Assembly (NCBI GenBank): GCA_030913685.1
Contig: CP133187.1
Coordinates: forward strand, 2,608,001-2,672,000
From: Oscillospiraceae bacterium MB24-C1
Lineage (GTDB): Bacteria > Bacillota > Clostridia > Oscillospirales > Ruminococcaceae
Direction of reading: 5' to 3'
Length of the DNA: 64,000 bases
The notes under the pieces are model-generated. The model searched no databases and had not been told where the DNA came from. It saw only the letters and a program-made list of their open reading frames with translations. Shown here piece after piece: positions 1-64,000 of the stretch. The number at the start of each line of letters is the position of its first letter. Position 1 is the first letter of the stretch. A program made the position numbers and the translations under genes.

Positions 1-1301
1 TAACGCTTTCCAACGCTTTAAACGATAAACTGACCGCTTGCCGGCGCGATTTTCACCGTTACCCCGAGACGGGCTGGCTTGAGATGCGCACCAGCGCCAT
101 CATCGCGCAGCGGCTGACCGATCTGGGCTACGAGGTACTCACCGGAAAACAAGTCTGTCGCGAGGGTGCGCGCATGGGTCTGCCGGACGAGACCGAGCTG
201 CGCGAACATGCTGAAAAAGTGCTGCAACAGGGCGCACCTGCAGCCTATCTGACCGACGAGATGAAGCAGGGCTACACCGGTGTGGTTGGCATTCTGCGCT
301 GCGGCGCGGGGCCGGTGGTCGCGCTTCGGTTTGATATTGACGCACTGGGAATGCAGGAATGCACCGAGGACACCCACCGCCCGACCCGTGAGGGCTTTGC
401 AAGCCGAAACGCGGGTAACATGCACGCCTGTGGGCATGACGGACACGCGGCAATCGGCCTTGGCGTGGCTGAGGTGCTGATGCAGCTTAAAGACAAGCTG
501 CACGGCACGGTGAAGCTTTTGTTCCAGCCGGGGGAAGAGGGCGCGCGCGGTGCCGCAGCCATGGTGGCCAACGGCCTGTTGGATGATGTGGATTTCTTTG
601 CCGGTTCGCACATTGCGCCGGATAATGGCCCCGACGACGGCGACGTGACACCCGGCACCTACGGCTCCCTTGCGACGACGAAATATGACGTGACCTTTAA
701 AGGGCGGGCGTCGCATGCGGGCGGCTTCCCCGAGCAGGGCAAAAACGCGCTGGTTGCCGCGGCTGCGGCCGTGATGGCGCTTCAGGCCATCCCACGGCAC
801 AGCGGCGGACAAAGCCGTGTCAACGTTGGCACACTGCACGCGGGAACGGGGCGAAACGTCATTCCCGACATGGCCTGCATGCAGCTCGAGGTACGCGGCG
901 AAACGACCGAGATTAACGCCTACATGGCCGAAATGGCGGTCAACGCTTGCAACGGTGCGGCGCTGATGCAGGGCTGCACCTGTGAGATGGTCAAGATGGG
1001 CGAGGCGCAGGGTCAACAGAGCGATCCGGCCTTTATTGCGCGCATCGCGGCGTTGATGCGCCGTCATCTGCCGGATTTAAAGGTCAGCAGCTGCGAGAAC
1101 GCTCAAAACTGGGGCAGCGAGGATATTTCGATCATGATGAACCGCGTTCAGGCGCGCGGCGGGCTGGCGACCTATATGCGCGCCATGACCCCTATCGCCT
1201 CGCCCCAACACACGGTGCAATTCGATTTTGACGAGGTCGTGTTGTCTAAGAGTGTCAAAATCTTCTGTGCCATTGTCTGCGACCTGATCGGCGAGAACTA
1301 A
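1..1301 (+). CDS. AbgA-like M20 amidohydrolase (p-aminobenzoyl-glutamate hydrolase subunit A family), 5' end outside window
   Basis: Peptidase M20 family zinc amidohydrolase, closest in my recognition to AbgA, which with AbgB cleaves p-aminobenzoyl-glutamate, a folate breakdown product. The reading frame is open from base 3, and the first visible residues already carry the family's N-terminal RRDFHRYPETGW stretch, so the true start lies upstream. The ATG at 84 is internal. The metal-binding HACGHDGH motif is encoded at about nt 423-446, followed by the FQPGEEGARGA segment (about nt 520-555) with the catalytic Glu pair. 432 residues are visible, about the length of AbgA. No AbgB or AbgT gene is seen, so the substrate could be another N-acyl or amino-acid conjugate. 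A deaminase gene follows after 34 bp with its own ribosome binding site, which suggests an operon. Confidence 0.88.
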   Translation, partial: TLSNALNDKLTACRRDFHRYPETGWLEMRTSAIIAQRLTDLGYEVLTGKQVCREGARMGLPDETELREHAEKVLQQGAPAAYLTDEMKQGYTGVVGILRCGAGPVVALRFDIDALGMQECTEDTHRPTREGFASRNAGNMHACGHDGHAAIGLGVAEVLMQLKDKLHGTVKLLFQPGEEGARGAAAMVANGLLDDVDFFAGSHIAPDNGPDDGDVTPGTYGSLATTKYDVTFKGRASHAGGFPEQGKNALVAAAAAVMALQAIPRHSGGQSRVNVGTLHAGTGRNVIPDMACMQLEVRGETTEINAYMAEMAVNACNGAALMQGCTCEMVKMGEAQGQQSDPAFIARIAALMRRHLPDLKVSSCENAQNWGSEDISIMMNRVQARGGLATYMRAMTPIASPQHTVQFDFDEVVLSKSVKIFCAIVCDLIGEN

Positions 1302-1335
1302 TTCTAATGGAATATCAGCATAAGAGGGGAAAAGC

Positions 1336-2652
1336 ATGAGCCGTATTTTAATCGACAATATTACCGTGCTGACGATGGATCAAAACAACACGGTGTATCA
1401 AAACGGGTATCTGCTGACCGACGGCGACAAAATTGCGGCGCTGGGCGGCGGGGCCTTTGCGGGTGACAATGACGAATATATCGACGGTGCGGGTGGCATT
1501 TTGCTGCCGGGTTTTGTCAACACCCACTGCCATGTTTCAATGATGCCATTTCGCTCACTGGGGGATGACTGCCCCGACCGGCTGCGGCGCTTTCTCTTCC
1601 CGTTGGAAAACGAGGCCATGACACCGCGGCTTGTCTATCTCGCGGCGAAATATGGCATTTGTGAGATGCTACTCTCGGGCACTACCACTTTTTTGGACAT
1701 GTATTATTTTGAGGACGAGGTGGCGCGCGCCTGTGAGGAAATGGGTATCCGCGGCTATCTGGGCGAGACGATCATCGGCCAGCCCACCTGTGTGAGCGAG
1801 ACACCCTACGGCGGTTTTGACTATCAGCGGGGCTTTCTCGAAAAATACCGAAGCAGCAGCCGGATTCATCCGATCATCGCGCCACATGGCACGACCACCT
1901 GCGACGAAGCAGCGCTGAAAAGGGCGCATGCGCTCGCCGTTGAATACGACACGTTGTTCACGCTGCACGCTTCTGAGATGGACTACGAAATGGCGCACTT
2001 TGCCGAGCGGGGAAGCACCCCGACCGCGTTTCTCGATAAAATTGGCGCGCTTGATGCGCGCACGTTACTGGCGCACAGCATCCATGCGAATGATAACGAC
2101 CTTAATCTGATTGTAAAACGCGGCGCGGCGGTGGCGCACTGCATCGCCAGCAACACCAAGGCGGGCAAGGGGATTGCCCCCGTCAAGGGGATGATCGAAC
2201 GCGGCATTGCGGTGGGGCTTGGCACCGATGGGGCTTCCTCGGGCAACACATTAAGCATGTTTGACCAGATGCGGATGTTTGCAAACTGCCACAAGACCGC
2301 CAACCGTGACCGCGGGCTGTTCCCTGCCAAGGATATTGTGCGTCTTGCGACCACTGGGGGCGCTCAGGCGCTGCACGGTGCGCGGGAATATGGGCAGCTT
2401 GTCCCCGGGATGCAGGCCGATCTCGTGTTGGTCGAGACCGATTCAGTCAATATGTTTCCGGTGTTCGACCCTTTTTCGGCGCTTGTTTATTCGGCGAATG
2501 CCTCTAATGTGCGCACCGTGCTGGCGCAGGGGAAAGTCGTCGTGCGCGACAAGGAATTGGTTGGGCAGAGCCTGGGTGATATCCGCGCCGAGCTGTTTGC
2601 GGCGATGGGGCCGTTTGTCACCGCCGCAGAAAAATATCGGGACGTTTTATAA
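1336..2652 (+). CDS. Amidohydrolase/deaminase of the TRZ/ATZ-MtaD family
   Basis: 438-residue metal-dependent hydrolase of the amidohydrolase superfamily, of the type annotated as 5-methylthioadenosine/S-adenosylhomocysteine deaminase or atrazine chlorohydrolase-like. Visible landmarks are the NTHCH metal motif (about residues 62-66), TLHASE (about 209-214), TLLAHSIHAND carrying the next metal His, and GLGTDGASSGN with the catalytic Asp (about 295-305). The C-terminal part holds the usual small beta-domain (GMQADLVLV). The ATG at 1336 is preceded by an AGAGGGGAAA ribosome binding site. It lies directly behind the AbgA-like gene and ahead of a polyamine-type transporter, which suggests scavenging of an N-containing compound. 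The exact substrate cannot be read from sequence. Guanine or cytosine-type deamination is an alternative. Confidence 0.85.
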   Translation: MSRILIDNITVLTMDQNNTVYQNGYLLTDGDKIAALGGGAFAGDNDEYIDGAGGILLPGFVNTHCHVSMMPFRSLGDDCPDRLRRFLFPLENEAMTPRLVYLAAKYGICEMLLSGTTTFLDMYYFEDEVARACEEMGIRGYLGETIIGQPTCVSETPYGGFDYQRGFLEKYRSSSRIHPIIAPHGTTTCDEAALKRAHALAVEYDTLFTLHASEMDYEMAHFAERGSTPTAFLDKIGALDARTLLAHSIHANDNDLNLIVKRGAAVAHCIASNTKAGKGIAPVKGMIERGIAVGLGTDGASSGNTLSMFDQMRMFANCHKTANRDRGLFPAKDIVRLATTGGAQALHGAREYGQLVPGMQADLVLVETDSVNMFPVFDPFSALVYSANASNVRTVLAQGKVVVRDKELVGQSLGDIRAELFAAMGPFVTAAEKYRDVL

Positions 2653-3047
2653 AAGTAGGATTTTGAGCCGGGGCTGTGTCAGCTTCGGCTCTTGCTTTTG
2701 GTCAAAGTTTCGCAGGCGCGCACGGTAAAACATCAGCTTATGGCGGTTGTCAAGCGCGTTCAGGAAGAAAAATTCTTTGTATCCCGCCGCCGCTATGATA
2801 AATATTGGTGATATTTCCACATTTATCATATGCGGCGTTTTATCTACCATTACTGAAATAAAGCCTCCGGTTATATATCTCAAAAATTTTAAAAAATGGA
2901 GGCTTTAAGCTGCTCAAACTGCCGAAAAAGCTCACTGTAATTGACTTTAGTGTCGTAAAATGTTAGTCTAAAGTGTATTTTTTCAAAGGCATTAAACGGC
3001 GCAGTTATTGCGCGAACATTTTTTATAATAAAGGGAGGAAAGCTCTG
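2653..3047 (+). promoter_or_regulatory. Intergenic region with a transcriptional break and an operator-like inverted repeat
   Basis: 395 bp without a convincing gene. A GAGCCG/CGGCTC stem followed by a T-rich run sits just after the deaminase stop (about 2663-2700). AAAGCCTCC at about 2860 is repeated inverted at about 2898. An inverted pair ACTTTAG (2944-2950) and CTAAAGT (2968-2974), 17 bp apart, lies about 75 bp before the permease start and could bind a dimeric regulator. A strong AAGGGAGG ribosome binding site (3031-3038) ends the region. These are sequence observations only. The operator role is inferred. Confidence 0.4.
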
Positions 3048-3881
3048 GTGAAGCGTGCAAAGGGCGTTGTCTGGCTGCTGCTTATGCTGCCCGGCATTTT
3101 ATTTGTCACCATATTCATGCTGATTCCGCTCTGTCTGCTGGCGGTCACCACCGTCTCTCCACAAAGCGGTACCTTCTCGCTGGAGGCTTACATCGCCATG
3201 TTTGGCAGTGAATATTTTCGTCAGGTGTTCGCCCGCAGCCTGCGCCTGAGTCTTTTGAGCACGGCGGTGTGCGCGGTGCTGGGTTTCCCGACAGCTTACT
3301 ACATAGCGCGCTTTTCAAAGCACAAGGGCATGCTCATGGCGCTGGCGGTGTTCCCGATGTTCACCAGCCCGGTTATCCGGTCTTTTAGCTGGATGGTCAT
3401 TCTGGGTAAAAAGGGCATCATCAATAGCATTTTGGTGGGCAGTGGGCTTTTTGCCAAGCCGCAGAGCCTTTTGTATAACGAGTTTTCAATGACCGTCGGT
3501 TTTGTGCAACTGTTTTTGCCGCTGATGATCCTATCTTTAATCGGCGTGATGGACAGCATCCCCGACGATCTGAGTTTAGCCGCCTGTAATTTGGGCGCGA
3601 CGCGGTTGCGGGCATTTTTCAGCGTGGTGTTTCCACTGAGTATCTCGGGACTTGTTACCGGTAGCGTTCTGGTGTTCACCGGTTGCCTGACCGCTTATAC
3701 GACGCCGCAATTGCTCGGCGGAACCGATACAAGGGTGCTTGCCACGGTTATTTATCAATACGCCATGAGCCTTGGCGACTGGGTTCAGGCCTCGGTGGTG
3801 GCGGTTACCATGATCGCAGTGACGGTGGCGGTGTCCATTGTCTTCAACGCATTCAGTAAAAAGATCAACCCCATGGTTTAG
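3048..3881 (+). CDS. potB: Spermidine/putrescine-type ABC transporter permease (PotB-like)
   Basis: 277-residue inner-membrane permease of the MetI/PotB family. An N-terminal membrane segment (WLLLMLPGILFVTIFM) is followed by five further hydrophobic stretches. The cytoplasmic EAA-type coupling loop is recognisable near residues 175-190 (AACNLGATRLRAFFSVVFPL). The frame is open 75 bp further upstream to an ATG at 2973, but the GTG at 3048 sits 9 bp behind an excellent AAGGGAGG site and gives the family's usual N-terminus, so I use 3048. The ATPase gene starts 15 bp after its stop. With the genes at 3897, 5104 and 6337 it makes a complete four-component importer. Confidence 0.9.
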   Translation: MKRAKGVVWLLLMLPGILFVTIFMLIPLCLLAVTTVSPQSGTFSLEAYIAMFGSEYFRQVFARSLRLSLLSTAVCAVLGFPTAYYIARFSKHKGMLMALAVFPMFTSPVIRSFSWMVILGKKGIINSILVGSGLFAKPQSLLYNEFSMTVGFVQLFLPLMILSLIGVMDSIPDDLSLAACNLGATRLRAFFSVVFPLSISGLVTGSVLVFTGCLTAYTTPQLLGGTDTRVLATVIYQYAMSLGDWVQASVVAVTMIAVTVAVSIVFNAFSKKINPMV

Positions 3882-3896
3882 AGAGGACGTGTATCT

Positions 3897-4928
3897 GTGT
3901 CGCTTTTGGAACTGCAAAACATCACGGCGGGTTACGATAAAAATATTATCCTCAAAGATTTTAACCTCAGTGTGGAAAAGGGCGAGCTGCTAAGCCTCTT
4001 GGGCTCAAGCGGCTGTGGCAAAACGACCACGCTGCGCCTTGTCGCAGGCTTTTCGGAGCCTATGAGCGGCAGCTTTATGTTTGATGGCAAGGATTACACC
4101 CGGGTACCGCTTCATAAGCGCAACTTTGGCTTTGTGTTTCAGAGCTATGCACTGTTCCCGCACATGACGATATTTGACAACGTCGCGTTCGGCCTTAAAA
4201 TGCGGAAAATGGATACAGCCGCTATTGCCGACGCAGTACATAACATTTTAAAAACTGTGGATTTAGAAGGGTTTGAGCATCGGCTACCGCGCGAGCTTTC
4301 GGGCGGGCAGCGGCAGCGCGTGGCATTGGCCCGCGCACTGGTGGTCAAGCCCGACCTTTTGTTATTCGACGAGCCGCTTTCAAACCTTGACGCCAAGTTG
4401 CGCGTCAAAATGCGCGTCGAGATCCGAAAATTACAGCAGGAGCTGGGGTTTACGGCCATCTATGTTACCCATGACCAAGAGGAGTGCTTTGCCATCAGCG
4501 ACAAGGTCGCCATCATGAACAATGGCGTCATTGAGCAGCTCGGCGCACCCAGCGAGATCTTCAACAACCCCAAAACCGAATTTGTCGCCCGATTTGTGGG
4601 CTTTGAAAACTTCTTTAACCTCACGCGTACCGGCGAAAAGAACTTCACGGCGGCCGGTGTGTCGCTGGCGGTCGATCAGCCTTGTATGGGTGATAGCTTT
4701 AAGGGCTGCATCCGCCCTGAGGATATTGTCGTCTGTCCCGCCGGGGAAAAGACTGCAAACGCCGTGCCGGGGCGGGTGGTTGTTAGCACCTTTTTGGGCA
4801 AGCGCAACCAGTACAACGTCGAGACGCCAATCGGTGAGCTGGTGGTCAGCACCAGCCAGGAACAAGCCTTCAACATCGGCGACGCGGTGACGCTGTCGCT
4901 GGTGTCGAATAAAATTATTTTAATCTAG
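3897..4928 (+). CDS. potA: Spermidine/putrescine-type ABC transporter ATP-binding protein (PotA-like)
   Basis: 343-residue cytoplasmic ATPase that powers the importer. Walker A GSSGCGKTT (about residues 36-44), Q-loop near FVFQSYALFP, ABC signature LSGGQRQRVALARAL (about 135-149), Walker B LLLFDEP and H-loop YVTHDQEE are all intact. The last 100 or so residues form the TOBE-type regulatory domain typical of PotA/CysA-type ATPases (GCIRPEDI). The start is GTG at 3897 behind a GAGAGG site, 15 bp after potB, so the two are probably co-translated. The polyamine assignment follows family resemblance. The actual ligand depends on the binding protein encoded next. Confidence 0.92.
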   Translation: MSLLELQNITAGYDKNIILKDFNLSVEKGELLSLLGSSGCGKTTTLRLVAGFSEPMSGSFMFDGKDYTRVPLHKRNFGFVFQSYALFPHMTIFDNVAFGLKMRKMDTAAIADAVHNILKTVDLEGFEHRLPRELSGGQRQRVALARALVVKPDLLLFDEPLSNLDAKLRVKMRVEIRKLQQELGFTAIYVTHDQEECFAISDKVAIMNNGVIEQLGAPSEIFNNPKTEFVARFVGFENFFNLTRTGEKNFTAAGVSLAVDQPCMGDSFKGCIRPEDIVVCPAGEKTANAVPGRVVVSTFLGKRNQYNVETPIGELVVSTSQEQAFNIGDAVTLSLVSNKIILI

Positions 4929-4957
4929 GGGCAGCCTTAAAAGTCCACAACTTTGGC

Positions 4958-5049
4958 AATTCCACTGAAAATGCGCTGCGTCAAAAATGCCCGGAATACA
5001 TCCGGCGTACTTGCGCTTTCTTCCTTGCCGCTTATGCTTTTAGTGAATT
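4958..5049. repeat. MITE-like element between potA and potD
   Basis: About 92 bp bounded by imperfect inverted ends: AATTCCACTGAAAA at 4958-4971 and TTTTAGTGAATT at 5038-5049. Internally it has CGGCGTACTT followed by a CT-rich stretch, a core shared with the element near 47,416-47,516. The segment GCTTATGCTTTT at its right end recurs near 57,710. It encodes nothing and accounts for most of the 175 bp gap inside an otherwise tight transporter operon. Confidence 0.55.
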
Positions 5050-5103
5050 TCGCTATTGTTTTGACTTTTAAGAAACGCTCCGACCTGGAAGGATGAAAAA
5101 GGA

Positions 5104-6222
5104 ATGAGTAAAAAGGTTTTAGCCCTTGTTTTGGTTGCAGCGATGGCTGCACTTTCCCTGACTGCTTGCGGTGGCGCTTCGAGCGCTCCAGCTTCTTCGG
5201 AGGCACCCGCGTCCTCCGGCCCCGTTGATTCTGCTGAACCTTCGGAAAAGCCCTTTGAGGGACAGACCCTCTCGATCAGCACCTTTAGCTTTAATGCTGA
5301 GTTGCTGCAAAAGAACATCTACGACCCCTTCATGGAAGCCACTGGCGCAAAGCTGGTTGTGGACACCGGCAAGAATGCTGAGCGCGTGACCAAGATCAAA
5401 GAGTCCCCCGAGAACTACGACGTCGTTGTCATCGGCGACCTGTTTGTATCCCAGTTGGCCGAAGAGGGTCTCATCGACACCATCGACCGCGCTGCCATGA
5501 CCAACCTCGACGCGCTCTATGACTGCGCCAAGGCGCCCATGGGCGAGGATTTCGGCCCCGCTTACACCTTCAACCGCCTCGGCATTGTCTATGACGCGCA
5601 GTATTGCAACGTTGACATCAAGAGCTGGGCCGACCTGTGGAACCCCGAACTGGCTGAAAGCATCGCCATTCCGGATATCACCACCACCACCGGCCCGCTG
5701 TTTTACTATGCCACCGCCAAGGCTTTTGACCTTGAGCCTGGCAAGGATGACGCCGCCATCTTCGCTAAGCTCGGCGAGCTGAAGGCAAACGTCGTCAAGA
5801 CCTACACCAGCGCCAACGACACCATCACCATGCTCAATCAGGGCGAAGTTAGCGTCGCTGTGCTGCTCGACTACAGCTACACCGCTGCCCAGAAAGCCAA
5901 CCCCGACTATGTTTGGGTCGACCCCACCGAGGGCAGCTTTTCCAGCTATAACATGCTCAACATCATCAAGGACAGCAAGAACAAAGAGCTGGCCACCGCG
6001 TTCATCGACTTCTATCTGAGCAAGGAAGTTCAGCTTGCCGAGGCGCTCGACGGCGTTGACAGCCCGGTGCGCCCCGACGTTGAGCTGACCGAAGAGCAGG
6101 CCGCCAACTTCACCTATGGTCAGGACACCATTGACGCCCTGATGTTCCCCGACTGGTCGCTGTATAACGCCAACAAGGCACAGTGGATCGAGCAGTGGAA
6201 CGCGATCTTCTCGGTTAAGTAA
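5104..6222 (+). CDS. potD: Polyamine-type ABC transporter substrate-binding lipoprotein (PotD-like)
   Basis: 372-residue extracellular solute-binding protein. The N-terminus is a lipoprotein signal: MSKK, hydrophobic core, then LTACGG with Cys at about residue 22. A Ser/Ala/Pro-rich linker leads to a bacterial extracellular solute-binding domain of the PotD/spermidine type, with LSISTFSFNAELLQKNIYDP near the start and YDVVVIGDLFVSQLAEEGLI in the body. It would capture substrate outside the cell and deliver it to the PotB/PotC pair. The start is supported by GGAAGG about 10 bp upstream. Its position between the ATPase and the second permease is unlike the common potABCD order. Codon usage is strongly biased, consistent with high expression. 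Confidence 0.9.
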   Translation: MSKKVLALVLVAAMAALSLTACGGASSAPASSEAPASSGPVDSAEPSEKPFEGQTLSISTFSFNAELLQKNIYDPFMEATGAKLVVDTGKNAERVTKIKESPENYDVVVIGDLFVSQLAEEGLIDTIDRAAMTNLDALYDCAKAPMGEDFGPAYTFNRLGIVYDAQYCNVDIKSWADLWNPELAESIAIPDITTTTGPLFYYATAKAFDLEPGKDDAAIFAKLGELKANVVKTYTSANDTITMLNQGEVSVAVLLDYSYTAAQKANPDYVWVDPTEGSFSSYNMLNIIKDSKNKELATAFIDFYLSKEVQLAEALDGVDSPVRPDVELTEEQAANFTYGQDTIDALMFPDWSLYNANKAQWIEQWNAIFSVK

Positions 6223-6336
6223 CACATTAAAACGCAACCCGATAGCGGTATAGCCTCTAAAACGGCTGTGCCGCGCGGGAATCTTCTGAGCCTTTTTAAA
6301 ACAAGGTTTTTAAGACTGCCTATGGGAGTTTACGGT

Positions 6337-7116
6337 ATGAAAAAGAGCAAAACGCTGCTGTTGATTACAATTTTGGTGTACGCTTTTCTGATTGGCCCGC
6401 TGCTTGTTATTGCCGCGGCGTCTTTCAGCGACACCCCATATCTAAAGTTCCCGGGCGAGGGGTTTACGCTTAAATGGTATGCGCAAGCACTGACCATGAA
6501 CGCGTTTATCGAAGCGGCCAAGATGAGCTTTTTCATCGCCATTGCGGGAACGCTTATTGCGCTACTGCTGGGGCTCCCGGCGGCGTACGCCCTCAACCGT
6601 TACCGTTTTAAGGGCAAAGAAAGCATAAAGCTGTTGTTCTTGTCGCCGGTGCTTATTCCATGTGTCGTGCTGGGCTTTATGATGCTGCGCTATGTCGTCA
6701 AGCACTATAACCTGCCGGTCATTCCAAGTCTGTTGATCGGCCACACACTGCTGAGTATCCCGTATATTATGCGAGTGGTGACCTCAAGCCTGGCGAATTT
6801 CGACTTCGCCGCAGAGGAGGCTGCCGAAAGCCTAGGCGCAACAAAGGTCTATACGTTTTTTCACATCGTGCTGCCCAACATTAAATCGGGTATTGCCTCG
6901 GCCTGTATCATGGCGGTGATCAATTCGTTTAACAACGTGTCGCTCTCGGCCTTTTTAACCGGCCCCGGTGTTTCGATGCTGCCGATCGAGATGATGAGCT
7001 ATGTCGAATATCACTTCGACCCCACCATTGCTGCGTTGGCCACTTTGATGATGGCGGTAACGATGGGCGTAATGTTGCTGATTGAAAAAACGCTCGGTCT
7101 GCAAAGCGTCGTTTAA
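6337..7116 (+). CDS. potC: Spermidine/putrescine-type ABC transporter permease (PotC-like)
   Basis: 259-residue second permease. The N-terminal membrane helix starts at TLLLITILVYAFLIGPLLV. The EAA coupling loop is visible (AEEAAESLGATKVYTFFHIVLPNI, about residues 155-178), followed by further membrane segments. The frame is open upstream to a GTG at 6268, but the ATG at 6337 follows a GGGAG site and begins with the expected MKKSK, so 6337 is preferred. It lies 114 bp after potD and is followed by a strong terminator (7147-7192), which marks it as the last gene of the unit. Confidence 0.9.
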   Translation: MKKSKTLLLITILVYAFLIGPLLVIAAASFSDTPYLKFPGEGFTLKWYAQALTMNAFIEAAKMSFFIAIAGTLIALLLGLPAAYALNRYRFKGKESIKLLFLSPVLIPCVVLGFMMLRYVVKHYNLPVIPSLLIGHTLLSIPYIMRVVTSSLANFDFAAEEAAESLGATKVYTFFHIVLPNIKSGIASACIMAVINSFNNVSLSAFLTGPGVSMLPIEMMSYVEYHFDPTIAALATLMMAVTMGVMLLIEKTLGLQSVV

Positions 7117-7146
7117 TTAAATTGTTGTACTTCTAATTTGAATACC

Positions 7147-7192
7147 AAAAGCGCTCCGCATTCCATTGTCGTTATGGATGCGGGGCGCTTTG
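7147..7192 (+). terminator. Rho-independent terminator after potC
   Basis: Long stem pairing AAAGCGCTCCGCAT with ATGCGGGGCGCTTT around a short loop, ending in TTTG. It closes the transporter operon before the YitT-family gene. Confidence 0.75.
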
Positions 7193-7340
7193 CATATTGC
7201 AGCAAGCGCCGACACAGGGTGGAATACGGCTGTTGCGAAAGAAGAGACCTCGGGGTAGCCGCCGCTTTTGTAAGCCCGCCCGCTCTTTTATCGGGTGGGC
7301 AAATATGGTACGATAAGACATGATGAAAGGAAGGTTGGTT

Positions 7341-8204
7341 ATGCGGATTAAAACACTCGCTGTCGATACCGCCTATGATATCGGCGGCGCATTTTTACAG
7401 GCAATTGCCATTCAGTGCTTTATTTCAGGGTGCCGTATTGCGCCGGGTGGCGTATCCGGCGTTGCCATTTTGCTTAACTTTATGTTCGCGCTGCCGGTCG
7501 GCGTCATGTCGTTTGTTCTAAATATTCCGCTATTGATTTTATCTTGGCTTTATCTAGGGCGAATGTCCACACTTAAAACGCTTAAAACCATCGCACTCAT
7601 GGCGCTTGTGCAGGATCTTCTGGTGACGCCCTATTTTCCGGCCATCGCGGGTGAGCGCATTGTGCTGGCCGCCTTTGGTGGTGTGTTTTCCGGCGTGGGC
7701 ATGGCGATGATCTTCATGCGTGGCTCCACCACCGGCGGCATGGATATTGCCGCGAAGCTCATCCAACGCGCCGCCCCGCATTTTCAGATCGGCCACGCGC
7801 TGATGCTAGTGGACTTTTTGGTTGTAGTCGCCTCAGTGCTGGTTTATAAAAACATCGACACGGCGTTTTATGGCCTGCTGTGCATCGTCTGCACCACCCA
7901 GACTATCGACATGATCATCTACGGCATGAAGCGCAGCACTATGGTGACGATTATTTCAAAGTACAATACCGAAATTGCCAACGACATTATGCGACAGCTC
8001 TGCCGCGGTGCGACCTTTTTTAAAAGCTGCGGTGCGTTTAGCCGGCAGGAGGGGGAGGCGCTGCTCTGTGTTGTTGATAAAAAAGAGTTTTATCGCGTCA
8101 AACAGATCATTGACGCATACGATCCCCACGCCTTTGTCATCGTGTCTGAAACTAAGGAGGTTTACGGCGAAGGCTTTTTGGATAGCTGCCACACCGGTGT
8201 ATAA
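7341..8204 (+). CDS. YitT-family integral membrane protein (DUF161 + DUF2179)
   Basis: 287-residue membrane protein of the YitT family, whose function is unknown. Several hydrophobic helices cover residues 10-190, including the family signature region ISGCRIAPGGVSGVAILLN and GSTTGGMDIAAKLI. The last 85 residues are a soluble DUF2179 domain (TMVTIISKYNTEIANDIMRQ and the segment ending near FVIVSETKEVYGEGF). I place the start at the ATG at 7341 because AAAGGAAGG precedes it at the right distance. An in-frame ATG 21 bp upstream overlaps that site. It is monocistronic, with terminators on both sides. Confidence 0.85.
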   Translation: MRIKTLAVDTAYDIGGAFLQAIAIQCFISGCRIAPGGVSGVAILLNFMFALPVGVMSFVLNIPLLILSWLYLGRMSTLKTLKTIALMALVQDLLVTPYFPAIAGERIVLAAFGGVFSGVGMAMIFMRGSTTGGMDIAAKLIQRAAPHFQIGHALMLVDFLVVVASVLVYKNIDTAFYGLLCIVCTTQTIDMIIYGMKRSTMVTIISKYNTEIANDIMRQLCRGATFFKSCGAFSRQEGEALLCVVDKKEFYRVKQIIDAYDPHAFVIVSETKEVYGEGFLDSCHTGV

Positions 8205-8280
8205 CCCTTGATTATTCTCCCACAGGCTCAGCGCTTTTAGATAGTCCAATCGTTTTCTCATCGAGTCATCGACATAGCAA

Positions 8281-8326
8281 ATGCCCCGTCTTTACAGCAT
8301 TTTGGCTGTGAAGGCGGGGCGTTGTT
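8281..8326 (+). terminator. Rho-independent terminator after the YitT-family gene
   Basis: ATGCCCCGTC pairs with GGCGGGGCGT, and an inner ACAGC/GCTGT step extends the stem. It is followed by TTGTTT. It lies between the plus-strand YitT-family gene and the end of the minus-strand phage-tail piece. Confidence 0.65.
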
Positions 8327-8366
8327 TATGAAATATGTACAGAGAATTTGAAACTTTTACACTGAG

Positions 8367-8879
8367 CTACCGGCTGGTCGAATAAAGCGGCCTGCCTGCG
8401 TTGAGGTCGTCCCTGATTTGGCGGGCGAGATAATCACTAATCTCATCGAGGGATCTGCGATCCTGCGTGACGCCCTTGAAATTATTGGTTACATTGAGCG
8501 TGATCGCCTCATTCTTGCTGTTGCCGGATTGCATGTGCCAGTATTGTGCGGTTTGCGCCTGTATATCGGCGAGCTGAAGCTGCTGTTGCTGCCAGCCGTC
8601 AAGGGCTGCGGTGGGATGGGGTTGGTTGGTCTGCCATGCGTTAAATGTAGAGGTGGGCTGGTAGAGGTGGAGATTAGAGGCGCCATAAATATTATCGATA
8701 CTGCTTAAAGTTGCAGTGGCCTGTGAGATTTTATCTCGGGCTTTCTTTCGCTTTTCATATTTTTTCCGAAACAGTTCTCCGCGTTGAGTGGGGGGTTCTC
8801 CCTCGTAGATGAACGGGTTAGATGCCGCCAAGATGCTGTCCATGGTGTTTGCCTGAGCAGTTGCCTGATCAATATCCAA
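8367..8879 (-). pseudogene. Tape-measure-like frame, C-terminal part behind an in-frame stop
   Basis: 170 codons from a possible TTG at 8879. The frame continues unbroken from the gene ending at 8901: the only interruption is the TAA at 8901-8903, and the codons after it (VEAGQLVLDIDQATAQ) read on as normal protein. The region is Gln-rich, with a charged stretch (RKKYEKRKKARDK). Its end, NVTNNFKGVTQDRRSL followed by DEISDYLARQI, resembles the C-terminus of clostridial phage tail tape-measure proteins. That resemblance is from memory and not from a search. No good ribosome binding site precedes 8879, so this is more likely the tail of an interrupted gene than a separate one. The alternative is a real small structural protein started at TTG. 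Confidence 0.5.
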
Positions 8880-8900
8880 TACTAATTGACCTGCTTCAAC

Positions 8901-9284
8901 TTAATACTGCAAAAAAGCAAAGGCGCCAACAAAAGCAGCCATAATAGCTAAGGCACTAGCTACTACGGGGTGTTTTGCAGCTTGCAGCAAAGCAAGCGTC
9001 GATACTGAATTTATAATCTCTTTCACCTTGTAATCTGTAAGCACATCTGCATACGATAAAATGCCCGCAACATCTGCCGCTGTGCCAAAAACAGTCCCAA
9101 AGGTGTCAGAATCGTCTGAGTTCTCAGAGCTTGCCAGAGTTCCTAAAGAATCTATCAGTTTACTTTGTGTTTGTTTAAGTTGTTCAAGCGCCAGCGTGGT
9201 TTTTCCCTGCGCTTCGCAAAGAGATGACAAAAGTCGTAGAGGGTTATCTTCGCTTAATAAAGCTAAAGCGTTATCTTTTCCCAC
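8901..9284 (-). CDS. Short hydrophobic protein, N-terminal part of an interrupted tape-measure-like frame
   Basis: 127 residues from GTG at 9284, which follows AAGGAAGTGA. An in-frame GTG at 9293 overlaps that site. The N-terminal half is rich in Leu and Gln with likely coiled-coil spacing (KTTLALEQLKQTQSKLIDSL). An acidic Ser/Asp patch follows, and the last 20 residues are a membrane-like helix (ALAIMAAFVGAFAFLQ) ending at TAA. A central hydrophobic segment followed by a charged region is normal in tape-measure proteins, and the same frame resumes directly after the stop. Position downstream of a tail assembly chaperone fits a tape-measure gene, but the combined length of about 300 codons is very short for one. 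Confidence 0.5.
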   Translation of the reverse strand: MGKDNALALLSEDNPLRLLSSLCEAQGKTTLALEQLKQTQSKLIDSLGTLASSENSDDSDTFGTVFGTAADVAGILSYADVLTDYKVKEIINSVSTLALLQAAKHPVVASALAIMAAFVGAFAFLQY

Positions 9285-9402
9285 AAAAATCACTTCCTTG
9301 TTTAATTATTTTTGGTGCGTCATAATTTGGAAAAGTATAAAAAATTATTTACTTTTAAAACTAGTTATTTTAAAATTGGCAGGAGGAAATTTATAATAAA
9401 GG

Positions 9403-9540
9403 TTATTGCCACAGCAGCTTTAAAATCTCACTGAGCAACGCCACCGTGCCGACGGACATGAGCGGCATTTCTTTGGCGGTCTGAAAAAGCAGCTCGCACA
9501 GGGCTTCGGTGATCTCCGGTTTCATCGTTTTATTTTCCAT
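9403..9540 (-). CDS. Small 45-residue protein in the tail locus
   Basis: ATG at 9540 follows AAAGGAAATAAACG, a good ribosome binding site, and the frame runs 45 codons to TAA at 9403-9405. The protein begins MENKTMKPEITEALCELL and ends in an amphipathic Leu-rich helix. It lies between the chaperone frameshift product and the tape-measure-like gene, where contractile-tail loci often carry a small open frame. I do not recognise a family. Confidence 0.5.
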   Translation of the reverse strand: MENKTMKPEITEALCELLFQTAKEMPLMSVGTVALLSEILKLLWQ

Positions 9541-9630
9541 CGTTTATTTCCTTTTGTTTTTCTTTTTAACCCCAACTGCCCCGCCGTAAAGATACGACAG
9601 GGCAACATTTTGCTTTTATGAGTCTTACAA

Positions 9631-9828
9631 TCAGTTTCGTCTGCGTGGTGCCAGATTCCGCTGCCGCTCGGCCAGTTTTTGATTTTCCTCCTGCTCAAGC
9701 TGTTCACAGGCATAAAAAAACGCCTGTTCCTCGCGAGAATAGGCCGCGAATTCACTTGGGCGTATGTGGTGCTTGCGCAGGGCAAGATAGGCTAAAAATG
9801 CCGTTTCGTCCTTGCCCTGCTTAATCAG
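9631..9828 (-). CDS. -1 frame extension of the tail assembly chaperone (product of programmed frameshifting)
   Basis: No start codon opens this frame, but it reads 65 codons without interruption from the shift site to TGA at 9631-9633, as a plausible charged, soluble protein (begins LIKQGKDETAFLAYLALRKH, continues through a Glu/Gln-rich helix, ends in Arg). It starts exactly at an A AAA AAC slippery heptamer (9828-9834) that overlaps the chaperone's stop region. A 7 nt spacer and a perfect 10 bp stem (arms 9811-9820 and 9777-9786) follow. Lambda G/GT and many other tailed phages make a chaperone fusion by exactly this device. The fusion here would be about 190-197 residues. Confidence 0.75.
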   Translation of the reverse strand: MIKQGKDETAFLAYLALRKHHIRPSEFAAYSREEQAFFYACEQLEQEENQKLAERQRNLAPRRRN

Positions 9829-9834
9829 TTTTTT
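9777..9834 (-). promoter_or_regulatory. Programmed -1 ribosomal frameshift signal
   Basis: On the minus strand the codons GTA AAA AAC TGA place the canonical heptamer A AAA AAC in the right phase two codons before the stop. Seven bases later GCAGGGCAAG begins a stem that pairs perfectly over 10 bp with CTTGCCCTGC. The 24 nt loop includes a further GGC/GCC step. Slippery site, spacer and stem match the known architecture of -1 frameshift elements. Confidence 0.8.
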
Positions 9835-10223
9835 ACTTCGGCCGCCAGTTCGGCAAGGCTGGTGCCCAGTGCGTTGTGCCGCTGGTACATCACGATCAAT
9901 CGGGTGAGCTCCGCGTCGGTGGTCAAGGCCTTCAGTGCCTCGGCGGGCTCCAGAATAGTTCTACCCTCACGCTGCGAAAGCTCTTTGAGCAGTTCGGCAT
10001 CTCTCAGGTTCGGGTACACCAGCGAACAGGCGATGACCGTCAGCAGAATGTCGCTCTGGCTGCGTCCCTCATACTGCTTTTGCAGCTCACAGCTTTCCAT
10101 GGATGAAAGTTGGCGCAGCTCCCATTCGACGGGTGCGCTGCTTTCATCGCAAAACGCTTCGGATAGCACAAATTTCAGATTCTCCTTACGGGTGGGGTTC
10201 AAAAATGCTTTGAGATTTTTCGT
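9825..10223 (-). CDS. XkdN-like phage tail assembly chaperone (zero-frame product), apparent ACG start
   Basis: Resembles the XkdN/PBSX-type tail assembly chaperone, which helps load tape-measure and tube proteins during contractile tail assembly. The N-terminal KNLKAFLNP followed by KENLKFVLSEAF and PVEWELRQLSSME is the family pattern, and the C-terminal half is a helical Leu-rich region (AELLKELSQREG through LIVMYQRHNALG). A perfect AAAGGAG site (10232-10238) lies 8 nt before ACG at 10221-10223, exactly where ATG is expected. The next usable start is TTG at 10202, which would remove conserved residues. The frame ends at TGA 9825 within the frameshift signal. No tube, sheath or baseplate genes are nearby. 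Confidence 0.65.
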   Translation of the reverse strand, partial: TKNLKAFLNPTRKENLKFVLSEAFCDESSAPVEWELRQLSSMESCELQKQYEGRSQSDILLTVIACSLVYPNLRDAELLKELSQREGRTILEPAEALKALTTDAELTRLIVMYQRHNALGTSLAELAAEVKN

Positions 10224-10497
10224 GGTTGTTTCTCCTTTAAGTTATTTTTGGATAAAAAAGCGGACGCGTTCAGAAAGCCTTTTTCCTTTGTGTCGGAAAC
10301 CTTTTGATATCTGCCGCATTTCTATACCTAGACTCTAGCATAGGTTCACAGTGGCCTTCTATGGCGTATTTCAGTGAAGGAGACAAAAAACCGCGTGTCC
10401 AAACGCCACGCCTCACACTTTTACATAAAACTTAATCTCTAAAATTGTTTTCCCCTGCATATACATGCACTAAGACGACACAGGGGAGGGCACACAT

Positions 10498-10755
10498 GTG
10501 AAAGGCTTGCCGGAGGAGCGCGCCATACTGCTCGCTCAATATATCATCGAAAACAACGCAACGGTGCGCCAGGCGGCAAAGGCGTTTGATATTTCAAAGT
10601 CCACCGTACATAAGGACGTCAGCGAACGCATCAAACTGCTGTCGCCGTCGCTGCATGAGCAGTGCAGGCATGTGCTTGAGGTGAATAAGTCGCAGCGGCA
10701 TATTCGCGGAGGGCTGGCCACAAGAGAAAAATATGCCAAAATGAGGACGAAATAA
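10498..10755 (+). CDS. spoIIID: Sporulation transcription factor SpoIIID
   Basis: 85-residue DNA-binding protein that in Bacillus controls mother-cell genes after sigma-E activation. The helix-turn-helix (TVRQAAKAFDISKSTVHKDV, about residues 21-40) and the conserved C-terminal KSQRHIRGGLATREKY match SpoIIID closely in content and length. The start is GTG at 10498 behind GGGGAGGG, and an overlapping ATG at 10496 is out of frame. The CATATACAT sequence about 40 bp upstream is reminiscent of a sigma-E -10 region, which fits known regulation but is weak evidence. The gene is followed by a terminator and then murA, a neighbourhood common in Clostridia. Confidence 0.93.
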   Translation: MKGLPEERAILLAQYIIENNATVRQAAKAFDISKSTVHKDVSERIKLLSPSLHEQCRHVLEVNKSQRHIRGGLATREKYAKMRTK

Positions 10756-10786
10756 CCGGTCGGGCAGTTTTGCTCGCCCAACCTTC

Positions 10787-10824
10787 AAGCGCACGCTTCC
10801 AAACTTTGGATGGTGCGCTTTTTG
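10787..10824 (+). terminator. Rho-independent terminator after spoIIID
   Basis: AAGCGCAC pairs with GTGCGCTT around a CCAAACTTTGG inner hairpin and runs into TTTTT. Confidence 0.7.
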
Positions 10825-10855
10825 GGTTTTGCAGGGCTTTAAAACTGCGTTATAA

Positions 10856-10884
10856 TTGACATCTTTACCGAAAAATTGTACAAT
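10856..10884 (+). promoter_or_regulatory. Sigma-A-type promoter upstream of murA
   Basis: TTGACA (10856-10861), a 17 bp spacer and TACAAT (10879-10884) form a near-consensus vegetative promoter. It gives a leader of about 195 nt before the murA start. I see no recognisable riboswitch in that leader. Confidence 0.75.
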
Positions 10885-11087
10885 AAACAATATCTGTGAA
10901 AGCCGCCAAAGCACACAAAGATTTCTGTTTAACGGGCGAATGGCGGTCATGGTTTATTGCGGCTTTAAAGCCGCATTTTGGAGTTTCTGAAAATAAAAAT
11001 TACTGACTTTTTCACAATGATAGGTGCTTAAACATTTTACTTGTGAGAGATACTATAAGTTAGCAAATAACGGAAGGAAGGTTCGCC

Positions 11088-12377
11088 TTGGAAAAGTTTG
11101 TTATAAAAGGCGGTCAACCCCTTGGTGGAGAGATTACGATCAGCGGTGCAAAAAATGCCGCCGTTGCCATTATTCCGGCGACAATTCTGGCAAAGGGCCG
11201 TTGCGTGATCGAAAATGTTCCCGACATCAGCGATGTCGAAATTTTACTCGAAATTCTAACGCATCTCGGCGCAAAAACCCGCCGGATCAATCGCGATACC
11301 CTCGAAATAGATACTTCTGCCGTGGACTGCAACGAGGTTCCCTATGAGTTTGCAAGGGCTATGCGGGCGTCCTATTATTTCCTCGGCGCACTGCTCGGGC
11401 ACTGCAACGTGGCGAATGTCTCGATGCCGGGCGGCTGCAACTTCGGCGTGCGACCCATCGACCAGCATCTCAAGGGATTTACCGCGCTGGGAGCCGAGGT
11501 GACCGTTGACAGCGGCATGATCTGCGCCAAGGCCAACCGCCTGTTGGGCGCGCACATACACTTTGACGTAGTCAGCGTTGGGGCGACCATCAACGTTATG
11601 ATGGCCGCGGTAAAGGCACACGGTGTCACCATTATGGAAAATTCTGCCAAAGAACCACATATCGTTGACTTGGCCAACTTTTTAAACTCGATGGGTGCCG
11701 ACATCCGCGGCGCAGGCACCGATGTGATCAAGGTTCATGGGGTGGATGTGCTCCGTCCCAGCACCTATTCCATAATTCCCGACCAGATTGAGGCGGGCAC
11801 CTACATGGTGCTGGCGGCGGCGACGGGGTCAGACCTACTCATTAAAAACGTCATCCCCAAGCATCTGGAGTCAGTCACCGACAAGCTGGAGGCGGCAGGT
11901 GCCATCGTCGAAGAGCTTGACGACGCGGTTCACGTGACGGGACAGGCCACTATCAACAAGGTCAATGTCAAAACGCTGCCGCACCCCGGTTTTCCGACCG
12001 ATATGCAGCCGCAGATCACCGCCATGCTTTGCCGTGCCGGCGGCACGAGCATCATCACCGAGGGCGTGTGGGAAGGCGGCCGGTTCAAGTATATCGACGA
12101 ATTAAAGCGCATGGGCGCAAATATCTCGGTCGACGGCAAAATGGCGGTTATCGAAGGGGTCACGCGGCTGACCGGTGCGCCGGTCAAGGCGACCGATCTT
12201 CGCGCCGGGGCTGCGCTGATCATCGCGGCACTCGCCGCCGAGGGCGTCACCGAAATTGAGGATATCGAGCATATCGAACGCGGCTACGAAAAGATTGTTG
12301 AAAAGCTCGTGCATATCGGCGCGGATATCAAAAAGCAGATCACGCCCGATTCGGATATGATCAGACCCGCGCAATAG
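11088..12377 (+). CDS. murA: UDP-N-acetylglucosamine 1-carboxyvinyltransferase
   Basis: 429-residue cytoplasmic enzyme that transfers enolpyruvate from PEP to UDP-GlcNAc, the first committed step of peptidoglycan synthesis. It is full length for the family. Landmarks are GGQPLGGEITISGAKNAA at the N-terminus with the substrate-binding Lys-Asn, RAMRASYYFLGALL (about residues 88-101), and PGGCNFGVRPIDQHLKG, which holds the PEP-reactive Cys targeted by fosfomycin. The C-terminal half has the usual HPGFPTDMQPQ and DLRAGAALIIAAL segments. The start is TTG at 11088 behind AAGGAAGG. A strong promoter lies at 10856. Confidence 0.95.
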   Translation: MEKFVIKGGQPLGGEITISGAKNAAVAIIPATILAKGRCVIENVPDISDVEILLEILTHLGAKTRRINRDTLEIDTSAVDCNEVPYEFARAMRASYYFLGALLGHCNVANVSMPGGCNFGVRPIDQHLKGFTALGAEVTVDSGMICAKANRLLGAHIHFDVVSVGATINVMMAAVKAHGVTIMENSAKEPHIVDLANFLNSMGADIRGAGTDVIKVHGVDVLRPSTYSIIPDQIEAGTYMVLAAATGSDLLIKNVIPKHLESVTDKLEAAGAIVEELDDAVHVTGQATINKVNVKTLPHPGFPTDMQPQITAMLCRAGGTSIITEGVWEGGRFKYIDELKRMGANISVDGKMAVIEGVTRLTGAPVKATDLRAGAALIIAALAAEGVTEIEDIEHIERGYEKIVEKLVHIGADIKKQITPDSDMIRPAQ

Positions 12378-12394
12378 CGGCTTAGAAAGTCTGG

Positions 12395-12436
12395 GGCTAT
12401 CCCCGAAGCAATTTGGGGATAGCCGTTTTGTTTTAA
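12395..12436 (+). terminator. Rho-independent terminator after murA
   Basis: GGCTATCCCC and GGGGATAGCC form a perfect 10 bp stem (12395-12404 and 12415-12424) followed by GTTTTGTTTT. Confidence 0.8.
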
Positions 12437-12456
12437 TTTTTAAAGGGGAGATTCTA

Positions 12457-13248
12457 TTGGCGAAATTCTGCGTGCTGGCCTCGTCGAGCGCGGGTAACAG
12501 CACCTATATTTCCTGCGCGCAGGGCGCCGTGCTTGTCGACGCGGGCATCAGCTGCCGCAGAATTGTCAACGCCATCGCCCAAACAGGCGAGTCGGCGTCA
12601 GAGCTTAAAGCGGTGTTGATCACCCACGAGCACACCGACCATATCAAAGGACTGTTAAACCTTATCAAGAAAACCGGTGCGGCGGTGTACGCCACCGGCC
12701 CGGTGCTCGACTACATAGCGGCGCGCAATCATGTGCCGGCCGGTGCAACGCTTGTCGAAGTGACCAGCTGCCCATTTGAAGCGGCGGGCATGCAGATTCG
12801 GGCGTTTGCCACCCCCCACGATAGCGCCGCCAGCGTCGGCTACCGCCTGACGCTGCCCAATGAGCAGACCGTTGCGGTCGCCACCGACTTAGGGGTCATC
12901 ACCGATGAGGTTATGCAAGGGGTTCGGGGCTGCCGCACCGTGTTGCTGGAGGCCAACTACGATCCGCAGCTGTTGCGAATGGGGCCGTACCCTTATTTTT
13001 TAAAGAAGCGTATCGCCTCGAACAATGGGCATTTGGATAACAGCAGCTCGGCGGCGTTTGCCGCGGCGTTGGTGGAATCCGGTACGGCGCAACTCTTTTT
13101 AGGGCATCTCTCTCGCGAGAACAACAACCCTGCGCTGGCTGAGCAGACGGTGGCGGCAGCTTTGGCTGAGGCTGGCGCACAGCGCGGCCTCGATTTTGAG
13201 CTGGAGGTTGCGCCCTACGATGAACTATCCAGATTGGTGAGATTCTAA
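12457..13248 (+). CDS. walJ: MBL-fold metallohydrolase of the WalJ/YycJ family
   Basis: 263-residue metallo-beta-lactamase-fold protein, cytoplasmic. The opening CVLASSSAGNSTYI and the zinc motif THEHTDHIKG (about residues 54-63) are characteristic of YycJ/WalJ, linked in Firmicutes to cell-wall/DNA replication coordination through the WalRK locus. Later metal ligands appear as a His after AFATP, an Asp in ATDLG, and SNNGHLDN. WalRK genes are not present here. RlmH follows, as it often does near yycJ. The start is TTG at 12457 with AAAGGGGAG upstream. Confidence 0.85.
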   Translation: MAKFCVLASSSAGNSTYISCAQGAVLVDAGISCRRIVNAIAQTGESASELKAVLITHEHTDHIKGLLNLIKKTGAAVYATGPVLDYIAARNHVPAGATLVEVTSCPFEAAGMQIRAFATPHDSAASVGYRLTLPNEQTVAVATDLGVITDEVMQGVRGCRTVLLEANYDPQLLRMGPYPYFLKKRIASNNGHLDNSSSAAFAAALVESGTAQLFLGHLSRENNNPALAEQTVAAALAEAGAQRGLDFELEVAPYDELSRLVRF

Positions 13249-13368
13249 TACCATGTCCCCCCGAAAAGCAGCGATCTTAGCGATGGATGTTCCCCGCCCC
13301 GCTGCGTTTTCTGCGGGGCGAAATTCTCGCCAAAAGCTATTTTAGTTTTAAAGGGGAGAGCGGTACAA

Positions 13369-13848
13369 ATGCGAAATATCCGATTAATCACGGTGGGCAA
13401 GCTCAAGGAGAAATATCTTTCTCAGGGTTGCGCCGAATATTTAAAGCGCTTGTCGGCCTTCGCGCGGGTTCAGGTGATTGAGCTGGACGAGGTACGCTTG
13501 CCCGAGAGGCCCTCTCAGGCGCAGATTGATGCAGCGCTGGCCTTGGAAGGCGAAAAGATTCTGGACAAAGCCCGCGGCAGTGCGCTCATCGCGCTGTGTA
13601 TTGAGGGCGAGCTATTCTCTTCCGAGCAGTTGGCCGCAAAGCTCGACGCGCTTGAGGTTCAGGGCAACAGTGCCATTTCGCTGGCCATCGGCAGCTCGTT
13701 TGGGCTGGATGACGCAGTCAAAAAAACGGCGGTGGTGCGGCTGTCGTTCTCGCGCATGACCTTCCCCCACCAGCTTATACGCCTGATACTCTGCGAACAG
13801 CTTTATCGCGCCTGTTCCATTTCGGCGGGTGGAAAGTATCATAAATAG
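13369..13848 (+). CDS. rlmH: 23S rRNA (pseudouridine1915-N3)-methyltransferase RlmH
   Basis: 159-residue SPOUT-class methyltransferase that modifies pseudouridine 1915 in helix 69 of 23S rRNA using SAM. The N-terminal NIRLITVGKLKEKYLSQG and C-terminal knot region (AIGSSFGLDD, then FPHQLIRLILCEQLYRA and GGKYHK) are diagnostic, and the length is exactly that of the family. ATG at 13369 has AAAGGGGAG upstream. It lies between walJ and an unrelated MBL-fold gene. A GCCCCGC/GCGGGGC hairpin at about 13295-13320 sits upstream. Confidence 0.96.
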   Translation: MRNIRLITVGKLKEKYLSQGCAEYLKRLSAFARVQVIELDEVRLPERPSQAQIDAALALEGEKILDKARGSALIALCIEGELFSSEQLAAKLDALEVQGNSAISLAIGSSFGLDDAVKKTAVVRLSFSRMTFPHQLIRLILCEQLYRACSISAGGKYHK

Positions 13849-13874
13849 CAATTGATGCCGAAAGGGGAAGCACG

Positions 13875-14723
13875 ATGGCCAGAACAGAAAACACATTAAA
13901 GACAAAACCGATGGATGCGCGCGCCTTTGCAAATAGAAGTGATACAGCGGTGACATGGCTGGGCGGCGCGGGTTTTTTGGTCAACTGCCGCGGGGTCATT
14001 ATCCTTATTGACCCGGTGCTTTCGCTTTCGCCTGATAAAGAGGGGTGCAGCGAGGCGGGGCTGAAGCTTAAAATCGCGCTGCCGATTCTGGCGCAGCAGA
14101 TCTCGCACGTCGACTATGTGCTGTACACCCACTCGGACATCGACCACCTCGGTCCGATAACGGCGAATGCACTGGCCGAAAAGGGCGCGAAGTTTTTTGG
14201 CACCTACCGCGTTTACCACGCGTTGACCCAGCTTGGCGTCAACCCAAAGCAGGCGTTTGTCTGCCGCGAGGATGAGCCGGTGCAGCTCGGCGGCATCGCG
14301 GTTGATGTCACGCCCGCAGACCACCCGTGGCAGCTTAAAGATTTAAAGCGCGAGGGCAGACCGTTTCGCGCTGGGGAATGCTGCGGCTACATCCTCAATA
14401 CGCCGGACGGTCGGCTGTTTTTTCCGGGCGACACCCGCCTGATGGAAGCACATCTGCGCATCAAAAATATTGACTTGCTCGCATTGGACGTCTCGATGTG
14501 TGAATACCACCTCAACCATACGTCGGCGGCGGTTCTGGCGAATAATCTGCCCGAGGCGTGGTTGTTCCCACTGCATTACGGTACCTACGATTCGCCGCAG
14601 CCCGCGCACCAGGGCGATCCGCGTGACGTGTTTAAAAATGTGACCGACGGCGACCGGCGCGGATTGCTGTTGCCGCCCGGCGAGCCGTTTGTGCTCAAAA
14701 AACTTGAGGTTTTAATGCCGTAG
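13875..14723 (+). CDS. MBL-fold metal-dependent hydrolase (UlaG-like)
   Basis: 282-residue metallo-beta-lactamase-fold protein resembling UlaG-type lactonases and the putative Zn-dependent hydrolases of the beta-lactamase fold. The metal motif THSDIDHLGP (about residues 76-85), the later FFPGDTRLM with its bridging Asp, and PLHYGTYDSP near the C-terminus with the last His are visible. An initial WLGGAGFLV strand is typical of UlaG relatives. No sugar or ascorbate genes are near, so the substrate is unknown. The start at 13875 is supported by GAAAGGGGAAG. A weak AAAAGCC/GGCTTTTTT terminator follows at about 14725-14748. Confidence 0.75.
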   Translation: MARTENTLKTKPMDARAFANRSDTAVTWLGGAGFLVNCRGVIILIDPVLSLSPDKEGCSEAGLKLKIALPILAQQISHVDYVLYTHSDIDHLGPITANALAEKGAKFFGTYRVYHALTQLGVNPKQAFVCREDEPVQLGGIAVDVTPADHPWQLKDLKREGRPFRAGECCGYILNTPDGRLFFPGDTRLMEAHLRIKNIDLLALDVSMCEYHLNHTSAAVLANNLPEAWLFPLHYGTYDSPQPAHQGDPRDVFKNVTDGDRRGLLLPPGEPFVLKKLEVLMP

Positions 14724-14832
14724 ATTAAAAGCCTGAGTTCGGCTTTTTTAAATAAAGCTATTGAACGACATCTGCCTGCGGCGAGAAGGCCGTCGGCTTT
14801 TGGATAGACTACGCCTGAAAAGAGGGAGCATT

Positions 14833-16986
14833 TTGAATCTGATACAGCAACTGGCGCAGGAATTGTCACTGCGCGAAAGTCAGGTGGAAAGTGCGGTTAA
14901 GCTGCTCGACGAGGGCAACACCGTGCCGTTCATCGCCCGTTACCGCAAGGAGGCGACCGGTTCGCTCGACGACGGCCAGCTGCGCGACCTTGAAGATCGT
15001 CTCAACTATCTTCGCAATCTGGACAAACGCCGCGAGGAAATCCGATCGAATATCGAGGGGCAGGGTGCCTTAACCGACGAACTGGCGGCCGCTATCGCCG
15101 GCGCCAAAACGCTGGCGGCGCTTGAAGATCTTTACCTGCCCTACAAGAAAAAGCGCCGTACCCGCGCGCTGATGGCTAAGGAAAAGGGCTTGGAGCCGCT
15201 GGCGCTTAAATTCTTTGAACAGACCGGCGCAGCGCTGCCCGACGTGCTTGCTGCGCCGTTTGTTGAACCTGAAAAAGGGGTGGAAACGGTCGAGGACGCT
15301 ATTGCGGGCGCGAAAGACATCATCGCCGAAATGGTCTCGGATGATGCGGCGGTGCGCGGCGCTCTACGCGCATTTTTGCAGCGAACGGCATGTTTGCGTT
15401 CGGTGTCGGACGACGAGCAGGCGGCGCAGGGCGTCTACGCCATGTACTGCGATTTTTCCGAGCCGGTGAACAAAGTGGCGGGCTACCGCGTGCTGGCGAT
15501 TGACCGCGGGGAGCGCGAGGATGTACTCAAAGTTTCGATTGAGTGCGACATGGAAGCCGCGCTGCAAACGCTGGAGCGCGTGGTGGTCAAAAAAGGCTTT
15601 TCGCCGTCGATTCATGTGGTGAAAGAAGCCTGCGCCGATGCGCTGACCCGTTTGATTTTCCCATCATTGGAGCGCGAACTGCGTAGCACACTGACCGAAA
15701 ATGCCGCCGAACAGGCGATAAAGGTATTTGCGCTAAACTTAAAGCCGCTTTTAATGCAGCCGCCCGTCAAGGGCCGGGTGACGCTGGGGCTTGACCCCGC
15801 GTACCGCACTGGCTGCAAAATTGCGGTGGTCGATGCCACCGGCCGAGTGCTTGATACCACTGTGGTCTATCCGACGCCGCCCCAGAGCAAGGTTGACGAA
15901 GCTGCCGCGAAGCTCAAGGCGCTAATCAAAAAGCATAACGTCAGCATTATTTCTATCGGCAACGGCACCGCCTCGAAGGAGTCGGAAATCTTTGTCGCCG
16001 ACCTCATCAAAACGCTGGACACGCCGGTGTCCTACATGGTGGTCAGCGAGGCGGGCGCGAGTGTCTATTCGGCCTCAAAACTTGCCGCTGAGGAATTTCC
16101 GCAGTACGACGTGTCGCTGCGCTCGGCAGTATCGATTGCCCGCAGGTTGCAAGACCCGCTGGCCGAGCTGGTCAAGATTGACCCCAAGGCCATCGGCGTG
16201 GGGCAGTACCAGCACGATATGCCCAAAAATCGGCTGGATCAGACACTGGGCGGCGTGGTCGAGGACTGCGTCAACTCGGTGGGTGTGGATGTCAACACCG
16301 CATCGTTTTCGCTTTTGGCGTACATTGCGGGCGTCGGCCCGGCGTTGGCGAAGAATATTGTGGCCTACCGCGAGGAGAACGGACATTTCACCTCCCGCAA
16401 GGCGCTGATGTCGGTGCCAAAGCTCGGCAAAAAGGCATTTGAACAGGCGGCGGGCTTCATGCGCGTCGCCGAGAGCGAGAACCCACTGGACAATACGGCG
16501 GTACATCCCGAGAGCTATACCGCGGCGCAAAAGCTGCTCAAAGCTTGCGGCTTTAACGAGGCGGATTTACGCGCCGGACGCCTTCAAACGTTGCCTGAGC
16601 GCGTGGCAGAAAAGGATGAATCAGCGCTGGCGGCAGAGCTTGGCGTCGGCGTTCCCACGCTACGCGACATGGTCACAGAGCTGTTAAAGCCCGGGCGAGA
16701 CCCGCGTGACGAGCTGCCGCCGCCAATGCTGCGCTCTGATCTGCTGGAGCTCTCAGACCTCAAGCCCGACATGGTTTTGGACGGCACGGTGCGCAACGTG
16801 GTCGATTTCGGCGCGTTTGTTGACATCGGCGTGCATCAGGACGGGCTGGTGCATATCTCTCGCATTTGCGACCGGTTCTTAAAGCACCCGAGCGAGGCGG
16901 TTCGGGTGGGCGACGTAGTGAAGGTGAAGGTGCTGGAAGTGGACGCCCGCCGCAAGCGGATTTCACTGACCATGCGGGACATCTAA
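14833..16986 (+). CDS. tex: Tex family RNA-binding transcription accessory protein
   Basis: 717-residue cytoplasmic protein. Domain order is the Tex N-terminal helical region (KLLDEGNTVPFIARYRKEAT), a YqgF/RNase H-like core (TLGLDPAYRTGCKIAVVD, about residue 315), helix-hairpin-helix repeats (YIAGVGPALAKNIVAYREENG and VPKLGKKAFEQAAGF), and a C-terminal S1 RNA-binding domain (GTVRNVVDFGAFVDIGVHQD and GLVHIS). The frame is open upstream to a TTG at 14761, but TTG at 14833 follows AGAGGGAG and gives the family N-terminus, so I use it. Tex affects transcription and RNA turnover, though its molecular role is not settled. A membrane-protein gene starts 20 bp later. Confidence 0.93.
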   Translation: MNLIQQLAQELSLRESQVESAVKLLDEGNTVPFIARYRKEATGSLDDGQLRDLEDRLNYLRNLDKRREEIRSNIEGQGALTDELAAAIAGAKTLAALEDLYLPYKKKRRTRALMAKEKGLEPLALKFFEQTGAALPDVLAAPFVEPEKGVETVEDAIAGAKDIIAEMVSDDAAVRGALRAFLQRTACLRSVSDDEQAAQGVYAMYCDFSEPVNKVAGYRVLAIDRGEREDVLKVSIECDMEAALQTLERVVVKKGFSPSIHVVKEACADALTRLIFPSLERELRSTLTENAAEQAIKVFALNLKPLLMQPPVKGRVTLGLDPAYRTGCKIAVVDATGRVLDTTVVYPTPPQSKVDEAAAKLKALIKKHNVSIISIGNGTASKESEIFVADLIKTLDTPVSYMVVSEAGASVYSASKLAAEEFPQYDVSLRSAVSIARRLQDPLAELVKIDPKAIGVGQYQHDMPKNRLDQTLGGVVEDCVNSVGVDVNTASFSLLAYIAGVGPALAKNIVAYREENGHFTSRKALMSVPKLGKKAFEQAAGFMRVAESENPLDNTAVHPESYTAAQKLLKACGFNEADLRAGRLQTLPERVAEKDESALAAELGVGVPTLRDMVTELLKPGRDPRDELPPPMLRSDLLELSDLKPDMVLDGTVRNVVDFGAFVDIGVHQDGLVHISRICDRFLKHPSEAVRVGDVVKVKVLEVDARRKRISLTMRDI

Positions 16987-17006
16987 GACAGAGAAGGAAT
17001 AAGACG

Positions 17007-17663
17007 ATGCCGAACTATGGGATAAGATTTTTGCGGATGATCTTTGGAATAGCGTTTTACGGCTGCGGCGTTTACATGACAATTCAGGCAAATCTGGGGC
17101 TTAGCCCCTGGGACGCGCTGCACATGGGCATCAATTGTGCCACGGGTTTAAGCTTCGGTAACGCCTCCGTGATGGTGGGGCTGATCATTCTGGTGGCGGA
17201 TGTACTGCTGGGTGAGAAAATCGGCTTTGGCACGATAGTCAATACTATCATGATCGGCAAGATGGTGGATTTTTTCAATTACATCGAGCTGTTACCCAAG
17301 ATGGAAAATTTTTTCTCGGGGCTTGTGCTTTTGCTTGCAGGCTTGGTGATTGTTTGCTTTGGAATGTATTTTTACATGGGCACAGGATTAGGCGGCGGCC
17401 CACGCGATTCGCTGATGGTTGCCCTTCACCGCAAGTATCCGAAGCTTCCTATCGGCTTGACGCGCACCCTGCTGGAGGGTGCCGCGCTGCTGAGTGGATG
17501 GATGCTGGGGGGCAAGGTGGGCATCGGCACGTTGGTTTCGGTGTTGAGCGTCGGCTTTATCATGCAAGGTGTTTTTGCGTTGGTGCGCTTTGACCCCAAA
17601 GCCGTGCAGCACGAAAACCTTATGGTCACTATCAACCGGATGCGCTCTGCTCAAAAGATTTGA
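17007..17663 (+). CDS. YczE/YyaS-type integral membrane protein
   Basis: 218-residue membrane protein with about five hydrophobic segments. The conserved GLSPWDALHMGI near residue 30 and GLGGGPRDSLMVAL near residue 128 are typical of YczE-like proteins, distantly related to the YitT family. Function is unknown. In Bacillus YczE influences surfactin or bacillaene output. The frame is open into tex, but the ATG at 17007 behind AGAAGGAA gives a normal start. It is probably co-transcribed with tex (20 bp gap). The last residues are hydrophilic. Confidence 0.75.
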   Translation: MPNYGIRFLRMIFGIAFYGCGVYMTIQANLGLSPWDALHMGINCATGLSFGNASVMVGLIILVADVLLGEKIGFGTIVNTIMIGKMVDFFNYIELLPKMENFFSGLVLLLAGLVIVCFGMYFYMGTGLGGGPRDSLMVALHRKYPKLPIGLTRTLLEGAALLSGWMLGGKVGIGTLVSVLSVGFIMQGVFALVRFDPKAVQHENLMVTINRMRSAQKI

Positions 17664-18226
17664 AAATTTAGTTTGGCTTTTTTGGGGGCGGTGTGCTGAA
17701 AGCACGCCGCCTCTCTCTCTCGTATTCAGATTCAGATTCGTATTCGTATTGGGATTCGGATTCGGATTCCGCGCCCGCGCGAGCCGCCATCTGCCGCAGG
17801 TTTTTACAGCTTGCGGCAGGCCGCCGCAACTTGCCGCTGATTGCCGCAAACTCTTGCAGACGTTTTTAAACGGCATCATTAGCGTAGCTAATATAAACGC
17901 TTTTTCACTTATCAAGGTTCATATTAACGCGCATCAAAACAGGCAAGCGCTGTTTTCAGGCAGCCCTTGCTCATATTAGAATATGGTTCAAACCCCGTAA
18001 CACCGAACCTGCCCCCCATGGTCAATGTGTTTTGGGGTTGCTGTTTTTTGTAAGAAAGCCGCCCGCCCTACCATCAGTTTAGCATAGGGCGACGGGGGCT
18101 TTCTATGGTCAGTTTTTTGGGGGGCGATCCCCTCGTTAATGCGGGGATGTCCGCTGCGGCTTTTGTCGACCCTGTCCCTTTTGACCAAAGCTTCAAGCCA
18201 TTCGACCACCTTTCCGTTAAAGCAAC
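17664..18226. repeat. Gene-free region with a hexamer tandem repeat and large hairpins
   Basis: About 560 bp without a convincing gene. From 17722 to 17770 there are eight near-tandem hexamers of the form (C/G)(T/G)ATTC. From 17785 to 17865 the unit TGCCGC or its complement recurs and can fold (CTGCCGCA with TGCGGCAG). At 18054-18103 GAAAGCC and GGCTTTC close a stem of about 17 pairs around a 10 nt loop, looking like a palindromic intergenic repeat. A minus-strand open frame across 18000-18220 has no start signal and no family resemblance. Confidence 0.5.
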
Positions 18227-18267
18227 AAAAGAGTCTGCACCGCCATGTGGCAATGCAGACTCTTTTT
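18227..18267 (-). terminator. Rho-independent terminator after ackA
   Basis: AAAAGAGTCTGCA (18227-18239) and TGCAGACTCTTTTT (18254-18267) form a perfect stem. Read on the minus strand it lies just downstream of ackA and ends in a T run. Confidence 0.85.
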
Positions 18268-18294
18268 AAATTCAGGCAATAATAATCAAAAATC

Positions 18295-19488
18295 TTACAG
18301 CTTTTCGACAATATCCTTGGTGTCGCGTGCAATGAGCAGCTCCTCATTGGTGGGCAGCACCCAAACCGCGACCTTCGAGTCGGGAGTGGAGATGCAAGCT
18401 TCCTCGCGGCAGCCGCTGTTCTTGGCAGCGTCGAACTTGATGCCGAGCACTTCCATGTTCTCGCAGACACGCTCACGCACAACGTCGTCGTTCTCGCCGA
18501 TGCCGCCGGTGAAGCAGACAGCGTCTAGCCCGCCGAGAGCGGCGGCGTAGGAGCCGATATACTTCTTGATCTGGTAGCACAGGATATCCACAGCCAGCTT
18601 GGCGCGCTCGTTGCCGGCATCCTCTGCGGCGTGCAGGTCGCGCATGTCGCTAGAAACGCCCGAGATGCCGACCAGGCCGGCCTGCTTGTTGAGGATGTCA
18701 ATGATCTTGCTGGTGCGGAAGCCCGACTTCTCAGACATAACGCTGACAAGCGAGGGGTCAATCGCGCCGCAGCGGGTACCCATGATGAGGCCATCCAGCG
18801 GAGTCAGACCCATGGTGGTGTCCACGCACTCGCCGCCGTTGATAGCGGTGATGGAGGAACCGTTGCCCAGATGGCAGGTGATGACCTTCAGGTTGTCCCT
18901 GCCGGTCAACTCGACCAGACGCTGGGAGACAAAACGGTGGCTGGTGCCGTGGAAGCCATAACGGCGCAGGCGATATTTCTCATAGTACTCGTAGGGAATC
19001 GGATAGATATAAGCCTTGGAGGGCATGGTCTGATGGAGGGCGGTGTCGAACACGACAACCATCGGAATCTTCTCGCCGAACACCTTGCGGCAGGCCTTCA
19101 TCGCAGTCAGGCCGGGCGGGTTGTGCAGGGGTGCGAGGGTCGAAAGCTCGTCGATGGCGTTCATGACCTCGTCGTCGATGAGTGCCGAGCAGGCAAATTT
19201 CTCGCCGCCGTGCACGCCGCGGTGGCCGATGGCCGAGATCTCAGAGATGTTGTTGATCACCTTGTGCTCGCCACAGGTCAGCAGCTCGACAACCTCGGCA
19301 AACGCCTCAGCGTGGGTGGGGAAGGGCGTCTCATACTCAATCTTGGTGCCGTTCGAAAGCTTGTGGCTGATTTGGCCGCCGGCGCCGATGCGCTCGCAGA
19401 GACCCTTGGCGATGACTAGCTCGGTTTCCATGTCGATGAGCTGGTACTTCATCGAGGAGCTGCCCGCATTGATTACCAGAATTTTCAT
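18295..19488 (-). CDS. ackA: Acetate kinase
   Basis: 397-residue ASKHA-fold enzyme interconverting acetyl phosphate + ADP with acetate + ATP, the energy-yielding end of acetate fermentation. N-terminal KILVINAGSSSMKY, VFDTALHQTMP, RRYGFHGTSHRFVS (about residues 172-185), CHLGNGSSITAI and the final FTGGIGEND with PTNEELLIARDT are all present. Length is standard. ATG at 19488 is preceded by AGGAGG. No pta gene is adjacent. tmcAL is divergent, and a MITE-like repeat lies in the leader. Codon usage is strongly biased, consistent with high expression. Confidence 0.97.
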   Translation of the reverse strand: MKILVINAGSSSMKYQLIDMETELVIAKGLCERIGAGGQISHKLSNGTKIEYETPFPTHAEAFAEVVELLTCGEHKVINNISEISAIGHRGVHGGEKFACSALIDDEVMNAIDELSTLAPLHNPPGLTAMKACRKVFGEKIPMVVVFDTALHQTMPSKAYIYPIPYEYYEKYRLRRYGFHGTSHRFVSQRLVELTGRDNLKVITCHLGNGSSITAINGGECVDTTMGLTPLDGLIMGTRCGAIDPSLVSVMSEKSGFRTSKIIDILNKQAGLVGISGVSSDMRDLHAAEDAGNERAKLAVDILCYQIKKYIGSYAAALGGLDAVCFTGGIGENDDVVRERVCENMEVLGIKFDAAKNSGCREEACISTPDSKVAVWVLPTNEELLIARDTKDIVEKL

Positions 19489-19871
19489 TATTGTTATCCT
19501 CCTTTGTTATACTGAAATACCAGATTAAAAGGTTAAATAGATTAGCTGTTGCCAAGATATCAACTTTTTAGAGGAATATCAGTATTAAAACACGACCATG
19601 CTTGCAAAAAAGAACGCCCCTTTTGTCAATTAGGAATACCAAACGGGATTACGCGCGTAATCGTCAGTATTTCTTGACTAGGGTGCTCATAAATAATATA
19701 ATATTATATAATTTCCAAAAGTTCAAGTATACCGCAGTAAATCGAAGTATTATTGGATATTTACACTATCGTGGGCATTTTTCGAGCCCAAAATACTTAA
19801 AAATCCATGAAAATTTTGTGTGCGGCATATGGGGCTTGAAATACCGCAACAGATGAAAGGGGGTAGCGCTA
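19489..19871. repeat. ackA-tmcAL intergenic region with a MITE-like element (19507-19587)
   Basis: 383 bp between divergent genes. TTATACTGAAATACC at 19507-19521 and GGAATATCAGTATTA at 19573-19587 are imperfect inverted ends of an 81 bp element that matches the outer ends of the element near 47,416. It lies immediately upstream of the ackA ribosome binding site, so ackA transcripts may pass through it. The remaining 280 bp is AT-rich and must hold both promoters. I could not single out a convincing -35/-10 pair. Confidence 0.45.
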
Positions 19872-21071
19872 ATGACTATTGTAGCAATTGCGGCGGAGTA
19901 TAACCCGTTTCACAACGGGCATGCCTATCACATCGCCAAAACGCGTGAAGCGGGGGCAACGCATATCGTCGCGATTATGAGCGGCAATTTTACCCAGCGC
20001 GGAACCCCTGCCATTGCAGAGAAACGAGCTCGTGTCAGGTCGGCGCTTGCGGGCGGCGCCGATCTGATACTGGAGCTGCCGCTCCCCTATGCCATGGCGA
20101 CCGCACAGCGCTTTGCGCTTGGCGTCGCGGGCATCGCAGAAGGAATGGGATGTGTCGATGTCTTGTCCTTTGGCAGCGAGTCCGGCTATCTTTCAATATT
20201 AAAAGCGGCTGCGAATGCGGTGGATAGCGCCCCCGTGTGTGAGCGCATGACTCAGTTGCTTTCAACCGGAATCACCTTTGCGCGTGCGCGGCAGCAGGCG
20301 GTCAGCGAACTTTGTGGTGACGAAATTGCCGAAACACTCGGCAGCCCCAACGACGCGCTGGCGGTGGAATATATCCGTCAGCTCAAACTCATGGGCAGCC
20401 GCATTGTGCCGTTCGCTGTTGTAAGAAACGGCGCTAGGCACGACGACGTTGTTGCAAAAGGCGAAATGGCCTCGGCCTCTTTTTTGCGGGCGCTGATGCG
20501 CAGCGGTGGCGTTGCGGCTATTTCCGATTTTATGCCAGAGGGGGCGCATGCAGCTCTTGGGGCTGCCGTACAGGAATCGCTGGCGCCGTTTGACGAGAAA
20601 AAGCTGCAAGCCATGATGCTCGGCGTACTGCGCCGCATGACGGCTGAGGAAATATCTCGTGTGCCCGATCTCTCCGAAGGGCTTGAAAACCGTATCTATG
20701 CAGCCATCCGACAGGCGTGCAGCGTTGAAGAAATCTACACGCTGGCAAAGTCCAAGCGCTACACCGCGGCCAGAATCCGCCGGGTGGTCATGTCGGCGTT
20801 TTTAGGGCTGGAATCCATCTATGGTGAGCAAAAGCCGCCCTACATCCGCGTGCTGGGCTTTAACACGCGTGGTCGAGAGATACTCTCGCGCATGAAGGAG
20901 ACCGCCACGTTGCCGGTGTCCGACTCGCTGGCCTATTTGAGCCGCGTCAACGAGGTGTGCGCTGCCTTTGTCGAGCTGGAAGCACGCGCAACCGATATTT
21001 ATCTGTTGGGACTGCCGGTCATCCGCCCCTGCGGTTATGATTACGTGGCCGACAGCGTCCGTGATATTTAA
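19872..21071 (+). CDS. tmcAL: tRNA(Met) cytidine acetate ligase TmcAL (YlbM family)
   Basis: 399-residue nucleotidyltransferase-fold enzyme that makes N4-acetylcytidine at the wobble position of elongator tRNA-Met from acetate and ATP. The HIGH-like ATP motif appears as YNPFHNGHAYHIAK (residues 10-23), followed by AIMSGNFTQRG and ADLILELPLPYAMATAQRFA, all typical of YlbM. ATG at 19872 is preceded by GAAAGGGGG. It lies divergent from ackA, whose product also handles acetate. An ylbM-type gene near pta/ackA is common in Firmicutes. Confidence 0.92.
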   Translation: MTIVAIAAEYNPFHNGHAYHIAKTREAGATHIVAIMSGNFTQRGTPAIAEKRARVRSALAGGADLILELPLPYAMATAQRFALGVAGIAEGMGCVDVLSFGSESGYLSILKAAANAVDSAPVCERMTQLLSTGITFARARQQAVSELCGDEIAETLGSPNDALAVEYIRQLKLMGSRIVPFAVVRNGARHDDVVAKGEMASASFLRALMRSGGVAAISDFMPEGAHAALGAAVQESLAPFDEKKLQAMMLGVLRRMTAEEISRVPDLSEGLENRIYAAIRQACSVEEIYTLAKSKRYTAARIRRVVMSAFLGLESIYGEQKPPYIRVLGFNTRGREILSRMKETATLPVSDSLAYLSRVNEVCAAFVELEARATDIYLLGLPVIRPCGYDYVADSVRDI

Positions 21072-21107
21072 ACTGTAATGACCTAAAGACGAAAGGAAGG
21101 GTAAGCT

Positions 21108-21581
21108 ATGAAATCTATTTTGATGCTTTTAGATAAGAACGCCAGAATGTCCCATGAGGATATTGCCACGGCGACCGGCAAGACCGTCGACGAGGTGAAG
21201 GCCGAAATTAAGGCCTATGAAGAAAACGGCACCATCAAGGGCTATACCACCCTTGTCGACTGGGAAAAGACCGACCGCAACTATGTGACGGCTCAGATCG
21301 CGGTCAAGATTTTACTAAACGGAAAAAGGGGCTTTGACGACATTGCCGAGCAGTTGGCCAGCTTTGAAGAGGTTGAGACGGTGACGCTGATGAGCGGAGG
21401 CTACGACCTTTCGCTGACCGTTTCAGGCAAGACCTTTCAGGAGGTTGCCATGTTCGTTGCCTCGCGTCTTTCCCCGCTTGAAGGGGTGCAGTCCACCTCC
21501 ACAACCTTTTTGCTCAAGACTTACAAAGAGCGGGGCATAGCCACTAAAAAAGATAAAGATATGCGGGAGGTGCGGGTTTGA
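21108..21581 (+). CDS. Lrp/AsnC-family transcriptional regulator
   Basis: 157-residue regulator with an N-terminal winged helix-turn-helix (ILMLLDKNARMSHEDIATATG through VKAEIKAYEENG, about residues 3-45) and a C-terminal RAM/ligand-sensing domain (DDIAEQLASFEEVETVTLMSG, then GGYDLSLTV). It overlaps the next gene by 4 bp (stop TGA inside TTGA), so regulator and aminotransferase are translationally coupled. Amino-acid effectors are usual for the family. The pairing implies it senses a substrate or product of the aminotransferase. Confidence 0.88.
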   Translation: MKSILMLLDKNARMSHEDIATATGKTVDEVKAEIKAYEENGTIKGYTTLVDWEKTDRNYVTAQIAVKILLNGKRGFDDIAEQLASFEEVETVTLMSGGYDLSLTVSGKTFQEVAMFVASRLSPLEGVQSTSTTFLLKTYKERGIATKKDKDMREVRV

Positions 21582-22747
21582 TCAATTATGATAAAGTGCT
21601 GTCACAGACGGTCAAAGACATCAAGCCTTCGGGCATACGACGCTTTTTTAACCTTGCGAACGAAATGGAAAACGTCATTTCGCTCGGTGTTGGCGAACCC
21701 GACTTTAAAACGCCGTGGGCGGTGCGCCGCGCGGGTATACAGGCGCTTGAGGCAGGCAAAACCTGGTACACCGCCAACGCGGGCATGGCGGAGCTGAAAA
21801 GCGAAATTTCTAACTATATGGCTCGCCGCTTTCAATTAAATTATAAGCCTGACGAGCTTTTTGTCACAGTGGGCGGCTCTGAGGCGATTGATATGTGTAT
21901 TCGTGCGCTTGTTGAGCCGGGCGATGAGGTTATGGTGTGCGAGCCGAGCTTTGTGTGCTATTCGCCGATTGCGGCGCTCTCGCAAGCCAAGGTGGTGCCA
22001 ATTGCCACCAAGGCCGAAAACGGCTTTTCGCTGACCCCCGAGGAACTCAAAGCCGCAATTTCGCCCAAATCTAAGCTTTTGATTATGCCGTTCCCTTCCA
22101 ACCCCACCGGCGGCATCATGACAAAAGAACAGCTTGAAGCGATCGCCGACGTGCTGCGCGGCACCGATATCATGGTGCTTTCCGACGAGATTTATGGCGA
22201 ACTGACTTACGGCGGCATCAAACATTATTCTCTGGCTAATATCCCTGATATGTGGGAGCGCACCATCGTGGTCAACGGCTTCTCGAAGGCCTATGCCATG
22301 ACTGGCTGGCGCTTGGGCTACGCTTGTGGCCCCAAGCCGATCATTGACCAGATGCTCAAAATTCACCAGTACGCCGTTATGTGCGCGCCCACCGTCAGCC
22401 AGTTTGCCGCCATTGTGGCGATGAAAAGCTGTGACGACGCCATCGCAGAAATGCGCGACGAATATGACATGCGCCGCCGCATGCTAGTGGATCGCCTAAA
22501 CGCGATGGGCCTGACCTGTTTTGAGCCCAGGGGCGCATTTTACGTCTTCCCAAGCATCAAATCCACCGGCTTGACCAGTGCCGAATTTTGCGAGCAGCTT
22601 TTAAACGCCAAGCGGGTCGCGGTTATTCCGGGTGACGCGTTCGGTGAATGTGGCGAGGGGTATGTCCGCATCTCTTATTCCTACTCGATGGAGCATCTCA
22701 TCACCGCGCTTGAACGCATTGCGGAATTTTTGAAGGAAATCAAATGA
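21578..22747 (+). CDS. Class I/II PLP-dependent aminotransferase
   Basis: 389-residue fold-type I aminotransferase, cytosolic. Landmarks are SLGVGEPDFKTP at the N-terminus, PSNPTGG (about residues 171-177), VLSDEIYGEL with the PLP-pyridine Asp and Tyr, NGFSKAYAMTGWRLGY carrying the Schiff-base Lys (about residue 235), and a C-terminal YVRISYSYS with the carboxylate-binding Arg. It resembles Bacillus PatA and other aspartate/aromatic aminotransferases of subgroup Ib. The substrate cannot be fixed from sequence. The start is TTG at 21578 behind GGGAGG, coupled to the Lrp-family gene. Confidence 0.9.
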   Translation: MINYDKVLSQTVKDIKPSGIRRFFNLANEMENVISLGVGEPDFKTPWAVRRAGIQALEAGKTWYTANAGMAELKSEISNYMARRFQLNYKPDELFVTVGGSEAIDMCIRALVEPGDEVMVCEPSFVCYSPIAALSQAKVVPIATKAENGFSLTPEELKAAISPKSKLLIMPFPSNPTGGIMTKEQLEAIADVLRGTDIMVLSDEIYGELTYGGIKHYSLANIPDMWERTIVVNGFSKAYAMTGWRLGYACGPKPIIDQMLKIHQYAVMCAPTVSQFAAIVAMKSCDDAIAEMRDEYDMRRRMLVDRLNAMGLTCFEPRGAFYVFPSIKSTGLTSAEFCEQLLNAKRVAVIPGDAFGECGEGYVRISYSYSMEHLITALERIAEFLKEIK

Positions 22748-22748
22748 G

Positions 22749-23627
22749 ATGACAGAATCTATTACCGCAAAAGCTTTTGGAAAAATTAATATGACTCTTG
22801 CGATCACCGGCCGACGTGACGACGGCTATCACACGTTGTGTTCGGTAATGCAGAGCATTTCGATTTGTAATGTGGTCAAGGTTTTTAAAACCGAGGGCGG
22901 GGGCGTCACACTTAATTGTGACGACCCCGCTTTACCGACCGACGAACGCAATACAGCCTATCGCGCGGCACAGACCTTTTTATGTCATGCGGGGCTACCG
23001 CGGCGCAGCGGCATCTTTGTCAAGCTGCAAAAACGGGTGCCGTATCAGGCGGGCTTAGGCTCGGCCAGCGCCGACGCCGCAGGGGTGCTTGCCGCCTGCA
23101 ATGTGCTGTTTGGGCAGCCGTTTTCTCAGCAGCATCTACTGGAGATTGCCGCAAAAATCGGGGCGGATGTGCCGTTTTGCCTCACCGGTGGAACCAAACT
23201 TGCCGAGGGCATCGGCGATATTTTTACCCCGCTGCCCAATTGCCCCGACTGCACACTGCTGATTCTGCATCCCGGTGAGGGCGTTTCCACGCCAGAGGCG
23301 TACCGGCGGTTCGACGCGCTGCAAAATCCGGTTCAGCCGCAAGCCCAACCCATGATAGCGGCGCTACATAGCGGCGATCTGCATCAGGTCGCCACAGCCT
23401 GTGGCAATGTGTTTGAGCAGTGCTGCCCCGTGGCTGCGGTTGCAGAGATGAAGGCGGCGCTATTGAGAGCGGGCGCACTTGGCAGCGCTATGAGCGGCTC
23501 TGGCACTGCAGTTTTCGGTCTCTTTGCCGATGCACTATCCGCCCAAAGGGCTCGCGAAGCGCTTTTGCCCTTTGGCTGGAAAAGCTGGCTGGCTAATCCG
23601 GTCAATTGTGGCGTTTTAGTAGAATAG
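22749..23627 (+). CDS. ispE: 4-diphosphocytidyl-2-C-methyl-D-erythritol kinase
   Basis: 292-residue GHMP-family kinase of the MEP isoprenoid pathway. N-terminal AFGKINMTLAITGRRDDGYHTL, the ATP-binding loop PYQAGLGSASADAAGVLAAC (about residues 95-114) and the C-terminal glycine loop SAMSGSGTAVFGLF are diagnostic. The loop reads GLGSASADAA in place of the commoner GLGGGSSDAA, a conservative variant. The gene starts one base after the aminotransferase stop with GAAGGAAA as the ribosome binding site, so it is probably the last gene of the lrp-aminotransferase operon. A terminator follows. Confidence 0.94.
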   Translation: MTESITAKAFGKINMTLAITGRRDDGYHTLCSVMQSISICNVVKVFKTEGGGVTLNCDDPALPTDERNTAYRAAQTFLCHAGLPRRSGIFVKLQKRVPYQAGLGSASADAAGVLAACNVLFGQPFSQQHLLEIAAKIGADVPFCLTGGTKLAEGIGDIFTPLPNCPDCTLLILHPGEGVSTPEAYRRFDALQNPVQPQAQPMIAALHSGDLHQVATACGNVFEQCCPVAAVAEMKAALLRAGALGSAMSGSGTAVFGLFADALSAQRAREALLPFGWKSWLANPVNCGVLVE

Positions 23628-23661
23628 TTTTGGTTGTGTAAATTGAGATGTCATCTGAGCC

Positions 23662-23696
23662 AACAGCCCGACAGACTTGTCGGGCTGTTACTTTCT
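23662..23696 (+). terminator. Rho-independent terminator after ispE
   Basis: AACAGCCCGACA and TGTCGGGCTGTT form a perfect 12 bp stem around GACT, followed by ACTTTCT. Confidence 0.8.
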
Positions 23697-23702
23697 GGTT
23701 TC

Positions 23703-23846
23703 GGTCAAGCTTTTTAAATCTTACGAGGTTTGGGGTGGGACCCCAAGCGGTGTTTTATGACTTGAAAAACACAGGAAGGGGGGAGCCAAAACGGGGAACT
23801 GTTTTGCGCAGGGGACCCCCTGCCAGGGGTTCCCTCGACGCCGTTT
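23703..23846 (+). repeat. GC-rich dispersed intergenic repeat, copy 1
   Basis: Begins GGTCAAGCTTTTT, continues through GTTTGGGGTGGGACCCC and ACACAGGAAGGGGGGAG, and ends with ACTGTTTTGC, AGGGGACCCCCTGCCAGG and TTCCCTCGACGCCGTTT. The same ordered blocks occur, diverged, at 31045-31187 and inverted at 41108-41255. Non-coding. It lies between the ispE terminator and spoIIR. The remaining 190 bp before spoIIR contain a CCTGTT/AACAGG hairpin at about 23924 and nothing else I can identify. Confidence 0.55.
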
Positions 23847-24034
23847 AGAGCAGTATTACTTATACCTTTGAAGCCTTCGGCAAAAGAAATCCGCTGAGTG
23901 CATAAACCGCCAGAAACCTGACCATCCTGTTATTGCAACAGGATCGGCAGAAATAACCGCATAGAACAACACCCGCCCACAGTGGGTCATGGCCTGCCGT
24001 CCTGACTTTAACAAAGGATTGGCAGGTTTTTATA

Positions 24035-24637
24035 ATGACAAAAACAGACCGATTTGCCCTCACTCTTTTTTTGACGCTAATGCTGTCGATGCTTTTGCTT
24101 TCGTTCGACAGCTTTGCCGCACAGTGCGCCGCCGTGCGCCAGAATACGCTGCGGCTGCATATCATTGCAAACTCGGATCTTGATGAAGACCAGCAGCATA
24201 AGCTCTTGGTGCGCGACGCATTACTGCAAGAATATTCAGAGCTGCTGGGCGGGGAAGATGCCGCTCAGGCAGCCCGCATTGCCGAATTTTTGCGCGACGA
24301 CATCACCTTGACTGCCCAAAAAACGCTGCAGGCGGCGGGGGATATGCACAACGTCGCGGTGAGTGTCACCGATATGTACTTCGACACCCGAACCTATGAG
24401 GATGGCGTCACGCTGCCCGCCGGAGAATATACCGCGCTGCGGGTGGTGATTGGTGAAGGCAAGGGGAAGAACTGGTGGTGCGTCATGTACCCCCCGCTTT
24501 GCATCCCGGTGGCGACACAAGAACAGGCTGCCGAGGTGGAAGAGCAGATTCGTACCCTGAGTGTCGAACCGTGTTATCAGGCGAAGTTCGCCGTGGTTGA
24601 AGCTTTTGAAAAGCTGACCGACCGCGCCAGTGAATAA
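24035..24637 (+). CDS. spoIIR: Stage II sporulation protein R
   Basis: 200-residue secreted signalling protein. In Bacillus it is made in the forespore under sigma-F and triggers SpoIIGA to process pro-sigma-E in the mother cell. The N-terminus is a signal/anchor segment (FALTLFLTLMLSMLLLSF). The conserved LRLHIIANSDLDEDQQHKL (about residues 46-64) and WWCVMYPPLC (about 149-158) are hallmarks. It is convergent with the spoIIA operon that encodes sigma-F itself, so both sides of the signalling step are neighbours here. A terminator follows at 24692. Confidence 0.94.
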   Translation: MTKTDRFALTLFLTLMLSMLLLSFDSFAAQCAAVRQNTLRLHIIANSDLDEDQQHKLLVRDALLQEYSELLGGEDAAQAARIAEFLRDDITLTAQKTLQAAGDMHNVAVSVTDMYFDTRTYEDGVTLPAGEYTALRVVIGEGKGKNWWCVMYPPLCIPVATQEQAAEVEEQIRTLSVEPCYQAKFAVVEAFEKLTDRASE

Positions 24638-24691
24638 ACGTCCACTAAATTTTCGAATTCAAAACGGCCTAAATTTAAAACCAAAAAGTAT

Positions 24692-24724
24692 CCCGGGGCG
24701 CAAATGCCCCGGGGTTTTGTTTTC
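24692..24724 (+). terminator. Rho-independent terminator between spoIIR and sigF
   Basis: CCCGGGGC and GCCCCGGG pair around GCAAAT and run into GTTTTGTTTT. It serves the plus-strand spoIIR transcript. Confidence 0.8.
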
Positions 24725-24819
24725 TTGGAATAATTCAACTGCGCTGACGCGAGAATAAACGCTAAACGCCACCGACGTAAAAGCTGAGACTTCAGCCCCT
24801 GCACCGGCGGCACTTATGC

Positions 24820-25500
24820 TTATCCTGTACCCAGCAGATCGCGCCGCAGCTGGGTCATAATCTTCTTTTCGCGGCGTGATACCTGCACCTGTGTCATCCC
24901 TAATCGTTCGGCGGTCTGGGACTGGGTCTTTTCGCCAAAATAGCGCAGCAGAATAATGGCGCGGTCGCGCTCCTCCAATAAATCCAACGACTGGCGCAGC
25001 GCGATAAGATCACTGGTCAGCTCCTCGGGCGAATCGACCGGTAGATCAAGCTGACCGCCACCCTGCTCTTCGCTTTCGGTCAGCGATATTGGCGGCGCAC
25101 AGACGCCGATGGCTTCTACCACCGCTTCTTCCGAGACTTCAAGCAGCGCAGAAAGCTCTGAGATAGTGGGCTCATGACCATGCTCAAACGAAAACCGTTC
25201 CCGCGCGCGGACAATACGCATCGAAAGCTCCTTGATGGTGCGGCTTATTTTAATTGCGCCACCATCGCGGAAAAGGCGGCGCATTTCGCCTAGAATAACC
25301 GGTACGGCATAGGTCGAAAAGCGCACCCCGCGGTCGTGGTCAAACGCGTCGGTCGCTTTAATCAGCCCGATGCAGCCGGCCTGAAACAGGTCTTCATATT
25401 CGATACCGCGCCCCTTAAAGCGGTGGGCGCAGGCATGCACCAGCCCCATGTTGCTTTCGATAACTTCGCTGCGCGAAGGAATTTCCTTACACCCTGACAT
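24820..25500 (-). CDS. sigF: RNA polymerase sporulation sigma factor SigF
   Basis: 226-residue sigma-70 family factor, the first forespore-specific sigma. Region 2 is seen in NMGLVHACAHRFKGRGIEYE, DLFQAGCIGLIKATDAFD and RFSTYAVPVILGEMRRLFRD. Regions 3 and 4 follow, with the region 4 helix-turn-helix KTQSQTAERLGMTQVQVSRR near the C-terminus. The frame is open upstream to 25542, but the ATG at 25500, 8 nt after AAAGG, starts the normal MSGCKE N-terminus and overlaps spoIIAB by 14 bp, as expected for translational coupling. The gene order spoIIAA-spoIIAB-sigF matches Bacillus. Confidence 0.96.
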   Translation of the reverse strand: MSGCKEIPSRSEVIESNMGLVHACAHRFKGRGIEYEDLFQAGCIGLIKATDAFDHDRGVRFSTYAVPVILGEMRRLFRDGGAIKISRTIKELSMRIVRARERFSFEHGHEPTISELSALLEVSEEAVVEAIGVCAPPISLTESEEQGGGQLDLPVDSPEELTSDLIALRQSLDLLEERDRAIILLRYFGEKTQSQTAERLGMTQVQVSRREKKIMTQLRRDLLGTG

Positions 25501-25942
25501 TTGCATCACCTTTGGAGATGAGCCTCCTTTCGAGGGTGACAACGGTGGGGCCGCCCGGTTTTGAGCGTACCTTGACCCGGTCCATCAGGCTTTGCATCAC
25601 CGAAAAGCCCAGCCCGGAGCGCTCCTGCGCAGCACCGGTGGTAAAAAGCGGTTCCATCGCCTGATTAACGTCGTCTATGCCGCAACCCTTGTCCTTCACC
25701 CTAATAACCACCCGCCTGCCTTCATAGATGTCGGCGGATATGTAAACGCGGCCAAGGGTATTCGGATAGGCGTGCACAATACAGTTGGTTACCGCCTCTG
25801 AAACGGCGGTGCGTATGTCGCAGAGCTCCTCTACTGTGGGGTCGAGCTGGGCTACAAAGGCGGCGACGGCGGCGCGGGCAAAGCTTTCGTTGACCGAACG
25901 GCCGTCAAACTCAGCTTTCATTCTGTTGAGCGGTTTTATCAT
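25487..25942 (-). CDS. spoIIAB: Anti-sigma F factor / serine kinase SpoIIAB
   Basis: 151-residue GHKL-fold protein that binds and inhibits sigma-F and phosphorylates SpoIIAA with ATP. The N box AVSEAVTNCIVHAYP (about residues 46-60), the G1 region VKDKGCGIDD and the G2 region RSGLGFSVMQSLMD are present. ATG at 25942 is preceded by GGAGG. The gene starts 4 bp after spoIIAA ends and runs 14 bp into sigF, so partner stoichiometry is set by coupled translation. Confidence 0.95.
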   Translation of the reverse strand: MIKPLNRMKAEFDGRSVNESFARAAVAAFVAQLDPTVEELCDIRTAVSEAVTNCIVHAYPNTLGRVYISADIYEGRRVVIRVKDKGCGIDDVNQAMEPLFTTGAAQERSGLGFSVMQSLMDRVKVRSKPGGPTVVTLERRLISKGDANVRV

Positions 25943-25946
25943 GTTT

Positions 25947-26261
25947 TCATTCCTCCGTTTTAATACTGGCCAAGCGGTCTAGCCCCGCCAGGCGCATCAC
26001 CTTTTGCAGCGGCTTGGGGGTGTTGGCAACACTCACTGTGCCGCCGAATGTATTCATTAGCTTGTAACGTCCCATGACCAGACCTATTCCAGAGGAATCC
26101 ATAAAAGTGACGCCGCCAAAATCCAGCGTCAGCACAGCCGGGCGATAGCGATCAATTGCTTCGTCTATCTGGGCGCGCATACCGGCCGCCGAATGGTGGT
26201 CGATTTCGCCCGCGAGCAGCACCGTCAGCGTATCGCCGGCGGGGGAAAGAATTGTACACAC
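25947..26261 (-). CDS. spoIIAA: Anti-sigma F factor antagonist SpoIIAA
   Basis: 104-residue STAS-domain protein. In its dephosphorylated form it binds SpoIIAB and releases sigma-F. The phosphorylated-serine motif is clear: FMDSSGIGLVMGRYK (about residues 54-68). GTG at 26261 follows AAAAGGAAG at a slightly long distance. It is the first gene of the spoIIA operon. In Bacillus the operon is driven by sigma-H. An AAGGGATTT sequence about 80-90 bp upstream is a possible but unproven -35 element. Confidence 0.94.
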   Translation of the reverse strand: MCTILSPAGDTLTVLLAGEIDHHSAAGMRAQIDEAIDRYRPAVLTLDFGGVTFMDSSGIGLVMGRYKLMNTFGGTVSVANTPKPLQKVMRLAGLDRLASIKTEE

Positions 26262-26834
26262 AGCTTTGCACTTCCTTTTTTGGATAATATGGATATCTTT
26301 TCAATTCAGAAGGGGAAATATACCCCAAAACAGAAAAATCCCTTATCAACAAGGATAAGGGAAGCACCTGGTCGAGAAAGGTCATAAACCGCGGCTTGCC
26401 GCCAAAAAAGCGAAAAAATGGCGGGTAAATGCCGCAGGCTCAAAAGATGCAAATTTGTTTTAAGCAAAAAAGCCGTATTTTGTCCAATAGCAAGCAAAAT
26501 ATCAACAAACCAAACAGACGGACTTGCTAGAATAGCGCGGCTTCCGATGCCGCAATTTTTAGACAAATTCGATGGATTATTCGAATTTTTCGATGCATAT
26601 AGTCAGCATTACATATAAAAAAGAAGAAATTTAAACCAATTTCCCTGTATCTTTTTAGTGAAATATGCGTTATAATAAATATCAGTGTAAAATTATAAAA
26701 GTCCAGCATTATGTCCAAATTTATCGCCTGCATGTTGCAAAGCACATGCTCTGTCCGGAGGGGCTTAAAAAACTTGGATATGCTTACCTTGGCTCTGCTG
26801 CGGACTCTGATTGTACAACAAGGGGGAAGTCACC
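26262..26834. other. Intergenic region between spoIIAA and a chemoreceptor gene
   Basis: 573 bp of AT-rich sequence containing divergent promoters. TCCCTTATC (26339-26347) and GATAAGGGA (26354-26362) form a perfect hairpin about 80 bp upstream of spoIIAA. GGGG/CCCC flanks a short AT loop at 26312-26326. A TATAAT lies at 26671-26676 facing the chemoreceptor gene but has no good -35. Reading frames in the region have no ribosome binding sites and no family resemblance. Confidence 0.4.
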
Positions 26835-28907
26835 ATGAAATCGCTCAAACTCAAGTTAATCGTCATGTTTACGCTGGTTATTTTTGTTGTCGTGTCAACT
26901 TTAGGCATCGCAATTGTTACCTTTGAAGGCAATAAATTATTGGAAGATGCCCACTACAACCTGGAAATGATGGCACAGGCAGAGGCTGAAAACATTGCCA
27001 GCCAGCTCAAAGCTGAGCTAAGATATATTGATGCTCTGGCCCAAAATGCTATGATAACCGACGGCACGGTTACAGTTATCGAAAAGACTGCCTATTATCA
27101 GGCGGAAGCCGAAAGAATGGGTTACATACTGTTTGGTTATGCCGATTCATCGGGTAAAGCGATTATTTTAGATGGGAGCATGACAACGAATAATGTTGCC
27201 GATCGTGAGTTCTTCCAAAAAGCGATGGAAGGTGAAGCAAACTGCTCTGATCTGATGTTTAGCAAGTTAGACGGAAAGCCCGCCATCGTGTTTGCGGCAC
27301 CCGTCAAAATACATGGTCGCGTTATCGGTGTGTTCTATGGTCGAAAGGACGGCCTTATGCTCAGCGAATATAGCCAGAATACCACCTATAAAGAGACAGG
27401 CTACGCCTATATTATCAATAACCAAGGCACCACAGTAGGGCACAAAAACACCGATCTGGTTATGGCGCAGGACAATGACATTGAAAACGCGAAGAACGAC
27501 CCAACTGTTCAGGCACTGGGCGCCATGACACAACAAATGATAGCCGGTGGCGTAAGTAGTGGGGAGTATCGTTACAACGGTGTTGACAAAATTGCGGGCT
27601 ATGCCCCCATTGATGGTAGCCCGTGGATTTTAGCGCTTACAGTGGAACGCGGTGAGATTTTTGAAAGAGTCATTGCATTGACCAAGCTGCTTTTGGGTTT
27701 GTGTTTGGCGATAACGGCAGCAGGTGTTATCGCAATCTATTTCGTTAGCGACCGAATTGCCAATCCGATTAAAAGAATCACCGCGGCGGCTCAGCAAATT
27801 GCCGACGGCAATTTTGATGTCTCGCTGTCGGTTAAAAGCAAGGACGAAATCGGGCGTCTGGCACAGGCTTTTGGGTTGACCATCAACCAGTTGGTCAACT
27901 ATCAGGGTTATATTGACGAGATTTCGGAGTCGCTGCTCAGCGTGTCTCAGGGCGACTTAACCATTGAGCCTAAGCGCGATTATGTCGGACAATTTAAAAG
28001 ACTTAAAGACAATTTACAAGCCATGCTCGACAACCTCAATGCCACGCTGACCAAGATTAACGAGGCTGCGGCGCAGGTGGACAGCGGCTCCGACCAGGTC
28101 TCAAACGGTGCTCAGGCGCTTTCTCAGGGCGCCACCGAACAGGCCAGCGCTATTGAGCAGCTGTCGGCTTCCCTTGAGGAGGTTACGGCGCAGATCAAAC
28201 AGAATGCCGAAAATACACAATTGGCGCATGATAAAGCCAATTTTGCAGGCCGGGAGTTGCGCAGTAGCAACGACAAAATGAAGGATACCGTTGCAGCGAT
28301 GGATCAGATTGCTCAAAAATCTGCCGAAATTTCTAAGATCATCAAGGTTATTGACGACATCGCTTTCCAGACCAATATTTTGGCGCTCAACGCGGCGGTT
28401 GAGGCCGCTCGCGCAGGCGAAGCGGGCAAGGGCTTTGCCGTTGTAGCCGACGAAGTTCGAAATCTAGCGGGCAAATCGGCTGAGGCAGCCAAGAACACCA
28501 CCGTGCTGATCGAAGAGACGATTGCGGCTGTGAAGAACGGCAGTGAAACCTCCGCCTCGACCGCACAGTCGCTGGAGCAGAGCGCCCAAGAAACACGGGC
28601 TGCTATTGAGCTGATAGACAAAATCGCACATGCTACGCAAGATCAGGCCACTGCAATTGTCCAGATCAGTCAGGGTGTTGAACAGATTTCTTCGGTGGTA
28701 CAGACCAATGCCGCCACTGCGCAGCAAAGCGCCGCAGCAAGCGAAGAATTGTCTAGCCAGGCCAACCTGTTGGAGGAGCTGATTGCAAAGTTTAAGATTA
28801 ATGATGCGGTTTCGCAGAGCGAGACTTTCGAAGAGCTGTCTGAGGAGGACGAGGAGCCCGTTGACCCTGCTCCTGTTATCGAGGACGGCGACAGCAAATA
28901 TTTTTAA
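26835..28907 (+). CDS. Methyl-accepting chemotaxis protein with extracytoplasmic Cache-type sensor
   Basis: 690-residue transmembrane chemoreceptor. TM1 is near residues 7-28 ([21 protein letters not shown]). A periplasmic-type double-Cache region extends to about 275 ([17 protein letters not shown] is typical). TM2 is near 280-302 and is followed by HAMP ([20 protein letters not shown]). The cytoplasmic signalling domain has the conserved hairpin tip [20 protein letters not shown] and [16 protein letters not shown]. The C-terminus is acidic and lacks an NWETF-type pentapeptide. Start at 26835 because AAGGGGGAA precedes it. No che genes are nearby. Ligand unknown. Confidence 0.93.
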
Positions 28908-29210
28908 AATTAGCTTACAAAAAATTTCGTTGCCCAACGGGTAGCGCATCAGGGCCGTCGGTTTAATCCGGCGGCCCTAAGCTTTGTTAAGATGTCGCAA
29001 GAACCTTTTCTCGCCTAATTCTTAAGGTTTCAATATTCCTTACGGCGGCCGGTAATAATGACAGAATTGGCTCTATATGATATAATTTTTGATATCTTAT
29101 TTTGTGCCTCGCGGTCAATATATGGTCGCCAGATAGGGGCAGGAACAGCAACGGGGCAAGCTATTTGGCGGTCATGCTGCCCTTACAATGAGCAAAGGAG
29201 AGTTTTGAAC
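28908..29210 (+). other. Intergenic region with a terminator-like hairpin
   Basis: GGGCCGTCGG (28952-28961) and CCGGCGGCCC (28968-28977) make a strong stem after the chemoreceptor gene, without a clear T run. The next 230 bp lead to ridA. The reading frame is open through much of it, but the AAAGGAG site at 29194-29200 places translation start at 29211. No promoter is convincing. Confidence 0.45.
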
Positions 29211-29594
29211 ATGGAGATGGTATCCCCCCGATATGCAGGGACAAACAAGGGTCATTACAGTCCCGGCGTGATTTCAAACGGCATGTTGTATATATCCGGG
29301 CAGTTATCTATTGACCCAGATACCCGCGCATTGCCCGACGGCGGTATTGCGGCACACGCCGCGTTGGCGCTTAAAAATCTCGAACGCGTGCTAACCGAGG
29401 CGGGCTTAACCCGCAACGATGTGGTGCAATGCCGCGTTTATGTGACCGATGTTGCACTCTGGGACGAAGTGAATGCCGTATATGCCGAATTTTTTGGCAA
29501 CCACAAACCCGCTAGAATCGTTTTGCCGGTACCGGCGTTGCATTTTGGCTGCATGGTCGAGATAGAAGCGGTCGCGGAGGTGCGCGCCTTATGA
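29211..29594 (+). CDS. ridA: RidA/YjgF-family enamine/imine deaminase
   Basis: 127-residue member of the RidA family, which hydrolyses reactive 2-aminoacrylate and related enamines released by PLP enzymes. Typical features are KGHYSPGVISNGMLYISGQL (about residues 10-29), LKNLERVLTEAGLTRNDVVQCRVY and the C-terminal VLPVPALHFGCMVEIEAVA, where the catalytic Arg region is R-I-V-L-P. Start at ATG 29211, 10 nt after AAAGGAG. A TTG 6 bp upstream is possible. It overlaps the following PLP-enzyme gene by 4 bp, so the two are co-translated. Confidence 0.9.
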   Translation: MEMVSPRYAGTNKGHYSPGVISNGMLYISGQLSIDPDTRALPDGGIAAHAALALKNLERVLTEAGLTRNDVVQCRVYVTDVALWDEVNAVYAEFFGNHKPARIVLPVPALHFGCMVEIEAVAEVRAL

Positions 29595-30685
29595 ATTACA
29601 TCTGCTCAAAGTGCGGAACCAAAACGGATGTAACGACCAGAGCGCCCAAATGCGATTGTGGTGGGCTGTGGAAGCTCGACTTTACCCCGGCAAGCTTCGA
29701 CCCGGCGCTGATTGACAAAAGCTGTTGGGGTCTTTTTCGCTACCGCGCATTTATGCCGCTCCTCGATGAAAGCTGGCGTGAGATCTCGTTGGGTGAGGGT
29801 ATGACGCCGGTGGTGCCCTTTGACGACGATCTGCTGCTCAAGATGGACTATTTCATGCCTACGCTGTCCTTTAAGGACAGGGGCGCCGCCGTGCTGATCT
29901 CTCATTGCAAAGCGATTGGCGTCGATTCGGTAGTCCAGGACAGCAGCGGCAACGCAGGCAACAGCGTGGCAGCCTATTGCGCCAAAGCGGGCATCGCCTG
30001 TGAGATTTTTGTCCCCGAGGGCACCTCGCCCAAGAAAATCGACATGATCCGCGCGCACGGTGCGGCGGTCAACATTGTCCCCGGCTCGCGCGACCATTGC
30101 GCCGACGTCTGCCGCGCCAAGGTGGACAGCGCGGGTAAATATTATGCCAACCATGTCTACAATCCCTTCTTCTACGAGGGTACCAAAACCTATATCTACG
30201 AAATTTATGAGCAGCTCGGGCGCATCCCGCAGAATATCTTTGTACCGCTGGGCAATGGCACGCTGTTCATCGGTGTTATCAAGGCGCTGGAGGAGTTTTT
30301 GGCGGCCGGAATTCTCGACAAAATGCCCAACGTTGTCGCGTTACAAAGTGCGCATTGCGCGCCCATTGCGGCAGCGGTGGAGCAGGGGCTGACATCTCCG
30401 GCCGCGGTCACAGTCTCACCTACGCTGGCAGAGGGCATTGCTATCGGCGTGCCAATGCGCGGTGAAGAGATTTTGAGCTATATTAAAAAGCACCACTGCA
30501 AGGTGATTCTCACCCCCGAAGATAAAATTCTTGAGGCCAGAAGCGCGCTGGCTAAAAAGGGCATCTACTGTGAGCATACCACCGCGGCCAATTACGCGGC
30601 CTATCTGCATTATTGCACGCTTTACGGCAAAACGCCGGACAGCATCATCCCGATGTGTGGCGCGGGATTAAAATCCGACCATTAA
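29591..30685 (+). CDS. Threonine synthase-like PLP-dependent enzyme with N-terminal zinc ribbon
   Basis: 364-residue fold-type II PLP enzyme. A zinc-ribbon-like start (CSKCG and CDCGG within the first 25 residues) is followed by the PLP-lysine motif PTLSFKDRGA (about residues 90-99), the substrate loop QDSSGNAGNSVAAYCAKAG, and PLGNGTLFIGVIKAL for the phosphate-binding glycine loop. It resembles archaeal/bacterial threonine synthases of the shorter class. A threonine/2,3-diaminopropionate lyase activity is also possible, given that it is coupled to ridA, whose substrate is an enamine made by such lyases. No hom or thrB is adjacent. Confidence 0.82.
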   Translation: MNYICSKCGTKTDVTTRAPKCDCGGLWKLDFTPASFDPALIDKSCWGLFRYRAFMPLLDESWREISLGEGMTPVVPFDDDLLLKMDYFMPTLSFKDRGAAVLISHCKAIGVDSVVQDSSGNAGNSVAAYCAKAGIACEIFVPEGTSPKKIDMIRAHGAAVNIVPGSRDHCADVCRAKVDSAGKYYANHVYNPFFYEGTKTYIYEIYEQLGRIPQNIFVPLGNGTLFIGVIKALEEFLAAGILDKMPNVVALQSAHCAPIAAAVEQGLTSPAAVTVSPTLAEGIAIGVPMRGEEILSYIKKHHCKVILTPEDKILEARSALAKKGIYCEHTTAANYAAYLHYCTLYGKTPDSIIPMCGAGLKSDH

Positions 30686-30704
30686 ATTAGAATACTGAAA
30701 AAAG

Positions 30705-31016
30705 TAACGCCCCCGGAAATCAATTGAAGTGATCCAAAGTATGTCTAGGGCTGGCAATCCCAGAGATAACGCTGTGATCGAAAGCTTCTTTGGTAGGTTC
30801 AAAGATGTTTTGCGTTTCCAGTTTCACTACTGGCTTGCTGATGACCTTTCTTCCGTCATCACAGACGCAATCGCTTATTTTAATACCATTCGTCCCCTCC
30901 GCAAACTAAGCGGAAAACCACCTGTCCAATTCAGAATTGAACAGGCAGTTTAAGTTGAGCTTTATTCTGTCTACTTTCTATTGACTATTTCAGAAATCAA
31001 TCCGGGGGCACTGTTA
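30705..31016 (+). mobile_element. IS3-family remnant with both terminal repeats, internally deleted
   Basis: Inverted ends with the shared core GCCCCCGGA: TAACGCCCCCGGA at 30705-30717 and TCCGGGGGCACTGTTA at 31001-31016. Between them only the last 75 codons of an IS3-type transposase remain. The element is about 310 bp, against roughly 1.2-1.5 kb for an intact copy, so orfA and most of orfB have been lost. It inserted just behind the threonine synthase-like gene. Confidence 0.75.
30729..30953 (+). pseudogene. C-terminal fragment of IS3-family transposase OrfB
   Basis: The frame encodes IQSMSRAGNPRDNAVIESFF followed by GRFKD, the region of the rve/DDE integrase core holding the last catalytic Glu (in VIES). 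It then continues through AYFNTIRPLRKLSGKPP to the normal C-terminus. The first two catalytic Asp residues and the helix-turn-helix part are absent. It has no ribosome binding site and cannot be active alone. It could be mobilised in trans if a full copy exists elsewhere. Confidence 0.85.
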
Positions 31017-31044
31017 TCATAAGCAGAAAAAGCAATTGAAGTTT

Positions 31045-31187
31045 GAACCAGCTTTTAAAAGCTGGTGGGGTTTGGAACAAAGCCCAGCGTGCTATTATTG
31101 ATTAAATACACAGGAGGGGAAGCAAAAATAACCCGGGGGAGTGTCTCTGCGCGGGGAAGCCCCGTAAGAGGCCCCCCGATGCCGTGG
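31045..31187 (+). repeat. GC-rich dispersed intergenic repeat, copy 2
   Basis: AGCTTTTAAAAGCTGGTGGGG, then AATACACAGGAGGGGAAGC, then GCGCGGGGAAGCCCCGTAAG and CCCCCGATGCCGTGG follow the same block order as the copy at 23703-23846. It directly follows the IS3 remnant. Confidence 0.5.
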
Positions 31188-31225
31188 CAAATGGCATTTG
31201 TTAGGTGGATTTTATGTAATAAGAG

Positions 31226-31250
31226 CACCCTCGGATAAAATCCGAGGGTG
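31226..31250 (-). terminator. Rho-independent terminator after citXG
   Basis: CACCCTCGGAT and ATCCGAGGGTG pair perfectly around AAA. On the minus strand it follows the citXG stop by about 60 bp. Confidence 0.7.
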
Positions 31251-31307
31251 TACAATTTACTAATCCTAGTTTAGATACTAAAATATACGAAAAGTATATA
31301 AAACGCC

Positions 31308-32651
31308 TTATTCACACAAGAAATGCAGCATAAAAGTAAAGGCCAGAAGATCGGCGCACCCGCCGGGGCTGATATTTTCCGCAATGAAATCAGCGTCGAG
31401 TGTTTGGAGAACCGCCAGCTCGGGGTGAGGCGTTTTTTCAAGCAGAGAAAAAAGCGCTTCCTGTAACGTTTTTTGTCGTGCAACCCCCACGCGGGAGATT
31501 ACATTGGTGTCGGTGGCTTTCGCCATCAGATGAATTAACGCAATCGCGCCCGCATCGTTCAGGCTGTACCCCTCGGCCAGTAGCGCTTTAAATACCGGCA
31601 AGCTGATGTCTCGCACGCTGGGGAAGCCCGCTGCTACCTCGCCACGAATGCCCGAAATACCATGCTGTGCATAGATGCGCTCGCCCGCTGTCCGCGCACC
31701 GGCTTGTTCAATCTTTTTTAAGTCGTTGGTTGTCTCTGCTCCGGTCATTTCAGCGCACAGCAGACAGAGCTGTTCCGGTGTGGGTTTCCCCTTTGCCCAG
31801 AGTCGTCCTGTGGCGGCGCAAAGAATCCCCATCGAATAGATGGCGCCTTTGTGGGTGTTCACCCCGCCGGTCGCGCCGAACATGTCGCTTTCAGCACGCT
31901 GGCCGATGTAACGCAGCGACGCAAAAAGCTGTGCGGGCGAGAGATCGCCGCTGCGCGCGCCCTTTAAGGCACAAGCTTTAAAATACGGCGTCAGGGCTGT
32001 GGCACTGTCCATAAAGGTGAAAATATCCATGTCACGATGTGCACCGGCGTTTGCGCGGTCAACAAGGCCTGGCTTGGGCGTGACGCAGACTTCGTACAAT
32101 AGGCTTTTGACAGCCAGCCCGGCGATGTGCTCGGCGGTCTCATTGTCGAGATAATCTTCGATGAGCTGCTTTGTCCGCTGTTCGATGGCATCCAGTCCGT
32201 GTCGGCGGCTGCGCGCGCAGGCGGCTGCTTGATCGCCGCAGATGAGACAGCGTCGGGGCGGCGCGCCAAAATCGCTGCGCGACAGTTTTTCCCCCTCGGA
32301 ATTAAGCACATCAATATCAAAAAGCCGCGCGGCATCAAAAGCATCCTCAATCTGAACCATCATTTTTTTGATAGCATTGTCCGAAAAATTAACCGCCCAA
32401 TAGCCCTCAAGGCCGGTGTTATAGTCGAAGATGATGCGAAACGCAACCTCTACGTTGTGGCGGCGTAGCTGTTCATCTATCAGCCGCACGCCCGCGTCAA
32501 ACAGACGGTCGGCACTTTCAAAGCGCTTGTTTTCACCCGCGATGTTCATCGTCAGACAAATGAGGGGCGCGCTGTATTTTAAAAGCAATTCCTGTTGAAA
32601 GGCTGCCCGGCGTTCGCGTGCCAGCAGCATCTCTTCTAGCTGTACCTTCAC
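31308..32651 (-). CDS. citXG: CitX-CitG fusion: apo-citrate lyase transferase / triphosphoribosyl-dephospho-CoA synthase
   Basis: 447-residue two-domain protein. Residues 1 to about 175 are CitX-like, which attaches the phosphoribosyl-dephospho-CoA prosthetic group to the acyl carrier subunit of citrate lyase: ARLFDIDVLNSEGEKLSRSD and PPRRCLICGDQAAACARSRR are diagnostic. Residues from about 180 on are CitG-like, which makes the prosthetic group precursor: VCVTPKPGLVDRANAGAHRD, GGVNTHKGAIYSMGIL and DTNVISRVG. GTG at 32651 follows GGGAGG. The natural fusion is known in some bacteria. No citD, citE or citF is in the window, so the carrier protein it serves must be encoded elsewhere. Confidence 0.9.
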   Translation of the reverse strand: MKVQLEEMLLARERRAAFQQELLLKYSAPLICLTMNIAGENKRFESADRLFDAGVRLIDEQLRRHNVEVAFRIIFDYNTGLEGYWAVNFSDNAIKKMMVQIEDAFDAARLFDIDVLNSEGEKLSRSDFGAPPRRCLICGDQAAACARSRRHGLDAIEQRTKQLIEDYLDNETAEHIAGLAVKSLLYEVCVTPKPGLVDRANAGAHRDMDIFTFMDSATALTPYFKACALKGARSGDLSPAQLFASLRYIGQRAESDMFGATGGVNTHKGAIYSMGILCAATGRLWAKGKPTPEQLCLLCAEMTGAETTNDLKKIEQAGARTAGERIYAQHGISGIRGEVAAGFPSVRDISLPVFKALLAEGYSLNDAGAIALIHLMAKATDTNVISRVGVARQKTLQEALFSLLEKTPHPELAVLQTLDADFIAENISPGGCADLLAFTFMLHFLCE

Positions 32652-32803
32652 GTTTTTGTCCTCCCGAACTGATATGTAACACTACTTATCTTAACGTTAA
32701 GCAGCGGACACGTCAAGGTACTGCTAATCAAGACGAATCAAAAGCAGCTTTAAAAAATCAATCTGTCAGCAAAACCGTCAATTCAAAATATTTATAAAAA
32801 GTC

Positions 32804-32836
32804 TTGCAAAATGAAAAGTAATGTGATATTATCACA
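32804..32836 (+). promoter_or_regulatory. Promoter and overlapping palindromic operator ahead of the Trp T-box
   Basis: TTGCAA (32804-32809), a 17 bp spacer and TATTAT (32827-32832) form a good vegetative promoter. A perfect palindrome TGTGATATTATCACA (32822-32836) covers the -10 element, as expected for a repressor site. The sequence is directly visible. The repressor is unknown. Confidence 0.65.
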
Positions 32837-32869
32837 CCAATCAATATCACGAAACCTTTGATGCGGAGA

Positions 32870-33131
32870 TCAAACCGTGAGATGCGCCTACAGAGAGTGG
32901 GGGAGGCTGAGAGCCCCGCGGAGAGCAGCATGGCAAATGGACCGCTGAGGGCGAGGTGAAAGGGTCGCTTTTAAAGCGCCTGAGTACCCAAGACGTAAAG
33001 CCGGCGTTACCGGCTGGAAATGTGTTGGCATTTCTGTAAGTGAGTGGGTTTGCTTTTTGCAGACCAATTAAGGTGGTACCGCAGATTTTTACAATCTGTC
33101 CTTAAACAATGGTTTAAGGGCGGATTTTTTG
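32870..33131 (+). promoter_or_regulatory. T-box riboswitch, tryptophan specifier
   Basis: Leader of about 260 nt. The AGAGAG GA-motif is at 32893-32898. GGCTGAGAGCC-type stem I elements follow, then a specifier segment AATGGACC in which TGG (32938-32940, Trp) occupies the codon position ahead of the usual ACC. The conserved T-box AAGGTGGTACCGCAG is at 33070-33084. The competing terminator has arms 33094-33107 and 33111-33125 followed by TTTTTT. Uncharged tRNA-Trp should favour the antiterminator and expression of the downstream trpX. Known from T-box biology; the specifier reading is mine. Confidence 0.9.
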
Positions 33132-33213
33132 TTTTGTGGACCCAAATAGCCGTATCAACACCGTGGCGCGCACCAACAGGCGGCGCCCTGTTTTGTAAGA
33201 AGGAGATATTGTA

Positions 33214-34233
33214 ATGAAAAAGATTCTTGCATTCGCGCTCGCCGCCATGATGGCCGTTATGACTGGCTGTGGTTCTGCATCCGTCTCTTCTGCACCGTCC
33301 AGCGAATCTCCCGCTTCTTCAGAGCCTGTCAACGAAGCGAAGCAGGTTGTCATTGGCATTGTTCAACCGATGGACCACCCGTCGCTAAATCAGATTCGGG
33401 AAACCATCATCGACGAGCTTGACGTACTCGGGCTGACCGGCGCAGTTAAGATTGAGTACCGCAACGCAAACGGCGACGCTTCGATGCTGCCGACCATCAT
33501 GAGCGAGCTGATCGGCGGCGGCGTGGATATTCTCGTCCCGATCGCCACCGGCACCGCACAGGCCGCCGCTGCCGCAACCGACACGCTTCCCATCATTTTC
33601 TCGGCTGTCTCAAACCCGGTGGAAGCGGGGTTGGTCACCGCGTTTGAAGAGACAACCAGCAACATCACCGGTGTTTCCAACTCCATCGCCATTGAGGATA
33701 TTTTTAAGCTAACCAAGGAGCTGACCCCCGATGTTAAAACCTTTGGCTTTGTCTACACCACCAGCGAAGTCAATTCCATGGCCGGTATCAAGCGCGCCCG
33801 CGCCTACTGCGACGCAAACGGCATCCCCTATAAAGAAGCGGCCATCACTGGCGTCGGTGAGCTTCAGTCGGCGGCACAGTCGCTGGTCGGCCAGGTGGAC
33901 GCCTTCTTCACCCCAAACGACAACACCATCGCTTCGGCTATTTCAATCTATATGCAGGTGGCAAACGACGCGGGTATCCCGGTTTATGTCGGTGCCGACT
34001 CAATGGTTGCTGACGGAGGACTCGCGACGGTGGGCATCGACTACACCGTACTGGGTCGGCAGACCGCTCAAATGATCGCGCGGATTCTAAACGGCGAAAC
34101 CATCGCCGAAAATCACGTTGAACAGGTCAAGGAATACGCGAAGATGATCAACATGGTCACCGCCAAACAGCTTGGCATCACCGTGCCCGACGCGCTCAAG
34201 GATGAGTTTGTCATTATTAAGAGTAATTCGTAA
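33214..34233 (+). CDS. trpX: ABC transporter substrate-binding lipoprotein, TrpX-like (predicted tryptophan uptake)
   Basis: 339-residue extracellular solute-binding protein of the ABC_sub_bind (DUF534) type. The signal peptide ends at a lipobox, VMTGCGS (Cys at about residue 19), followed by a Ser/Pro linker. The mature domain starts VVIGIVQPMDHPSLNQIRE and contains TLPIIFSAVSNPVEAGLV and VDAFFTPNDNTIASAI. Family members under a tryptophan T-box are TrpX, the binding protein of TrpXYZ. A terminator follows only 15 bp after the stop, so the permease (trpY) and ATPase (trpZ) are not in this transcript and must be encoded elsewhere if the system works. Confidence 0.88.
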   Translation: MKKILAFALAAMMAVMTGCGSASVSSAPSSESPASSEPVNEAKQVVIGIVQPMDHPSLNQIRETIIDELDVLGLTGAVKIEYRNANGDASMLPTIMSELIGGGVDILVPIATGTAQAAAAATDTLPIIFSAVSNPVEAGLVTAFEETTSNITGVSNSIAIEDIFKLTKELTPDVKTFGFVYTTSEVNSMAGIKRARAYCDANGIPYKEAAITGVGELQSAAQSLVGQVDAFFTPNDNTIASAISIYMQVANDAGIPVYVGADSMVADGGLATVGIDYTVLGRQTAQMIARILNGETIAENHVEQVKEYAKMINMVTAKQLGITVPDALKDEFVIIKSNS

Positions 34234-34247
34234 ATGCTCAAACAAAA

Positions 34248-34283
34248 AAAGCGCTGCCGTAACTTTTACGGAAGCGCTTTTTC
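34248..34283 (+). terminator. Rho-independent terminator after trpX
   Basis: AAAGCGCTGCCGTAA pairs with TTACGGAAGCGCTTT around CTT and ends in TTTTT. It also separates trpX from the convergent LysM-CAP gene. Confidence 0.85.
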
Positions 34284-34290
34284 TATTGTT

Positions 34291-34899
34291 TTAACCTATG
34301 AACATTTGGGTCCAGTAATTGCCGCTGGGTACATATCCAACGCCAATCTGTGTAAAGGAACTTTTCAGAATATTGGCGCGATGTCCCGGGGAGTTCATCC
34401 AGCCGGTGACGACGGCCTGAGGCGTGCTATATCCCATGGCGATATTCTCGCCCGCAGCACGATAAGAAATACCAAAGTTAGTCATCATGTTAAACGGAGA
34501 ACCATAGGTCGGGCTGGTGTGGGAGAAATAGCCCTTGTCATGCATGTCCTGAGATTTATAACGTGCGACTCTGGAAAGCTCCCAGTTCATGGTGAGAGGT
34601 TTCAGGCCGTTTTTTGCGCGTTCAATGTTGACCAGTCTGACAACCTCGGTCTCATATTCGGTGACAGTGTTTGAAAGGGTGGGGATGGAGAGCACCTGAC
34701 CCGGATAAATCAGATTGGGGTTTTTAATCTGCGGATTTGCCGAAATGATCTCGCTGGTGCCCACCTGGCACTTAACGGCAATTTTCCACATGCAGTCGCC
34801 TTTGACGACGGTATAAGAAGTAGTGTTAGCAGCATTTGCACCGACGGCCAGCATCGCTGCACACATTACGGCGGAAAGCAGCATCGAAAGCTTCTTCAA
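34291..34899 (-). CDS. Secreted LysM-CAP (SCP/YkwD-type) domain protein
   Basis: 202-residue exported protein. Signal peptide residues 1-23 (LSMLLSAVMCAAMLAVGANA). A LysM peptidoglycan-binding domain follows at about residues 27-73 (YTVVKGDCMWKIAVKCQVG, then NPNLIYPGQVLSIP), and then a CAP/SCP domain at about 82-202 with LVNIERAKNGLKPL, the two His positions near YFSHTSPTYG, AGENIAMGY and GWMNSPGHRANIL. This matches spore-associated proteins such as SafA/YkwD-type CAP proteins in architecture. TTG at 34899 follows GGAGGG. A 29-codon Cys-rich frame lies directly upstream on the same strand. Confidence 0.9.
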   Translation of the reverse strand: MKKLSMLLSAVMCAAMLAVGANAANTTSYTVVKGDCMWKIAVKCQVGTSEIISANPQIKNPNLIYPGQVLSIPTLSNTVTEYETEVVRLVNIERAKNGLKPLTMNWELSRVARYKSQDMHDKGYFSHTSPTYGSPFNMMTNFGISYRAAGENIAMGYSTPQAVVTGWMNSPGHRANILKSSFTQIGVGYVPSGNYWTQMFIG

Positions 34900-34933
34900 A
34901 TAATATCCCTCCTGTTGGTATCGGTATCCAATC

Positions 34934-34955
34934 GGCCGGCGCTTAAGCGCCGGCC
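34934..34955. other. Perfect 22 bp palindrome between the small Cys-rich peptide and the LysM-CAP gene
   Basis: GGCCGGCGCTT and AAGCGCCGGCC are exact reverse complements with no gap. As RNA it would form a very stable hairpin, possibly an attenuator or processing site, as there is no T run after it on either strand. Confidence 0.55.
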
Positions 34956-34968
34956 ACAGGTATCACTC

Positions 34969-35058
34969 TTAGCAGCCCCAATTCAGGCACTGGCCAAGCA
35001 TTTGCAACAGAGCGCTGCAGTCAAGAGAACCGCCGCTGAAAGAGAAGCAATTAAACAT
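34969..35058 (-). CDS. 29-residue Cys-rich small peptide (unrecognised)
   Basis: ATG at 35058 is preceded by a perfect GGAGG (35067-35071) with an 8 nt spacer, and the frame runs 29 codons to TAA at 34969-34971. The product starts MFNCFSFSGGSLDC and ends QCLNWGC, giving four cysteines, a Gly-Gly and no charged residue except one Asp. Such a composition suits a spore-coat or modified peptide, but I recognise no family. It lies in the same direction as the LysM-CAP gene, 69 bp ahead, and a stable palindrome separates them. Confidence 0.55.
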   Translation of the reverse strand: MFNCFSFSGGSLDCSALLQMLGQCLNWGC

Positions 35059-35071
35059 TGCAGTTACCTCC

Positions 35072-35394
35072 TTGTCATATTTGCCTTGCAAGTGCATTTA
35101 AAGGTTAACAAAAGAGACAATAAAAAGCAAATGAAATATCTACCTTGTTACTAGGGATTAATTTTACAAGGTTGCATTTCCCAATTATAGGCATAAAACA
35201 TAGAAAATTTAAAAATTTTAAACAAAAAAACATATTTATTATGCTTCCAACAATGTTAAGGGTAATCCAATCTGGCAATATGTACAAAAAAATAAAGCGA
35301 AGTGGAATCGTAAAAACCCTACGCTTAAAGTTTAGTCAAAAATCCTTCTTAAATCAGACTTTTTTAGATTTAATAGGCTGTGAAAAGGTAAATA
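35072..35394. other. AT-rich intergenic region
   Basis: About 320 bp of AT-rich sequence, far poorer in GC than its neighbours. Plus-strand frames here have no ribosome binding site and low-complexity Lys/Asn/Phe content. It must hold the promoter of the small Cys-rich peptide. I see no other feature. Confidence 0.4.
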
Positions 35395-35434
35395 AAAAAT
35401 TCAGATCTTGACAAAAACCAAGACCCGAATTTTA
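35395..35434 (-). terminator. Rho-independent terminator after the XRE-desulfoferrodoxin-like gene
   Basis: AAAAATTCAGATCTTG pairs with CAAGACCCGAATTTT around ACAAAAAC, with one or two mismatches and T/A runs on both sides, so it can act in both directions. Confidence 0.65.
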
Positions 35435-35514
35435 AAAAAGTTGTGTTCTAAAGAATAATTTGTGCAATATTTTTTAATTTCAGCTTTTAAAATACAATAA
35501 TTGGATTAAAAACT

Positions 35515-36096
35515 TTAGCTGTTTACAAACAAACCGTGCTTATTGCAATAAAAATAGAGCTTTCCGTCAAAAGCCAGCGGCAGATTTAACTGCGCCTCCT
35601 GCTCTGGATAAAGTCTGACCAGCGTCAACCGGTTACTAGAGAGATAGGCGACAAAGCTGATAAAGTGCGCCTTGTTCATGTCGTGATCAAAAGTCACAAA
35701 GTATTGGTTGTCGATGATTTCAAGTCTGGCAGCGTGTGCGCTATCTGCGGGCTGAGGCGTGAGCGGTTCCAGCTTTCGGCCGCAGCACGAAATTTCAGCA
35801 GCGCCGGTGCTGTTTACAATGCTGCCGCAGTTCGGGCAGACATAGAACTTTAATCGTTTCATATTACCTCCATCCATGGGGTTTTCGCCGATGTCACCCG
35901 TGAGGATACGCTCGACGCTTACGCCCAAAATTTCTGAAAGCGTGCCGAGCAGCGAAACGTCGGGGCAGCCTAAGCCACGCTCCCATTTCGATATGGCTTT
36001 ATCGCTTATATTCATAGCGTCTGCAATCTGTTTTTGGGTTAGGCCCTTTTCTTTTCTTAAAGCCAAAATAAGGCCGCCAACTTTGCTGCAATCCAT
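35515..36096 (-). CDS. XRE-family regulator with desulfoferrodoxin-like C-terminal domain
   Basis: 193 residues. Residues 5-60 form a helix-turn-helix (LILALRKEKGLTQKQIADAM, then DKAISKWERGLGCPD). From about residue 80 a Cys cluster YVCPNCGSIV and SCCGRKLEPL looks like the metal site seen in desulfoferrodoxin-type modules. The final 70 residues (YFVTFDHDMNKAHFISFVAY to LYFYCNKHGLF) resemble the superoxide-reductase-like part. Known relatives are common in Clostridia, but their signal is undefined. An iron, oxygen or redox role is a guess. ATG at 36096 is preceded by GGAGGTGAAACGC, better than two upstream in-frame starts. Confidence 0.8.
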   Translation of the reverse strand: MDCSKVGGLILALRKEKGLTQKQIADAMNISDKAISKWERGLGCPDVSLLGTLSEILGVSVERILTGDIGENPMDGGNMKRLKFYVCPNCGSIVNSTGAAEISCCGRKLEPLTPQPADSAHAARLEIIDNQYFVTFDHDMNKAHFISFVAYLSSNRLTLVRLYPEQEAQLNLPLAFDGKLYFYCNKHGLFVNS

Positions 36097-36374
36097 GCGT
36101 TTCACCTCCATTAACAATATAGCATGTAATCGACTAATTTTTCAATAAACGCTCCGTAGAGTTTTGTTCGCAATGGCTTCGCGCTTGCATCATTTCAATA
36201 TTCGTAATTTCAGTCACACACGAAAATACAGATGTAGCCCTGTCTTCAAACCGCAAATAAAACAATATAATTTCGACATTTTTGTGACAATTAATTTAAA
36301 AATAATGTTTATTATAGCGAAAATTAGTATTATAATGATGTGAGAATACTTATTTTGCTAAGGGAGGATTCATT

Positions 36375-37223
36375 ATGATATCCAAAGAACTGGCTCAAGT
36401 AATTTTAGATAAGGTGCATCAGGTTATGCCGCATCCGCTCATCATCTGCGGAACTGGCGGAGAAGTGTATGCAGCCTCTATAAAAGCTAGAGTTGGAAAT
36501 ATTCACGACATATCTAAATCAATCTTAGCGGGACGTTTAAATGAATCCGTAATCACGCCAGAAATGCAGGAGGAATATCTGCGTCAGGGTAAGGATGTCC
36601 GCAATGGTATACATATTCCCATCGTTGTACGTGGAGAAAAAATCGCCACGGTGGGCATAACGGGAGACCCGCCTGTCGTGCGGCCTTACAGCAATATGAT
36701 CAAGCTTATGATAGAGCTTGTTTATGAAGAGGCCCTTGTTCGTGAGAGTATTGTGAAGACGCATGAAGAGGTCAATGAAAGCTTTGGCGAGCTGGCCGCT
36801 ACTTCTCAGTCGCTCTACGCCAGTGCGGAAATGATTGCCGCCGCAAATGAATCGGGCAATTCTATTGTGCAGGAAGTCACCGAGATCCTGACAAAGGTTA
36901 AAAACAATTTGATGTTAATAGACAATATTGCTAAAAAGACCAATCTCATTTCCGTAAATGCCGCGATTGAATCGGCGCGGGCCGGCGTGCATGGGCGGAG
37001 CTTTGCTGTTGTGGCAAGCGAGATTAAAAAGCTGTCGAATGATACGTCGGAATACGCGCACAAAATTACAGAATTAAACGATCATTTTGCAGCAAAATTT
37101 CAGGATATTCTTAAAATCATCGATGAAAACCATGCGGTCTCTTTTGATCAGAAAGAATCGCTTAAAGTACTTACCGAAAAAACCGAAAGCATAAAAGAGT
37201 CGCTTGAGAGCCTTTTGCATTAA
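36375..37223 (+). CDS. Soluble chemoreceptor-like protein: diacid-recognition domain fused to an MCP signalling tip
   Basis: 282 residues with no membrane segment. Residues 1 to about 125 resemble the putative sugar-diacid recognition domain of CdaR regulators ([29 protein letters not shown], then [20 protein letters not shown]). Residues 135-275 are a shortened methyl-accepting signalling domain with the conserved tip [20 protein letters not shown] and [17 protein letters not shown] cytoplasmic sensor feeding CheA is the natural reading. ATG at 36375 follows AAGGGAGGATTC. It is monocistronic, with a terminator at 37271. Confidence 0.82.
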
Positions 37224-37270
37224 AGGCTAAGTATCACCGATTGTCAAATAGTTTTCCCTAAAAAGAAAAT

Positions 37271-37313
37271 AAGCTCCAAAATGGCTGATAAAGCCGTTCT
37301 TGGAGCTTATTTA
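37271..37313 (+). terminator. Rho-independent terminator after the diacid-sensor gene
   Basis: AAGCTCCAA pairs with TTGGAGCTT, with an inner ATGGC/GCCGT step, followed by ATTT. Confidence 0.65.
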
Positions 37314-37331
37314 GCATGTTCTTAAAAACAG

Positions 37332-37700
37332 CTATATCATTATTTCTTTAATAATAAGATAAATCACAAATAACCAAATGGCTACAATAGGTAACGCAAA
37401 ATACCACTTCTTAGGTCTGCCGTCAGCCCATAATCCTTCGGCTCGAACACGGCACTCTGCAAACACGTCGGGCGGAATCAATCGTACTGTTAGAGCGATA
37501 AGACTTGGCAATATAATGACGTCGTCTAAATAACCCAACACGGGTATAAAATCTGGGATAAGGTCAATGGGAGACAATGCGTATACAATTGTTATGCCAG
37601 CGAGAATTTTGGCTATCACCGGTGTTTCTTTTTCCCTTAATGCTATGAAAACAGCGGGAATATCTATTTTTATTTGTTTAGCGCTTTCTTTTAGACCCAT
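37332..37700 (-). CDS. DUF1232 (YkvA-type) small membrane protein
   Basis: 122-residue protein with the DUF1232 core YALSPIDLIPDFIPVLGYLD near residues 40-60, a signature of YkvA-like proteins of unknown function. A C-terminal membrane helix follows (FALPIVAIWLFVIYLIIKEI). ATG at 37700 is my choice. A TTG directly before it is possible. The ribosome binding site is weak (AGCGG). It is the only protein gene between the diacid sensor and the tRNA cluster. Confidence 0.8.
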   Translation of the reverse strand: MGLKESAKQIKIDIPAVFIALREKETPVIAKILAGITIVYALSPIDLIPDFIPVLGYLDDVIILPSLIALTVRLIPPDVFAECRVRAEGLWADGRPKKWYFALPIVAIWLFVIYLIIKEIMI

Positions 37701-37762
37701 CAAGATACCGCTTTCTGCTTAATAAATTAATTTTTTATTTACGCTTATCATCATTATTACAA

Positions 37763-37802
37763 AAAATCCATGTATGAGGTTCAATCCTCACACATGGATT
37801 TT
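37763..37802 (-). terminator. Rho-independent terminator of the tRNA operon
   Basis: AAAATCCATGTATGAGG and CCTCACACATGGATTTT pair almost perfectly. On the minus strand the hairpin follows tRNA-Gln and runs into TTTTTT. Confidence 0.85.
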
Positions 37803-37804
37803 CC

Positions 37805-37880
37805 TGGTTGGGCTGGCTGGATTCGAACCAGCGGGATGCCAGAGTCAAAGTCTGGTGCCTTACCGCTTGGCTACAGCCCA
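37805..37880 (-). tRNA. tRNA-Gln (anticodon TTG)
   Basis: Minus-strand cloverleaf: acceptor TGGGCTG/CAGCCCA, anticodon stem CAGAC...TCTG with loop CTTTGAC (anticodon TTG), T arm GGTTCGAATCC, discriminator A and encoded CCA. Confidence 0.97.
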
Positions 37881-37895
37881 ATAAAAGGAGATATG

Positions 37896-37920
37896 AAAAA
37901 AAGGCGTGAAGCCTTTTTTT
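37896..37920 (-). terminator. Hairpin between tRNA-His and tRNA-Gln
   Basis: AAAAAAAGGC and GCCTTTTTTT pair perfectly around GTGAA. It has the look of a terminator, so tRNA-Gln may depend on read-through or its own promoter. Confidence 0.6.
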
Positions 37921-37928
37921 CATATCAG

Positions 37929-38006
37929 TGGGGTGGATAATCGGATTCGAACCGACGGCCTCCAGGGCCACAACCTGGCGCTCTAACCGACTGAGCTATA
38001 CCCACC
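37929..38006 (-). tRNA. tRNA-His (anticodon GTG)
   Basis: Minus-strand cloverleaf with the extra G-1 paired to C73, acceptor GTGGGTA/TATCCAC, anticodon loop GTTGTGG (anticodon GTG), T arm GGTTCGAATCC and encoded CCA. Confidence 0.97.
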
Positions 38007-38062
38007 ATGTACAAAAGAACAAAAGCTTGCGTGCCGCCACAAAGGACGTTTAAACAGCTTAT

Positions 38063-38139
38063 TGGTGCGCCAGAAGGGACTCGAACCCCTGGCCTACTGC
38101 TTAGAAGGCAGTTGCTCTATCCAGCTGAGCTACTGGCGC
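38063..38139 (-). tRNA. tRNA-Arg (anticodon TCT)
   Basis: Minus-strand cloverleaf: acceptor GCGCCAG/CTGGCGC, D arm AGCTCAGCTGGATAGAGC, anticodon loop CTTCTAA (anticodon TCT), T arm GGTTCGAGTCC, discriminator A and encoded CCA. Confidence 0.97.
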
Positions 38140-38152
38140 ACATAGAAATGGA

Positions 38153-38226
<74 letters not shown>

Positions 38227-38416
38227 ATACCGTTTGACAGCGTCATTAATTCTACCAAATAACATCAGGTTTGTCAACAAGAATTTACTTCGATGGCGCA
38301 AGAAGATGAAAAGACACGCAATAATTTAAAAAAACCAGGAAAGCAATCATAATTTCTGCACTAAAAGGGCGCATACTGGCCGAAAGATATCCCCCCGGCC
38401 AGCCAAATCAAACAAT

Positions 38417-39094
38417 TTACTTTGAAAATTTAAGCATTTGCCGCACGATATGGGCCGACTGCTCAGCGGCGCGGTCCTTAAAGGTGTCATAGGTCATGGC
38501 GGCCTCGTCATCAGCGCTGTCGGACATGGTGCGGATAATCAAAAACGGCTTGTCGTTGACAAAGGCGGCGTGAGCGATGGCGGCACCCTCCATTTCGACA
38601 CAAAGCGGCGAGAGACGCTCGACAATGCGGTCCTTAACCGGGCCGCCTTGCACAAACACGTCGCCGGTGGCGATGCATCCGCTGTAATATGTAAACTCGC
38701 CCAGCGCGTCACAGGCCTTCTGCGCCAACGCCAGCAGCTTTTTATCGGCGTCAAAATTTAGCCGGAAAGGGTAGTAGTTTTTCATCAGCGGTTCGGCGTC
38801 GTGGAAGGCGGCGTTGGTCGAAAGCACGACGTCCAGCACCTTCAGGCGCTTGTCCACCGCGCCCGCGATACCCACGTTGATGACGGCGTCGGCCTTCATC
38901 TCGCGGATCATCAGCGAAGCGCAGAGCGCCGCGTTGACCTTGCCAATGCTGCAGCATACGACTGCCACCTGCTGACCCTCGAGCGTACCGCGGTAAAAGG
39001 TACTACCATAGTGTTGTTCCTGGCTCTCAATATCCATTGCGTCGCACAGCAGCGCGACCTCCTCGGGCAGTGCCCCAATAATTCCCCAGATCAT
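38417..39094 (-). CDS. mtnN: 5'-methylthioadenosine/S-adenosylhomocysteine nucleosidase
   Basis: 225-residue phosphorylase-fold enzyme that removes adenine from MTA and SAH. Opening IWGIIGALPEEVALL carries the catalytic Glu near residue 12. VINVGIAGAVDKRLKVLDVV, SGCIATGDVFVQ, CVEMEGAAIAHAAF (substrate Glu near 174) and RTMSDSADD (catalytic Asp) are all present. ATG at 39094 is preceded by AGGAGG. Upstream in-frame starts are not supported. It follows cysS by 88 bp on the same strand. MtnN recycles sulfur compounds and cysS consumes cysteine, so shared expression is plausible. Confidence 0.95.
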   Translation of the reverse strand: MIWGIIGALPEEVALLCDAMDIESQEQHYGSTFYRGTLEGQQVAVVCCSIGKVNAALCASLMIREMKADAVINVGIAGAVDKRLKVLDVVLSTNAAFHDAEPLMKNYYPFRLNFDADKKLLALAQKACDALGEFTYYSGCIATGDVFVQGGPVKDRIVERLSPLCVEMEGAAIAHAAFVNDKPFLIIRTMSDSADDEAAMTYDTFKDRAAEQSAHIVRQMLKFSK

Positions 39095-39181
39095 GGGCAA
39101 ACCTCCTTTTAGATTGATGTCATGGCGAGCCACCCGGAATTGGCGGGCGGCTCGCAGTGTTGTGTCCTTGGGACGACGGGT

Positions 39182-40576
39182 CTATTCCTTGTGCCACTTG
39201 ATGCCCTGCGGGGTATCCTCCAGAACAATGCCCTGCGCCTTCAACTCATCGCGGATGGCGTCGGCGGTTTTAAAATCCTTGGCTTTTCTGGCGGCCTGAC
39301 GCTTTTCGATTAACGCTTCAATCTCGGCGTCAAGGCTGTGGGCCTTTCGGTTATACAAAATGCCCAGCACGTTGGTCAGCTCGTCGAAGCAGGCGGTGGC
39401 ATAGGCGACCGTCTCGGTCGACTTAGGCTCAGCAAAAAAGCTGTTGCAGTCGCGAACCAAATCAAACAGCGCGGCGATAGCGTCGGCGGTGTTCAGGTCG
39501 TCGTCCATGGCGTCGATGAAGGCCTGACGGCGCGTGTCCACCGTCTGGCGGAAAGCATTCTCACCCTCAACAGGGGCGGGAGCCGCGTGGGTCGCTGCAA
39601 AATCGAGGTGGTCGCGGCAGGTGTAAAGGCGGTCGAGCGCCGCGCGGCACTGCTCGATAATGTCGTAGCTGTAATTGATGGGGGTGCGGTAGTGCGCCTG
39701 AAGCATCAGGAATTTGATCGGTTCATAACCGAATTTCTCGGCCACGTCACGGGTGGTGAAGAAGTTGCCAAGGCTTTTGCTCATCTTGCGGTTATCGACG
39801 TTGATAAAGCCATTGTGCATCCAGTAGCGGGCGTATTCATGGCCGGAGCAGCACTCGCCCTGTGCGATTTCGTTTTCGTGATGGGGGAAAATCAGGTCGC
39901 TGCCGCCGCAGTGGATATCAATGGTCTCACCGAGGTGTTTTCTGATCATCGCGGTGCATTCAATGTGCCAGCCGGGGCGTCCGTTGCCCCACGGCGACGC
40001 CCAGTATGGTTCGCCGGGCTTGGCAGCCTTCCAGAGGGTGAAATCCAGCGGGTCTTCCTTGTGCTCAGAGACGTCGATGCGGCTGCCCGATTCAAGGTCC
40101 TCAATCGGCATGTGCGAGAGCTTGCCGTACTCGTCAAACTTGCGGCTGCGGAAATACACGCTGCCCTGTGACGGATAGGCGAACCCTTTTTCTTCGAGCG
40201 TCTTGATGACGTTGATGATCTCATCCATTGTCTCGGTCGCCTTGGGATGCACTGTCGCGGGGCGGATACCCAATCCCTCGGCGTCGGTCATATATTCCTT
40301 GATATAGGTGGCAGCGATGTCGGGAACGGTCGTACCCTCATCGTTGGCGCGGTTGATGAGCTTGTCGTCAATGTCAGTAAAGTTCTGGACGAAAGTCACC
40401 TCGTAGCCGCGATACTCAAAATAGCGACGCAGCGTGTCAAACACGCAGATGGGGCGCGCGTTGCCGATGTGGATGAAGTTGTAAACAGTGGGGCCGCAGG
40501 CGTATATTTTCACCTTGCCCGGTTCCAGCGGCACAAACTCTTCCTTCTGCCGTGTCAGGGTATTATAAATTTTCAA
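39182..40576 (-). CDS. cysS: Cysteinyl-tRNA synthetase
   Basis: 464-residue class I aminoacyl-tRNA synthetase. The HIGH motif appears as FIHIGNARP (about residues 30-38), with the zinc-ligand Cys in YACGPTVY just before. GWHIECTAM and GGSDLIFPHHENEIAQ supply further zinc ligands, and KMSKSLGNFFT is the KMSKS loop (about 267). Start TTG at 40576, 8 nt behind AAAAGGAG. GTG at 40585 overlaps that site. A cysteine-specific T-box lies directly upstream, so expression should rise when tRNA-Cys is uncharged. Confidence 0.97.
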   Translation of the reverse strand: MKIYNTLTRQKEEFVPLEPGKVKIYACGPTVYNFIHIGNARPICVFDTLRRYFEYRGYEVTFVQNFTDIDDKLINRANDEGTTVPDIAATYIKEYMTDAEGLGIRPATVHPKATETMDEIINVIKTLEEKGFAYPSQGSVYFRSRKFDEYGKLSHMPIEDLESGSRIDVSEHKEDPLDFTLWKAAKPGEPYWASPWGNGRPGWHIECTAMIRKHLGETIDIHCGGSDLIFPHHENEIAQGECCSGHEYARYWMHNGFINVDNRKMSKSLGNFFTTRDVAEKFGYEPIKFLMLQAHYRTPINYSYDIIEQCRAALDRLYTCRDHLDFAATHAAPAPVEGENAFRQTVDTRRQAFIDAMDDDLNTADAIAALFDLVRDCNSFFAEPKSTETVAYATACFDELTNVLGILYNRKAHSLDAEIEALIEKRQAARKAKDFKTADAIRDELKAQGIVLEDTPQGIKWHKE

Positions 40577-40645
40577 AGAGACCACTCCTTTTGTTGAGGG
40601 CGCGCCGATGCAGCAGCTCGGGGCTTCCCTAATGATTATTGTATC

Positions 40646-40860
40646 AAAAAGCCGTCCTCATGCAACTGCACGAAGACGGCTTGATTACCGCTGTTCCACT
40701 TCGGGGAAGAAAGCAGCCCTTAACGCGGGCAAACGCAGGCGGGGTAGTGACGCCGAAGCGGCGCGTTCTCTCGCTGTGCTGGCGGGTGCACGGTTTCCTG
40801 CTCTTTTACGCCGCGGCTTTCAGCCGGTGACCGCAGCTCTCTGAGGTGAAAGAATGTGAG
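40646..40860 (-). promoter_or_regulatory. T-box riboswitch, cysteine specifier, controlling cysS
   Basis: Minus-strand leader. AGAGAG GA-motif (complement of 40837-40842) is followed by GCGGTCACCGGCTGAAAGCC stem I elements and a specifier segment CCGTGCACC in which TGC (complement of 40788-40790, Cys) precedes the usual ACC. A T-box-like GAAGTGGAACAGCGGTA lies at 40685-40701, one base longer in its centre than the canonical motif. The terminator arms AGCCGTC and GACGGCT flank 40650-40682 with a T run. Specifier and gene agree. Confidence 0.85.
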
Positions 40861-40910
40861 AAAACCCTTCCCGTTAAACGCATCAATATTTAAAAGTTTA
40901 TAATAATACT

Positions 40911-40939
40911 ACTCTAGCATATGACTAAAAAAATTGCAA
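40911..40939 (-). promoter_or_regulatory. Probable promoter of the cysS leader
   Basis: On the minus strand TTGCAA (40934-40939), 17 bp, then TAGAGT (40911-40916), about 70 bp upstream of the first T-box elements. The -10 matches at four of six positions. Confidence 0.45.
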
Positions 40940-41107
40940 GAGAACCGCAAAATTACGGCACGCTGACCATAATGGTGTGGCAGGGGATGAGAATGCCTCA
41001 CAGCGTCAGCGCGCGAAAAACGCCGCTGTTTGATAGCGGCGAAATTAGGGCGGGGAGCAAGCTGTGATCTTATCTTCATTGTGAACGGGCAAAGGTTAAA
41101 ACGCGGA

Positions 41108-41255
41108 TGCCGCCTAAAGCGGCAAGAGGAAACCGCTGACAAGGGGTCCCCCTTGCAAAAACAGTCTCCCGGACTTTCTGCGCCCCCGCCTGTATTTATT
41201 GAATGAAAAGCACGCGAAGGGGTACTGCCCGAAACTTTTTGTAAAAAGCTTGACC
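41108..41255 (-). repeat. GC-rich dispersed intergenic repeat, copy 3 (inverted)
   Basis: On the minus strand it begins GGTCAAGCTTTTTA, continues GTTTCGGGCAGTACCCC and ACAGGCGGGGG, then ACTGTTTTTGCAAGGGGGAC and CAGCGGTTTCCTC, the same block order as at 23703-23846. Non-coding. It fills the gap between the cysS leader and pgsA. Confidence 0.55.
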
Positions 41256-41283
41256 TAAAACTTTAATACAGTCACTAACACGC

Positions 41284-41865
41284 TTACATATCGCTGAACA
41301 GCAGTGCGCGGTTTTTCCAGACATAATTAAAGCCAGAAAGCAGCGTGAAGAACACCGAAGCATACATCAGCACCAAAGAGATAACATTTCCGACGGTGTC
41401 CAACCCGCCGGACAGCAGACCGCTTAGTGGTGAAGACGCCAGCCACAGCCACAGCAGCACCCAGATAATCCAGATCATCTGGGTAACGGTTTTCATCTTG
41501 CCCCATTTGTCGGCGGCGATGACCAACCCTTCTCCGGCGGCGATGAGCCGCAGTGAAGTCACCAGAAACTCACGGGTGAGAATCACAATAACCACCCACG
41601 CGGGGGCAAGCTTCAGTGCGACAAAACAAATCATAGCACTCATCACAAGAATTTTATCGGCCAGTGGGTCCATCAACTTGCCGAAGGTGGTGATAAGGTT
41701 ATGGCGCCGCGCAATTTTACCGTCGAGCATGTCGGTTAGGCTGGCAGCCGCAAAAACCAGCAGCGCTATCAGGTTAAACGCACCAGAGTTGCCCGCCATA
41801 AGAAAAAACACAAAGAACGGCACCAGTATGATGCGCAGCATCGTCAGCTTATTCGGAAGGTTCAT
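41284..41865 (-). CDS. pgsA: CDP-diacylglycerol-glycerol-3-phosphate 3-phosphatidyltransferase
   Basis: 193-residue membrane enzyme making phosphatidylglycerol phosphate. The CDP-alcohol phosphotransferase motif is complete: DMLDGKIARR, then FGKLMDPLADK (about residues 45-72). Four or five hydrophobic segments follow. N-terminal NLPNKLTMLRIILVPFFVFF is typical of PgsA. It starts 3 bp after rimO ends, so both are in one operon with rimO upstream. Confidence 0.94.
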   Translation of the reverse strand: MNLPNKLTMLRIILVPFFVFFLMAGNSGAFNLIALLVFAAASLTDMLDGKIARRHNLITTFGKLMDPLADKILVMSAMICFVALKLAPAWVVIVILTREFLVTSLRLIAAGEGLVIAADKWGKMKTVTQMIWIIWVLLWLWLASSPLSGLLSGGLDTVGNVISLVLMYASVFFTLLSGFNYVWKNRALLFSDM

Positions 41866-41868
41866 TGT

Positions 41869-43197
41869 TTAATCCACCTGCTCTCCTGTTAAATCATAGC
41901 CGTCGGCACCGGTGATCTCCACCGAGACGAATTGACCCGGCTCCAGCCCGTCCTCACCAACAAAATATACCTTTGTGTCGATGTCCGGGGCATCCATATA
42001 GCTGCGGCCGACATAGCACTGTGCCTCGTCGTCATAGCCCTCGCACAATACCTCCAGCACGCGACCCTCACAGGCACGCGCAATCTCATTGGCAATGCCC
42101 ATCTGAATTTCCATAATCGTATCGGCACGGTGGCGGCGCAGGGACGCCTCCACCTGATCGGGCATCTTACCTGCGGGGGTTTCTTCCTCCTGTGAATAGG
42201 CAAAGCACCCCAGCCGTTCAAACGCCTGATCACGCACAAAATTGCACAGATGCTCGAATTCCTCTTCGGTTTCGCCGGGCAAGCCGGCGATCATGGTGGT
42301 GCGTATCACCACACCAGGGATGCGGTCGCGCAGCTTTTGAAGCAACCCACCTATTAAGGTAGAATCACCCCGGCGCAGCATGCGCTTTAGTACCGTATCG
42401 CAGCTGTGCTGCAACGGCAAATCGATGTATTTGACGATTTTTGGCTCGTTTGCAATGACCTCGATCAGCGCATCAGTCGTGCGGTCGGGGTAGCAGTAAA
42501 GCACACGAATCCAGTGTAGCTTTTCAATCTTACACAGTTCGCGCAGCAGTTCGGGCAGCATCAGTTTGCCGTAGATATCCTGTCCATAGCGGGTGGTGTC
42601 CTGTGCGACGACGTTTAATTCCACCACGCCCTGTTCGGCGAGCTGCTTGGCCTCTTCAATGATATCCTCCATCTTGCGGCTGCGGAAATGCCCGCGAATA
42701 TCGGGGATGGAACAAAAGGAGCAGCGGTTGTCGCAGCCCTCGGCCACCTTGAGATAGGCAAAATAAGGGGCATTGGCCAGGATGCGCTTACCCTCAAGCG
42801 GCAGTGCAGCTTTGTCGCCGAATTCTACGATACGTTCGCCTTTCTCCAGCGCGTGGCGAAGCGCTTTGGCGATGCCACCCATCGCGCCCATACCGAGAAT
42901 GACGTCCGCCTCGGGCACTTCAGCAGCGAACTCCTGCTGGTAGCGTTCGGCGAGGCAGCCGGTGACGGCCAGCGCTTTAAGCTTGTTTTTCTTCTGCTGG
43001 GCGGCTTCAAAGATATTCTCGATCGATTCGCGCTTGGCGTCCTCAATAAAGCCGCAGGTGTTGACGATGATGGCGTCGCACTGCTCCGGCTCGTTGCAGA
43101 TGGCAAAGCCGTTCGCCGCCAGCTCTGCCAGCATATGCTCCGCGTCCACCTGGTTTTTGGAGCAGCCTAGCGAGATCATTCCAACCTTATAAGTCAT
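41869..43197 (-). CDS. rimO: Ribosomal protein S12 methylthiotransferase RimO
   Basis: 442-residue radical SAM enzyme that methylthiolates an Asp of ribosomal protein S12. The N-terminal MTTase domain has Cys in GMISLGCSKNQVD and NTCGFIEDAK. The radical SAM motif CDNRCSFCSIP is near residue 146, and a TRAM domain ends the protein (VLCEGYDDEAQCYVGRSY, then PGQFVSVEI). The frame is open upstream to 43263, but ATG at 43197 starts the family N-terminus (MTYKVGMISL) and has AAAGGACC about 10 nt upstream. rimO-pgsA is a common Firmicute pair. Confidence 0.95.
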   Translation of the reverse strand: MTYKVGMISLGCSKNQVDAEHMLAELAANGFAICNEPEQCDAIIVNTCGFIEDAKRESIENIFEAAQQKKNKLKALAVTGCLAERYQQEFAAEVPEADVILGMGAMGGIAKALRHALEKGERIVEFGDKAALPLEGKRILANAPYFAYLKVAEGCDNRCSFCSIPDIRGHFRSRKMEDIIEEAKQLAEQGVVELNVVAQDTTRYGQDIYGKLMLPELLRELCKIEKLHWIRVLYCYPDRTTDALIEVIANEPKIVKYIDLPLQHSCDTVLKRMLRRGDSTLIGGLLQKLRDRIPGVVIRTTMIAGLPGETEEEFEHLCNFVRDQAFERLGCFAYSQEEETPAGKMPDQVEASLRRHRADTIMEIQMGIANEIARACEGRVLEVLCEGYDDEAQCYVGRSYMDAPDIDTKVYFVGEDGLEPGQFVSVEITGADGYDLTGEQVD

Positions 43198-43339
43198 TAT
43201 CTGTTTGGTCCTTTCGGGATGTATTGATACTATTATAAAATCTGCTTTGCGAAAAATTTGCACAAATTAGAGTTTTAGTTCATCATTTTATATCAAAAGC
43301 CACCGATTTTTGGCGCAAGGCTCTAGTTCGCGCTTCTTT

Positions 43340-43390
43340 CAAAAAGCACAGGGGAACCCTCGTTCAGAGGCTTCCCCGATGCCATTTAAG
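43340..43390. repeat. Partial copy of the GC-rich dispersed repeat
   Basis: AAAAAGCACAGGGGAACCCT and GAGGCTTCCCCGATGCCATT echo the 3' blocks of the copies at 31045 and 23703. It is shorter and more diverged, hence the lower confidence. The rest of the 317 bp between rimO and recX (to about 43,514) contains nothing else I can identify. Confidence 0.35.
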
Positions 43391-43514
43391 GGCTTTTGTC
43401 GTGTGCATGATGCCAAAGCACTTGAAATTTTTGGGTTTTGGCGTGGGGCAAAAGCCCACGTAATTTTGCAGGGAGTTCGCCTCGCTCCTATGTAAGAAAC
43501 CAGAGGTGCTGCAT

Positions 43515-44132
43515 TTAGTCCTCAAAATCTTGCTCAGATACGGTGCGCAGCGCGCTTTGAATGTCGGAGTAGGTATAGCCACAGCGCTCAAGCAGCGAAG
43601 AGGCGCGGCGAAGGTCAGTGTCACTTTTAAGAACGCCAAAACGTGCGCGTAAAAGCTCGGTGGCGCGCTCAGTAAGATCGTCGCAGTCGAGCTCTTCAAT
43701 AGCCAGCGCGCATAATTCAGAGGCGATGCCACGCTTTTGTAGCTCATACCGGATGCGGCGCGGCGCAAACCCGCGCAGATTAAATAAATCGCGCGCGCAG
43801 CGCAGAGCGTAGTCCTCGTCGTCGACAAGCCCCAACTCCTCCATGCGGGACACGGCTGCGCGTGCCGCTTGGGCATCGGTTTTTTCGGCTAAGCGACGGG
43901 TGAGGGTTTGGGCGGTATAGCTTCGGGCTGAGAGCATGTTCAATGCGCGGCGTTTGGCCTCCTGCTCACGGCTCTGGCGCAGCAGGGCGTTGAGCGCATC
44001 TTCGTCAACCGCGTCGCCAACGTCAAAACCCGAGAGCCGCCAGCATTCCTGTTCAATCGCAAATAGAAAATTGCCGTCAGCATAAACCGAAATTCTGCCG
44101 CGCTTTGTTTGCCGCACGTCGGTAATAATCAT
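43515..44132 (-). CDS. recX: Regulatory protein RecX
   Basis: 205-residue modulator of RecA filaments. Composed of tandem three-helix modules: [20 protein letters not shown], then [20 protein letters not shown] and [14 protein letters not shown]. It overlaps recA by 4 bp on the same strand, the classical recA-recX coupling, and so falls under the same SOS control. Slightly longer at the N-terminus than E. coli RecX, as is usual in Firmicutes. Confidence 0.93.
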
Positions 44133-45214
44133 TTGTCAGTGCTCTGCTCATCGACTTCAACGTCGATATTGGCAGAGCCCTTGGCGGCGGCGCGACCCTT
44201 GGAAGATTTACTGGATTTTTCGATGCCAACTGTTTGTACGCCCTCGCGGACCTTGGTTGACAGCTCCTCCAGCAGTTCTGGGTTGGCTTTAATATAATCC
44301 TTAACGTTGTCACGGCCCTGACCCAGGCGAGTTTCGCCATAAGAAAACCATGAACCGCTCTTCTGAACGACGCCAAGCTTGACCGCAAGATCGAGAATTT
44401 CGCCCTCCTTAGAGATGCCCTGGCCGTACATGATGTCAAACTCTGCCTCTTTAAAGGGCGGGGCAACCTTGTTTTTGACCACCTTTACGCGGGTGCGGTT
44501 GCCCAAAATATCGCTGCCCTGCTTAATCTGTTCAATGCGGCGTACGTCCAAGCGCACCGAGGAATAGAATTTGAGCGCGCGACCACCGGGCGTGGTCTCG
44601 GGGTTGCCGTACATCACGCCGATTTTTTCACGCAGCTGGTTGATGAAGATGGCAATACAGTTAGATTTTGAAATAGCGCCGGTGAGCTTTCGCAGCGCCT
44701 GGCTCATCAGGCGAGCCTGCAAGCCAACGTGTGAGTCGCCCATTTCGCCCTCGATTTCGGCCTTGGTGACCATGGCAGCAACCGAGTCGATAACCACGAC
44801 GTCGATAGCGCCTGAGCGCACGAGAGCCTCGCAGATTTCCAGCGCTTGTTCACCGGTGTCGGGCTGCGAGACGAGCAGCGAGTCAATATCAACGCCCAGC
44901 GCCTTTGCATAAACGGGGTCGAGTGCGTGCTCAACGTCGATAAACACCGCTTCGCCACCGAGCTTTTGCGCCTCGGCGACAATATGCAGCGCCACGGTGG
45001 TCTTACCGGAAGATTCCGGCCCGTATATTTCGACGATACGCCCCTTGGGAACGCCGCCGATGCCCAGCGCATAATCCAACGCGACAGAGCCGGTGGGAAT
45101 TGCGTCTACATTGAGCGTGCTGTGCTGCCCGAGCTTCATCACCGCGCCCTTGCCAAATTTCTTTTCAATCTGGCTCAGTGCGGTTTCTAGTGCAGAATGC
45201 TTGTCCTCAGCCAT
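44129..45214 (-). CDS. recA: Recombinase RecA
   Basis: 361-residue DNA-dependent ATPase for strand exchange and LexA cleavage. Walker [10 protein letters not shown] (about residues 66-74), Walker [11 protein letters not shown], and the [19 protein letters not shown] loop L2 region are complete. The C-terminal 35 residues are charged and Ser/Lys/Ala-rich. ATG at 45214 is preceded by GGAGG. Upstream in-frame codons run through the promoter and are not translated. A consensus-like promoter and a LexA box lie upstream. Confidence 0.97.
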
Positions 45215-45280
45215 CTTAATATCCTCCGTCCGTTGATTATGTATCGGCCCCGGCCGTAATTTTGTTTGTACATTTAGAAT

Positions 45281-45309
45281 ATTATAGCGCATCAGAAAAA
45301 GAAAAGCAA
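45281..45309 (-). promoter_or_regulatory. recA promoter
   Basis: On the minus strand TTGCTT (45304-45309), a 17 bp spacer and TATAAT (45281-45286). The -10 is perfect. Confidence 0.75.
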
Positions 45310-45327
45310 CCAATTACGATAAATTTT

Positions 45328-45341
45328 CGAACAAACGTTCC
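45328..45341. promoter_or_regulatory. LexA (SOS) box upstream of recA
   Basis: CGAACAAACGTTCC matches the Gram-positive LexA/DinR consensus CGAAC-N4-GTTCG at nine of ten fixed positions. It lies about 20 bp beyond the recA -35 and between recA and a divergent 55-codon gene. Confidence 0.8.
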
Positions 45342-45510
45342 GAGAAAAATACCCCCAGGCCACAGCTTAAAAAGGCTTTTGGGCGTGTCACAACAGCATT
45401 ATAAAGTTAGCTGATTTTATACATAGCCTACACTTTTTCGACAAGCTGAGAATTATTTGAAACGTTTGGCACAAAATAAAGACAATGCTGAATAAAAGGA
45501 GCGTATCAAC

Positions 45511-45678
45511 ATGGACAACAAGCCGGAATGGATGAATAACCCACAGGTAAAGGCGTACTTTGACGGTCTGCCGCCCTTCGTCCAAGAGAATATTATGCAA
45601 GGATCAAAACCTTTTAGTAGCCTTGACGAAATCATGCGCTTTGCACAAAATATTAAAGGTGACCAAACCCCGCTTTAA
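45511..45678 (+). CDS. Small conserved-looking 55-residue protein (unrecognised)
   Basis: ATG at 45511 follows AAAAGGAG. 55 codons end at TAA 45676-45678, followed at once by a strong terminator (45694-45732), so it is a complete transcription unit. The product starts MDNKPEWMNNPQVKAYFDGL and continues PPFVQENIMQSG-like (here QGSKPFSSLDEI). This style of short acidic protein with a central LPPFVQ and a predicted helical pair is one I associate with Clostridia, but I know no function. Divergent from recA with the LexA box in between. Confidence 0.65.
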   Translation: MDNKPEWMNNPQVKAYFDGLPPFVQENIMQGSKPFSSLDEIMRFAQNIKGDQTPL

Positions 45679-45693
45679 GCCGTGACGCAACAG

Positions 45694-45732
45694 AAAAACC
45701 GCTGCAAACAAAGCTGTTTTGCAGCGGTTTTT
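45694..45732 (+). terminator. Rho-independent terminator after the 55-residue protein gene
   Basis: AAAAACCGCTGCAAA pairs with TTTTGCAGCGGTTTTT, a long perfect stem with a T run. Confidence 0.85.
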
Positions 45733-45871
45733 AAAGCTTTTGAAAAAACAGAACCCAAAATCAGACCACCCGGCGGCATTCTGCCGGCTGCTATGGAAAT
45801 GGCCAACTGCTTTGTGGTATAATAACCGCAAAGCCGCTATTATATGGGCAATTCCAACGGCTTGTCCGGCG

Positions 45872-46585
45872 TTACTTTTCCGATTTGCCGCCGGGCAACT
45901 GCTCCTCGGCGTTCTTAATCAGGTTAAATAACGAAGCGGCAAACAGTGGATAGCCTTCATTGAGGGACTGGGTGGTTATCGTCACCGGTTCAACCTCGTC
46001 TATCTCGCCCAGGCCGGGAATCTGCTTGAGCTCACCCGAGACAATGGCTTCGGCGTTGCTTTCAAAGGTACGCATGGCGGCGTCGGCGTAGCCGGCGGAA
46101 AGCGGCTTTGGCACCGAAAAAAACGCCTGCGGGTTTTTGGTGTCGGTGGAATAAACAATTCTAAACATGCGGTATACTGCCAACATGAAAAAAGCCGAGG
46201 CCTGCGAGATCAGCAGACGGTTTTTGGTCTTGCCAAGCAGGTCGAACAGCAGATAAAGCGAGTTGGATATTAATTTTTTATTGAGCATTACCAGCAGGCC
46301 GACATTGCCTACAGCATTTTCTTTTCCGGCGTCCTCAGGGGCGGGCAGCTCCTCAATATTGAGTAGTGCTCCGCTTCTGTCCGGTGAGCGGCCCAGCAGA
46401 TAATCACAGGAGACGTTATAGTAGGAAGCGACCTTTACCACAAAATCTAGTCCGCATTCACGGATGCCCTTTTCATAGTGCGACAGCAGCGCCTGAGAGA
46501 TACCAAGGTCGGCGGCCGCCTGTTTCTGACTCAGCTTTTGCTCGCGCCGCAGCAGAGAAATGACTCGGGGAAAGTGTGGATTCAT
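45872..46585 (-). CDS. XRE-family helix-turn-helix regulator
   Basis: 237-residue protein with an N-terminal Cro/cI helix-turn-helix (VISLLRREQKLSQKQAAADL, then ISQALLSHYEKGIRECG, about residues 8-45). The tail of roughly 165 residues has a helical region that could include a hydrophobic patch (RLLISQASAFFMLAVYRMFR). No known ligand domain is recognised. Its promoter (46621-46649) is near consensus. Divergent from a histidine-phosphatase gene, which it might regulate. Confidence 0.75.
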   Translation of the reverse strand: MNPHFPRVISLLRREQKLSQKQAAADLGISQALLSHYEKGIRECGLDFVVKVASYYNVSCDYLLGRSPDRSGALLNIEELPAPEDAGKENAVGNVGLLVMLNKKLISNSLYLLFDLLGKTKNRLLISQASAFFMLAVYRMFRIVYSTDTKNPQAFFSVPKPLSAGYADAAMRTFESNAEAIVSGELKQIPGLGEIDEVEPVTITTQSLNEGYPLFAASLFNLIKNAEEQLPGGKSEK

Positions 46586-46620
46586 CGAAAATAGCCTCCT
46601 AAATTACGAAGAGTATATTG

Positions 46621-46649
46621 ATTATAGTATAACAAAGGGAGATTGTAAA
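46621..46649 (-). promoter_or_regulatory. Promoter of the XRE-family regulator gene
   Basis: On the minus strand TTTACA (46644-46649), 17 bp, TATAAT (46621-46626), 36 bp upstream of the gene start. Confidence 0.7.
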
Positions 46650-46706
46650 GAAATAATGATTGAATTGTAAAAATATGTAGATATCAACAAATTTGTGGAG
46701 GTAAAA

Positions 46707-47375
46707 ATGGTTACTTACAAGCTGCATTTAATTCGTCACGGCATGACCGAAGGCAACCGCGTTGGGCGGTATGTCGGGCGGATGGATATTCCAATTTGTA
46801 AAGAGGGGCGGGAAGAGCTTTTGATGCTCAAGGAAAAATACGAGTACCCCGCCGTGCAGGAGGTCTATTGCTCGCCGCTGCTGCGCTGTATTCAGACGGC
46901 AGAAATTCTTTACCCCGATGAGCCCCGCACCGTTGTGGAAGATCTGATGGAGCTTTCTTTGGGAGACTTTGAGGGGAAATACATCGATGCGCTGCAAGAG
47001 GATCCGGCCTATCTCGACTGGATCGCCAATTCGCTGCACAGCACCCCGCCCGGGGCACTGGAAACGAGTGAACAGTTTGGCGCGCGCATCGGCGGGGCGT
47101 TAAACGCCATTTTTATGAACATGACGCAAAACCGTATTACCGAGGCGGCGATTATCGCTCACGGCGGTGTGTTTATGGGGCTGTTGGCGGCCTTTGCTAT
47201 GCCGCGTGCCCCCATGGGTGAATGGGCGCTGGGCAACGGCACCGGCTATACCATCCGCATGTCGACAGGGCTTTGGATGCGTGATCAGGTCGTGGAGGTC
47301 ATCGGCAGCGTGCCGGTGGGGCTGCCTACGGGCAGAGATCCGCGGGTGATGGGCAGCCTTGGCATCAAGCTATAA
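46707..47375 (+). CDS. Histidine phosphatase family protein (phosphoglycerate mutase-like)
   Basis: 222-residue enzyme of the branch-1 histidine phosphatase superfamily. The phosphohistidine motif LIRHGMTEGN is at residues 8-17, the catalytic Glu region is LMELSLGDFEGKY, and the second His is in IIAHGGVFMGL. Members include cofactor-dependent phosphoglycerate mutase, alpha-ribazole phosphatase and broad-range phosphatases. The sequence does not decide between these. ATG at 46707 follows GGAGG. A GTG at 46695 overlaps that site. The MITE-like element at 47416 follows the gene. Confidence 0.87.
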   Translation: MVTYKLHLIRHGMTEGNRVGRYVGRMDIPICKEGREELLMLKEKYEYPAVQEVYCSPLLRCIQTAEILYPDEPRTVVEDLMELSLGDFEGKYIDALQEDPAYLDWIANSLHSTPPGALETSEQFGARIGGALNAIFMNMTQNRITEAAIIAHGGVFMGLLAAFAMPRAPMGEWALGNGTGYTIRMSTGLWMRDQVVEVIGSVPVGLPTGRDPRVMGSLGIKL

Positions 47376-47415
47376 GTTCTGCTCCATAAACCTTAAACCA
47401 AGGAACTTTAATACG

Positions 47416-47516
47416 TATGACTGATACCCCACTAAAATTGTTACGGCGTACTTTTCTAGCCCTTCCGGGCAAATCTACTGCCAGCTCGTCGACCTTTCAA
47501 TGGGATATCAGTATAG
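47416..47516. repeat. MITE-like element
   Basis: About 100 bp with inverted ends. ACTGATACCCCACTAAAA starting at 47420 is answered by TTTCAATGGGATATCAGT ending at 47512, and the similarity extends a few bases outward (TAT/ATA). The core contains ACGGCGTACTT and a CCTTCCGGGC stem. The outer ends match the element at 19507-19587, and the core matches the one at 4958-5049. No coding capacity. Confidence 0.6.
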
Positions 47517-47544
47517 TTAATTTTGCAAAACGAAGGGAATATCC

Positions 47545-48396
47545 ATGAAGCTGAGAAGACTGATAAAACAAAATGCGCGCCGGGCGTTGCAGCGCCATTG
47601 GTCCCGGGCGGCGGCGATCACGCTGGTCGCCTTGATTTTCTGCTTTTTGTTTGTGACGCTTGAAATGCTGCTTTCGGCAGTGTTTGGACTACCAGCATTT
47701 GTTGACCCGTTTGCAACGCCAGGGCTTTATATCGACGACTTGCCCAACGTCTCTCCGATTGCAATGGGGGTAGCCCTTTTGGTGGCGGCGCTTTATTTTT
47801 TGGTGCTAGTGCCATTGTCGCTGGGGTTGATACGGTGGTTTTTTCTGCTGGGCGACGGCAAGGTCGAGTCGACCGTTGCCATTTTTGAATATTTTCGCTC
47901 ACCCGCGCAGTTTTGGCGGGCGCTTTGGTTGCAAATCTGCCTGTTTTTTAGGCGGCTGATGTGGTCGATTCTCTTTTTGGTGGCACCTGTTACGCTCATC
48001 TATCTTGCCGAAATCTGGCGGCAGAAGGGTGATACCGACCTTGAATCGGTATTGTCTCTGGGGCTGACACTTGTGGGTGTTTTGCTTCTAATTCTGTTCG
48101 GTGTATTTTTAATGATCTGGCTGATGCGCTATTATCTGGCTGAATATGCCTTGGTTAACGACGGTGATCTGACGGCACGAGAGGCGATTCAGAAATCGAA
48201 ACAGTTGAGCCGGGGTAGGCTGACCGAATTGCTGGTGCTTGAGCTTTCAATGCTGGGTTGGCGCTTGCTGGATTTTTTAATACTCCCGAGGCTCTTTACG
48301 CTGCCGTACCGCTGCACCATCAAGGGTCTTTACGCCCACTATCTGATCGAGGTTGCCAAGCGCGATTTGAACGAGGTGGAAGAAACATCAAAATAA
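47545..48396 (+). CDS. DUF975-family integral membrane protein
   Basis: 283-residue membrane protein with about five or six hydrophobic segments (AITLVALIFCFLFVTLEMLL, MGVALLVAALYFLVLVPLSL and later LVGVLLLILFGVFLMIWLM). The N-terminal KLRRLIKQNARRALQRHWSRA and the C-terminal loop AREAIQKSKQLSRGR are typical of DUF975, whose function is not known. ATG at 47545 follows CGAAGGGAA. Ends before a strong terminator. Confidence 0.82.
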   Translation: MKLRRLIKQNARRALQRHWSRAAAITLVALIFCFLFVTLEMLLSAVFGLPAFVDPFATPGLYIDDLPNVSPIAMGVALLVAALYFLVLVPLSLGLIRWFFLLGDGKVESTVAIFEYFRSPAQFWRALWLQICLFFRRLMWSILFLVAPVTLIYLAEIWRQKGDTDLESVLSLGLTLVGVLLLILFGVFLMIWLMRYYLAEYALVNDGDLTAREAIQKSKQLSRGRLTELLVLELSMLGWRLLDFLILPRLFTLPYRCTIKGLYAHYLIEVAKRDLNEVEETSK

Positions 48397-48424
48397 AAGA
48401 GACGTTATTAATTCTACTTGCAAC

Positions 48425-48465
48425 AAAAAAGCTTCGTACCACATATCAGCGGTGCGAAGCTTTTT
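48425..48465. terminator. Rho-independent terminator between DUF975 gene and the minus-strand unit
   Basis: AAAAAAGCTTCGTACC pairs with GGTGCGAAGCTTTTT. A/T runs on both sides make it usable by both convergent transcripts. Confidence 0.8.
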
Positions 48466-48477
48466 ATATTTCTAAAA

Positions 48478-49185
48478 TTATGACCGCGGCTGTTCGCCAG
48501 TATCTACGTCGCCGACCGCACTGATGTAATAGCCCTGATCCCATTTAGTGAGGGTGTAAAGCATATATTTCTCAGGGGTTGGTTGATCGGAATCTTCACC
48601 GGTCTGCGGGTCGGTACTCCAGATGTTGCCCGGGGCGACGTAGCCCACGGTCAACGAAATCGTATCACCCTTTTTGTCGATATCGGTAATAGCGGGTGAG
48701 TAGGCGACCTTGTTGATCGAGGGGACGCGATAAGCCGAAATTTCGGGGTCGAAGAGGTAGCTGGCGTCGTAGTCTTCAAAGCTCTGGTGGGTCAGTACGA
48801 CATTCGGCCCAAAAAGCTTTGTTGCGGCTACATCGACGTCCGACGAAGGGACGAGCAGTAGACCGTTTTCGTCATAGGTATAAGCGCCGCGGTTTTCGCC
48901 CATAAGCGCCGCCCAAAGCGACGACTGTAGCAGCAGATTTTGCTCGACGTTTTCCACGCGGGAAAAGGGAACGGGGTCCATCATGACCACCGGGCTGATA
49001 AAGCTTTCGTAACGGGCGCGCTTGGCACTGTTGTCAAACAGCCCACCGATTACGTCGGCACCCCAGAGCATCGCCGAGAAAAGACCGACAGCGGCAAAAG
49101 CGACAAAGGCTCCGCCAATGATAGTCGCAATCCGACGGCGCTGTGCCGGGCTGCGGCGTGGACGTTTAGAGTTGGTTCGTTTCAT
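48478..49185 (-). CDS. Hypothetical membrane-anchored protein after proA
   Basis: 235 residues. A basic start (MKRTNSKRPRRSPAQRRR) leads into one membrane helix (IATIIGGAFVAFAAVGLFSA), giving a cytosolic N-terminus and an extracytoplasmic domain of about 185 residues. The domain has no family I recognise. It contains GDTISLTVGYVAPGNIWS and LYTLTKWDQGYYISAVGDVD, suggestive of a beta-rich fold. ATG at 49185 sits behind GGAGGAAGC. It overlaps the proA stop by 11 bp and shares that operon, but nothing links it to proline. Confidence 0.65.
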   Translation of the reverse strand: MKRTNSKRPRRSPAQRRRIATIIGGAFVAFAAVGLFSAMLWGADVIGGLFDNSAKRARYESFISPVVMMDPVPFSRVENVEQNLLLQSSLWAALMGENRGAYTYDENGLLLVPSSDVDVAATKLFGPNVVLTHQSFEDYDASYLFDPEISAYRVPSINKVAYSPAITDIDKKGDTISLTVGYVAPGNIWSTDPQTGEDSDQPTPEKYMLYTLTKWDQGYYISAVGDVDTGEQPRS

Positions 49186-49195
49186 GCTTCCTCCG

Positions 49196-50443
49196 TCAGG
49201 CGCGAATCTGTCCGTCACCTGTTACGATATATTTAATCGAGGTTAGCTCACGCAGCCCCATGGGGCCTCTTGCGTGCAGCTTTTGGGTGGATATGCCGAT
49301 TTCGGCGCCAAGGCCAAATTCCCCGCCGTCGGTAAATCGGGTCGAGGCGTTGACATATACCGCCGCCGAATCGACCCCGGCCACAAACCGATGGCTGGCC
49401 GAGACGCTGTCGGTGACGATGCCATCGGAATGTCCGGTGGAGTACTTCGCGATGTGATCCATCGCTTCATCGACGCCGCCCACAACCTTTACAGCAAGGA
49501 TGTAGTCGTTATATTCGGTTTCCCAATCGCTTTCATTCGCGGGTTTGATGTCCTTTAAAATGGCGCGGGTTTCGGGGCAGCCGCGCAGCTCAGTGTTGTG
49601 GCTGTCCAGTGCCGTTTTCATCATCGGCAAAAACTTTTCTGCAACATTGCGGTGTACCAGCACCGTCTCGAGCGAATTGCAGACCGAGGGGCGCTGTGTT
49701 TTGCTGTTGTCGACGATATCCACCGCCATATCAAGGTCGGCGGCCGAATCGACATAGACGTGGCAATTGCCTGCACCGGTTTCAATGGTGGGCACGCTAG
49801 CGTGCTTGACAACCGATTGAATCAGCTTGGCGCTGCCGCGCGGAATGAGTAGGTCGACATAGCCGTCGAGCCGCATGAGCCGTTCAGCGGTGTCATGTGA
49901 GGTGTCTTCGACAAAACTGATAACATCCGAGGGAATTCCGACCGATTGCACTGCCTCACGCATCAGCGCGACCAGCACGCGGTTAGTGGCATACGCCTCC
50001 TTGCCACCACGCAGAATACAGGCGTTGCCGCTCTTTAAACAGATGACGGCAGCATCTACCGTCACATTGGGACGGGCTTCGTAAATCATGGCGATAACGC
50101 CGATCGGCACGCGGGTTTTAACGATGCGCAGACCGTTGGGGCGGGTGAGTCCCTCGTCGATAGCGCCGACCGGGTCGGGCAGCGCAACAACCTCCTCGGC
50201 GGCGGCGGCAATGCCATCAATCCGCTCGCTGGTGAGGGTTAGGCGGTCTATCATCACGGTTCTCACGCCGCTGGCTTCGGCGTTGGCAATATCCAGTCGG
50301 TTGGCTTCTAAAATGGCCGACTTGTTTTCGCGCAGCTTCGCGGCAATGGCCAATAGCCCCGCATTTTTAGCGGCAGTGTCCAGCGTGATAAGCTGACGGG
50401 CCGCCTTGCGGGCATTTTTACCTAAGGATACCAGGTCATACAT
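49196..50443 (-). CDS. proA: Gamma-glutamyl phosphate reductase
   Basis: 415-residue ALDH-superfamily enzyme reducing gamma-glutamyl phosphate to glutamate semialdehyde in proline synthesis. RVPIGVIAMIYEARPNVTVD (about residues 113-132), LKSGNACILRGGKEA and the catalytic Cys in QRPSVCNSLET are clear. It overlaps proB by 8 bp, so the two enzymes of the unstable intermediate are co-translated. Start ATG 50443. Confidence 0.96.
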   Translation of the reverse strand: MYDLVSLGKNARKAARQLITLDTAAKNAGLLAIAAKLRENKSAILEANRLDIANAEASGVRTVMIDRLTLTSERIDGIAAAAEEVVALPDPVGAIDEGLTRPNGLRIVKTRVPIGVIAMIYEARPNVTVDAAVICLKSGNACILRGGKEAYATNRVLVALMREAVQSVGIPSDVISFVEDTSHDTAERLMRLDGYVDLLIPRGSAKLIQSVVKHASVPTIETGAGNCHVYVDSAADLDMAVDIVDNSKTQRPSVCNSLETVLVHRNVAEKFLPMMKTALDSHNTELRGCPETRAILKDIKPANESDWETEYNDYILAVKVVGGVDEAMDHIAKYSTGHSDGIVTDSVSASHRFVAGVDSAAVYVNASTRFTDGGEFGLGAEIGISTQKLHARGPMGLRELTSIKYIVTGDGQIRA

Positions 50444-51230
50444 CTTGCTTCCTCCCCAAAAAGTATGTGCCTATCGGTGCGCCGTCAAACAGCTCGTAAA
50501 GCAACGCAGGTTGCGAGCCATTGATGATCGACATATCAATGCCGGCGCCGCAGGCAATTTCGGCGGCGTTTATCTTAGTGATCATGCCGCCGCGTCCGAA
50601 TATACTGGAGCTTCCGCCCGCCAGATGGCGGACATCCTCGATATTTTCAACCACGGGAATCAGCGTTGCGGTCGAATCCTCCTTCGGGTTGGCGGTGTAA
50701 AGGCCATCGATGTCCGAAAGCAGCACTAGCACATCGGCATGAATCAGCTTTGCGACAATGGCCGAAAGGGTATCGTTATCGCCGAACTCAATTTCTTCGG
50801 TCGAAACGGTGTCGTTTTCGTTGACGATCGGAATGACGCCGAATTCCAGTAGACGTTCAAAGGTGTTGACGACGTTTTGTTGGCGCTGCTCCTCTTCCAC
50901 AACATCGCGGGTGAGCAAAATTTGCGCAACTGAATGATTATATTCACTGAAAAGCTTGTCATAAGTATACATCAGCTCGCACTGACCAATGGCGGCACAG
51001 GCCTGCTTGGTTGGCATGTCACTAGGTCGGCTTTTAAGCCCTAGTTCCCCAATACCTACGCCGATAGCGCCGGACGACACCAGCACAATCTCCTTACCGC
51101 TGTTTTTCAAGTCGGCCAGCGTTTTGACCAGACTTTCAAGACGGCGGTAGTTAATTAAGCCGCCGCCATGGGTGAGAGTGGTTGTGCCAATCTTAATGAC
51201 AATGCGTTTCGCTTCCAGAAAACGGTTCAT
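50436..51230 (-). CDS. proB: Glutamate 5-kinase (short form, without PUA domain)
   Basis: 264-residue amino acid kinase. VIKIGTTTLTHGGG at the N-terminus, ELVLVSSGAIGVG-type loop (here EIVLVSSGAIGVGIGELGL), PIVNENDTVS, FGDNDTLSAIVAKL and a GRGGMITKINAAEIACGAG nucleotide loop are all there. The C-terminal PUA domain found in E. coli ProB is absent, as in several Firmicutes, which may alter feedback control. ATG at 51230 has AGGAAAAGG upstream. It follows the CorC-type gene by 42 bp. Confidence 0.95.
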   Translation of the reverse strand: MNRFLEAKRIVIKIGTTTLTHGGGLINYRRLESLVKTLADLKNSGKEIVLVSSGAIGVGIGELGLKSRPSDMPTKQACAAIGQCELMYTYDKLFSEYNHSVAQILLTRDVVEEEQRQQNVVNTFERLLEFGVIPIVNENDTVSTEEIEFGDNDTLSAIVAKLIHADVLVLLSDIDGLYTANPKEDSTATLIPVVENIEDVRHLAGGSSSIFGRGGMITKINAAEIACGAGIDMSIINGSQPALLYELFDGAPIGTYFLGRKQDV

Positions 51231-51271
51231 ATCGCCTTTTCCTCTCTTTTTGTTCGCCACCGGACGGCCGA

Positions 51272-52558
51272 TTATTCCTCGGGGTCGGGTGGCACATAGC
51301 GCATGGTGACCGACACGATGCGCTGATCTTCCATCTCAGAGATCTCGACCCGAACGCCGTTATATTCAAAAGCGTCGCCCACCGCGGGGATAAAGCCAAG
51401 ACATTCAAATGCCCAGCCGCCAACCGAGGAATATTCGCTGTCAAAGTCGCGTTCCTCATAGCCGATGCGATCCAACGCGTCTTCAATGGGGTAGTCGCCC
51501 GATACACGGTATACATAGGGTTCAAGCTCGGCGAAGTCGATTTCTTCGTCCTCGTCCTCATCCCAGATCTCGCCCACAAGTTCTTCGAGCAAATCTTCCA
51601 TGCTCACAATGCCCATAGTGCCGCCAAAATCGTCTATGACCACCGCCATATGGGTGCGCTGACGCTTAAAATCGTTTAGAAGCAGTGCGGCACGGTGGCT
51701 TTTGTGCACAAACAGCGGCTTTGCTACCAGCGCCACCAGATCAATGGGCTCCTTGCCCGCCAGCAGCGCTTCAAGATAATCACGGGTGTGCAGAATGCCA
51801 ATGATGTTATCCAGCGAACGCTCGAACACCGGGATGCGAGAAAACCGCTCACTAAGGACGATGTCGCGTATTTTTTCGGGCGGATCGGTGATATTAATGG
51901 CGGTGATGTCCACGCGCGGGGTCAAAATCTCCTGGACGGTGGTGCTGTCAAAGGACAGCGCCGACTGCATCAGTTCCGAGCGCTGCTCGTTGAGCACACC
52001 CTCTTCCTCAATGGTTTCGATAATATTCAAAAGCTCCTGCTCGGTGACCAGTGGATGATTGCCCTTGTCACCGAAAAGCTTGGATACAAGTTCCTGCAGC
52101 TTGACGAACAGCAACGCCAACGGCGTAAGAATGAACATGAAGACCGACAGCGGCCCGCACAACGAAAGCGTCACCGATTCGGCGTTTTCTTTGGCGATAC
52201 TTTTAGGCAGCACCTCGCCAAACACCAGAATCACTACGGTGGTGGCGGCTGTCGCAATAGCGATACCGCTCACCCCAAAGATTTGGGTGGCCAGCACGGT
52301 GGCTGCGGAAGCGGCGGCGATATTGACGACGTTGTTACCGACAAGGATGACCGAAAGCGTGCGGTCAAACCGTTCGACCATTGCCAATGCGCGCTGGGCG
52401 CGGGGGTCACCGTCTTCTGCCATGGTTTTCAGCCGCACCTTGTTTACGGCCGAAAGCGCCATTTCAGAGGCGGAAAAAAACGCTGACATAGCAATGAGAA
52501 TAAATAGCAGAAATAAGGTCCATAAACCGTCTGTGTCCAAAAAAAAGCTCAACTCCAT
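51272..52558 (-). CDS. CNNM/CorC-type membrane protein (DUF21-CBS-CBS-CorC_HlyC)
   Basis: 428-residue protein. The N-terminal DUF21 domain with about four membrane segments (FLLFILIAMSAFFSASEMAL, VGNNVVNIAAASAATVLATQ and others) is followed by a CBS pair (residues about 205-325, ILTPRVDITAIN and VVIDDFGGTMGIVSMEDLLE) and a CorC_HlyC domain (YVYRVSGDYPIEDALDRIG). Relatives are linked to Mg2+ or Co2+ export and are often misnamed hemolysins. A promoter, a structured leader and a terminator hairpin precede it, implying ligand-controlled expression. Start ATG 52558. Confidence 0.88.
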   Translation of the reverse strand: MELSFFLDTDGLWTLFLLFILIAMSAFFSASEMALSAVNKVRLKTMAEDGDPRAQRALAMVERFDRTLSVILVGNNVVNIAAASAATVLATQIFGVSGIAIATAATTVVILVFGEVLPKSIAKENAESVTLSLCGPLSVFMFILTPLALLFVKLQELVSKLFGDKGNHPLVTEQELLNIIETIEEEGVLNEQRSELMQSALSFDSTTVQEILTPRVDITAINITDPPEKIRDIVLSERFSRIPVFERSLDNIIGILHTRDYLEALLAGKEPIDLVALVAKPLFVHKSHRAALLLNDFKRQRTHMAVVIDDFGGTMGIVSMEDLLEELVGEIWDEDEDEEIDFAELEPYVYRVSGDYPIEDALDRIGYEERDFDSEYSSVGGWAFECLGFIPAVGDAFEYNGVRVEISEMEDQRIVSVTMRYVPPDPEE

Positions 52559-52682
52559 CTTAAATGTACAATTATTTATCTGTTCACCTGATGGTGAATA
52601 CGTTAAATTTTATTTTAGCATGTATGCCCAGACTTCTCAATAACAAATTATTAAGGCTTTGCAAAGTTTACCCTAAAAAGGC

Positions 52683-52709
52683 AAAAGGCCGCCATGACGG
52701 CGGACTTTT
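52683..52709 (-). terminator. Terminator-like hairpin in the corC leader
   Basis: AAAAGGCCGCC (52683-52693) and CGGCGGACTTTT (52698-52709) pair around ATGA. On the minus strand it stands between the structured RNA and corC and ends in CTTTTGCCTTTTT, so it could attenuate corC. Confidence 0.65.
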
Positions 52710-52727
52710 GTGTGTGAGGAAACCGTT

Positions 52728-52826
52728 CTGTTATGTCGGGAACTCCAAATGACCCGTGCAGTTTGGAGAGCTGGAAAAGGTCATGTAGATCTTGTGAGGG
52801 ACGATTCACACCGACAAAACATAACA
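52728..52826 (-). ncRNA. Candidate structured RNA / riboswitch in the corC leader (class unrecognised)
   Basis: Closing helix: GTTATGTCGG at 52730-52739 against CCGAC...ACATAAC at 52811-52825, with a small bulge. Inside is a hairpin CTCCAAA/TTTGGAG (52743-52749 and 52762-52768), a second hairpin TGTGA/TCACA (52793-52797 and 52806-52810), and a possible pseudoknot TGACC (52750-52754) with GGTCA (52779-52783). A near-consensus promoter starts about 10 bp upstream on the minus strand and a terminator lies downstream. GTGTGA/TCACAC could also pair 52712-52717 with 52806-52811, offering a switch. It does not match any class I can recall. Confidence 0.5.
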
Positions 52827-52844
52827 TGAAGGATTTCTAAGATC

Positions 52845-52873
52845 ATATTAACAGAATTTTCATAAACTTGCAA
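52845..52873 (-). promoter_or_regulatory. Promoter of the corC leader
   Basis: On the minus strand TTGCAA (52868-52873), a 17 bp spacer and TAATAT (52845-52850). It would start transcription at about 52838, just ahead of the structured RNA. The remaining sequence up to pnp (52880-53100) is AT-rich and has no other feature I can name. Confidence 0.65.
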
Positions 52874-53100
52874 GCAATAAATTAGAAAAAAATTCGCACT
52901 ATTATTTTAATATGAATCAATTTAAAAAATCGGAACTACAAGTGGGGGATGCGCTTCAGCTACCTTAACAAAAATGATCAATTTTCTTTGAGCATGAAAA
53001 ACGGGGAAACCACGGCGCAGGCTTCTCGTTGTTTTTGAAAGGTGCTAAAACCCCTGCAGACTTATTCATTTGTTTTTATAGAAATACTTTTAACCGAGCA

Positions 53101-53130
53101 AAAAGAGGATGGGAAAGCCCATCCTCTTTT
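53101..53130. terminator. Rho-independent terminator after pnp
   Basis: AAAAGAGGATGGG and CCCATCCTCTTTT form a perfect 13 bp stem around AAAG, with T runs on both strands. Confidence 0.85.
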
Positions 53131-53140
53131 TTAATAGAAT

Positions 53141-55255
53141 TTACTGATTCTGCTGTTTGGCGGCGAGTGCCTCAAGCACCTCGCGGCGCGAGAGATTAAC
53201 TCTGCCCTGCTGGTCAATTTCGGTGACCTTGACGAGAATCTCATCGCCGACAGTGACAACGTCCTCAACCTTTTCGACGCGCTTGGTGTCGAGCTTTGAG
53301 ATGTGGACGAGGCCTTCCTTGCCGGGGGCGATTTCAACAAACGCACCGAACGCCATCAAGCGGGTAACTTTACCCTTGTAAACAGCGCCGACCTCGGGAT
53401 CCATTGCGATGGTCTTGATGACCTGAATGGCGCGGTTGGCGTCGTTGATGTCGATTGCGGAAACAAAGACGTTGCCGTCGTCCTCAATGTCGATCTTGCA
53501 GTTGCACTCGGCAGTAATCTTCTGGATTACCTTGCCGCCCGAGCCGATGACCTCGCGGATCTTGTCGGGGTTGATCTTGAGGGTCAGCATCTTGGGCGCA
53601 TACTTCGAGAGCTGCTCACGCGGGGCGGGCAGTGCCTTGAGCATGATTTCGTCCAGAATATAGAGACGGGCTTCGCGGGTTTTGGCGATCGCCTCGCGGA
53701 TGATATCAAAGGTCAGGCCGTCGATCTTGATGTCGACCTGAATGGCGGTGATGCCGTTGTGGGTACCGGCAACCTTGAAGTCCATATCGCCGAAGAAATC
53801 CTCAACGCCCTGAATGTCCACCATGGTGATCCAGCGGTCGCCCTCGGTGACAAGACCGCAGGAGATGCCTGCGACAGGGGCTTTAAGCGGCACACCCGCA
53901 TCCATCAGCGACAGAGTAGCAGCGCAGATGGAAGCCTGAGAGGTCGAGCCGTTTGAAGAGGTGATCTCCGACACGACGCGGTAGGCATAGGGGAATTCCT
54001 CAACAGGGGGGATGACCGGCAACAGCGCCTTTTCAGAAAGCGCACCGTGGCCAATTTCGCGGCGGCCGGGGCCACGCGAGGGGCGGGTTTCACCCACCGA
54101 GTAGGACGGGAAGTTATATTGGTGCATATAGCGCTTCTCGGTCTCAGCGCCGATGCCATCGAGAATCTGCGCTTCGGACACAGCACCCAGCGTGGTAATG
54201 GTCAGGCACTGGGTCTGGCCACGGGTGAACAGCGCCGAGCCGTGCACGCGGGGAATCAAACCAACCTCAGAAGCGAGCGAGCGAATTTCGTCGAGCTTTC
54301 TGCCGTCGACGCGCTTGCCGTCGTCAAGCAGCCAGCGGCGCACAACAAACTTTTGCAGCTTGTAGATGGCTTCATCCAGCTGATAGGCAAGCTCAGGCAT
54401 CTCGGCCTCGAACTTCTCCTTGATATCAGCGACGATGGGAAGCATGCGCTCTTCACGCACGTTCTTATCATCGGTGTCCAGTGCGTAGCGCACGCGCTCA
54501 ACGGCGAATTCCTTTACCGCTTCAAACAGATCGTGGTCAACCTCGACCTCGGTGTAAGCAATCTTGGGCGCGCCAATCTCGGCCTTGACGTCGGTGATGA
54601 ACTGCGCAATCTTAGCAAGCTCCTTGTGGCCCTCAATGATGGCGTTCATGACCACATCGTCCGGCACCTGGTTAGCGGCTAGCTCGATCATGCAGACTTT
54701 GTTGACGTCGCCCGCAATGGTCAGCAGCATCTCACTCTTTTCGCTGTCATCTTCACCGGGCATCAATACCGGTTTGCCGTCCACGAGACCGACGGCGATG
54801 CCGGCAATCGGGCCACCCCACGGAATATCGGAGATGGACAGGCAGAAGGACGCACCGATCATACCGCAGATTTCAGGCGAGCAGTCGGGGTCATACGAGA
54901 GAACGGTCATGATGATGGTGACGTCGTTTCTCAAATCCTTGGGGAACAGGGGGCGCATGGGGCGGTCGACCAGGCGCGATGCCAGAACGGCGCGGTCGGT
55001 GGGTCTGCCCTCACGGCGCAAAAACGAGCCGGGGATCTTGCCGGCAGCGTAAAGTTTCTCTTCAAAATCGACCGAAAGCGGGAAAAAGTCGATTCCCTCG
55101 CGAGGGTTCTTGCTCATGGTAACATTGACCATGACGGTGGTTTCACCATAGCGGACAAGGCAAGCACCATTGGAGAGCATGCCAATTTTTCCGACCTCAA
55201 AGCTTAGAGGACGTCCTGCGAATTCGGTCTCGAAAATTTTGTGTTGGAATAACAA
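53141..55255 (-). CDS. pnp: Polyribonucleotide nucleotidyltransferase (PNPase)
   Basis: 704-residue phosphorolytic 3'-5' exoribonuclease. Two RNase PH domains (first near YGETTVMVNVTMSKNPREG and GSFLRREGRPTDRAVLASRL, second near HQYNFPSYSVGETRPSRGPG) are followed by a KH domain (PDKIREVIGSGGKVIQKITA, about residue 560) and a C-terminal S1 domain (VYKGKVTRLMAFGAFVEIAP). The TTG at 55255 follows AGGAGG and begins LFQHKIFETEFAG, the family N-terminus. In-frame ATGs upstream run through a hairpin and are not used. It lies 190 bp after rpsO on the same strand, as in most bacteria. Confidence 0.97.
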   Translation of the reverse strand: MLFQHKIFETEFAGRPLSFEVGKIGMLSNGACLVRYGETTVMVNVTMSKNPREGIDFFPLSVDFEEKLYAAGKIPGSFLRREGRPTDRAVLASRLVDRPMRPLFPKDLRNDVTIIMTVLSYDPDCSPEICGMIGASFCLSISDIPWGGPIAGIAVGLVDGKPVLMPGEDDSEKSEMLLTIAGDVNKVCMIELAANQVPDDVVMNAIIEGHKELAKIAQFITDVKAEIGAPKIAYTEVEVDHDLFEAVKEFAVERVRYALDTDDKNVREERMLPIVADIKEKFEAEMPELAYQLDEAIYKLQKFVVRRWLLDDGKRVDGRKLDEIRSLASEVGLIPRVHGSALFTRGQTQCLTITTLGAVSEAQILDGIGAETEKRYMHQYNFPSYSVGETRPSRGPGRREIGHGALSEKALLPVIPPVEEFPYAYRVVSEITSSNGSTSQASICAATLSLMDAGVPLKAPVAGISCGLVTEGDRWITMVDIQGVEDFFGDMDFKVAGTHNGITAIQVDIKIDGLTFDIIREAIAKTREARLYILDEIMLKALPAPREQLSKYAPKMLTLKINPDKIREVIGSGGKVIQKITAECNCKIDIEDDGNVFVSAIDINDANRAIQVIKTIAMDPEVGAVYKGKVTRLMAFGAFVEIAPGKEGLVHISKLDTKRVEKVEDVVTVGDEILVKVTEIDQQGRVNLSRREVLEALAAKQQNQ

Positions 55256-55444
55256 TGATTTTTCCTCCTTAAAATATTCATTAACATTGCATCCCAGCGC
55301 ACCGACCGCTTTTAGCGATGAATCCAACCTTTGGCTAAAAACAAAGGCTCGATTCACGGCTAAAGGGCCTTGAGCCGGCATGCGGCTATCTTGCACAGGA
55401 AGGCAGACGCTAACTCTAAGCGCCTGCCTTCACACAATAGCTTC

Positions 55445-55711
55445 TTACTTACGGATACCGAGCTTAGCGATAATCTCGCGGTAACGGGTAATATCTTTCT
55501 TGATAAGGTAGCTCAGCAGGTTTTTTCTGTGACCAACCATCTTCAAAAGGCCGCGGCGGGAGTGATGATCGTTCTTGTTCGCCTTCAGGTGCTCGGTGAG
55601 GTCGTTGATTCTCTTGGTGAGAATAGCGATCTGAACCTCAGGCGAACCGGTGTCGCCCTCGTGCAGGGCGTTTGCGAGAATAACTTCTTTTTTCTGTTCT
55701 TTAAGCAGCAT
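55445..55711 (-). CDS. rpsO: 30S ribosomal protein S15
   Basis: 88-residue ribosomal protein binding 16S rRNA helices 20-22. [19 protein letters not shown] and [11 protein letters not shown]-like [19 protein letters not shown] are diagnostic, as is the terminal [11 protein letters not shown] at 55711 is preceded by AAAAAGGAG. Upstream in-frame codons do not belong. A hairpin with GAAGGCAGGCGC/GCGTCTGCCTTC at about 55391-55430 separates it from pnp. Confidence 0.97.
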
Positions 55712-55821
55712 AATTAAAAACTCCTTTTTATTATTCGGCACTGACACAGCAATGGGCCATGAGTATTCCCCAAAAAACGGGGCAGCCGCCCAAAAGCCGT
55801 GTACAGGTCATGCGCTAAAAT

Positions 55822-55850
55822 ATTATACCAGTATGGTACTTATTTGTAAA
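55822..55850 (-). promoter_or_regulatory. Promoter of rpsO
   Basis: On the minus strand TTTACA (55845-55850), 17 bp, TATAAT (55822-55827). Confidence 0.75.
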
Positions 55851-55941
55851 TAGTAAATTTGGATTACAGGCGGCGCAACAGCGTGTTTTACCAAATAAAC
55901 TTTAAAACAAATCGCTTTAAAATCACAAAAGTAGCGTTTGG

Positions 55942-56625
55942 TCAGGCGAATTCAGGTAGGATGTTCTGCGCCAGATTATCCAGAAGATAGCGGTGCATGT
56001 CGGTGATAGTCTCAAAGTGATAGCTTCCATCAAGCACCGAAATTAACAAATCAGTGGGAGCGCTTCTACCAGGTGAAAATTGCGATGATGTGAGAAGCGC
56101 CATGCTTTTCTTTAGCCGGTCGGCGGCAAAGCTTTGTGTTACGGCTTCAATAGTCTCACTTCGTTCGATAGAAGTTACATCAAAAATGATGATATTTTTG
56201 TCGCGATAAACCTGATGCTTTGATAGCTCGCGAAGCGCCACAGGTCCGTTTGGGGTTTCAAGCGTCGGGTTCAGTCCGTGGATATCACCAGTTTTCACCG
56301 ACTGAAGCCACATTAGCGGCACTAGCTCCGCTTCATAGAGCCACGGCATAGGCGCGTAAATAACGGTGTAACTGCCTTGCAACTGTTCTGCATAACGGCG
56401 CTTCTGGTCGCCCTGAAGGACGATAAAGCTAATCGGATATTCCTCGTAACCCAGGTAAGGGTTATCGAATTTTACATTTTCCAGTGAAGAAAGGGTGTAA
56501 CCCGTTTCCTCCAGTGACAGACCGGTCAATGCAGCAGAGGGTTTTGAAAAAAAGACGCCACCGAGCAGCACGATCAGCGCAAGAAATACCCAATAACCAG
56601 CTTTTTTTCCTTGTGGCATACGCAT
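55942..56625 (-). CDS. Hypothetical membrane-anchored protein
   Basis: 227 residues with one N-terminal membrane anchor (AGYWVFLALIVLLGGVFF) and an extracytoplasmic domain of about 190 residues that I do not recognise. It contains LGYEEYPISFIVLQGDQKRR and AELVPLMWLQSVKTGDIHGL, mixed alpha/beta in appearance. ATG at 56625 is chosen because GGGGGATGAC lies upstream. A start at 56652 is possible. It follows ribF by 35 bp on the same strand, so it is probably the last gene of the truB-ribF unit. Confidence 0.6.
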   Translation of the reverse strand: MRMPQGKKAGYWVFLALIVLLGGVFFSKPSAALTGLSLEETGYTLSSLENVKFDNPYLGYEEYPISFIVLQGDQKRRYAEQLQGSYTVIYAPMPWLYEAELVPLMWLQSVKTGDIHGLNPTLETPNGPVALRELSKHQVYRDKNIIIFDVTSIERSETIEAVTQSFAADRLKKSMALLTSSQFSPGRSAPTDLLISVLDGSYHFETITDMHRYLLDNLAQNILPEFA

Positions 56626-56660
56626 GATGTCATCCCCCACAAATGCTGTCAATCGGTGTC

Positions 56661-57575
56661 TTAACAGTTGCTCGCTAGCATCCGCGCGCGGTCTGCGTCT
56701 TTACGGATAGCGTCTTTGAGTGCGTCGAGCGATTCAAACTTCTGTTCGGGGCGCAAAAAAGAGAGAAATTGCGTCTCCACTGGCTTATTATAAAGATCGC
56801 CAGACCAGTCGAGAATATAGCTTTCGGCACCGACGCTGTCGGAGCCCACCGTCGGCTTGATACCTACGTTGGTAACCGCTGGGTGCGCCTCGCCGTCGAT
56901 AAACACCTGTGTGGCATAAACGCCGAACCGAAGCTGAGCATATTCCTCGCCGATTAACTGGTTCGCAGTGGGGAAACCCAACTCGCGCCCTAAGCCCCGC
57001 CCGTGCGATACCGCAAAATCGATGGCAAAAGGTCGGCCCAAAAGGCGGTTTGCCGTCTCGATCTCGCCGGCGGCCAACGCCTCACGGATACGGGTTGAGC
57101 TGACGGGCAGACCGTTGTCCAAAACCGCCCCAACCTGCTCCACCGCCACACCGTGCGGCTCAAGCAGGGCAGCCAGCTCCTTAGCTCCCGCGCAGGCGCC
57201 CTTGCCGAAGTGATAGTCATAGCCGCAGCAGACCACCTTGGCGTTTAAGCCACGCATCAGTACGTCCAGCGCAAACTGCTCGGGCGAAAGGCCTTTAAAT
57301 TGCGAAAAATCGGGGGTTAAAAGCCAGTCAGCCCCCAGCGCCTCGACCGACTTTGCTTTAAGCGAGGGCGTTTGCAGCAGACGTGCGCCTTTTTTCTTTT
57401 CGGGGCTGGCGCTTTTAATCGAGAAAGAAAACACGCAGGTATCCAGTCCGTGGTGTTTATGCGAGAGCGCCGCTTCAATTACGGCTCGGTGCCCGCGGTG
57501 CACCCCGTCAAAAAAGCCCACGGCAACCGCAGTGGGACGCTGCGTTTCAATTTTTAGGTCCTGTGCAATATTCAT
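56661..57575 (-). CDS. ribF: Bifunctional riboflavin kinase / FAD synthetase
   Basis: 304-residue enzyme converting riboflavin to FMN and FAD. The N-terminal nucleotidyltransferase domain carries VAVGFFDGVHRGHRAVIEA (about residues 18-36) and CGYDYHFGKGA. The linker has SSTRIREALAAGEIETANRL, and the C-terminal flavokinase domain has GRGLGRELGFPTANQL and GVYATQVFIDG. ATG at 57575 is preceded by AAAAGGTAA. Upstream in-frame starts lack support. Located after truB, a common Firmicute order. Confidence 0.95.
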   Translation of the reverse strand: MNIAQDLKIETQRPTAVAVGFFDGVHRGHRAVIEAALSHKHHGLDTCVFSFSIKSASPEKKKGARLLQTPSLKAKSVEALGADWLLTPDFSQFKGLSPEQFALDVLMRGLNAKVVCCGYDYHFGKGACAGAKELAALLEPHGVAVEQVGAVLDNGLPVSSTRIREALAAGEIETANRLLGRPFAIDFAVSHGRGLGRELGFPTANQLIGEEYAQLRFGVYATQVFIDGEAHPAVTNVGIKPTVGSDSVGAESYILDWSGDLYNKPVETQFLSFLRPEQKFESLDALKDAIRKDADRARMLASNC

Positions 57576-57661
57576 CGTTATAGTTACCTTTTTATTTTGT
57601 CTCACCAGGGGCTTTTTAAACGTCACCAATTTAGATCAATTCTGTTCTAAGCCGATTACTA

Positions 57662-57727
57662 CAACAAAATGCCCACACACAACCGGTGTCCCTGCATTTT
57701 GTCTTACGCTTATGCTTTTGAATTTCT
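57662..57727. repeat. Degenerate repeat related to the potA-potD MITE-like element
   Basis: CAAAATGCCCACACACAACC, then GGTGTCCCTGC, then CGCTTATGCTTTTGAATTTC matches the right two-thirds of the element at 4958-5049 block for block. It lies in the truB-ribF gap. Confidence 0.4.
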
Positions 57728-57753
57728 CACATTTTTAGCTTTTTTAAAATACT

Positions 57754-58635
57754 CTAAAAGCGTTTTAAACGCATGCCGTCCGCATCTGGGGCGACGGTGC
57801 CAAGGCCGAGAAAAATTCCGCTTTGCCAGACAGCATACTGACCCGGCTCAGGGTTCCCAAGCTTTTTTAAACTGAGCGCCACGCCGTTTGAAAGCATTTT
57901 GCCCTGCCATTCACCTACCTCGAGGCGAGGTAGCGTGACAAAGGCGGTGGAAACGGGCAGCAAATGGTCTAAAAGGGTACCTTGGTCGGTTAGGTGCTGC
58001 GCCTCGTCCATCGTGATGCAATCATCTATCGCAAACCCGCTGGAGGCGGTGCGTCGCAACGCAAAGAGCGCCGCACCACAGCCAAGCACCTGTCCAATAT
58101 CATGGAACAGCGTGCGCACATAGCTGCCCTTTGAACAGGTTACCGAAAAATCTGCCCGACGTTGGTTTGCATCAAACGAAACCAGCGTCAGGTCGTGAAT
58201 GGTGATTTGCCTGCCGGGGCGTTCGACCTCCTTACCTTGACGGGCGAGGTCATAAAGGCGCTTACCGTTAACCGAAACGGCGGAATACATCGGGGGGATT
58301 TGGGTGATCTCCCCGCGAAAAGCGGGCAAAGCCGCTTCGACCATTGTTTTATCTACGGCGAGATCGCTTGTGGAAAGCACCTCGCCAGTTATGTCCTGTG
58401 TATCGGTGCTGATGCCAAACTGTACGGTGGCGAAATAAGTTTTTTCTTCGCAGGGCATTATGTCACAAAGACGGGTGGCCGAACCAAAAAGGCAGGGGAG
58501 TACCCCCGTCGCCATCGGGTCAAGTGTTCCGGCGTGGCCGATTTTGCGTTGACGGCTCATTCCCCGTAGCTTTGCAATGACGTCAAACGAGGTAAAACCC
58601 TGCGGCTTATCCAATAACAATATGCCGTCTGCCAT
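57754..58635 (-). CDS. truB: tRNA pseudouridine(55) synthase TruB
   Basis: 293-residue pseudouridine synthase acting on U55 of the tRNA T arm. GILLLDKPQGFTSFDVIAKL, KIGHAGTLDPMATGVLPC with the catalytic Asp (about residues 31-48), the YSAVSVNGKRLYDLAR segment and KGSYVRTLFHDIGQVLGCG are all diagnostic. A short C-terminal region resembles a degenerate PUA-like domain. ATG at 58635 follows GGGAGG. It lies 31 bp after nrnA. Confidence 0.96.
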   Translation of the reverse strand: MADGILLLDKPQGFTSFDVIAKLRGMSRQRKIGHAGTLDPMATGVLPCLFGSATRLCDIMPCEEKTYFATVQFGISTDTQDITGEVLSTSDLAVDKTMVEAALPAFRGEITQIPPMYSAVSVNGKRLYDLARQGKEVERPGRQITIHDLTLVSFDANQRRADFSVTCSKGSYVRTLFHDIGQVLGCGAALFALRRTASSGFAIDDCITMDEAQHLTDQGTLLDHLLPVSTAFVTLPRLEVGEWQGKMLSNGVALSLKKLGNPEPGQYAVWQSGIFLGLGTVAPDADGMRLKRF

Positions 58636-58665
58636 GTGTTACCTCCCTGGGAAAAGCTTTGCGTT

Positions 58666-59604
58666 TTAAGACTGCAGCGCCTTTTCGCAGGCGGCAACCA
58701 GCATGGCCTCAGCGTTTTCGAGACGATCCCAAATGCGGCAGCCCGCGGCGCGGATATGTCCGCCACCCTCAAATGCGCTGCAAATCTCTGAGACGTTTGC
58801 CTTGTCGCTCGAGCGCATTGAAACGCGTACCGAACCGTCGTCGCGCTCCTTTAGGGTGATGCCGATGTCGACGCCGTTTATGGTCAGCGGCTTAGCGGCG
58901 ATGCCCTCAAGCTCCGACTCGTCAGTGCCTGCCCTTTCCAGCATGTCGAGCGTGATAACGATGACCGCAATCCGTCCACCCGCATAATAGCGCACGGCGG
59001 CAAGCGCGGCCGATTCCACCTGCACCTGCCCGCGCGACTTCGACTCAAAAAGGGCGACGCGAATGCGATTAAAGTCAGCGCCCTTGTCCATCAGGTCGGC
59101 AGCAATGCGCAGCGTTTTAGGCGTGGTGTTGGAATAACGAAAACCGCCGGTGTCAGACGACATGGCCACGAACAGCGCGGTAGCGGCGTAGGGGGTTATT
59201 AAAACCCCCATTTCGCCGAGTACCTCATAGATCGCCTCGCCGGTGGCGGCATAATTGGGCAAAAACGTCTCTTTAGCATAGAGCGGGTTAGTGGGGTGAT
59301 GGTCGATGCAAAGATCGACCTCCGGTCGGCTCTCGGGCGGGTCGCCGATCATCGAAGGGGCGGCGATATCAATCGCCACCGTGAACTTCGGTTCAAAGGC
59401 GGGTGTCTCGCGTGCCAAGAACATCAGGTTAGCCGGAAAAGGACTGCGACATTCGATAAAAGCGCGTTTGCCTAAGTTGGTCAGCGCATCATAAAGCGCC
59501 ATGGCGCTGCCAAAGGTGTCGCCGTCGGGGTCGCGGTGGCAGAGTATGCGGATATCGTCCTGCTGTAAAAATAGCTCGGCACAGCGGCGGGCATCAACTT
59601 TCAC
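58666..59604 (-). CDS. nrnA: DHH-DHHA1 phosphoesterase (NrnA family: nanoRNase / pAp phosphatase)
   Basis: 312-residue Mn-dependent phosphoesterase. DHH motif group: ILCHRDPDGDTFGSAMALYD, then DIAAPSM and the DHH-equivalent CIDHHPTN. The C-terminal DHHA1 domain includes SMRSSDKANVSEICSAFEGG followed by GHIRAAG. NrnA degrades 2-5-mer RNAs and dephosphorylates pAp. The start is GTG at 59604 behind GAGGAAAAG, overlapping rbfA by 11 bp. The order rbfA-nrnA-truB is standard. Confidence 0.93.
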   Translation of the reverse strand: MKVDARRCAELFLQQDDIRILCHRDPDGDTFGSAMALYDALTNLGKRAFIECRSPFPANLMFLARETPAFEPKFTVAIDIAAPSMIGDPPESRPEVDLCIDHHPTNPLYAKETFLPNYAATGEAIYEVLGEMGVLITPYAATALFVAMSSDTGGFRYSNTTPKTLRIAADLMDKGADFNRIRVALFESKSRGQVQVESAALAAVRYYAGGRIAVIVITLDMLERAGTDESELEGIAAKPLTINGVDIGITLKERDDGSVRVSMRSSDKANVSEICSAFEGGGHIRAAGCRIWDRLENAEAMLVAACEKALQS

Positions 59605-59953
59605 GCTTCTTTTCCTCCAAGTCATTGAGGATTTTGGCGATGTCGGCTGAGTGTTCAATCGAGCTGTCCGCTATGAAACGCAACTCTGGCGTATGCCGCA
59701 GCTGTAGGCGGTGCCCCAGCTCGCGGCGCAGAAAACCGGCAGCGCTTTTTAAAGCCTTGACAGCCGTCTCTGCGGCTTCCTGCCCCTGCAGGGAACTGAC
59801 ATAGACTCGGCAGACCGAAAGGTCGCTGGAAAGGTCAGTTTTGACAATCGAAAGCATGCCGCCCGAAATGCGCGGATCCTTCATCTCGCGCAGAATGGCC
59901 GAAAGCTCACGCTGAACGTCTTCGTGGGTTCTTGCGGCGCGGTAGGATGGCAT
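59594..59953 (-). CDS. rbfA: Ribosome-binding factor A
   Basis: 119-residue 30S maturation factor with a KH-like fold. RTHEDVQRELSAILREMKDP and GMLSIVKTDLSSDLSVCRVY are the family pattern, ending with ADIAKILNDLEEKK. It lies 60 bp after infB and overlaps nrnA. Confidence 0.94.
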   Translation of the reverse strand: MPSYRAARTHEDVQRELSAILREMKDPRISGGMLSIVKTDLSSDLSVCRVYVSSLQGQEAAETAVKALKSAAGFLRRELGHRLQLRHTPELRFIADSSIEHSADIAKILNDLEEKKRES

Positions 59954-60013
59954 AAAAAACGCCTCCTTTCAAACAATCATAATCAATATATTTTGGTGGA
60001 GCCGCGGCGTGAT

Positions 60014-62557
60014 TTAGTCGCGGTATTCCTCCATTTCGTAGGCTTCAAATACGTCGCCGACCTTGATATCGGCGAATTTGGTCAGTGTCATGCCGCACTC
60101 GTAGCCGGTGGCGACTTCCTTGACGTCATCCTTGAAACGCTTGAGGCTGTCAAGCTTGTCGTCTGCGATGATGATGCCGTCGCGCACGACACGAATCAGC
60201 GCGTTGCGGTTGATCTTGCCTTCCAGCACGTAGCAGCCTGAAACGGTGCCGACCGACGAAATCTTATAAACCTGGCGCACCTCGGCACGTCCGAGATCCT
60301 TTTCGCGGATCTTGGGCGTTAGCATGCCCTTGAGGGCATCAGTAACGTCGTTGATGGCGTCGTAGATGACGCGGTAGAGCCGCAGGTCGACGTCTTCACG
60401 CTCGGCGGAAATTTTCGCCGAAGGCTCGGGACGCACGTTAAAGCCGATGATGATGGCGTTCGAAGCGTTGGCCAGCATGACGTCCGACTCGCTGATAGCG
60501 CCGACAGCACCATGGATGACGCGTACTTTGACCTCTTCGTTCGAGAGCTTTTGAAGCGACTGCTTCACCGCTTCGACCGAGCCGTCGACGTCGGCCTTGA
60601 CGATGATGGGCAGCTCCTTCATTTCGCCCTCGGAAATCTGGCTGAAGAGATTATCCAACGTGACCTTTTGATAGGCCTTGAACTGCTCTTCCTTCGCATC
60701 GTGGCGGCGCTTGTCGACCAGCTCCTTGGCGAGCTTCTCATCCTCAACTGCGTTGAGAATATCGCCTGCGGTCGGCACCTCCGAAAGGCCGGTGATCTCG
60801 ACGGGGGTCGAGGGGCCGGCGACGTCAATGCGCTCGCCCCTGTCGTTGGTCATGACGCGCACACGGCCCAAAGCGGTACCCGCAATGACCATATCGCCAG
60901 TTTTCAGCGTGCCGTTTTGCACCAACACGGTAGCGACAGGGCCGCGGCCCTTGTCGAGCTTGGCTTCGATAACGGTACCCTTGGCAAAGCGGTCGGGGTT
61001 GGCGGTCAGTTCCTGTGTCTCGGCGACGAGTAGAATCATTTCAAGCAGGTTGTCGATGCCTGTGCCGGCCTTGGCGGAAACGGGGACGCAGATGACATCA
61101 CCGCCCCACTCTTCGGGAACCAGCTCGTACTCGGTCAGCTCCTGCTTGACCTTTTCAGGGTTGGCGGTGGGCTTGTCGATTTTATTGATGGCGACGATGA
61201 TCGAAACACCGGCCGCTTTTGCGTGGTTGATGGCCTCGACCGTCTGCGGCATGATGCCGTCGTCAGAGGCGACCACCAGCACGGCAATATCGGTCACCTG
61301 CGCACCGCGGGCACGCATTGAGGTGAAGGCCGCGTGTCCCGGGGTATCCAAAAATGTGATGGGGCTACCGTTGATTTCAACCTGATAGGCGCCGATGTGC
61401 TGCGTAATGCCGCCCGCTTCAGCCGAGGTGACATTCGTTTTACGGATGGCGTCGAGCAGCGACGTTTTGCCGTGGTCGACGTGGCCCATGACAACGACGA
61501 CGGGGCAGCGGGGAGAGAGGTTATCCTCAACATCCTCGGTCTCGTCAAACAGGCGATCCTCAATGGTGACGACCACCTCGCGCTCGACCTTCGCGCCAAT
61601 TTCCATGGCGATCAATGCGGCGGTGTCATAGTCGATAACCTGAGAAACCGACGCCATGACGCCAATGCCCATCAGGCGCTTGACAATTTCAGCAGCCTGA
61701 ACCTTTAAGCGCAGTGCCAACTCACCGACGGTGAGCTCATCCGGCAGCGAGACCTCCAGCTTCTGGCGTCTCTGGCGCTCAAGCTCCAAGCGGCGCATTT
61801 TTTCTGCTTCCTTCTCATAACGCGAACGCGCTGGCTTGCCGCGCTGCTGGCGGCCGGTGAACTTCTGCTTCGTGGGGCCTTTGGTTTTCGCGGCGATGTT
61901 TGAGGGCGCAATCTGCTCATAACGCTCGTTATATTTATCGAGGTTCACCTGAGCCGAGCGCATATCGACATGGCGCGAAGCGGGACGTTCAACACGGTTA
62001 GAAGCCGTCTGCTGTGTCTGCTGCACTTGCTGTGCATGGGGCTGTTGCGGCTGTGCAGGACGCGGCTGTGCAGGACGCTGCTGTGCGGGACGTTGTTGTG
62101 CGGGACGTTGTTGTGCAGGGCGCTGCTGGCCGTTGTGCGGGCGCTGCTGCTGTGCGGGGCGACCCTGACGGTTATTGTTATTATTACTGTTATGGTTATT
62201 ATGCTGCTGCGCAGGGCGGTTCTGACCCTGTGCAGGCGCGGGCGCGGCGGCCCTTTGCTGCTGCGGGGCTGTTGATGCAACTGCGGCAGGTGTCGCAGGC
62301 GTTGCGGGTGCGGCGGGCGCTGCAGGCGCGGCGGCCTGTGCTTTCCGCTGCTGTGCCAGCGCAAAATAATTGTCAAGGCTCTTCGCGTTATTTTTCTGGG
62401 TGTAGTGGTCGAACACCAGATTCAACTCGGCATCCGAGAGCGCCGTCATATATTTACGGTTCTCATCAGGATAATATTGACCTAAAAGCGCAAGGATATC
62501 CTTGTTCGATACTCCTAAATCCTTAGCCACCTCATGTACGCGGTATTTGTCCATCAT
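60014..62557 (-). CDS. infB: Translation initiation factor IF-2
   Basis: 847-residue GTPase delivering fMet-tRNA to the 30S subunit. IF2_N domain ([20 protein letters not shown]) starts the protein. A low-complexity region of about 150 residues follows, rich in Ala/Pro/Gln/Asn with five or so QQRPA-type pentapeptide repeats. Then a second IF2_N module, the G domain (G1 [16 protein letters not shown]3 DTPGH, G4 NKID), domain II and the C-terminal fMet-tRNA domain. Start ATG at 62557 behind AGGAGG. A second ATG follows at once. The leader contains a GTTCTCAGC/GCTGAGAAC hairpin at 62580-62612. Confidence 0.97.
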
Positions 62558-62787
62558 AAATTAGAATCCTCCTCGTGTAGTTCTCAGCTTGCGGCGTCCT
62601 GCAGGCTGAGAACCGCCTGCGGGCGGGTGATTCGGTACGACATGCGCACCGTATGCAAAAGCTTAATTTTTTTAATATAAAGACGGCTACCCGTTATCGG
62701 TACTGCCGGTCTTTGAATGCCCTTGCGTGTATTGTTCCCCCGTGCCTCGTTTAAAACGAATGGGTGTTGGCGCTTGTGCGACAGTTT

Positions 62788-63129
62788 TTAGCCGCTGACG
62801 GCATCATCGCTGTGTTGAGTTGCGTGCTGTCCGGTGTTGTGCAGTGCGGCCGCACGTTCCGCCAGTCCCTTGTCGGTAACCGCCATGACGGCGACACGCT
62901 TTCCGATGGCGTAATACACCGCGTCGGAAGTTTCGGCCATATCCAACGACTTGACCGAGAGACCTTCCGCTTTCTTGAGCATGCGCATTCTCGTTTTAGG
63001 CGAAATATCGGCGGTGAACAGCAAAAGCTGCGCGTCGCGTCCTAAACTTGCGGCTGCAGGGTCAAAGCCAAGCTTTAACTTTCCGGCCTTGCGGCAGATG
63101 CCCAGAAGCCCTAGCAGATTACTCTTCAC
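62788..63129 (-). CDS. ylxQ: L7Ae/L30e-family protein YlxQ
   Basis: 113-residue RNA-binding protein of the ribosomal L7Ae family. LGLLGICRKAGKLKLGFDPA is the family opening and AQLLLFTADISPKTRMRMLK the core. YlxQ is a K-turn-binding protein of uncertain role in the nusA-infB operon. Start GTG at 63129 behind AAAAGGAG. The open frame further upstream is read-through of ylxR in another frame. It overlaps ylxR by 11 bp. Confidence 0.88.
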   Translation of the reverse strand: MKSNLLGLLGICRKAGKLKLGFDPAAASLGRDAQLLLFTADISPKTRMRMLKKAEGLSVKSLDMAETSDAVYYAIGKRVAVMAVTDKGLAERAAALHNTGQHATQHSDDAVSG

Positions 63130-63391
63130 TGTCAGCCAGCTCCTTTTCCATCGCGTCGTAAACGGCGTCCGGAATCTGGCAAGAAAAAGCCCGTTCCAGT
63201 CTGCGCGCCTTTCGTGTCTTTTGCAGGCATTCAAGTGCAGGACAGATATAGGCGCCGCGACCAGGCTTCCTGCCCGAAAGGTCGAGCGAAATCTCGCCTT
63301 CGGGGCTTTTGACCACCCGCACCAGCTCTTTTTTCGGTTTATGTTCACCGCAACCCGAGCACATGCGCAGCGGTATTTTTTTCTGCTTCAT
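63119..63391 (-). CDS. ylxR: YlxR (DUF448) family nucleic-acid-binding protein
   Basis: 90-residue protein with the DUF448 pattern: KKIPLRMCSGCGEHKPKKEL, GEISLDLSGRKPGRGAYIC and CLQKTRKARRLERAF. The family has been reported to bind RNA/DNA and to interact with RNase P in some bacteria. It sits between nusA (stop 32 bp upstream) and ylxQ, the invariant Firmicute position. Confidence 0.92.
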   Translation of the reverse strand: MKQKKIPLRMCSGCGEHKPKKELVRVVKSPEGEISLDLSGRKPGRGAYICPALECLQKTRKARRLERAFSCQIPDAVYDAMEKELADSEE

Positions 63392-63423
63392 TCCATTTCA
63401 CCTCCGATAGCACGCGATACAAA

Positions 63424-64000
63424 TTAATCCTCAGTTTCCTCGGTGTCAGCTGCATCCTCAATATTGGGGGCAGGGGCTTCATCCTCGCCGAAGAATCCGC
63501 TTTCGGGGCGGATGTCAATTTTCCAGCCGGTCAGACGTGCTGCCAAGCGGGCGTTGTGGCCCTTGTTACCGATAGCCAGCGAAAGCTGGTGGTCGGGCAC
63601 CGTCACGCGGCAGGTTTTTGCCTCCTCGGGGTCGATTTCCACCGAGAGGACGTTGGCCGGAGAAAGCGCTGCGGCAACAAACTCCGCAGGGTCTTCAGAA
63701 TAACGAATAACATCTATCTTTTCACCGCCGAGCTCGTCGACGATGGTATTCACACGCGCGCCCTTCGGGCCGATGCAAGCGCCCACGGCGTCGACATTGT
63801 CGTCGCGGGAGGAGACAGCCACCTTGGAGCGGGTGCCGGCCTCGCGTGAGATGGCCTTGATCTCGACGGTGCCGTCGTAAACTTCGGGGATGTTCATCTC
63901 GAACAAACGCTTGATCAGGCCGGGATGAATGCGCGAGATCATGATCTTGGGACCCTTCTCGCTGTTGATAACATCCGAGACATAGACCTTGATGCGGCTG
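63424..64000 (-). CDS. nusA: Transcription termination/antitermination protein NusA, C-terminal part (5' end outside window)
   Basis: The frame is open to the right edge. Visible residues from RIKVYVSDVINSEKGPKI onward cover the end of the S1 domain, SRIHPGLIKRLFEMNIPEVYDGT-type KH1 entry, GACIGPKGARVNTIVDELGG (KH1) and LAIGNKGHNARLAARLTGWK (KH2), ending in an acidic tail. The E. coli-type C-terminal repeat domains are absent, as in Firmicutes. First visible gene of the nusA-ylxR-ylxQ-infB operon. The internal ATG at 63942 is not the start. Confidence 0.95.
   Translation of the reverse strand, partial: SRIKVYVSDVINSEKGPKIMISRIHPGLIKRLFEMNIPEVYDGTVEIKAISREAGTRSKVAVSSRDDNVDAVGACIGPKGARVNTIVDELGGEKIDVIRYSEDPAEFVAAALSPANVLSVEIDPEEAKTCRVTVPDHQLSLAIGNKGHNARLAARLTGWKIDIRPESGFFGEDEAPAPNIEDAADTEETED

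Follow-up and report, generated by a model that had tools for sequence, protein, structure and literature searches.

The window analysed here is a 64,000-nt stretch of the genome of Oscillospiraceae bacterium MB24-C1 (contig CP133187.1). Its minus strand carries, at 9825..10202, an XkdN/YqbN-like tail assembly chaperone gene whose 0 frame encodes a gpG-like product of 125 aa. The 0-frame product matched PF08890 (XkdN-like tail assembly chaperone) with 37.3 bits against a cut-off of 27, and phrog_389 with an E-value of 2e-12. PDB entry 3klu (YqbN of B. subtilis) was matched with an E-value of 1.7e-13 by a nine-sequence profile made from the window copy and eight relatives, each joined with its extension. 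Hits of profiles to 7udk, a designed helical repeat protein, were set aside as an effect of composition. The 0 frame ends in GTA AAA AAC TGA, so that the slippery heptamer A AAA AAC (9834..9828, minus strand) lies in codon phase directly before the stop, as had been proposed. It is followed by a 7-nt spacer, TGATTAA (9827..9821), and by a perfect 10-bp stem with the arms GCAGGGCAAG (9820..9811) and CTTGCCCTGC (9786..9777) around a 24-nt loop. The stem has 11 bp if one additional G·U pair is counted, and the predicted fold has three inner pairs within the loop. This hairpin (9777..9820, minus strand) is the presumed stimulator of slipping. The RNA fold of the element had an energy of -21.9 kcal/mol, with a z-score of -3.2 against dinucleotide shuffles. 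The -1 frame (9631..9834, minus strand), which would encode the C-terminal domain of a gpGT-like product, reads KK and then 65 codons before ending at TGA 9633..9631. The spacer, stem and loop (9827..9777) and the length of the open -1 frame thus agree with the original prediction. An Rfam scan of the element matched no family at gathering score; sR23 lay near it with an E-value of 0.014, under its cut-off, and was dismissed.

The start of the chaperone gene is damaged. A Shine-Dalgarno sequence, AAAGGAG, is intact at 10232..10238 (minus strand), and a paralogue about 86 kb away has AAAGGAG at the matching place. Upstream of the ORF the window copy reads TTAAAGGAGAAACAACC followed by ACG AAA AAT CTC, and the paralogue reads TTAAAAGGAGTAAAAATT followed by ATG AAA AAT CTC. 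The alignment thus puts ACG (10221..10223, minus strand) where the paralogue has its ATG start, suggesting that ordinary initiation at this position has most likely been lost, and by this measure the window copy is not an intact translatable gene. With standard start codons, the ORF reaches no further upstream than an internal TTG (10202), and no Shine-Dalgarno sequence was seen at the usual distance before it. The ACG could initiate weakly, or the internal TTG could be used. Apart from the lesions both frames are open, giving 190 codons in two frames. Automatic start assignment for the 47 surveyed genes described below gave ATG in 36, TTG in 6, GTG in 4 and none in 1, by a loose rule that included wrong starts and picked an internal GTG for the window copy.

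The chaperone gene has two small neighbours on the same strand. A 45-aa ORF with a Shine-Dalgarno sequence (9403..9540) matched no Pfam or PHROG family and had no relative among the compared loci, the window's own place being left out. The other neighbour, the next large frame after the chaperone gene, is a short tape-measure-like gene (8367..9284) with an in-frame TAA at 8903..8901. Its C-terminal part shared 35% identity over 88 aligned positions (E 8e-10) with a 352-aa protein of a second locus in the same genome, and its N-terminal part had no relative among the compared loci, again leaving out the window's own place. Its position and this C-terminal match are the two grounds on which it is taken as a tape measure. 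The ACG and the TAA could both be assembly errors. Two 15-nt stretches at 9301-9315 and 10237-10251, just upstream of the tape-measure-like and chaperone genes, are 87% identical, perhaps as a common leader and perhaps by chance. Together the chaperone and the tape-measure-like gene form a cassette between a YitT-family gene and spoIIID. As judged by eye, the rest of the window consists of apparently bacterial housekeeping genes, and none was identified as a head, sheath, tube or baseplate gene. An XkdN/YqbN chaperone gene would be expected to stand between genes for the tube and the tape measure, of which the window shows only a tape-measure-like candidate. The chaperone had been called an orphan. 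This holds within the window, where, mostly by eye, only the chaperone, the 45-aa ORF and the tape-measure-like gene are possibly phage-derived, but not for the genome, which holds paralogues. The original prediction had mentioned neither these paralogues, nor the ACG, nor the TAA in the tape-measure-like gene. No convincing direct repeats flank the cassette. PF08890 was absent from the contigs carrying spoIIID or a close murA in four other genomes of the same genus (G001-G004), which are fragmented assemblies; in this search for an empty site, spoIIID and the close murA lay on separate contigs in G002-G004 and were divergent in G001.

To judge the signal against chance, we compared the window with shuffled and homologous sequences. 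AAAAAAC alone is not rare, with 31 occurrences in the window against 19.6 expected. Among 237 ORFs of at least 100 aa, taken from the window and 50 kb around the second locus, four had an in-frame A AAA AAN inside the last 15 codons, and two of these four also opened into 45 or more codons in the -1 frame. These two are the tail chaperones of the window and of its paralogue. Since the ORF set includes many spurious ORFs, 2/237 is a background rate and not a gene count.

We then searched the host's family with the PF08890 profile, using 297 genomes sampled evenly from a larger group. Matches fell at 48 places spread over 34 genomes; 47 scored above the curated cut-off and one, in G030, below it. 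At 47 of the 48 places, A AAA AAN lies in frame at the stop or close to it and is accompanied by a -1 frame of 47-73 codons. The sole exception, G073:C18:2752, has neither signal nor extension. The heptamer of the 47 genes ends in C (34 genes), A (11), T (1) or G (1). In 33 genes the stop comes immediately after the heptamer; in the others the two are separated by 1 codon (3 genes), 5-8 codons (9 genes) or 18 codons (2 genes). The count leaves out copies too decayed for PF08890 detection; of three such copies, all without a signal, G010 has one (C36:23189-23443) and the host has the other two. Also outside the survey, G043 has A AAA AAC and G057 has A AAA AAA, and in G037, which lies outside the host family, chaperone and extension form a single ORF of 221 codons.

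The same arrangement was found in phages. A relative of a C. difficile phage protein was present in 39 phage records, of which 15 were examined. In 14 of these 15 loci, A AAA AAC stands at most one codon ahead of the stop and the -1 frame is open for 48-65 codons. In the fifteenth, phage EJ-1, one continuous 198-codon ORF spans both halves (L132 2300-2896), as opposed to the frameshift arrangement in its close relative MismyG (L139); the EJ-1 ORF is either a real fusion or a sequence error in an old record. No relative could be confirmed from two scans of viral contigs with single proteins, and pattern scans of viral and genome contigs gave 12 and 19 stretches. None of the 11 annotated phage records with the signal marks a join. 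In four of them (phiCDKH02, PBP180, Abouo and Osiris) the last part of the extension is annotated as a hypothetical protein of its own, with the same frame and stop, and the other seven leave the extension blank. In phiCDKH02, MissE2 and PVJ1 (L131, L135 and L137) the chaperone is annotated as 'portal protein', which looks like a propagated misannotation. The original prediction had held that homologues with a disrupted heptamer and both frames kept would refute frameshifting. None of the 48 places surveyed and none of the 15 phage loci was such a case, with the two frames kept apart, and heptamer and stem are kept in homologues. The exceptions to the signal are the single-ORF fusions of EJ-1 and G037 and the place in G073.

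To determine if the hairpin is conserved beyond its coding constraints, we scored contiguous stems starting 5-13 nt after the heptamer against synonymous-codon shuffles. For the window copy, with the -1 protein kept, the fold had a z-score of -2.1 and the stem a p-value of about 0.015. Over the 47 genes the mean stem score was 18.7 compared to 13.9 for shuffled sequences, and none of 200 shuffled sets scored as high. Reducing the set to 32 representatives (60% extension identity) gave 18.1 compared to 13.8, a mean that none of 1000 shuffled sets reached. The stem was individually significant (p < 0.05) in 17 of the 47 genes and 11 of the 32 representatives, and the mean z-score of the fold energy over the 47 genes was -1.66. 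In three ungapped groups, 92.2% (n=7), 81.1% (n=9) and 83.8% (n=10) of stem cells were paired, compared to at most 53%, 62% and 59% when the same groups were slid by 1-3 columns; these groups cover 26 of the 47 genes and were formed by spacing after the folds had been seen. The n=9 and n=10 groups are distinguished by a codon of the 3' arm (Cys versus Ala) and have pairing registers one base apart, suggesting that pairing follows the coding change, although the groups were set after this had been seen. Double changes within the groups were few and near shuffle level, so the main support for the stem is the synonymous-codon control. In the fold analysis of the 47 genes, G290, G168:C20 and G237 had the heptamer but no clear hairpin. 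These results are consistent with the downstream hairpin of the window copy being a putative stimulator of slipping.

The -1 frame encodes a conserved domain. We aligned 30 of the 47 extensions, picked by eye for diversity and including one cut short at its end, and the window extension could be aligned with the 29 others. AlphaFold2 predicted three helices for the domain with a mean pLDDT of 85. Fold searches with it gave no convincing PDB match, and matches to viral folds had E-values above 0.1. Eight PHROG families, none of them named (e.g. 10943, 20560 and 33439), matched extensions, six of them matching 6-17 of the 30. In a single comparison, the stretch FHWPPSELYPMSLTE (around FHWPPS) of the phage P2 protein E' matched the extension profile with an E-value of 3e-5, and hhalign aligned 15-17 residues of P2 E' to the profile with 5.8e-5 and a probability of 66%. 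The Pfam P2 GpE family (Phage_P2_GpE), which we take to correspond to P2 E', was matched by 1 of the 30 extensions with an E-value of 0.03. A common origin of the extension and P2 E' is a lead from these sequence matches, not proof.

The arrangement resembles known systems to differing degrees. In lambda, a low-level -1 frameshift appends a C-terminal domain to the tail chaperone gpG to give gpGT, the 0-frame product binding the tape measure and the frameshifted domain binding the tube protein, and lambda-type frameshifting is widely conserved among long-tailed phages, according to the review PMC5009743. The comparison with lambda G/GT in the original prediction stands for the anatomy of a tail-chaperone -1 frameshift but not for the family. 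The window gene belongs to the contractile-tail XkdN/YqbN family (PF08890), and lambda is thus a functional parallel, which is all that is claimed. The XkdN/YqbN chaperones of Clostridioides phage phiC2, Streptococcus phages EJ-1 and MismyG and the PBSX-like PBP180 share with the window copy both the sequence family and the -1 extension, and those of phiC2, MismyG and PBP180 have, like it, A AAA AAC 0-1 codons before the stop. Unlike these phage relatives, the window copy is not part of a tail operon, and its start codon carries a lesion. In phage P2, E/E+E' likewise involves a -1 frameshift just before a contractile-tail tape-measure gene, and the join is annotated in the P2 record; its slippery site is T TTT TTG, in contrast to A AAA AAN in the PF08890 genes. 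For an HK97-like chaperone cluster, PMC3711429 reports measured frameshifting of 6% and 7% in two genes. The XkdN-like chaperone of phiCD508 was not found in virions according to PMC11948020, as expected for a chaperone. In the literature searched, including the available parts of PMC12671070, PMC11948020, PMC3711429, PMC5009743 and PMC10885494, we found no description of frameshifting for the XkdN/YqbN family, though an earlier one may exist. The available part of PMC12671070 mentions XkdN and contains 'frameshift' only in a reference title.

The paralogue lies at 2530992-2531608 of the host genome (G000). It has a normal ATG start, the reading GCA AAA AAC TCC TAA and an extension of 63 codons. 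The second locus additionally holds two damaged chaperone copies, one truncated and one decayed (2529560 and 2533747-2534048), both without the signal. By eye and gene order, this locus (2504-2537 kb) contains terminase, portal, capsid, sheath, tube, XkdP-/XkdQ-like and lysin genes, interspersed with ordinary bacterial genes. Two of its proteins, of 366 and 352 aa, are tape-measure-like by position. No baseplate J-type gene was seen by eye past the tape-measure region, unlike in G001, G008 and G010; G001, of the same genus, has a fuller prophage with like kinds of genes, again by eye. In G010 (L033, C36), two pairs of chaperone and tape-measure-like genes lie in one module, both with intact signals.

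Several further observations concern these tail modules. In both L033 (G010 C36) and L006 (G000), chaperone and tape-measure-like genes are each present more than once within a single module. The proteins at the tape-measure position in G001, G008, G010 and the host have 203-422 aa (L031 14679-15290; L036 9437-10432; L006 5659-6759 and 12551-13609; L033 10728-11924 and 6170-7438), compared to 748 aa for the annotated tape measure of EJ-1. Five of these six short proteins were scanned, and none of the five matched a Pfam or PHROG family with an E-value below 0.002. If these proteins are tape measures, the tails would be very short. Small opposite-strand ORFs of about 60-130 aa with the consensus end YTIFYEDN adjoin the chaperone and tape-measure-like genes. 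They lie on the minus strand at L006 4906-5139, 5360-5656, 6800-7120, 7189-7500, 8282-8674 and 8675-8986 and at L036 9140-9418, and on the plus strand at L033 7384-8195 and 11942-13803. A Pfam and PHROG scan gave no convincing match for them. When a profile of ten such ORFs was run against 63 genomes, it hit 16 places in four of them. One is in G015, and the remaining 15 belong to the tail modules of G000, G008 and G010, a count that is partly circular since the model was built from these last three. Another opposite-strand ORF, L006 12139-12486, has zinc ribbons and was excluded from the profile. In G008, L036 6442-14333 is by eye a contractile-tail gene set with bacterial flanks and no capsid genes in 20 kb, possibly encoding a tailocin-like particle. 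In G057, a tail-type cluster (L037 6625-16321) adjoins mraZ/mraW-like cell-division genes, with no sheath gene seen by eye.

Collectively, these comparisons suggest that the window locus is very probably a recently decayed relic of an XkdN/PBSX-type contractile-tail prophage, whose intact relatives would frameshift by -1 on a conserved signal to make gpG-like and gpGT-like products. By comparison with these relatives, the frameshift signal looks real. In intact relatives the 0 frame would yield the gpG-like chaperone, while a minority of ribosomes, assisted by the hairpin, would slip by -1 on A AAA AAC and add a helical domain of 47-73 residues to give the gpGT-like product. By analogy with lambda, the first part would bind the tape measure and the added domain would recruit the tube protein, so that the ratio of the two products would help to build a tail of set length. 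Judged from sequence, the mechanism is the already known gpG/gpGT-type -1 frameshift and is ordinary for the PF08890 family. Given the ACG at the start position and the TAA in the gene that follows, the window copy would be expected to yield hardly any product or none, and the window chaperone is most likely no longer expressed. Recent decay would account for the survival of its frameshift element. Between the alternatives posed at the outset, recent loss or retained function, the ACG and the TAA favour recent loss.

If chance were the explanation, the slippery run, the stem and the open -1 frame would have come together in the window gene and in its relatives without serving any function. The 31 matches to AAAAAAC in the window make one such run unsurprising, but the signal is present at 47 of the 48 places in homologues and in 14 of the 15 phages, the background of 2/237 ORFs consists of two tail chaperones, and the -1 domain is a conserved protein. 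Conservation across homologues already contradicts a chance origin, to which we give next to no credence. It is also very improbable that the -1 half is mainly made as a re-initiated small protein rather than as part of a fusion. The paralogue extension does have an early in-frame ATG, PHROG families match the extension stretch alone, 4 of 11 annotated phage records give the extension end as its own small protein, and small phage proteins of similar predicted fold exist (E above 0.1). The in-phase heptamer at 47 of 48 places and the single-ORF fusions of EJ-1 and G037 argue instead for a fused product.

Two further readings concern the cassette. In one, the chaperone is still made, from the ACG or the internal TTG, and the cassette acts in trans with the distant tail module of the second locus. 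The intact Shine-Dalgarno AAAGGAG and signal, the 190 codons open in two frames apart from the start, and the sheath-, tube- and XkdP/Q-like genes kept in the genome (by order and by eye) are in keeping with retained function. We nevertheless consider it quite improbable, as the start position is ACG, the partner tape-measure-like gene has an in-frame stop, the second locus has no baseplate J-type gene visible by eye, unlike G001, G008 and G010, and the cassette was not seen at the spoIIID/murA place in the fragmented assemblies of G001-G004. In the other, which is unlikely, chaperone, signal and short tape-measure gene travel together as one cassette through duplication, exchange and dispersal, as the two pairs in G010 and the several chaperone copies and two tape-measure-like proteins of the host module might suggest, the window copy having been displaced from the module about 86 kb away and possibly serving as a store for changes of tail length. 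If this were true, one tail module could carry several length-setting pairs.

Beyond the probable relic in the window, the comparison bears on this kind of gene more widely. XkdN-type chaperone genes appear, from the loci compared here, to be two-product genes almost throughout. Their predominant heptamer is A AAA AAC (34 of the 47 host-family genes and all 14 signal-bearing phage loci), which in E. coli is much less shift-prone than A AAA AAG according to PMC5009743. The idea that absent queuosine makes AAC slippery is unsupported, as tgt is present in the host. Together, these results suggest that XkdN-type genes nearly always have a frameshifted second product in reach, which none of the 11 annotated records states.
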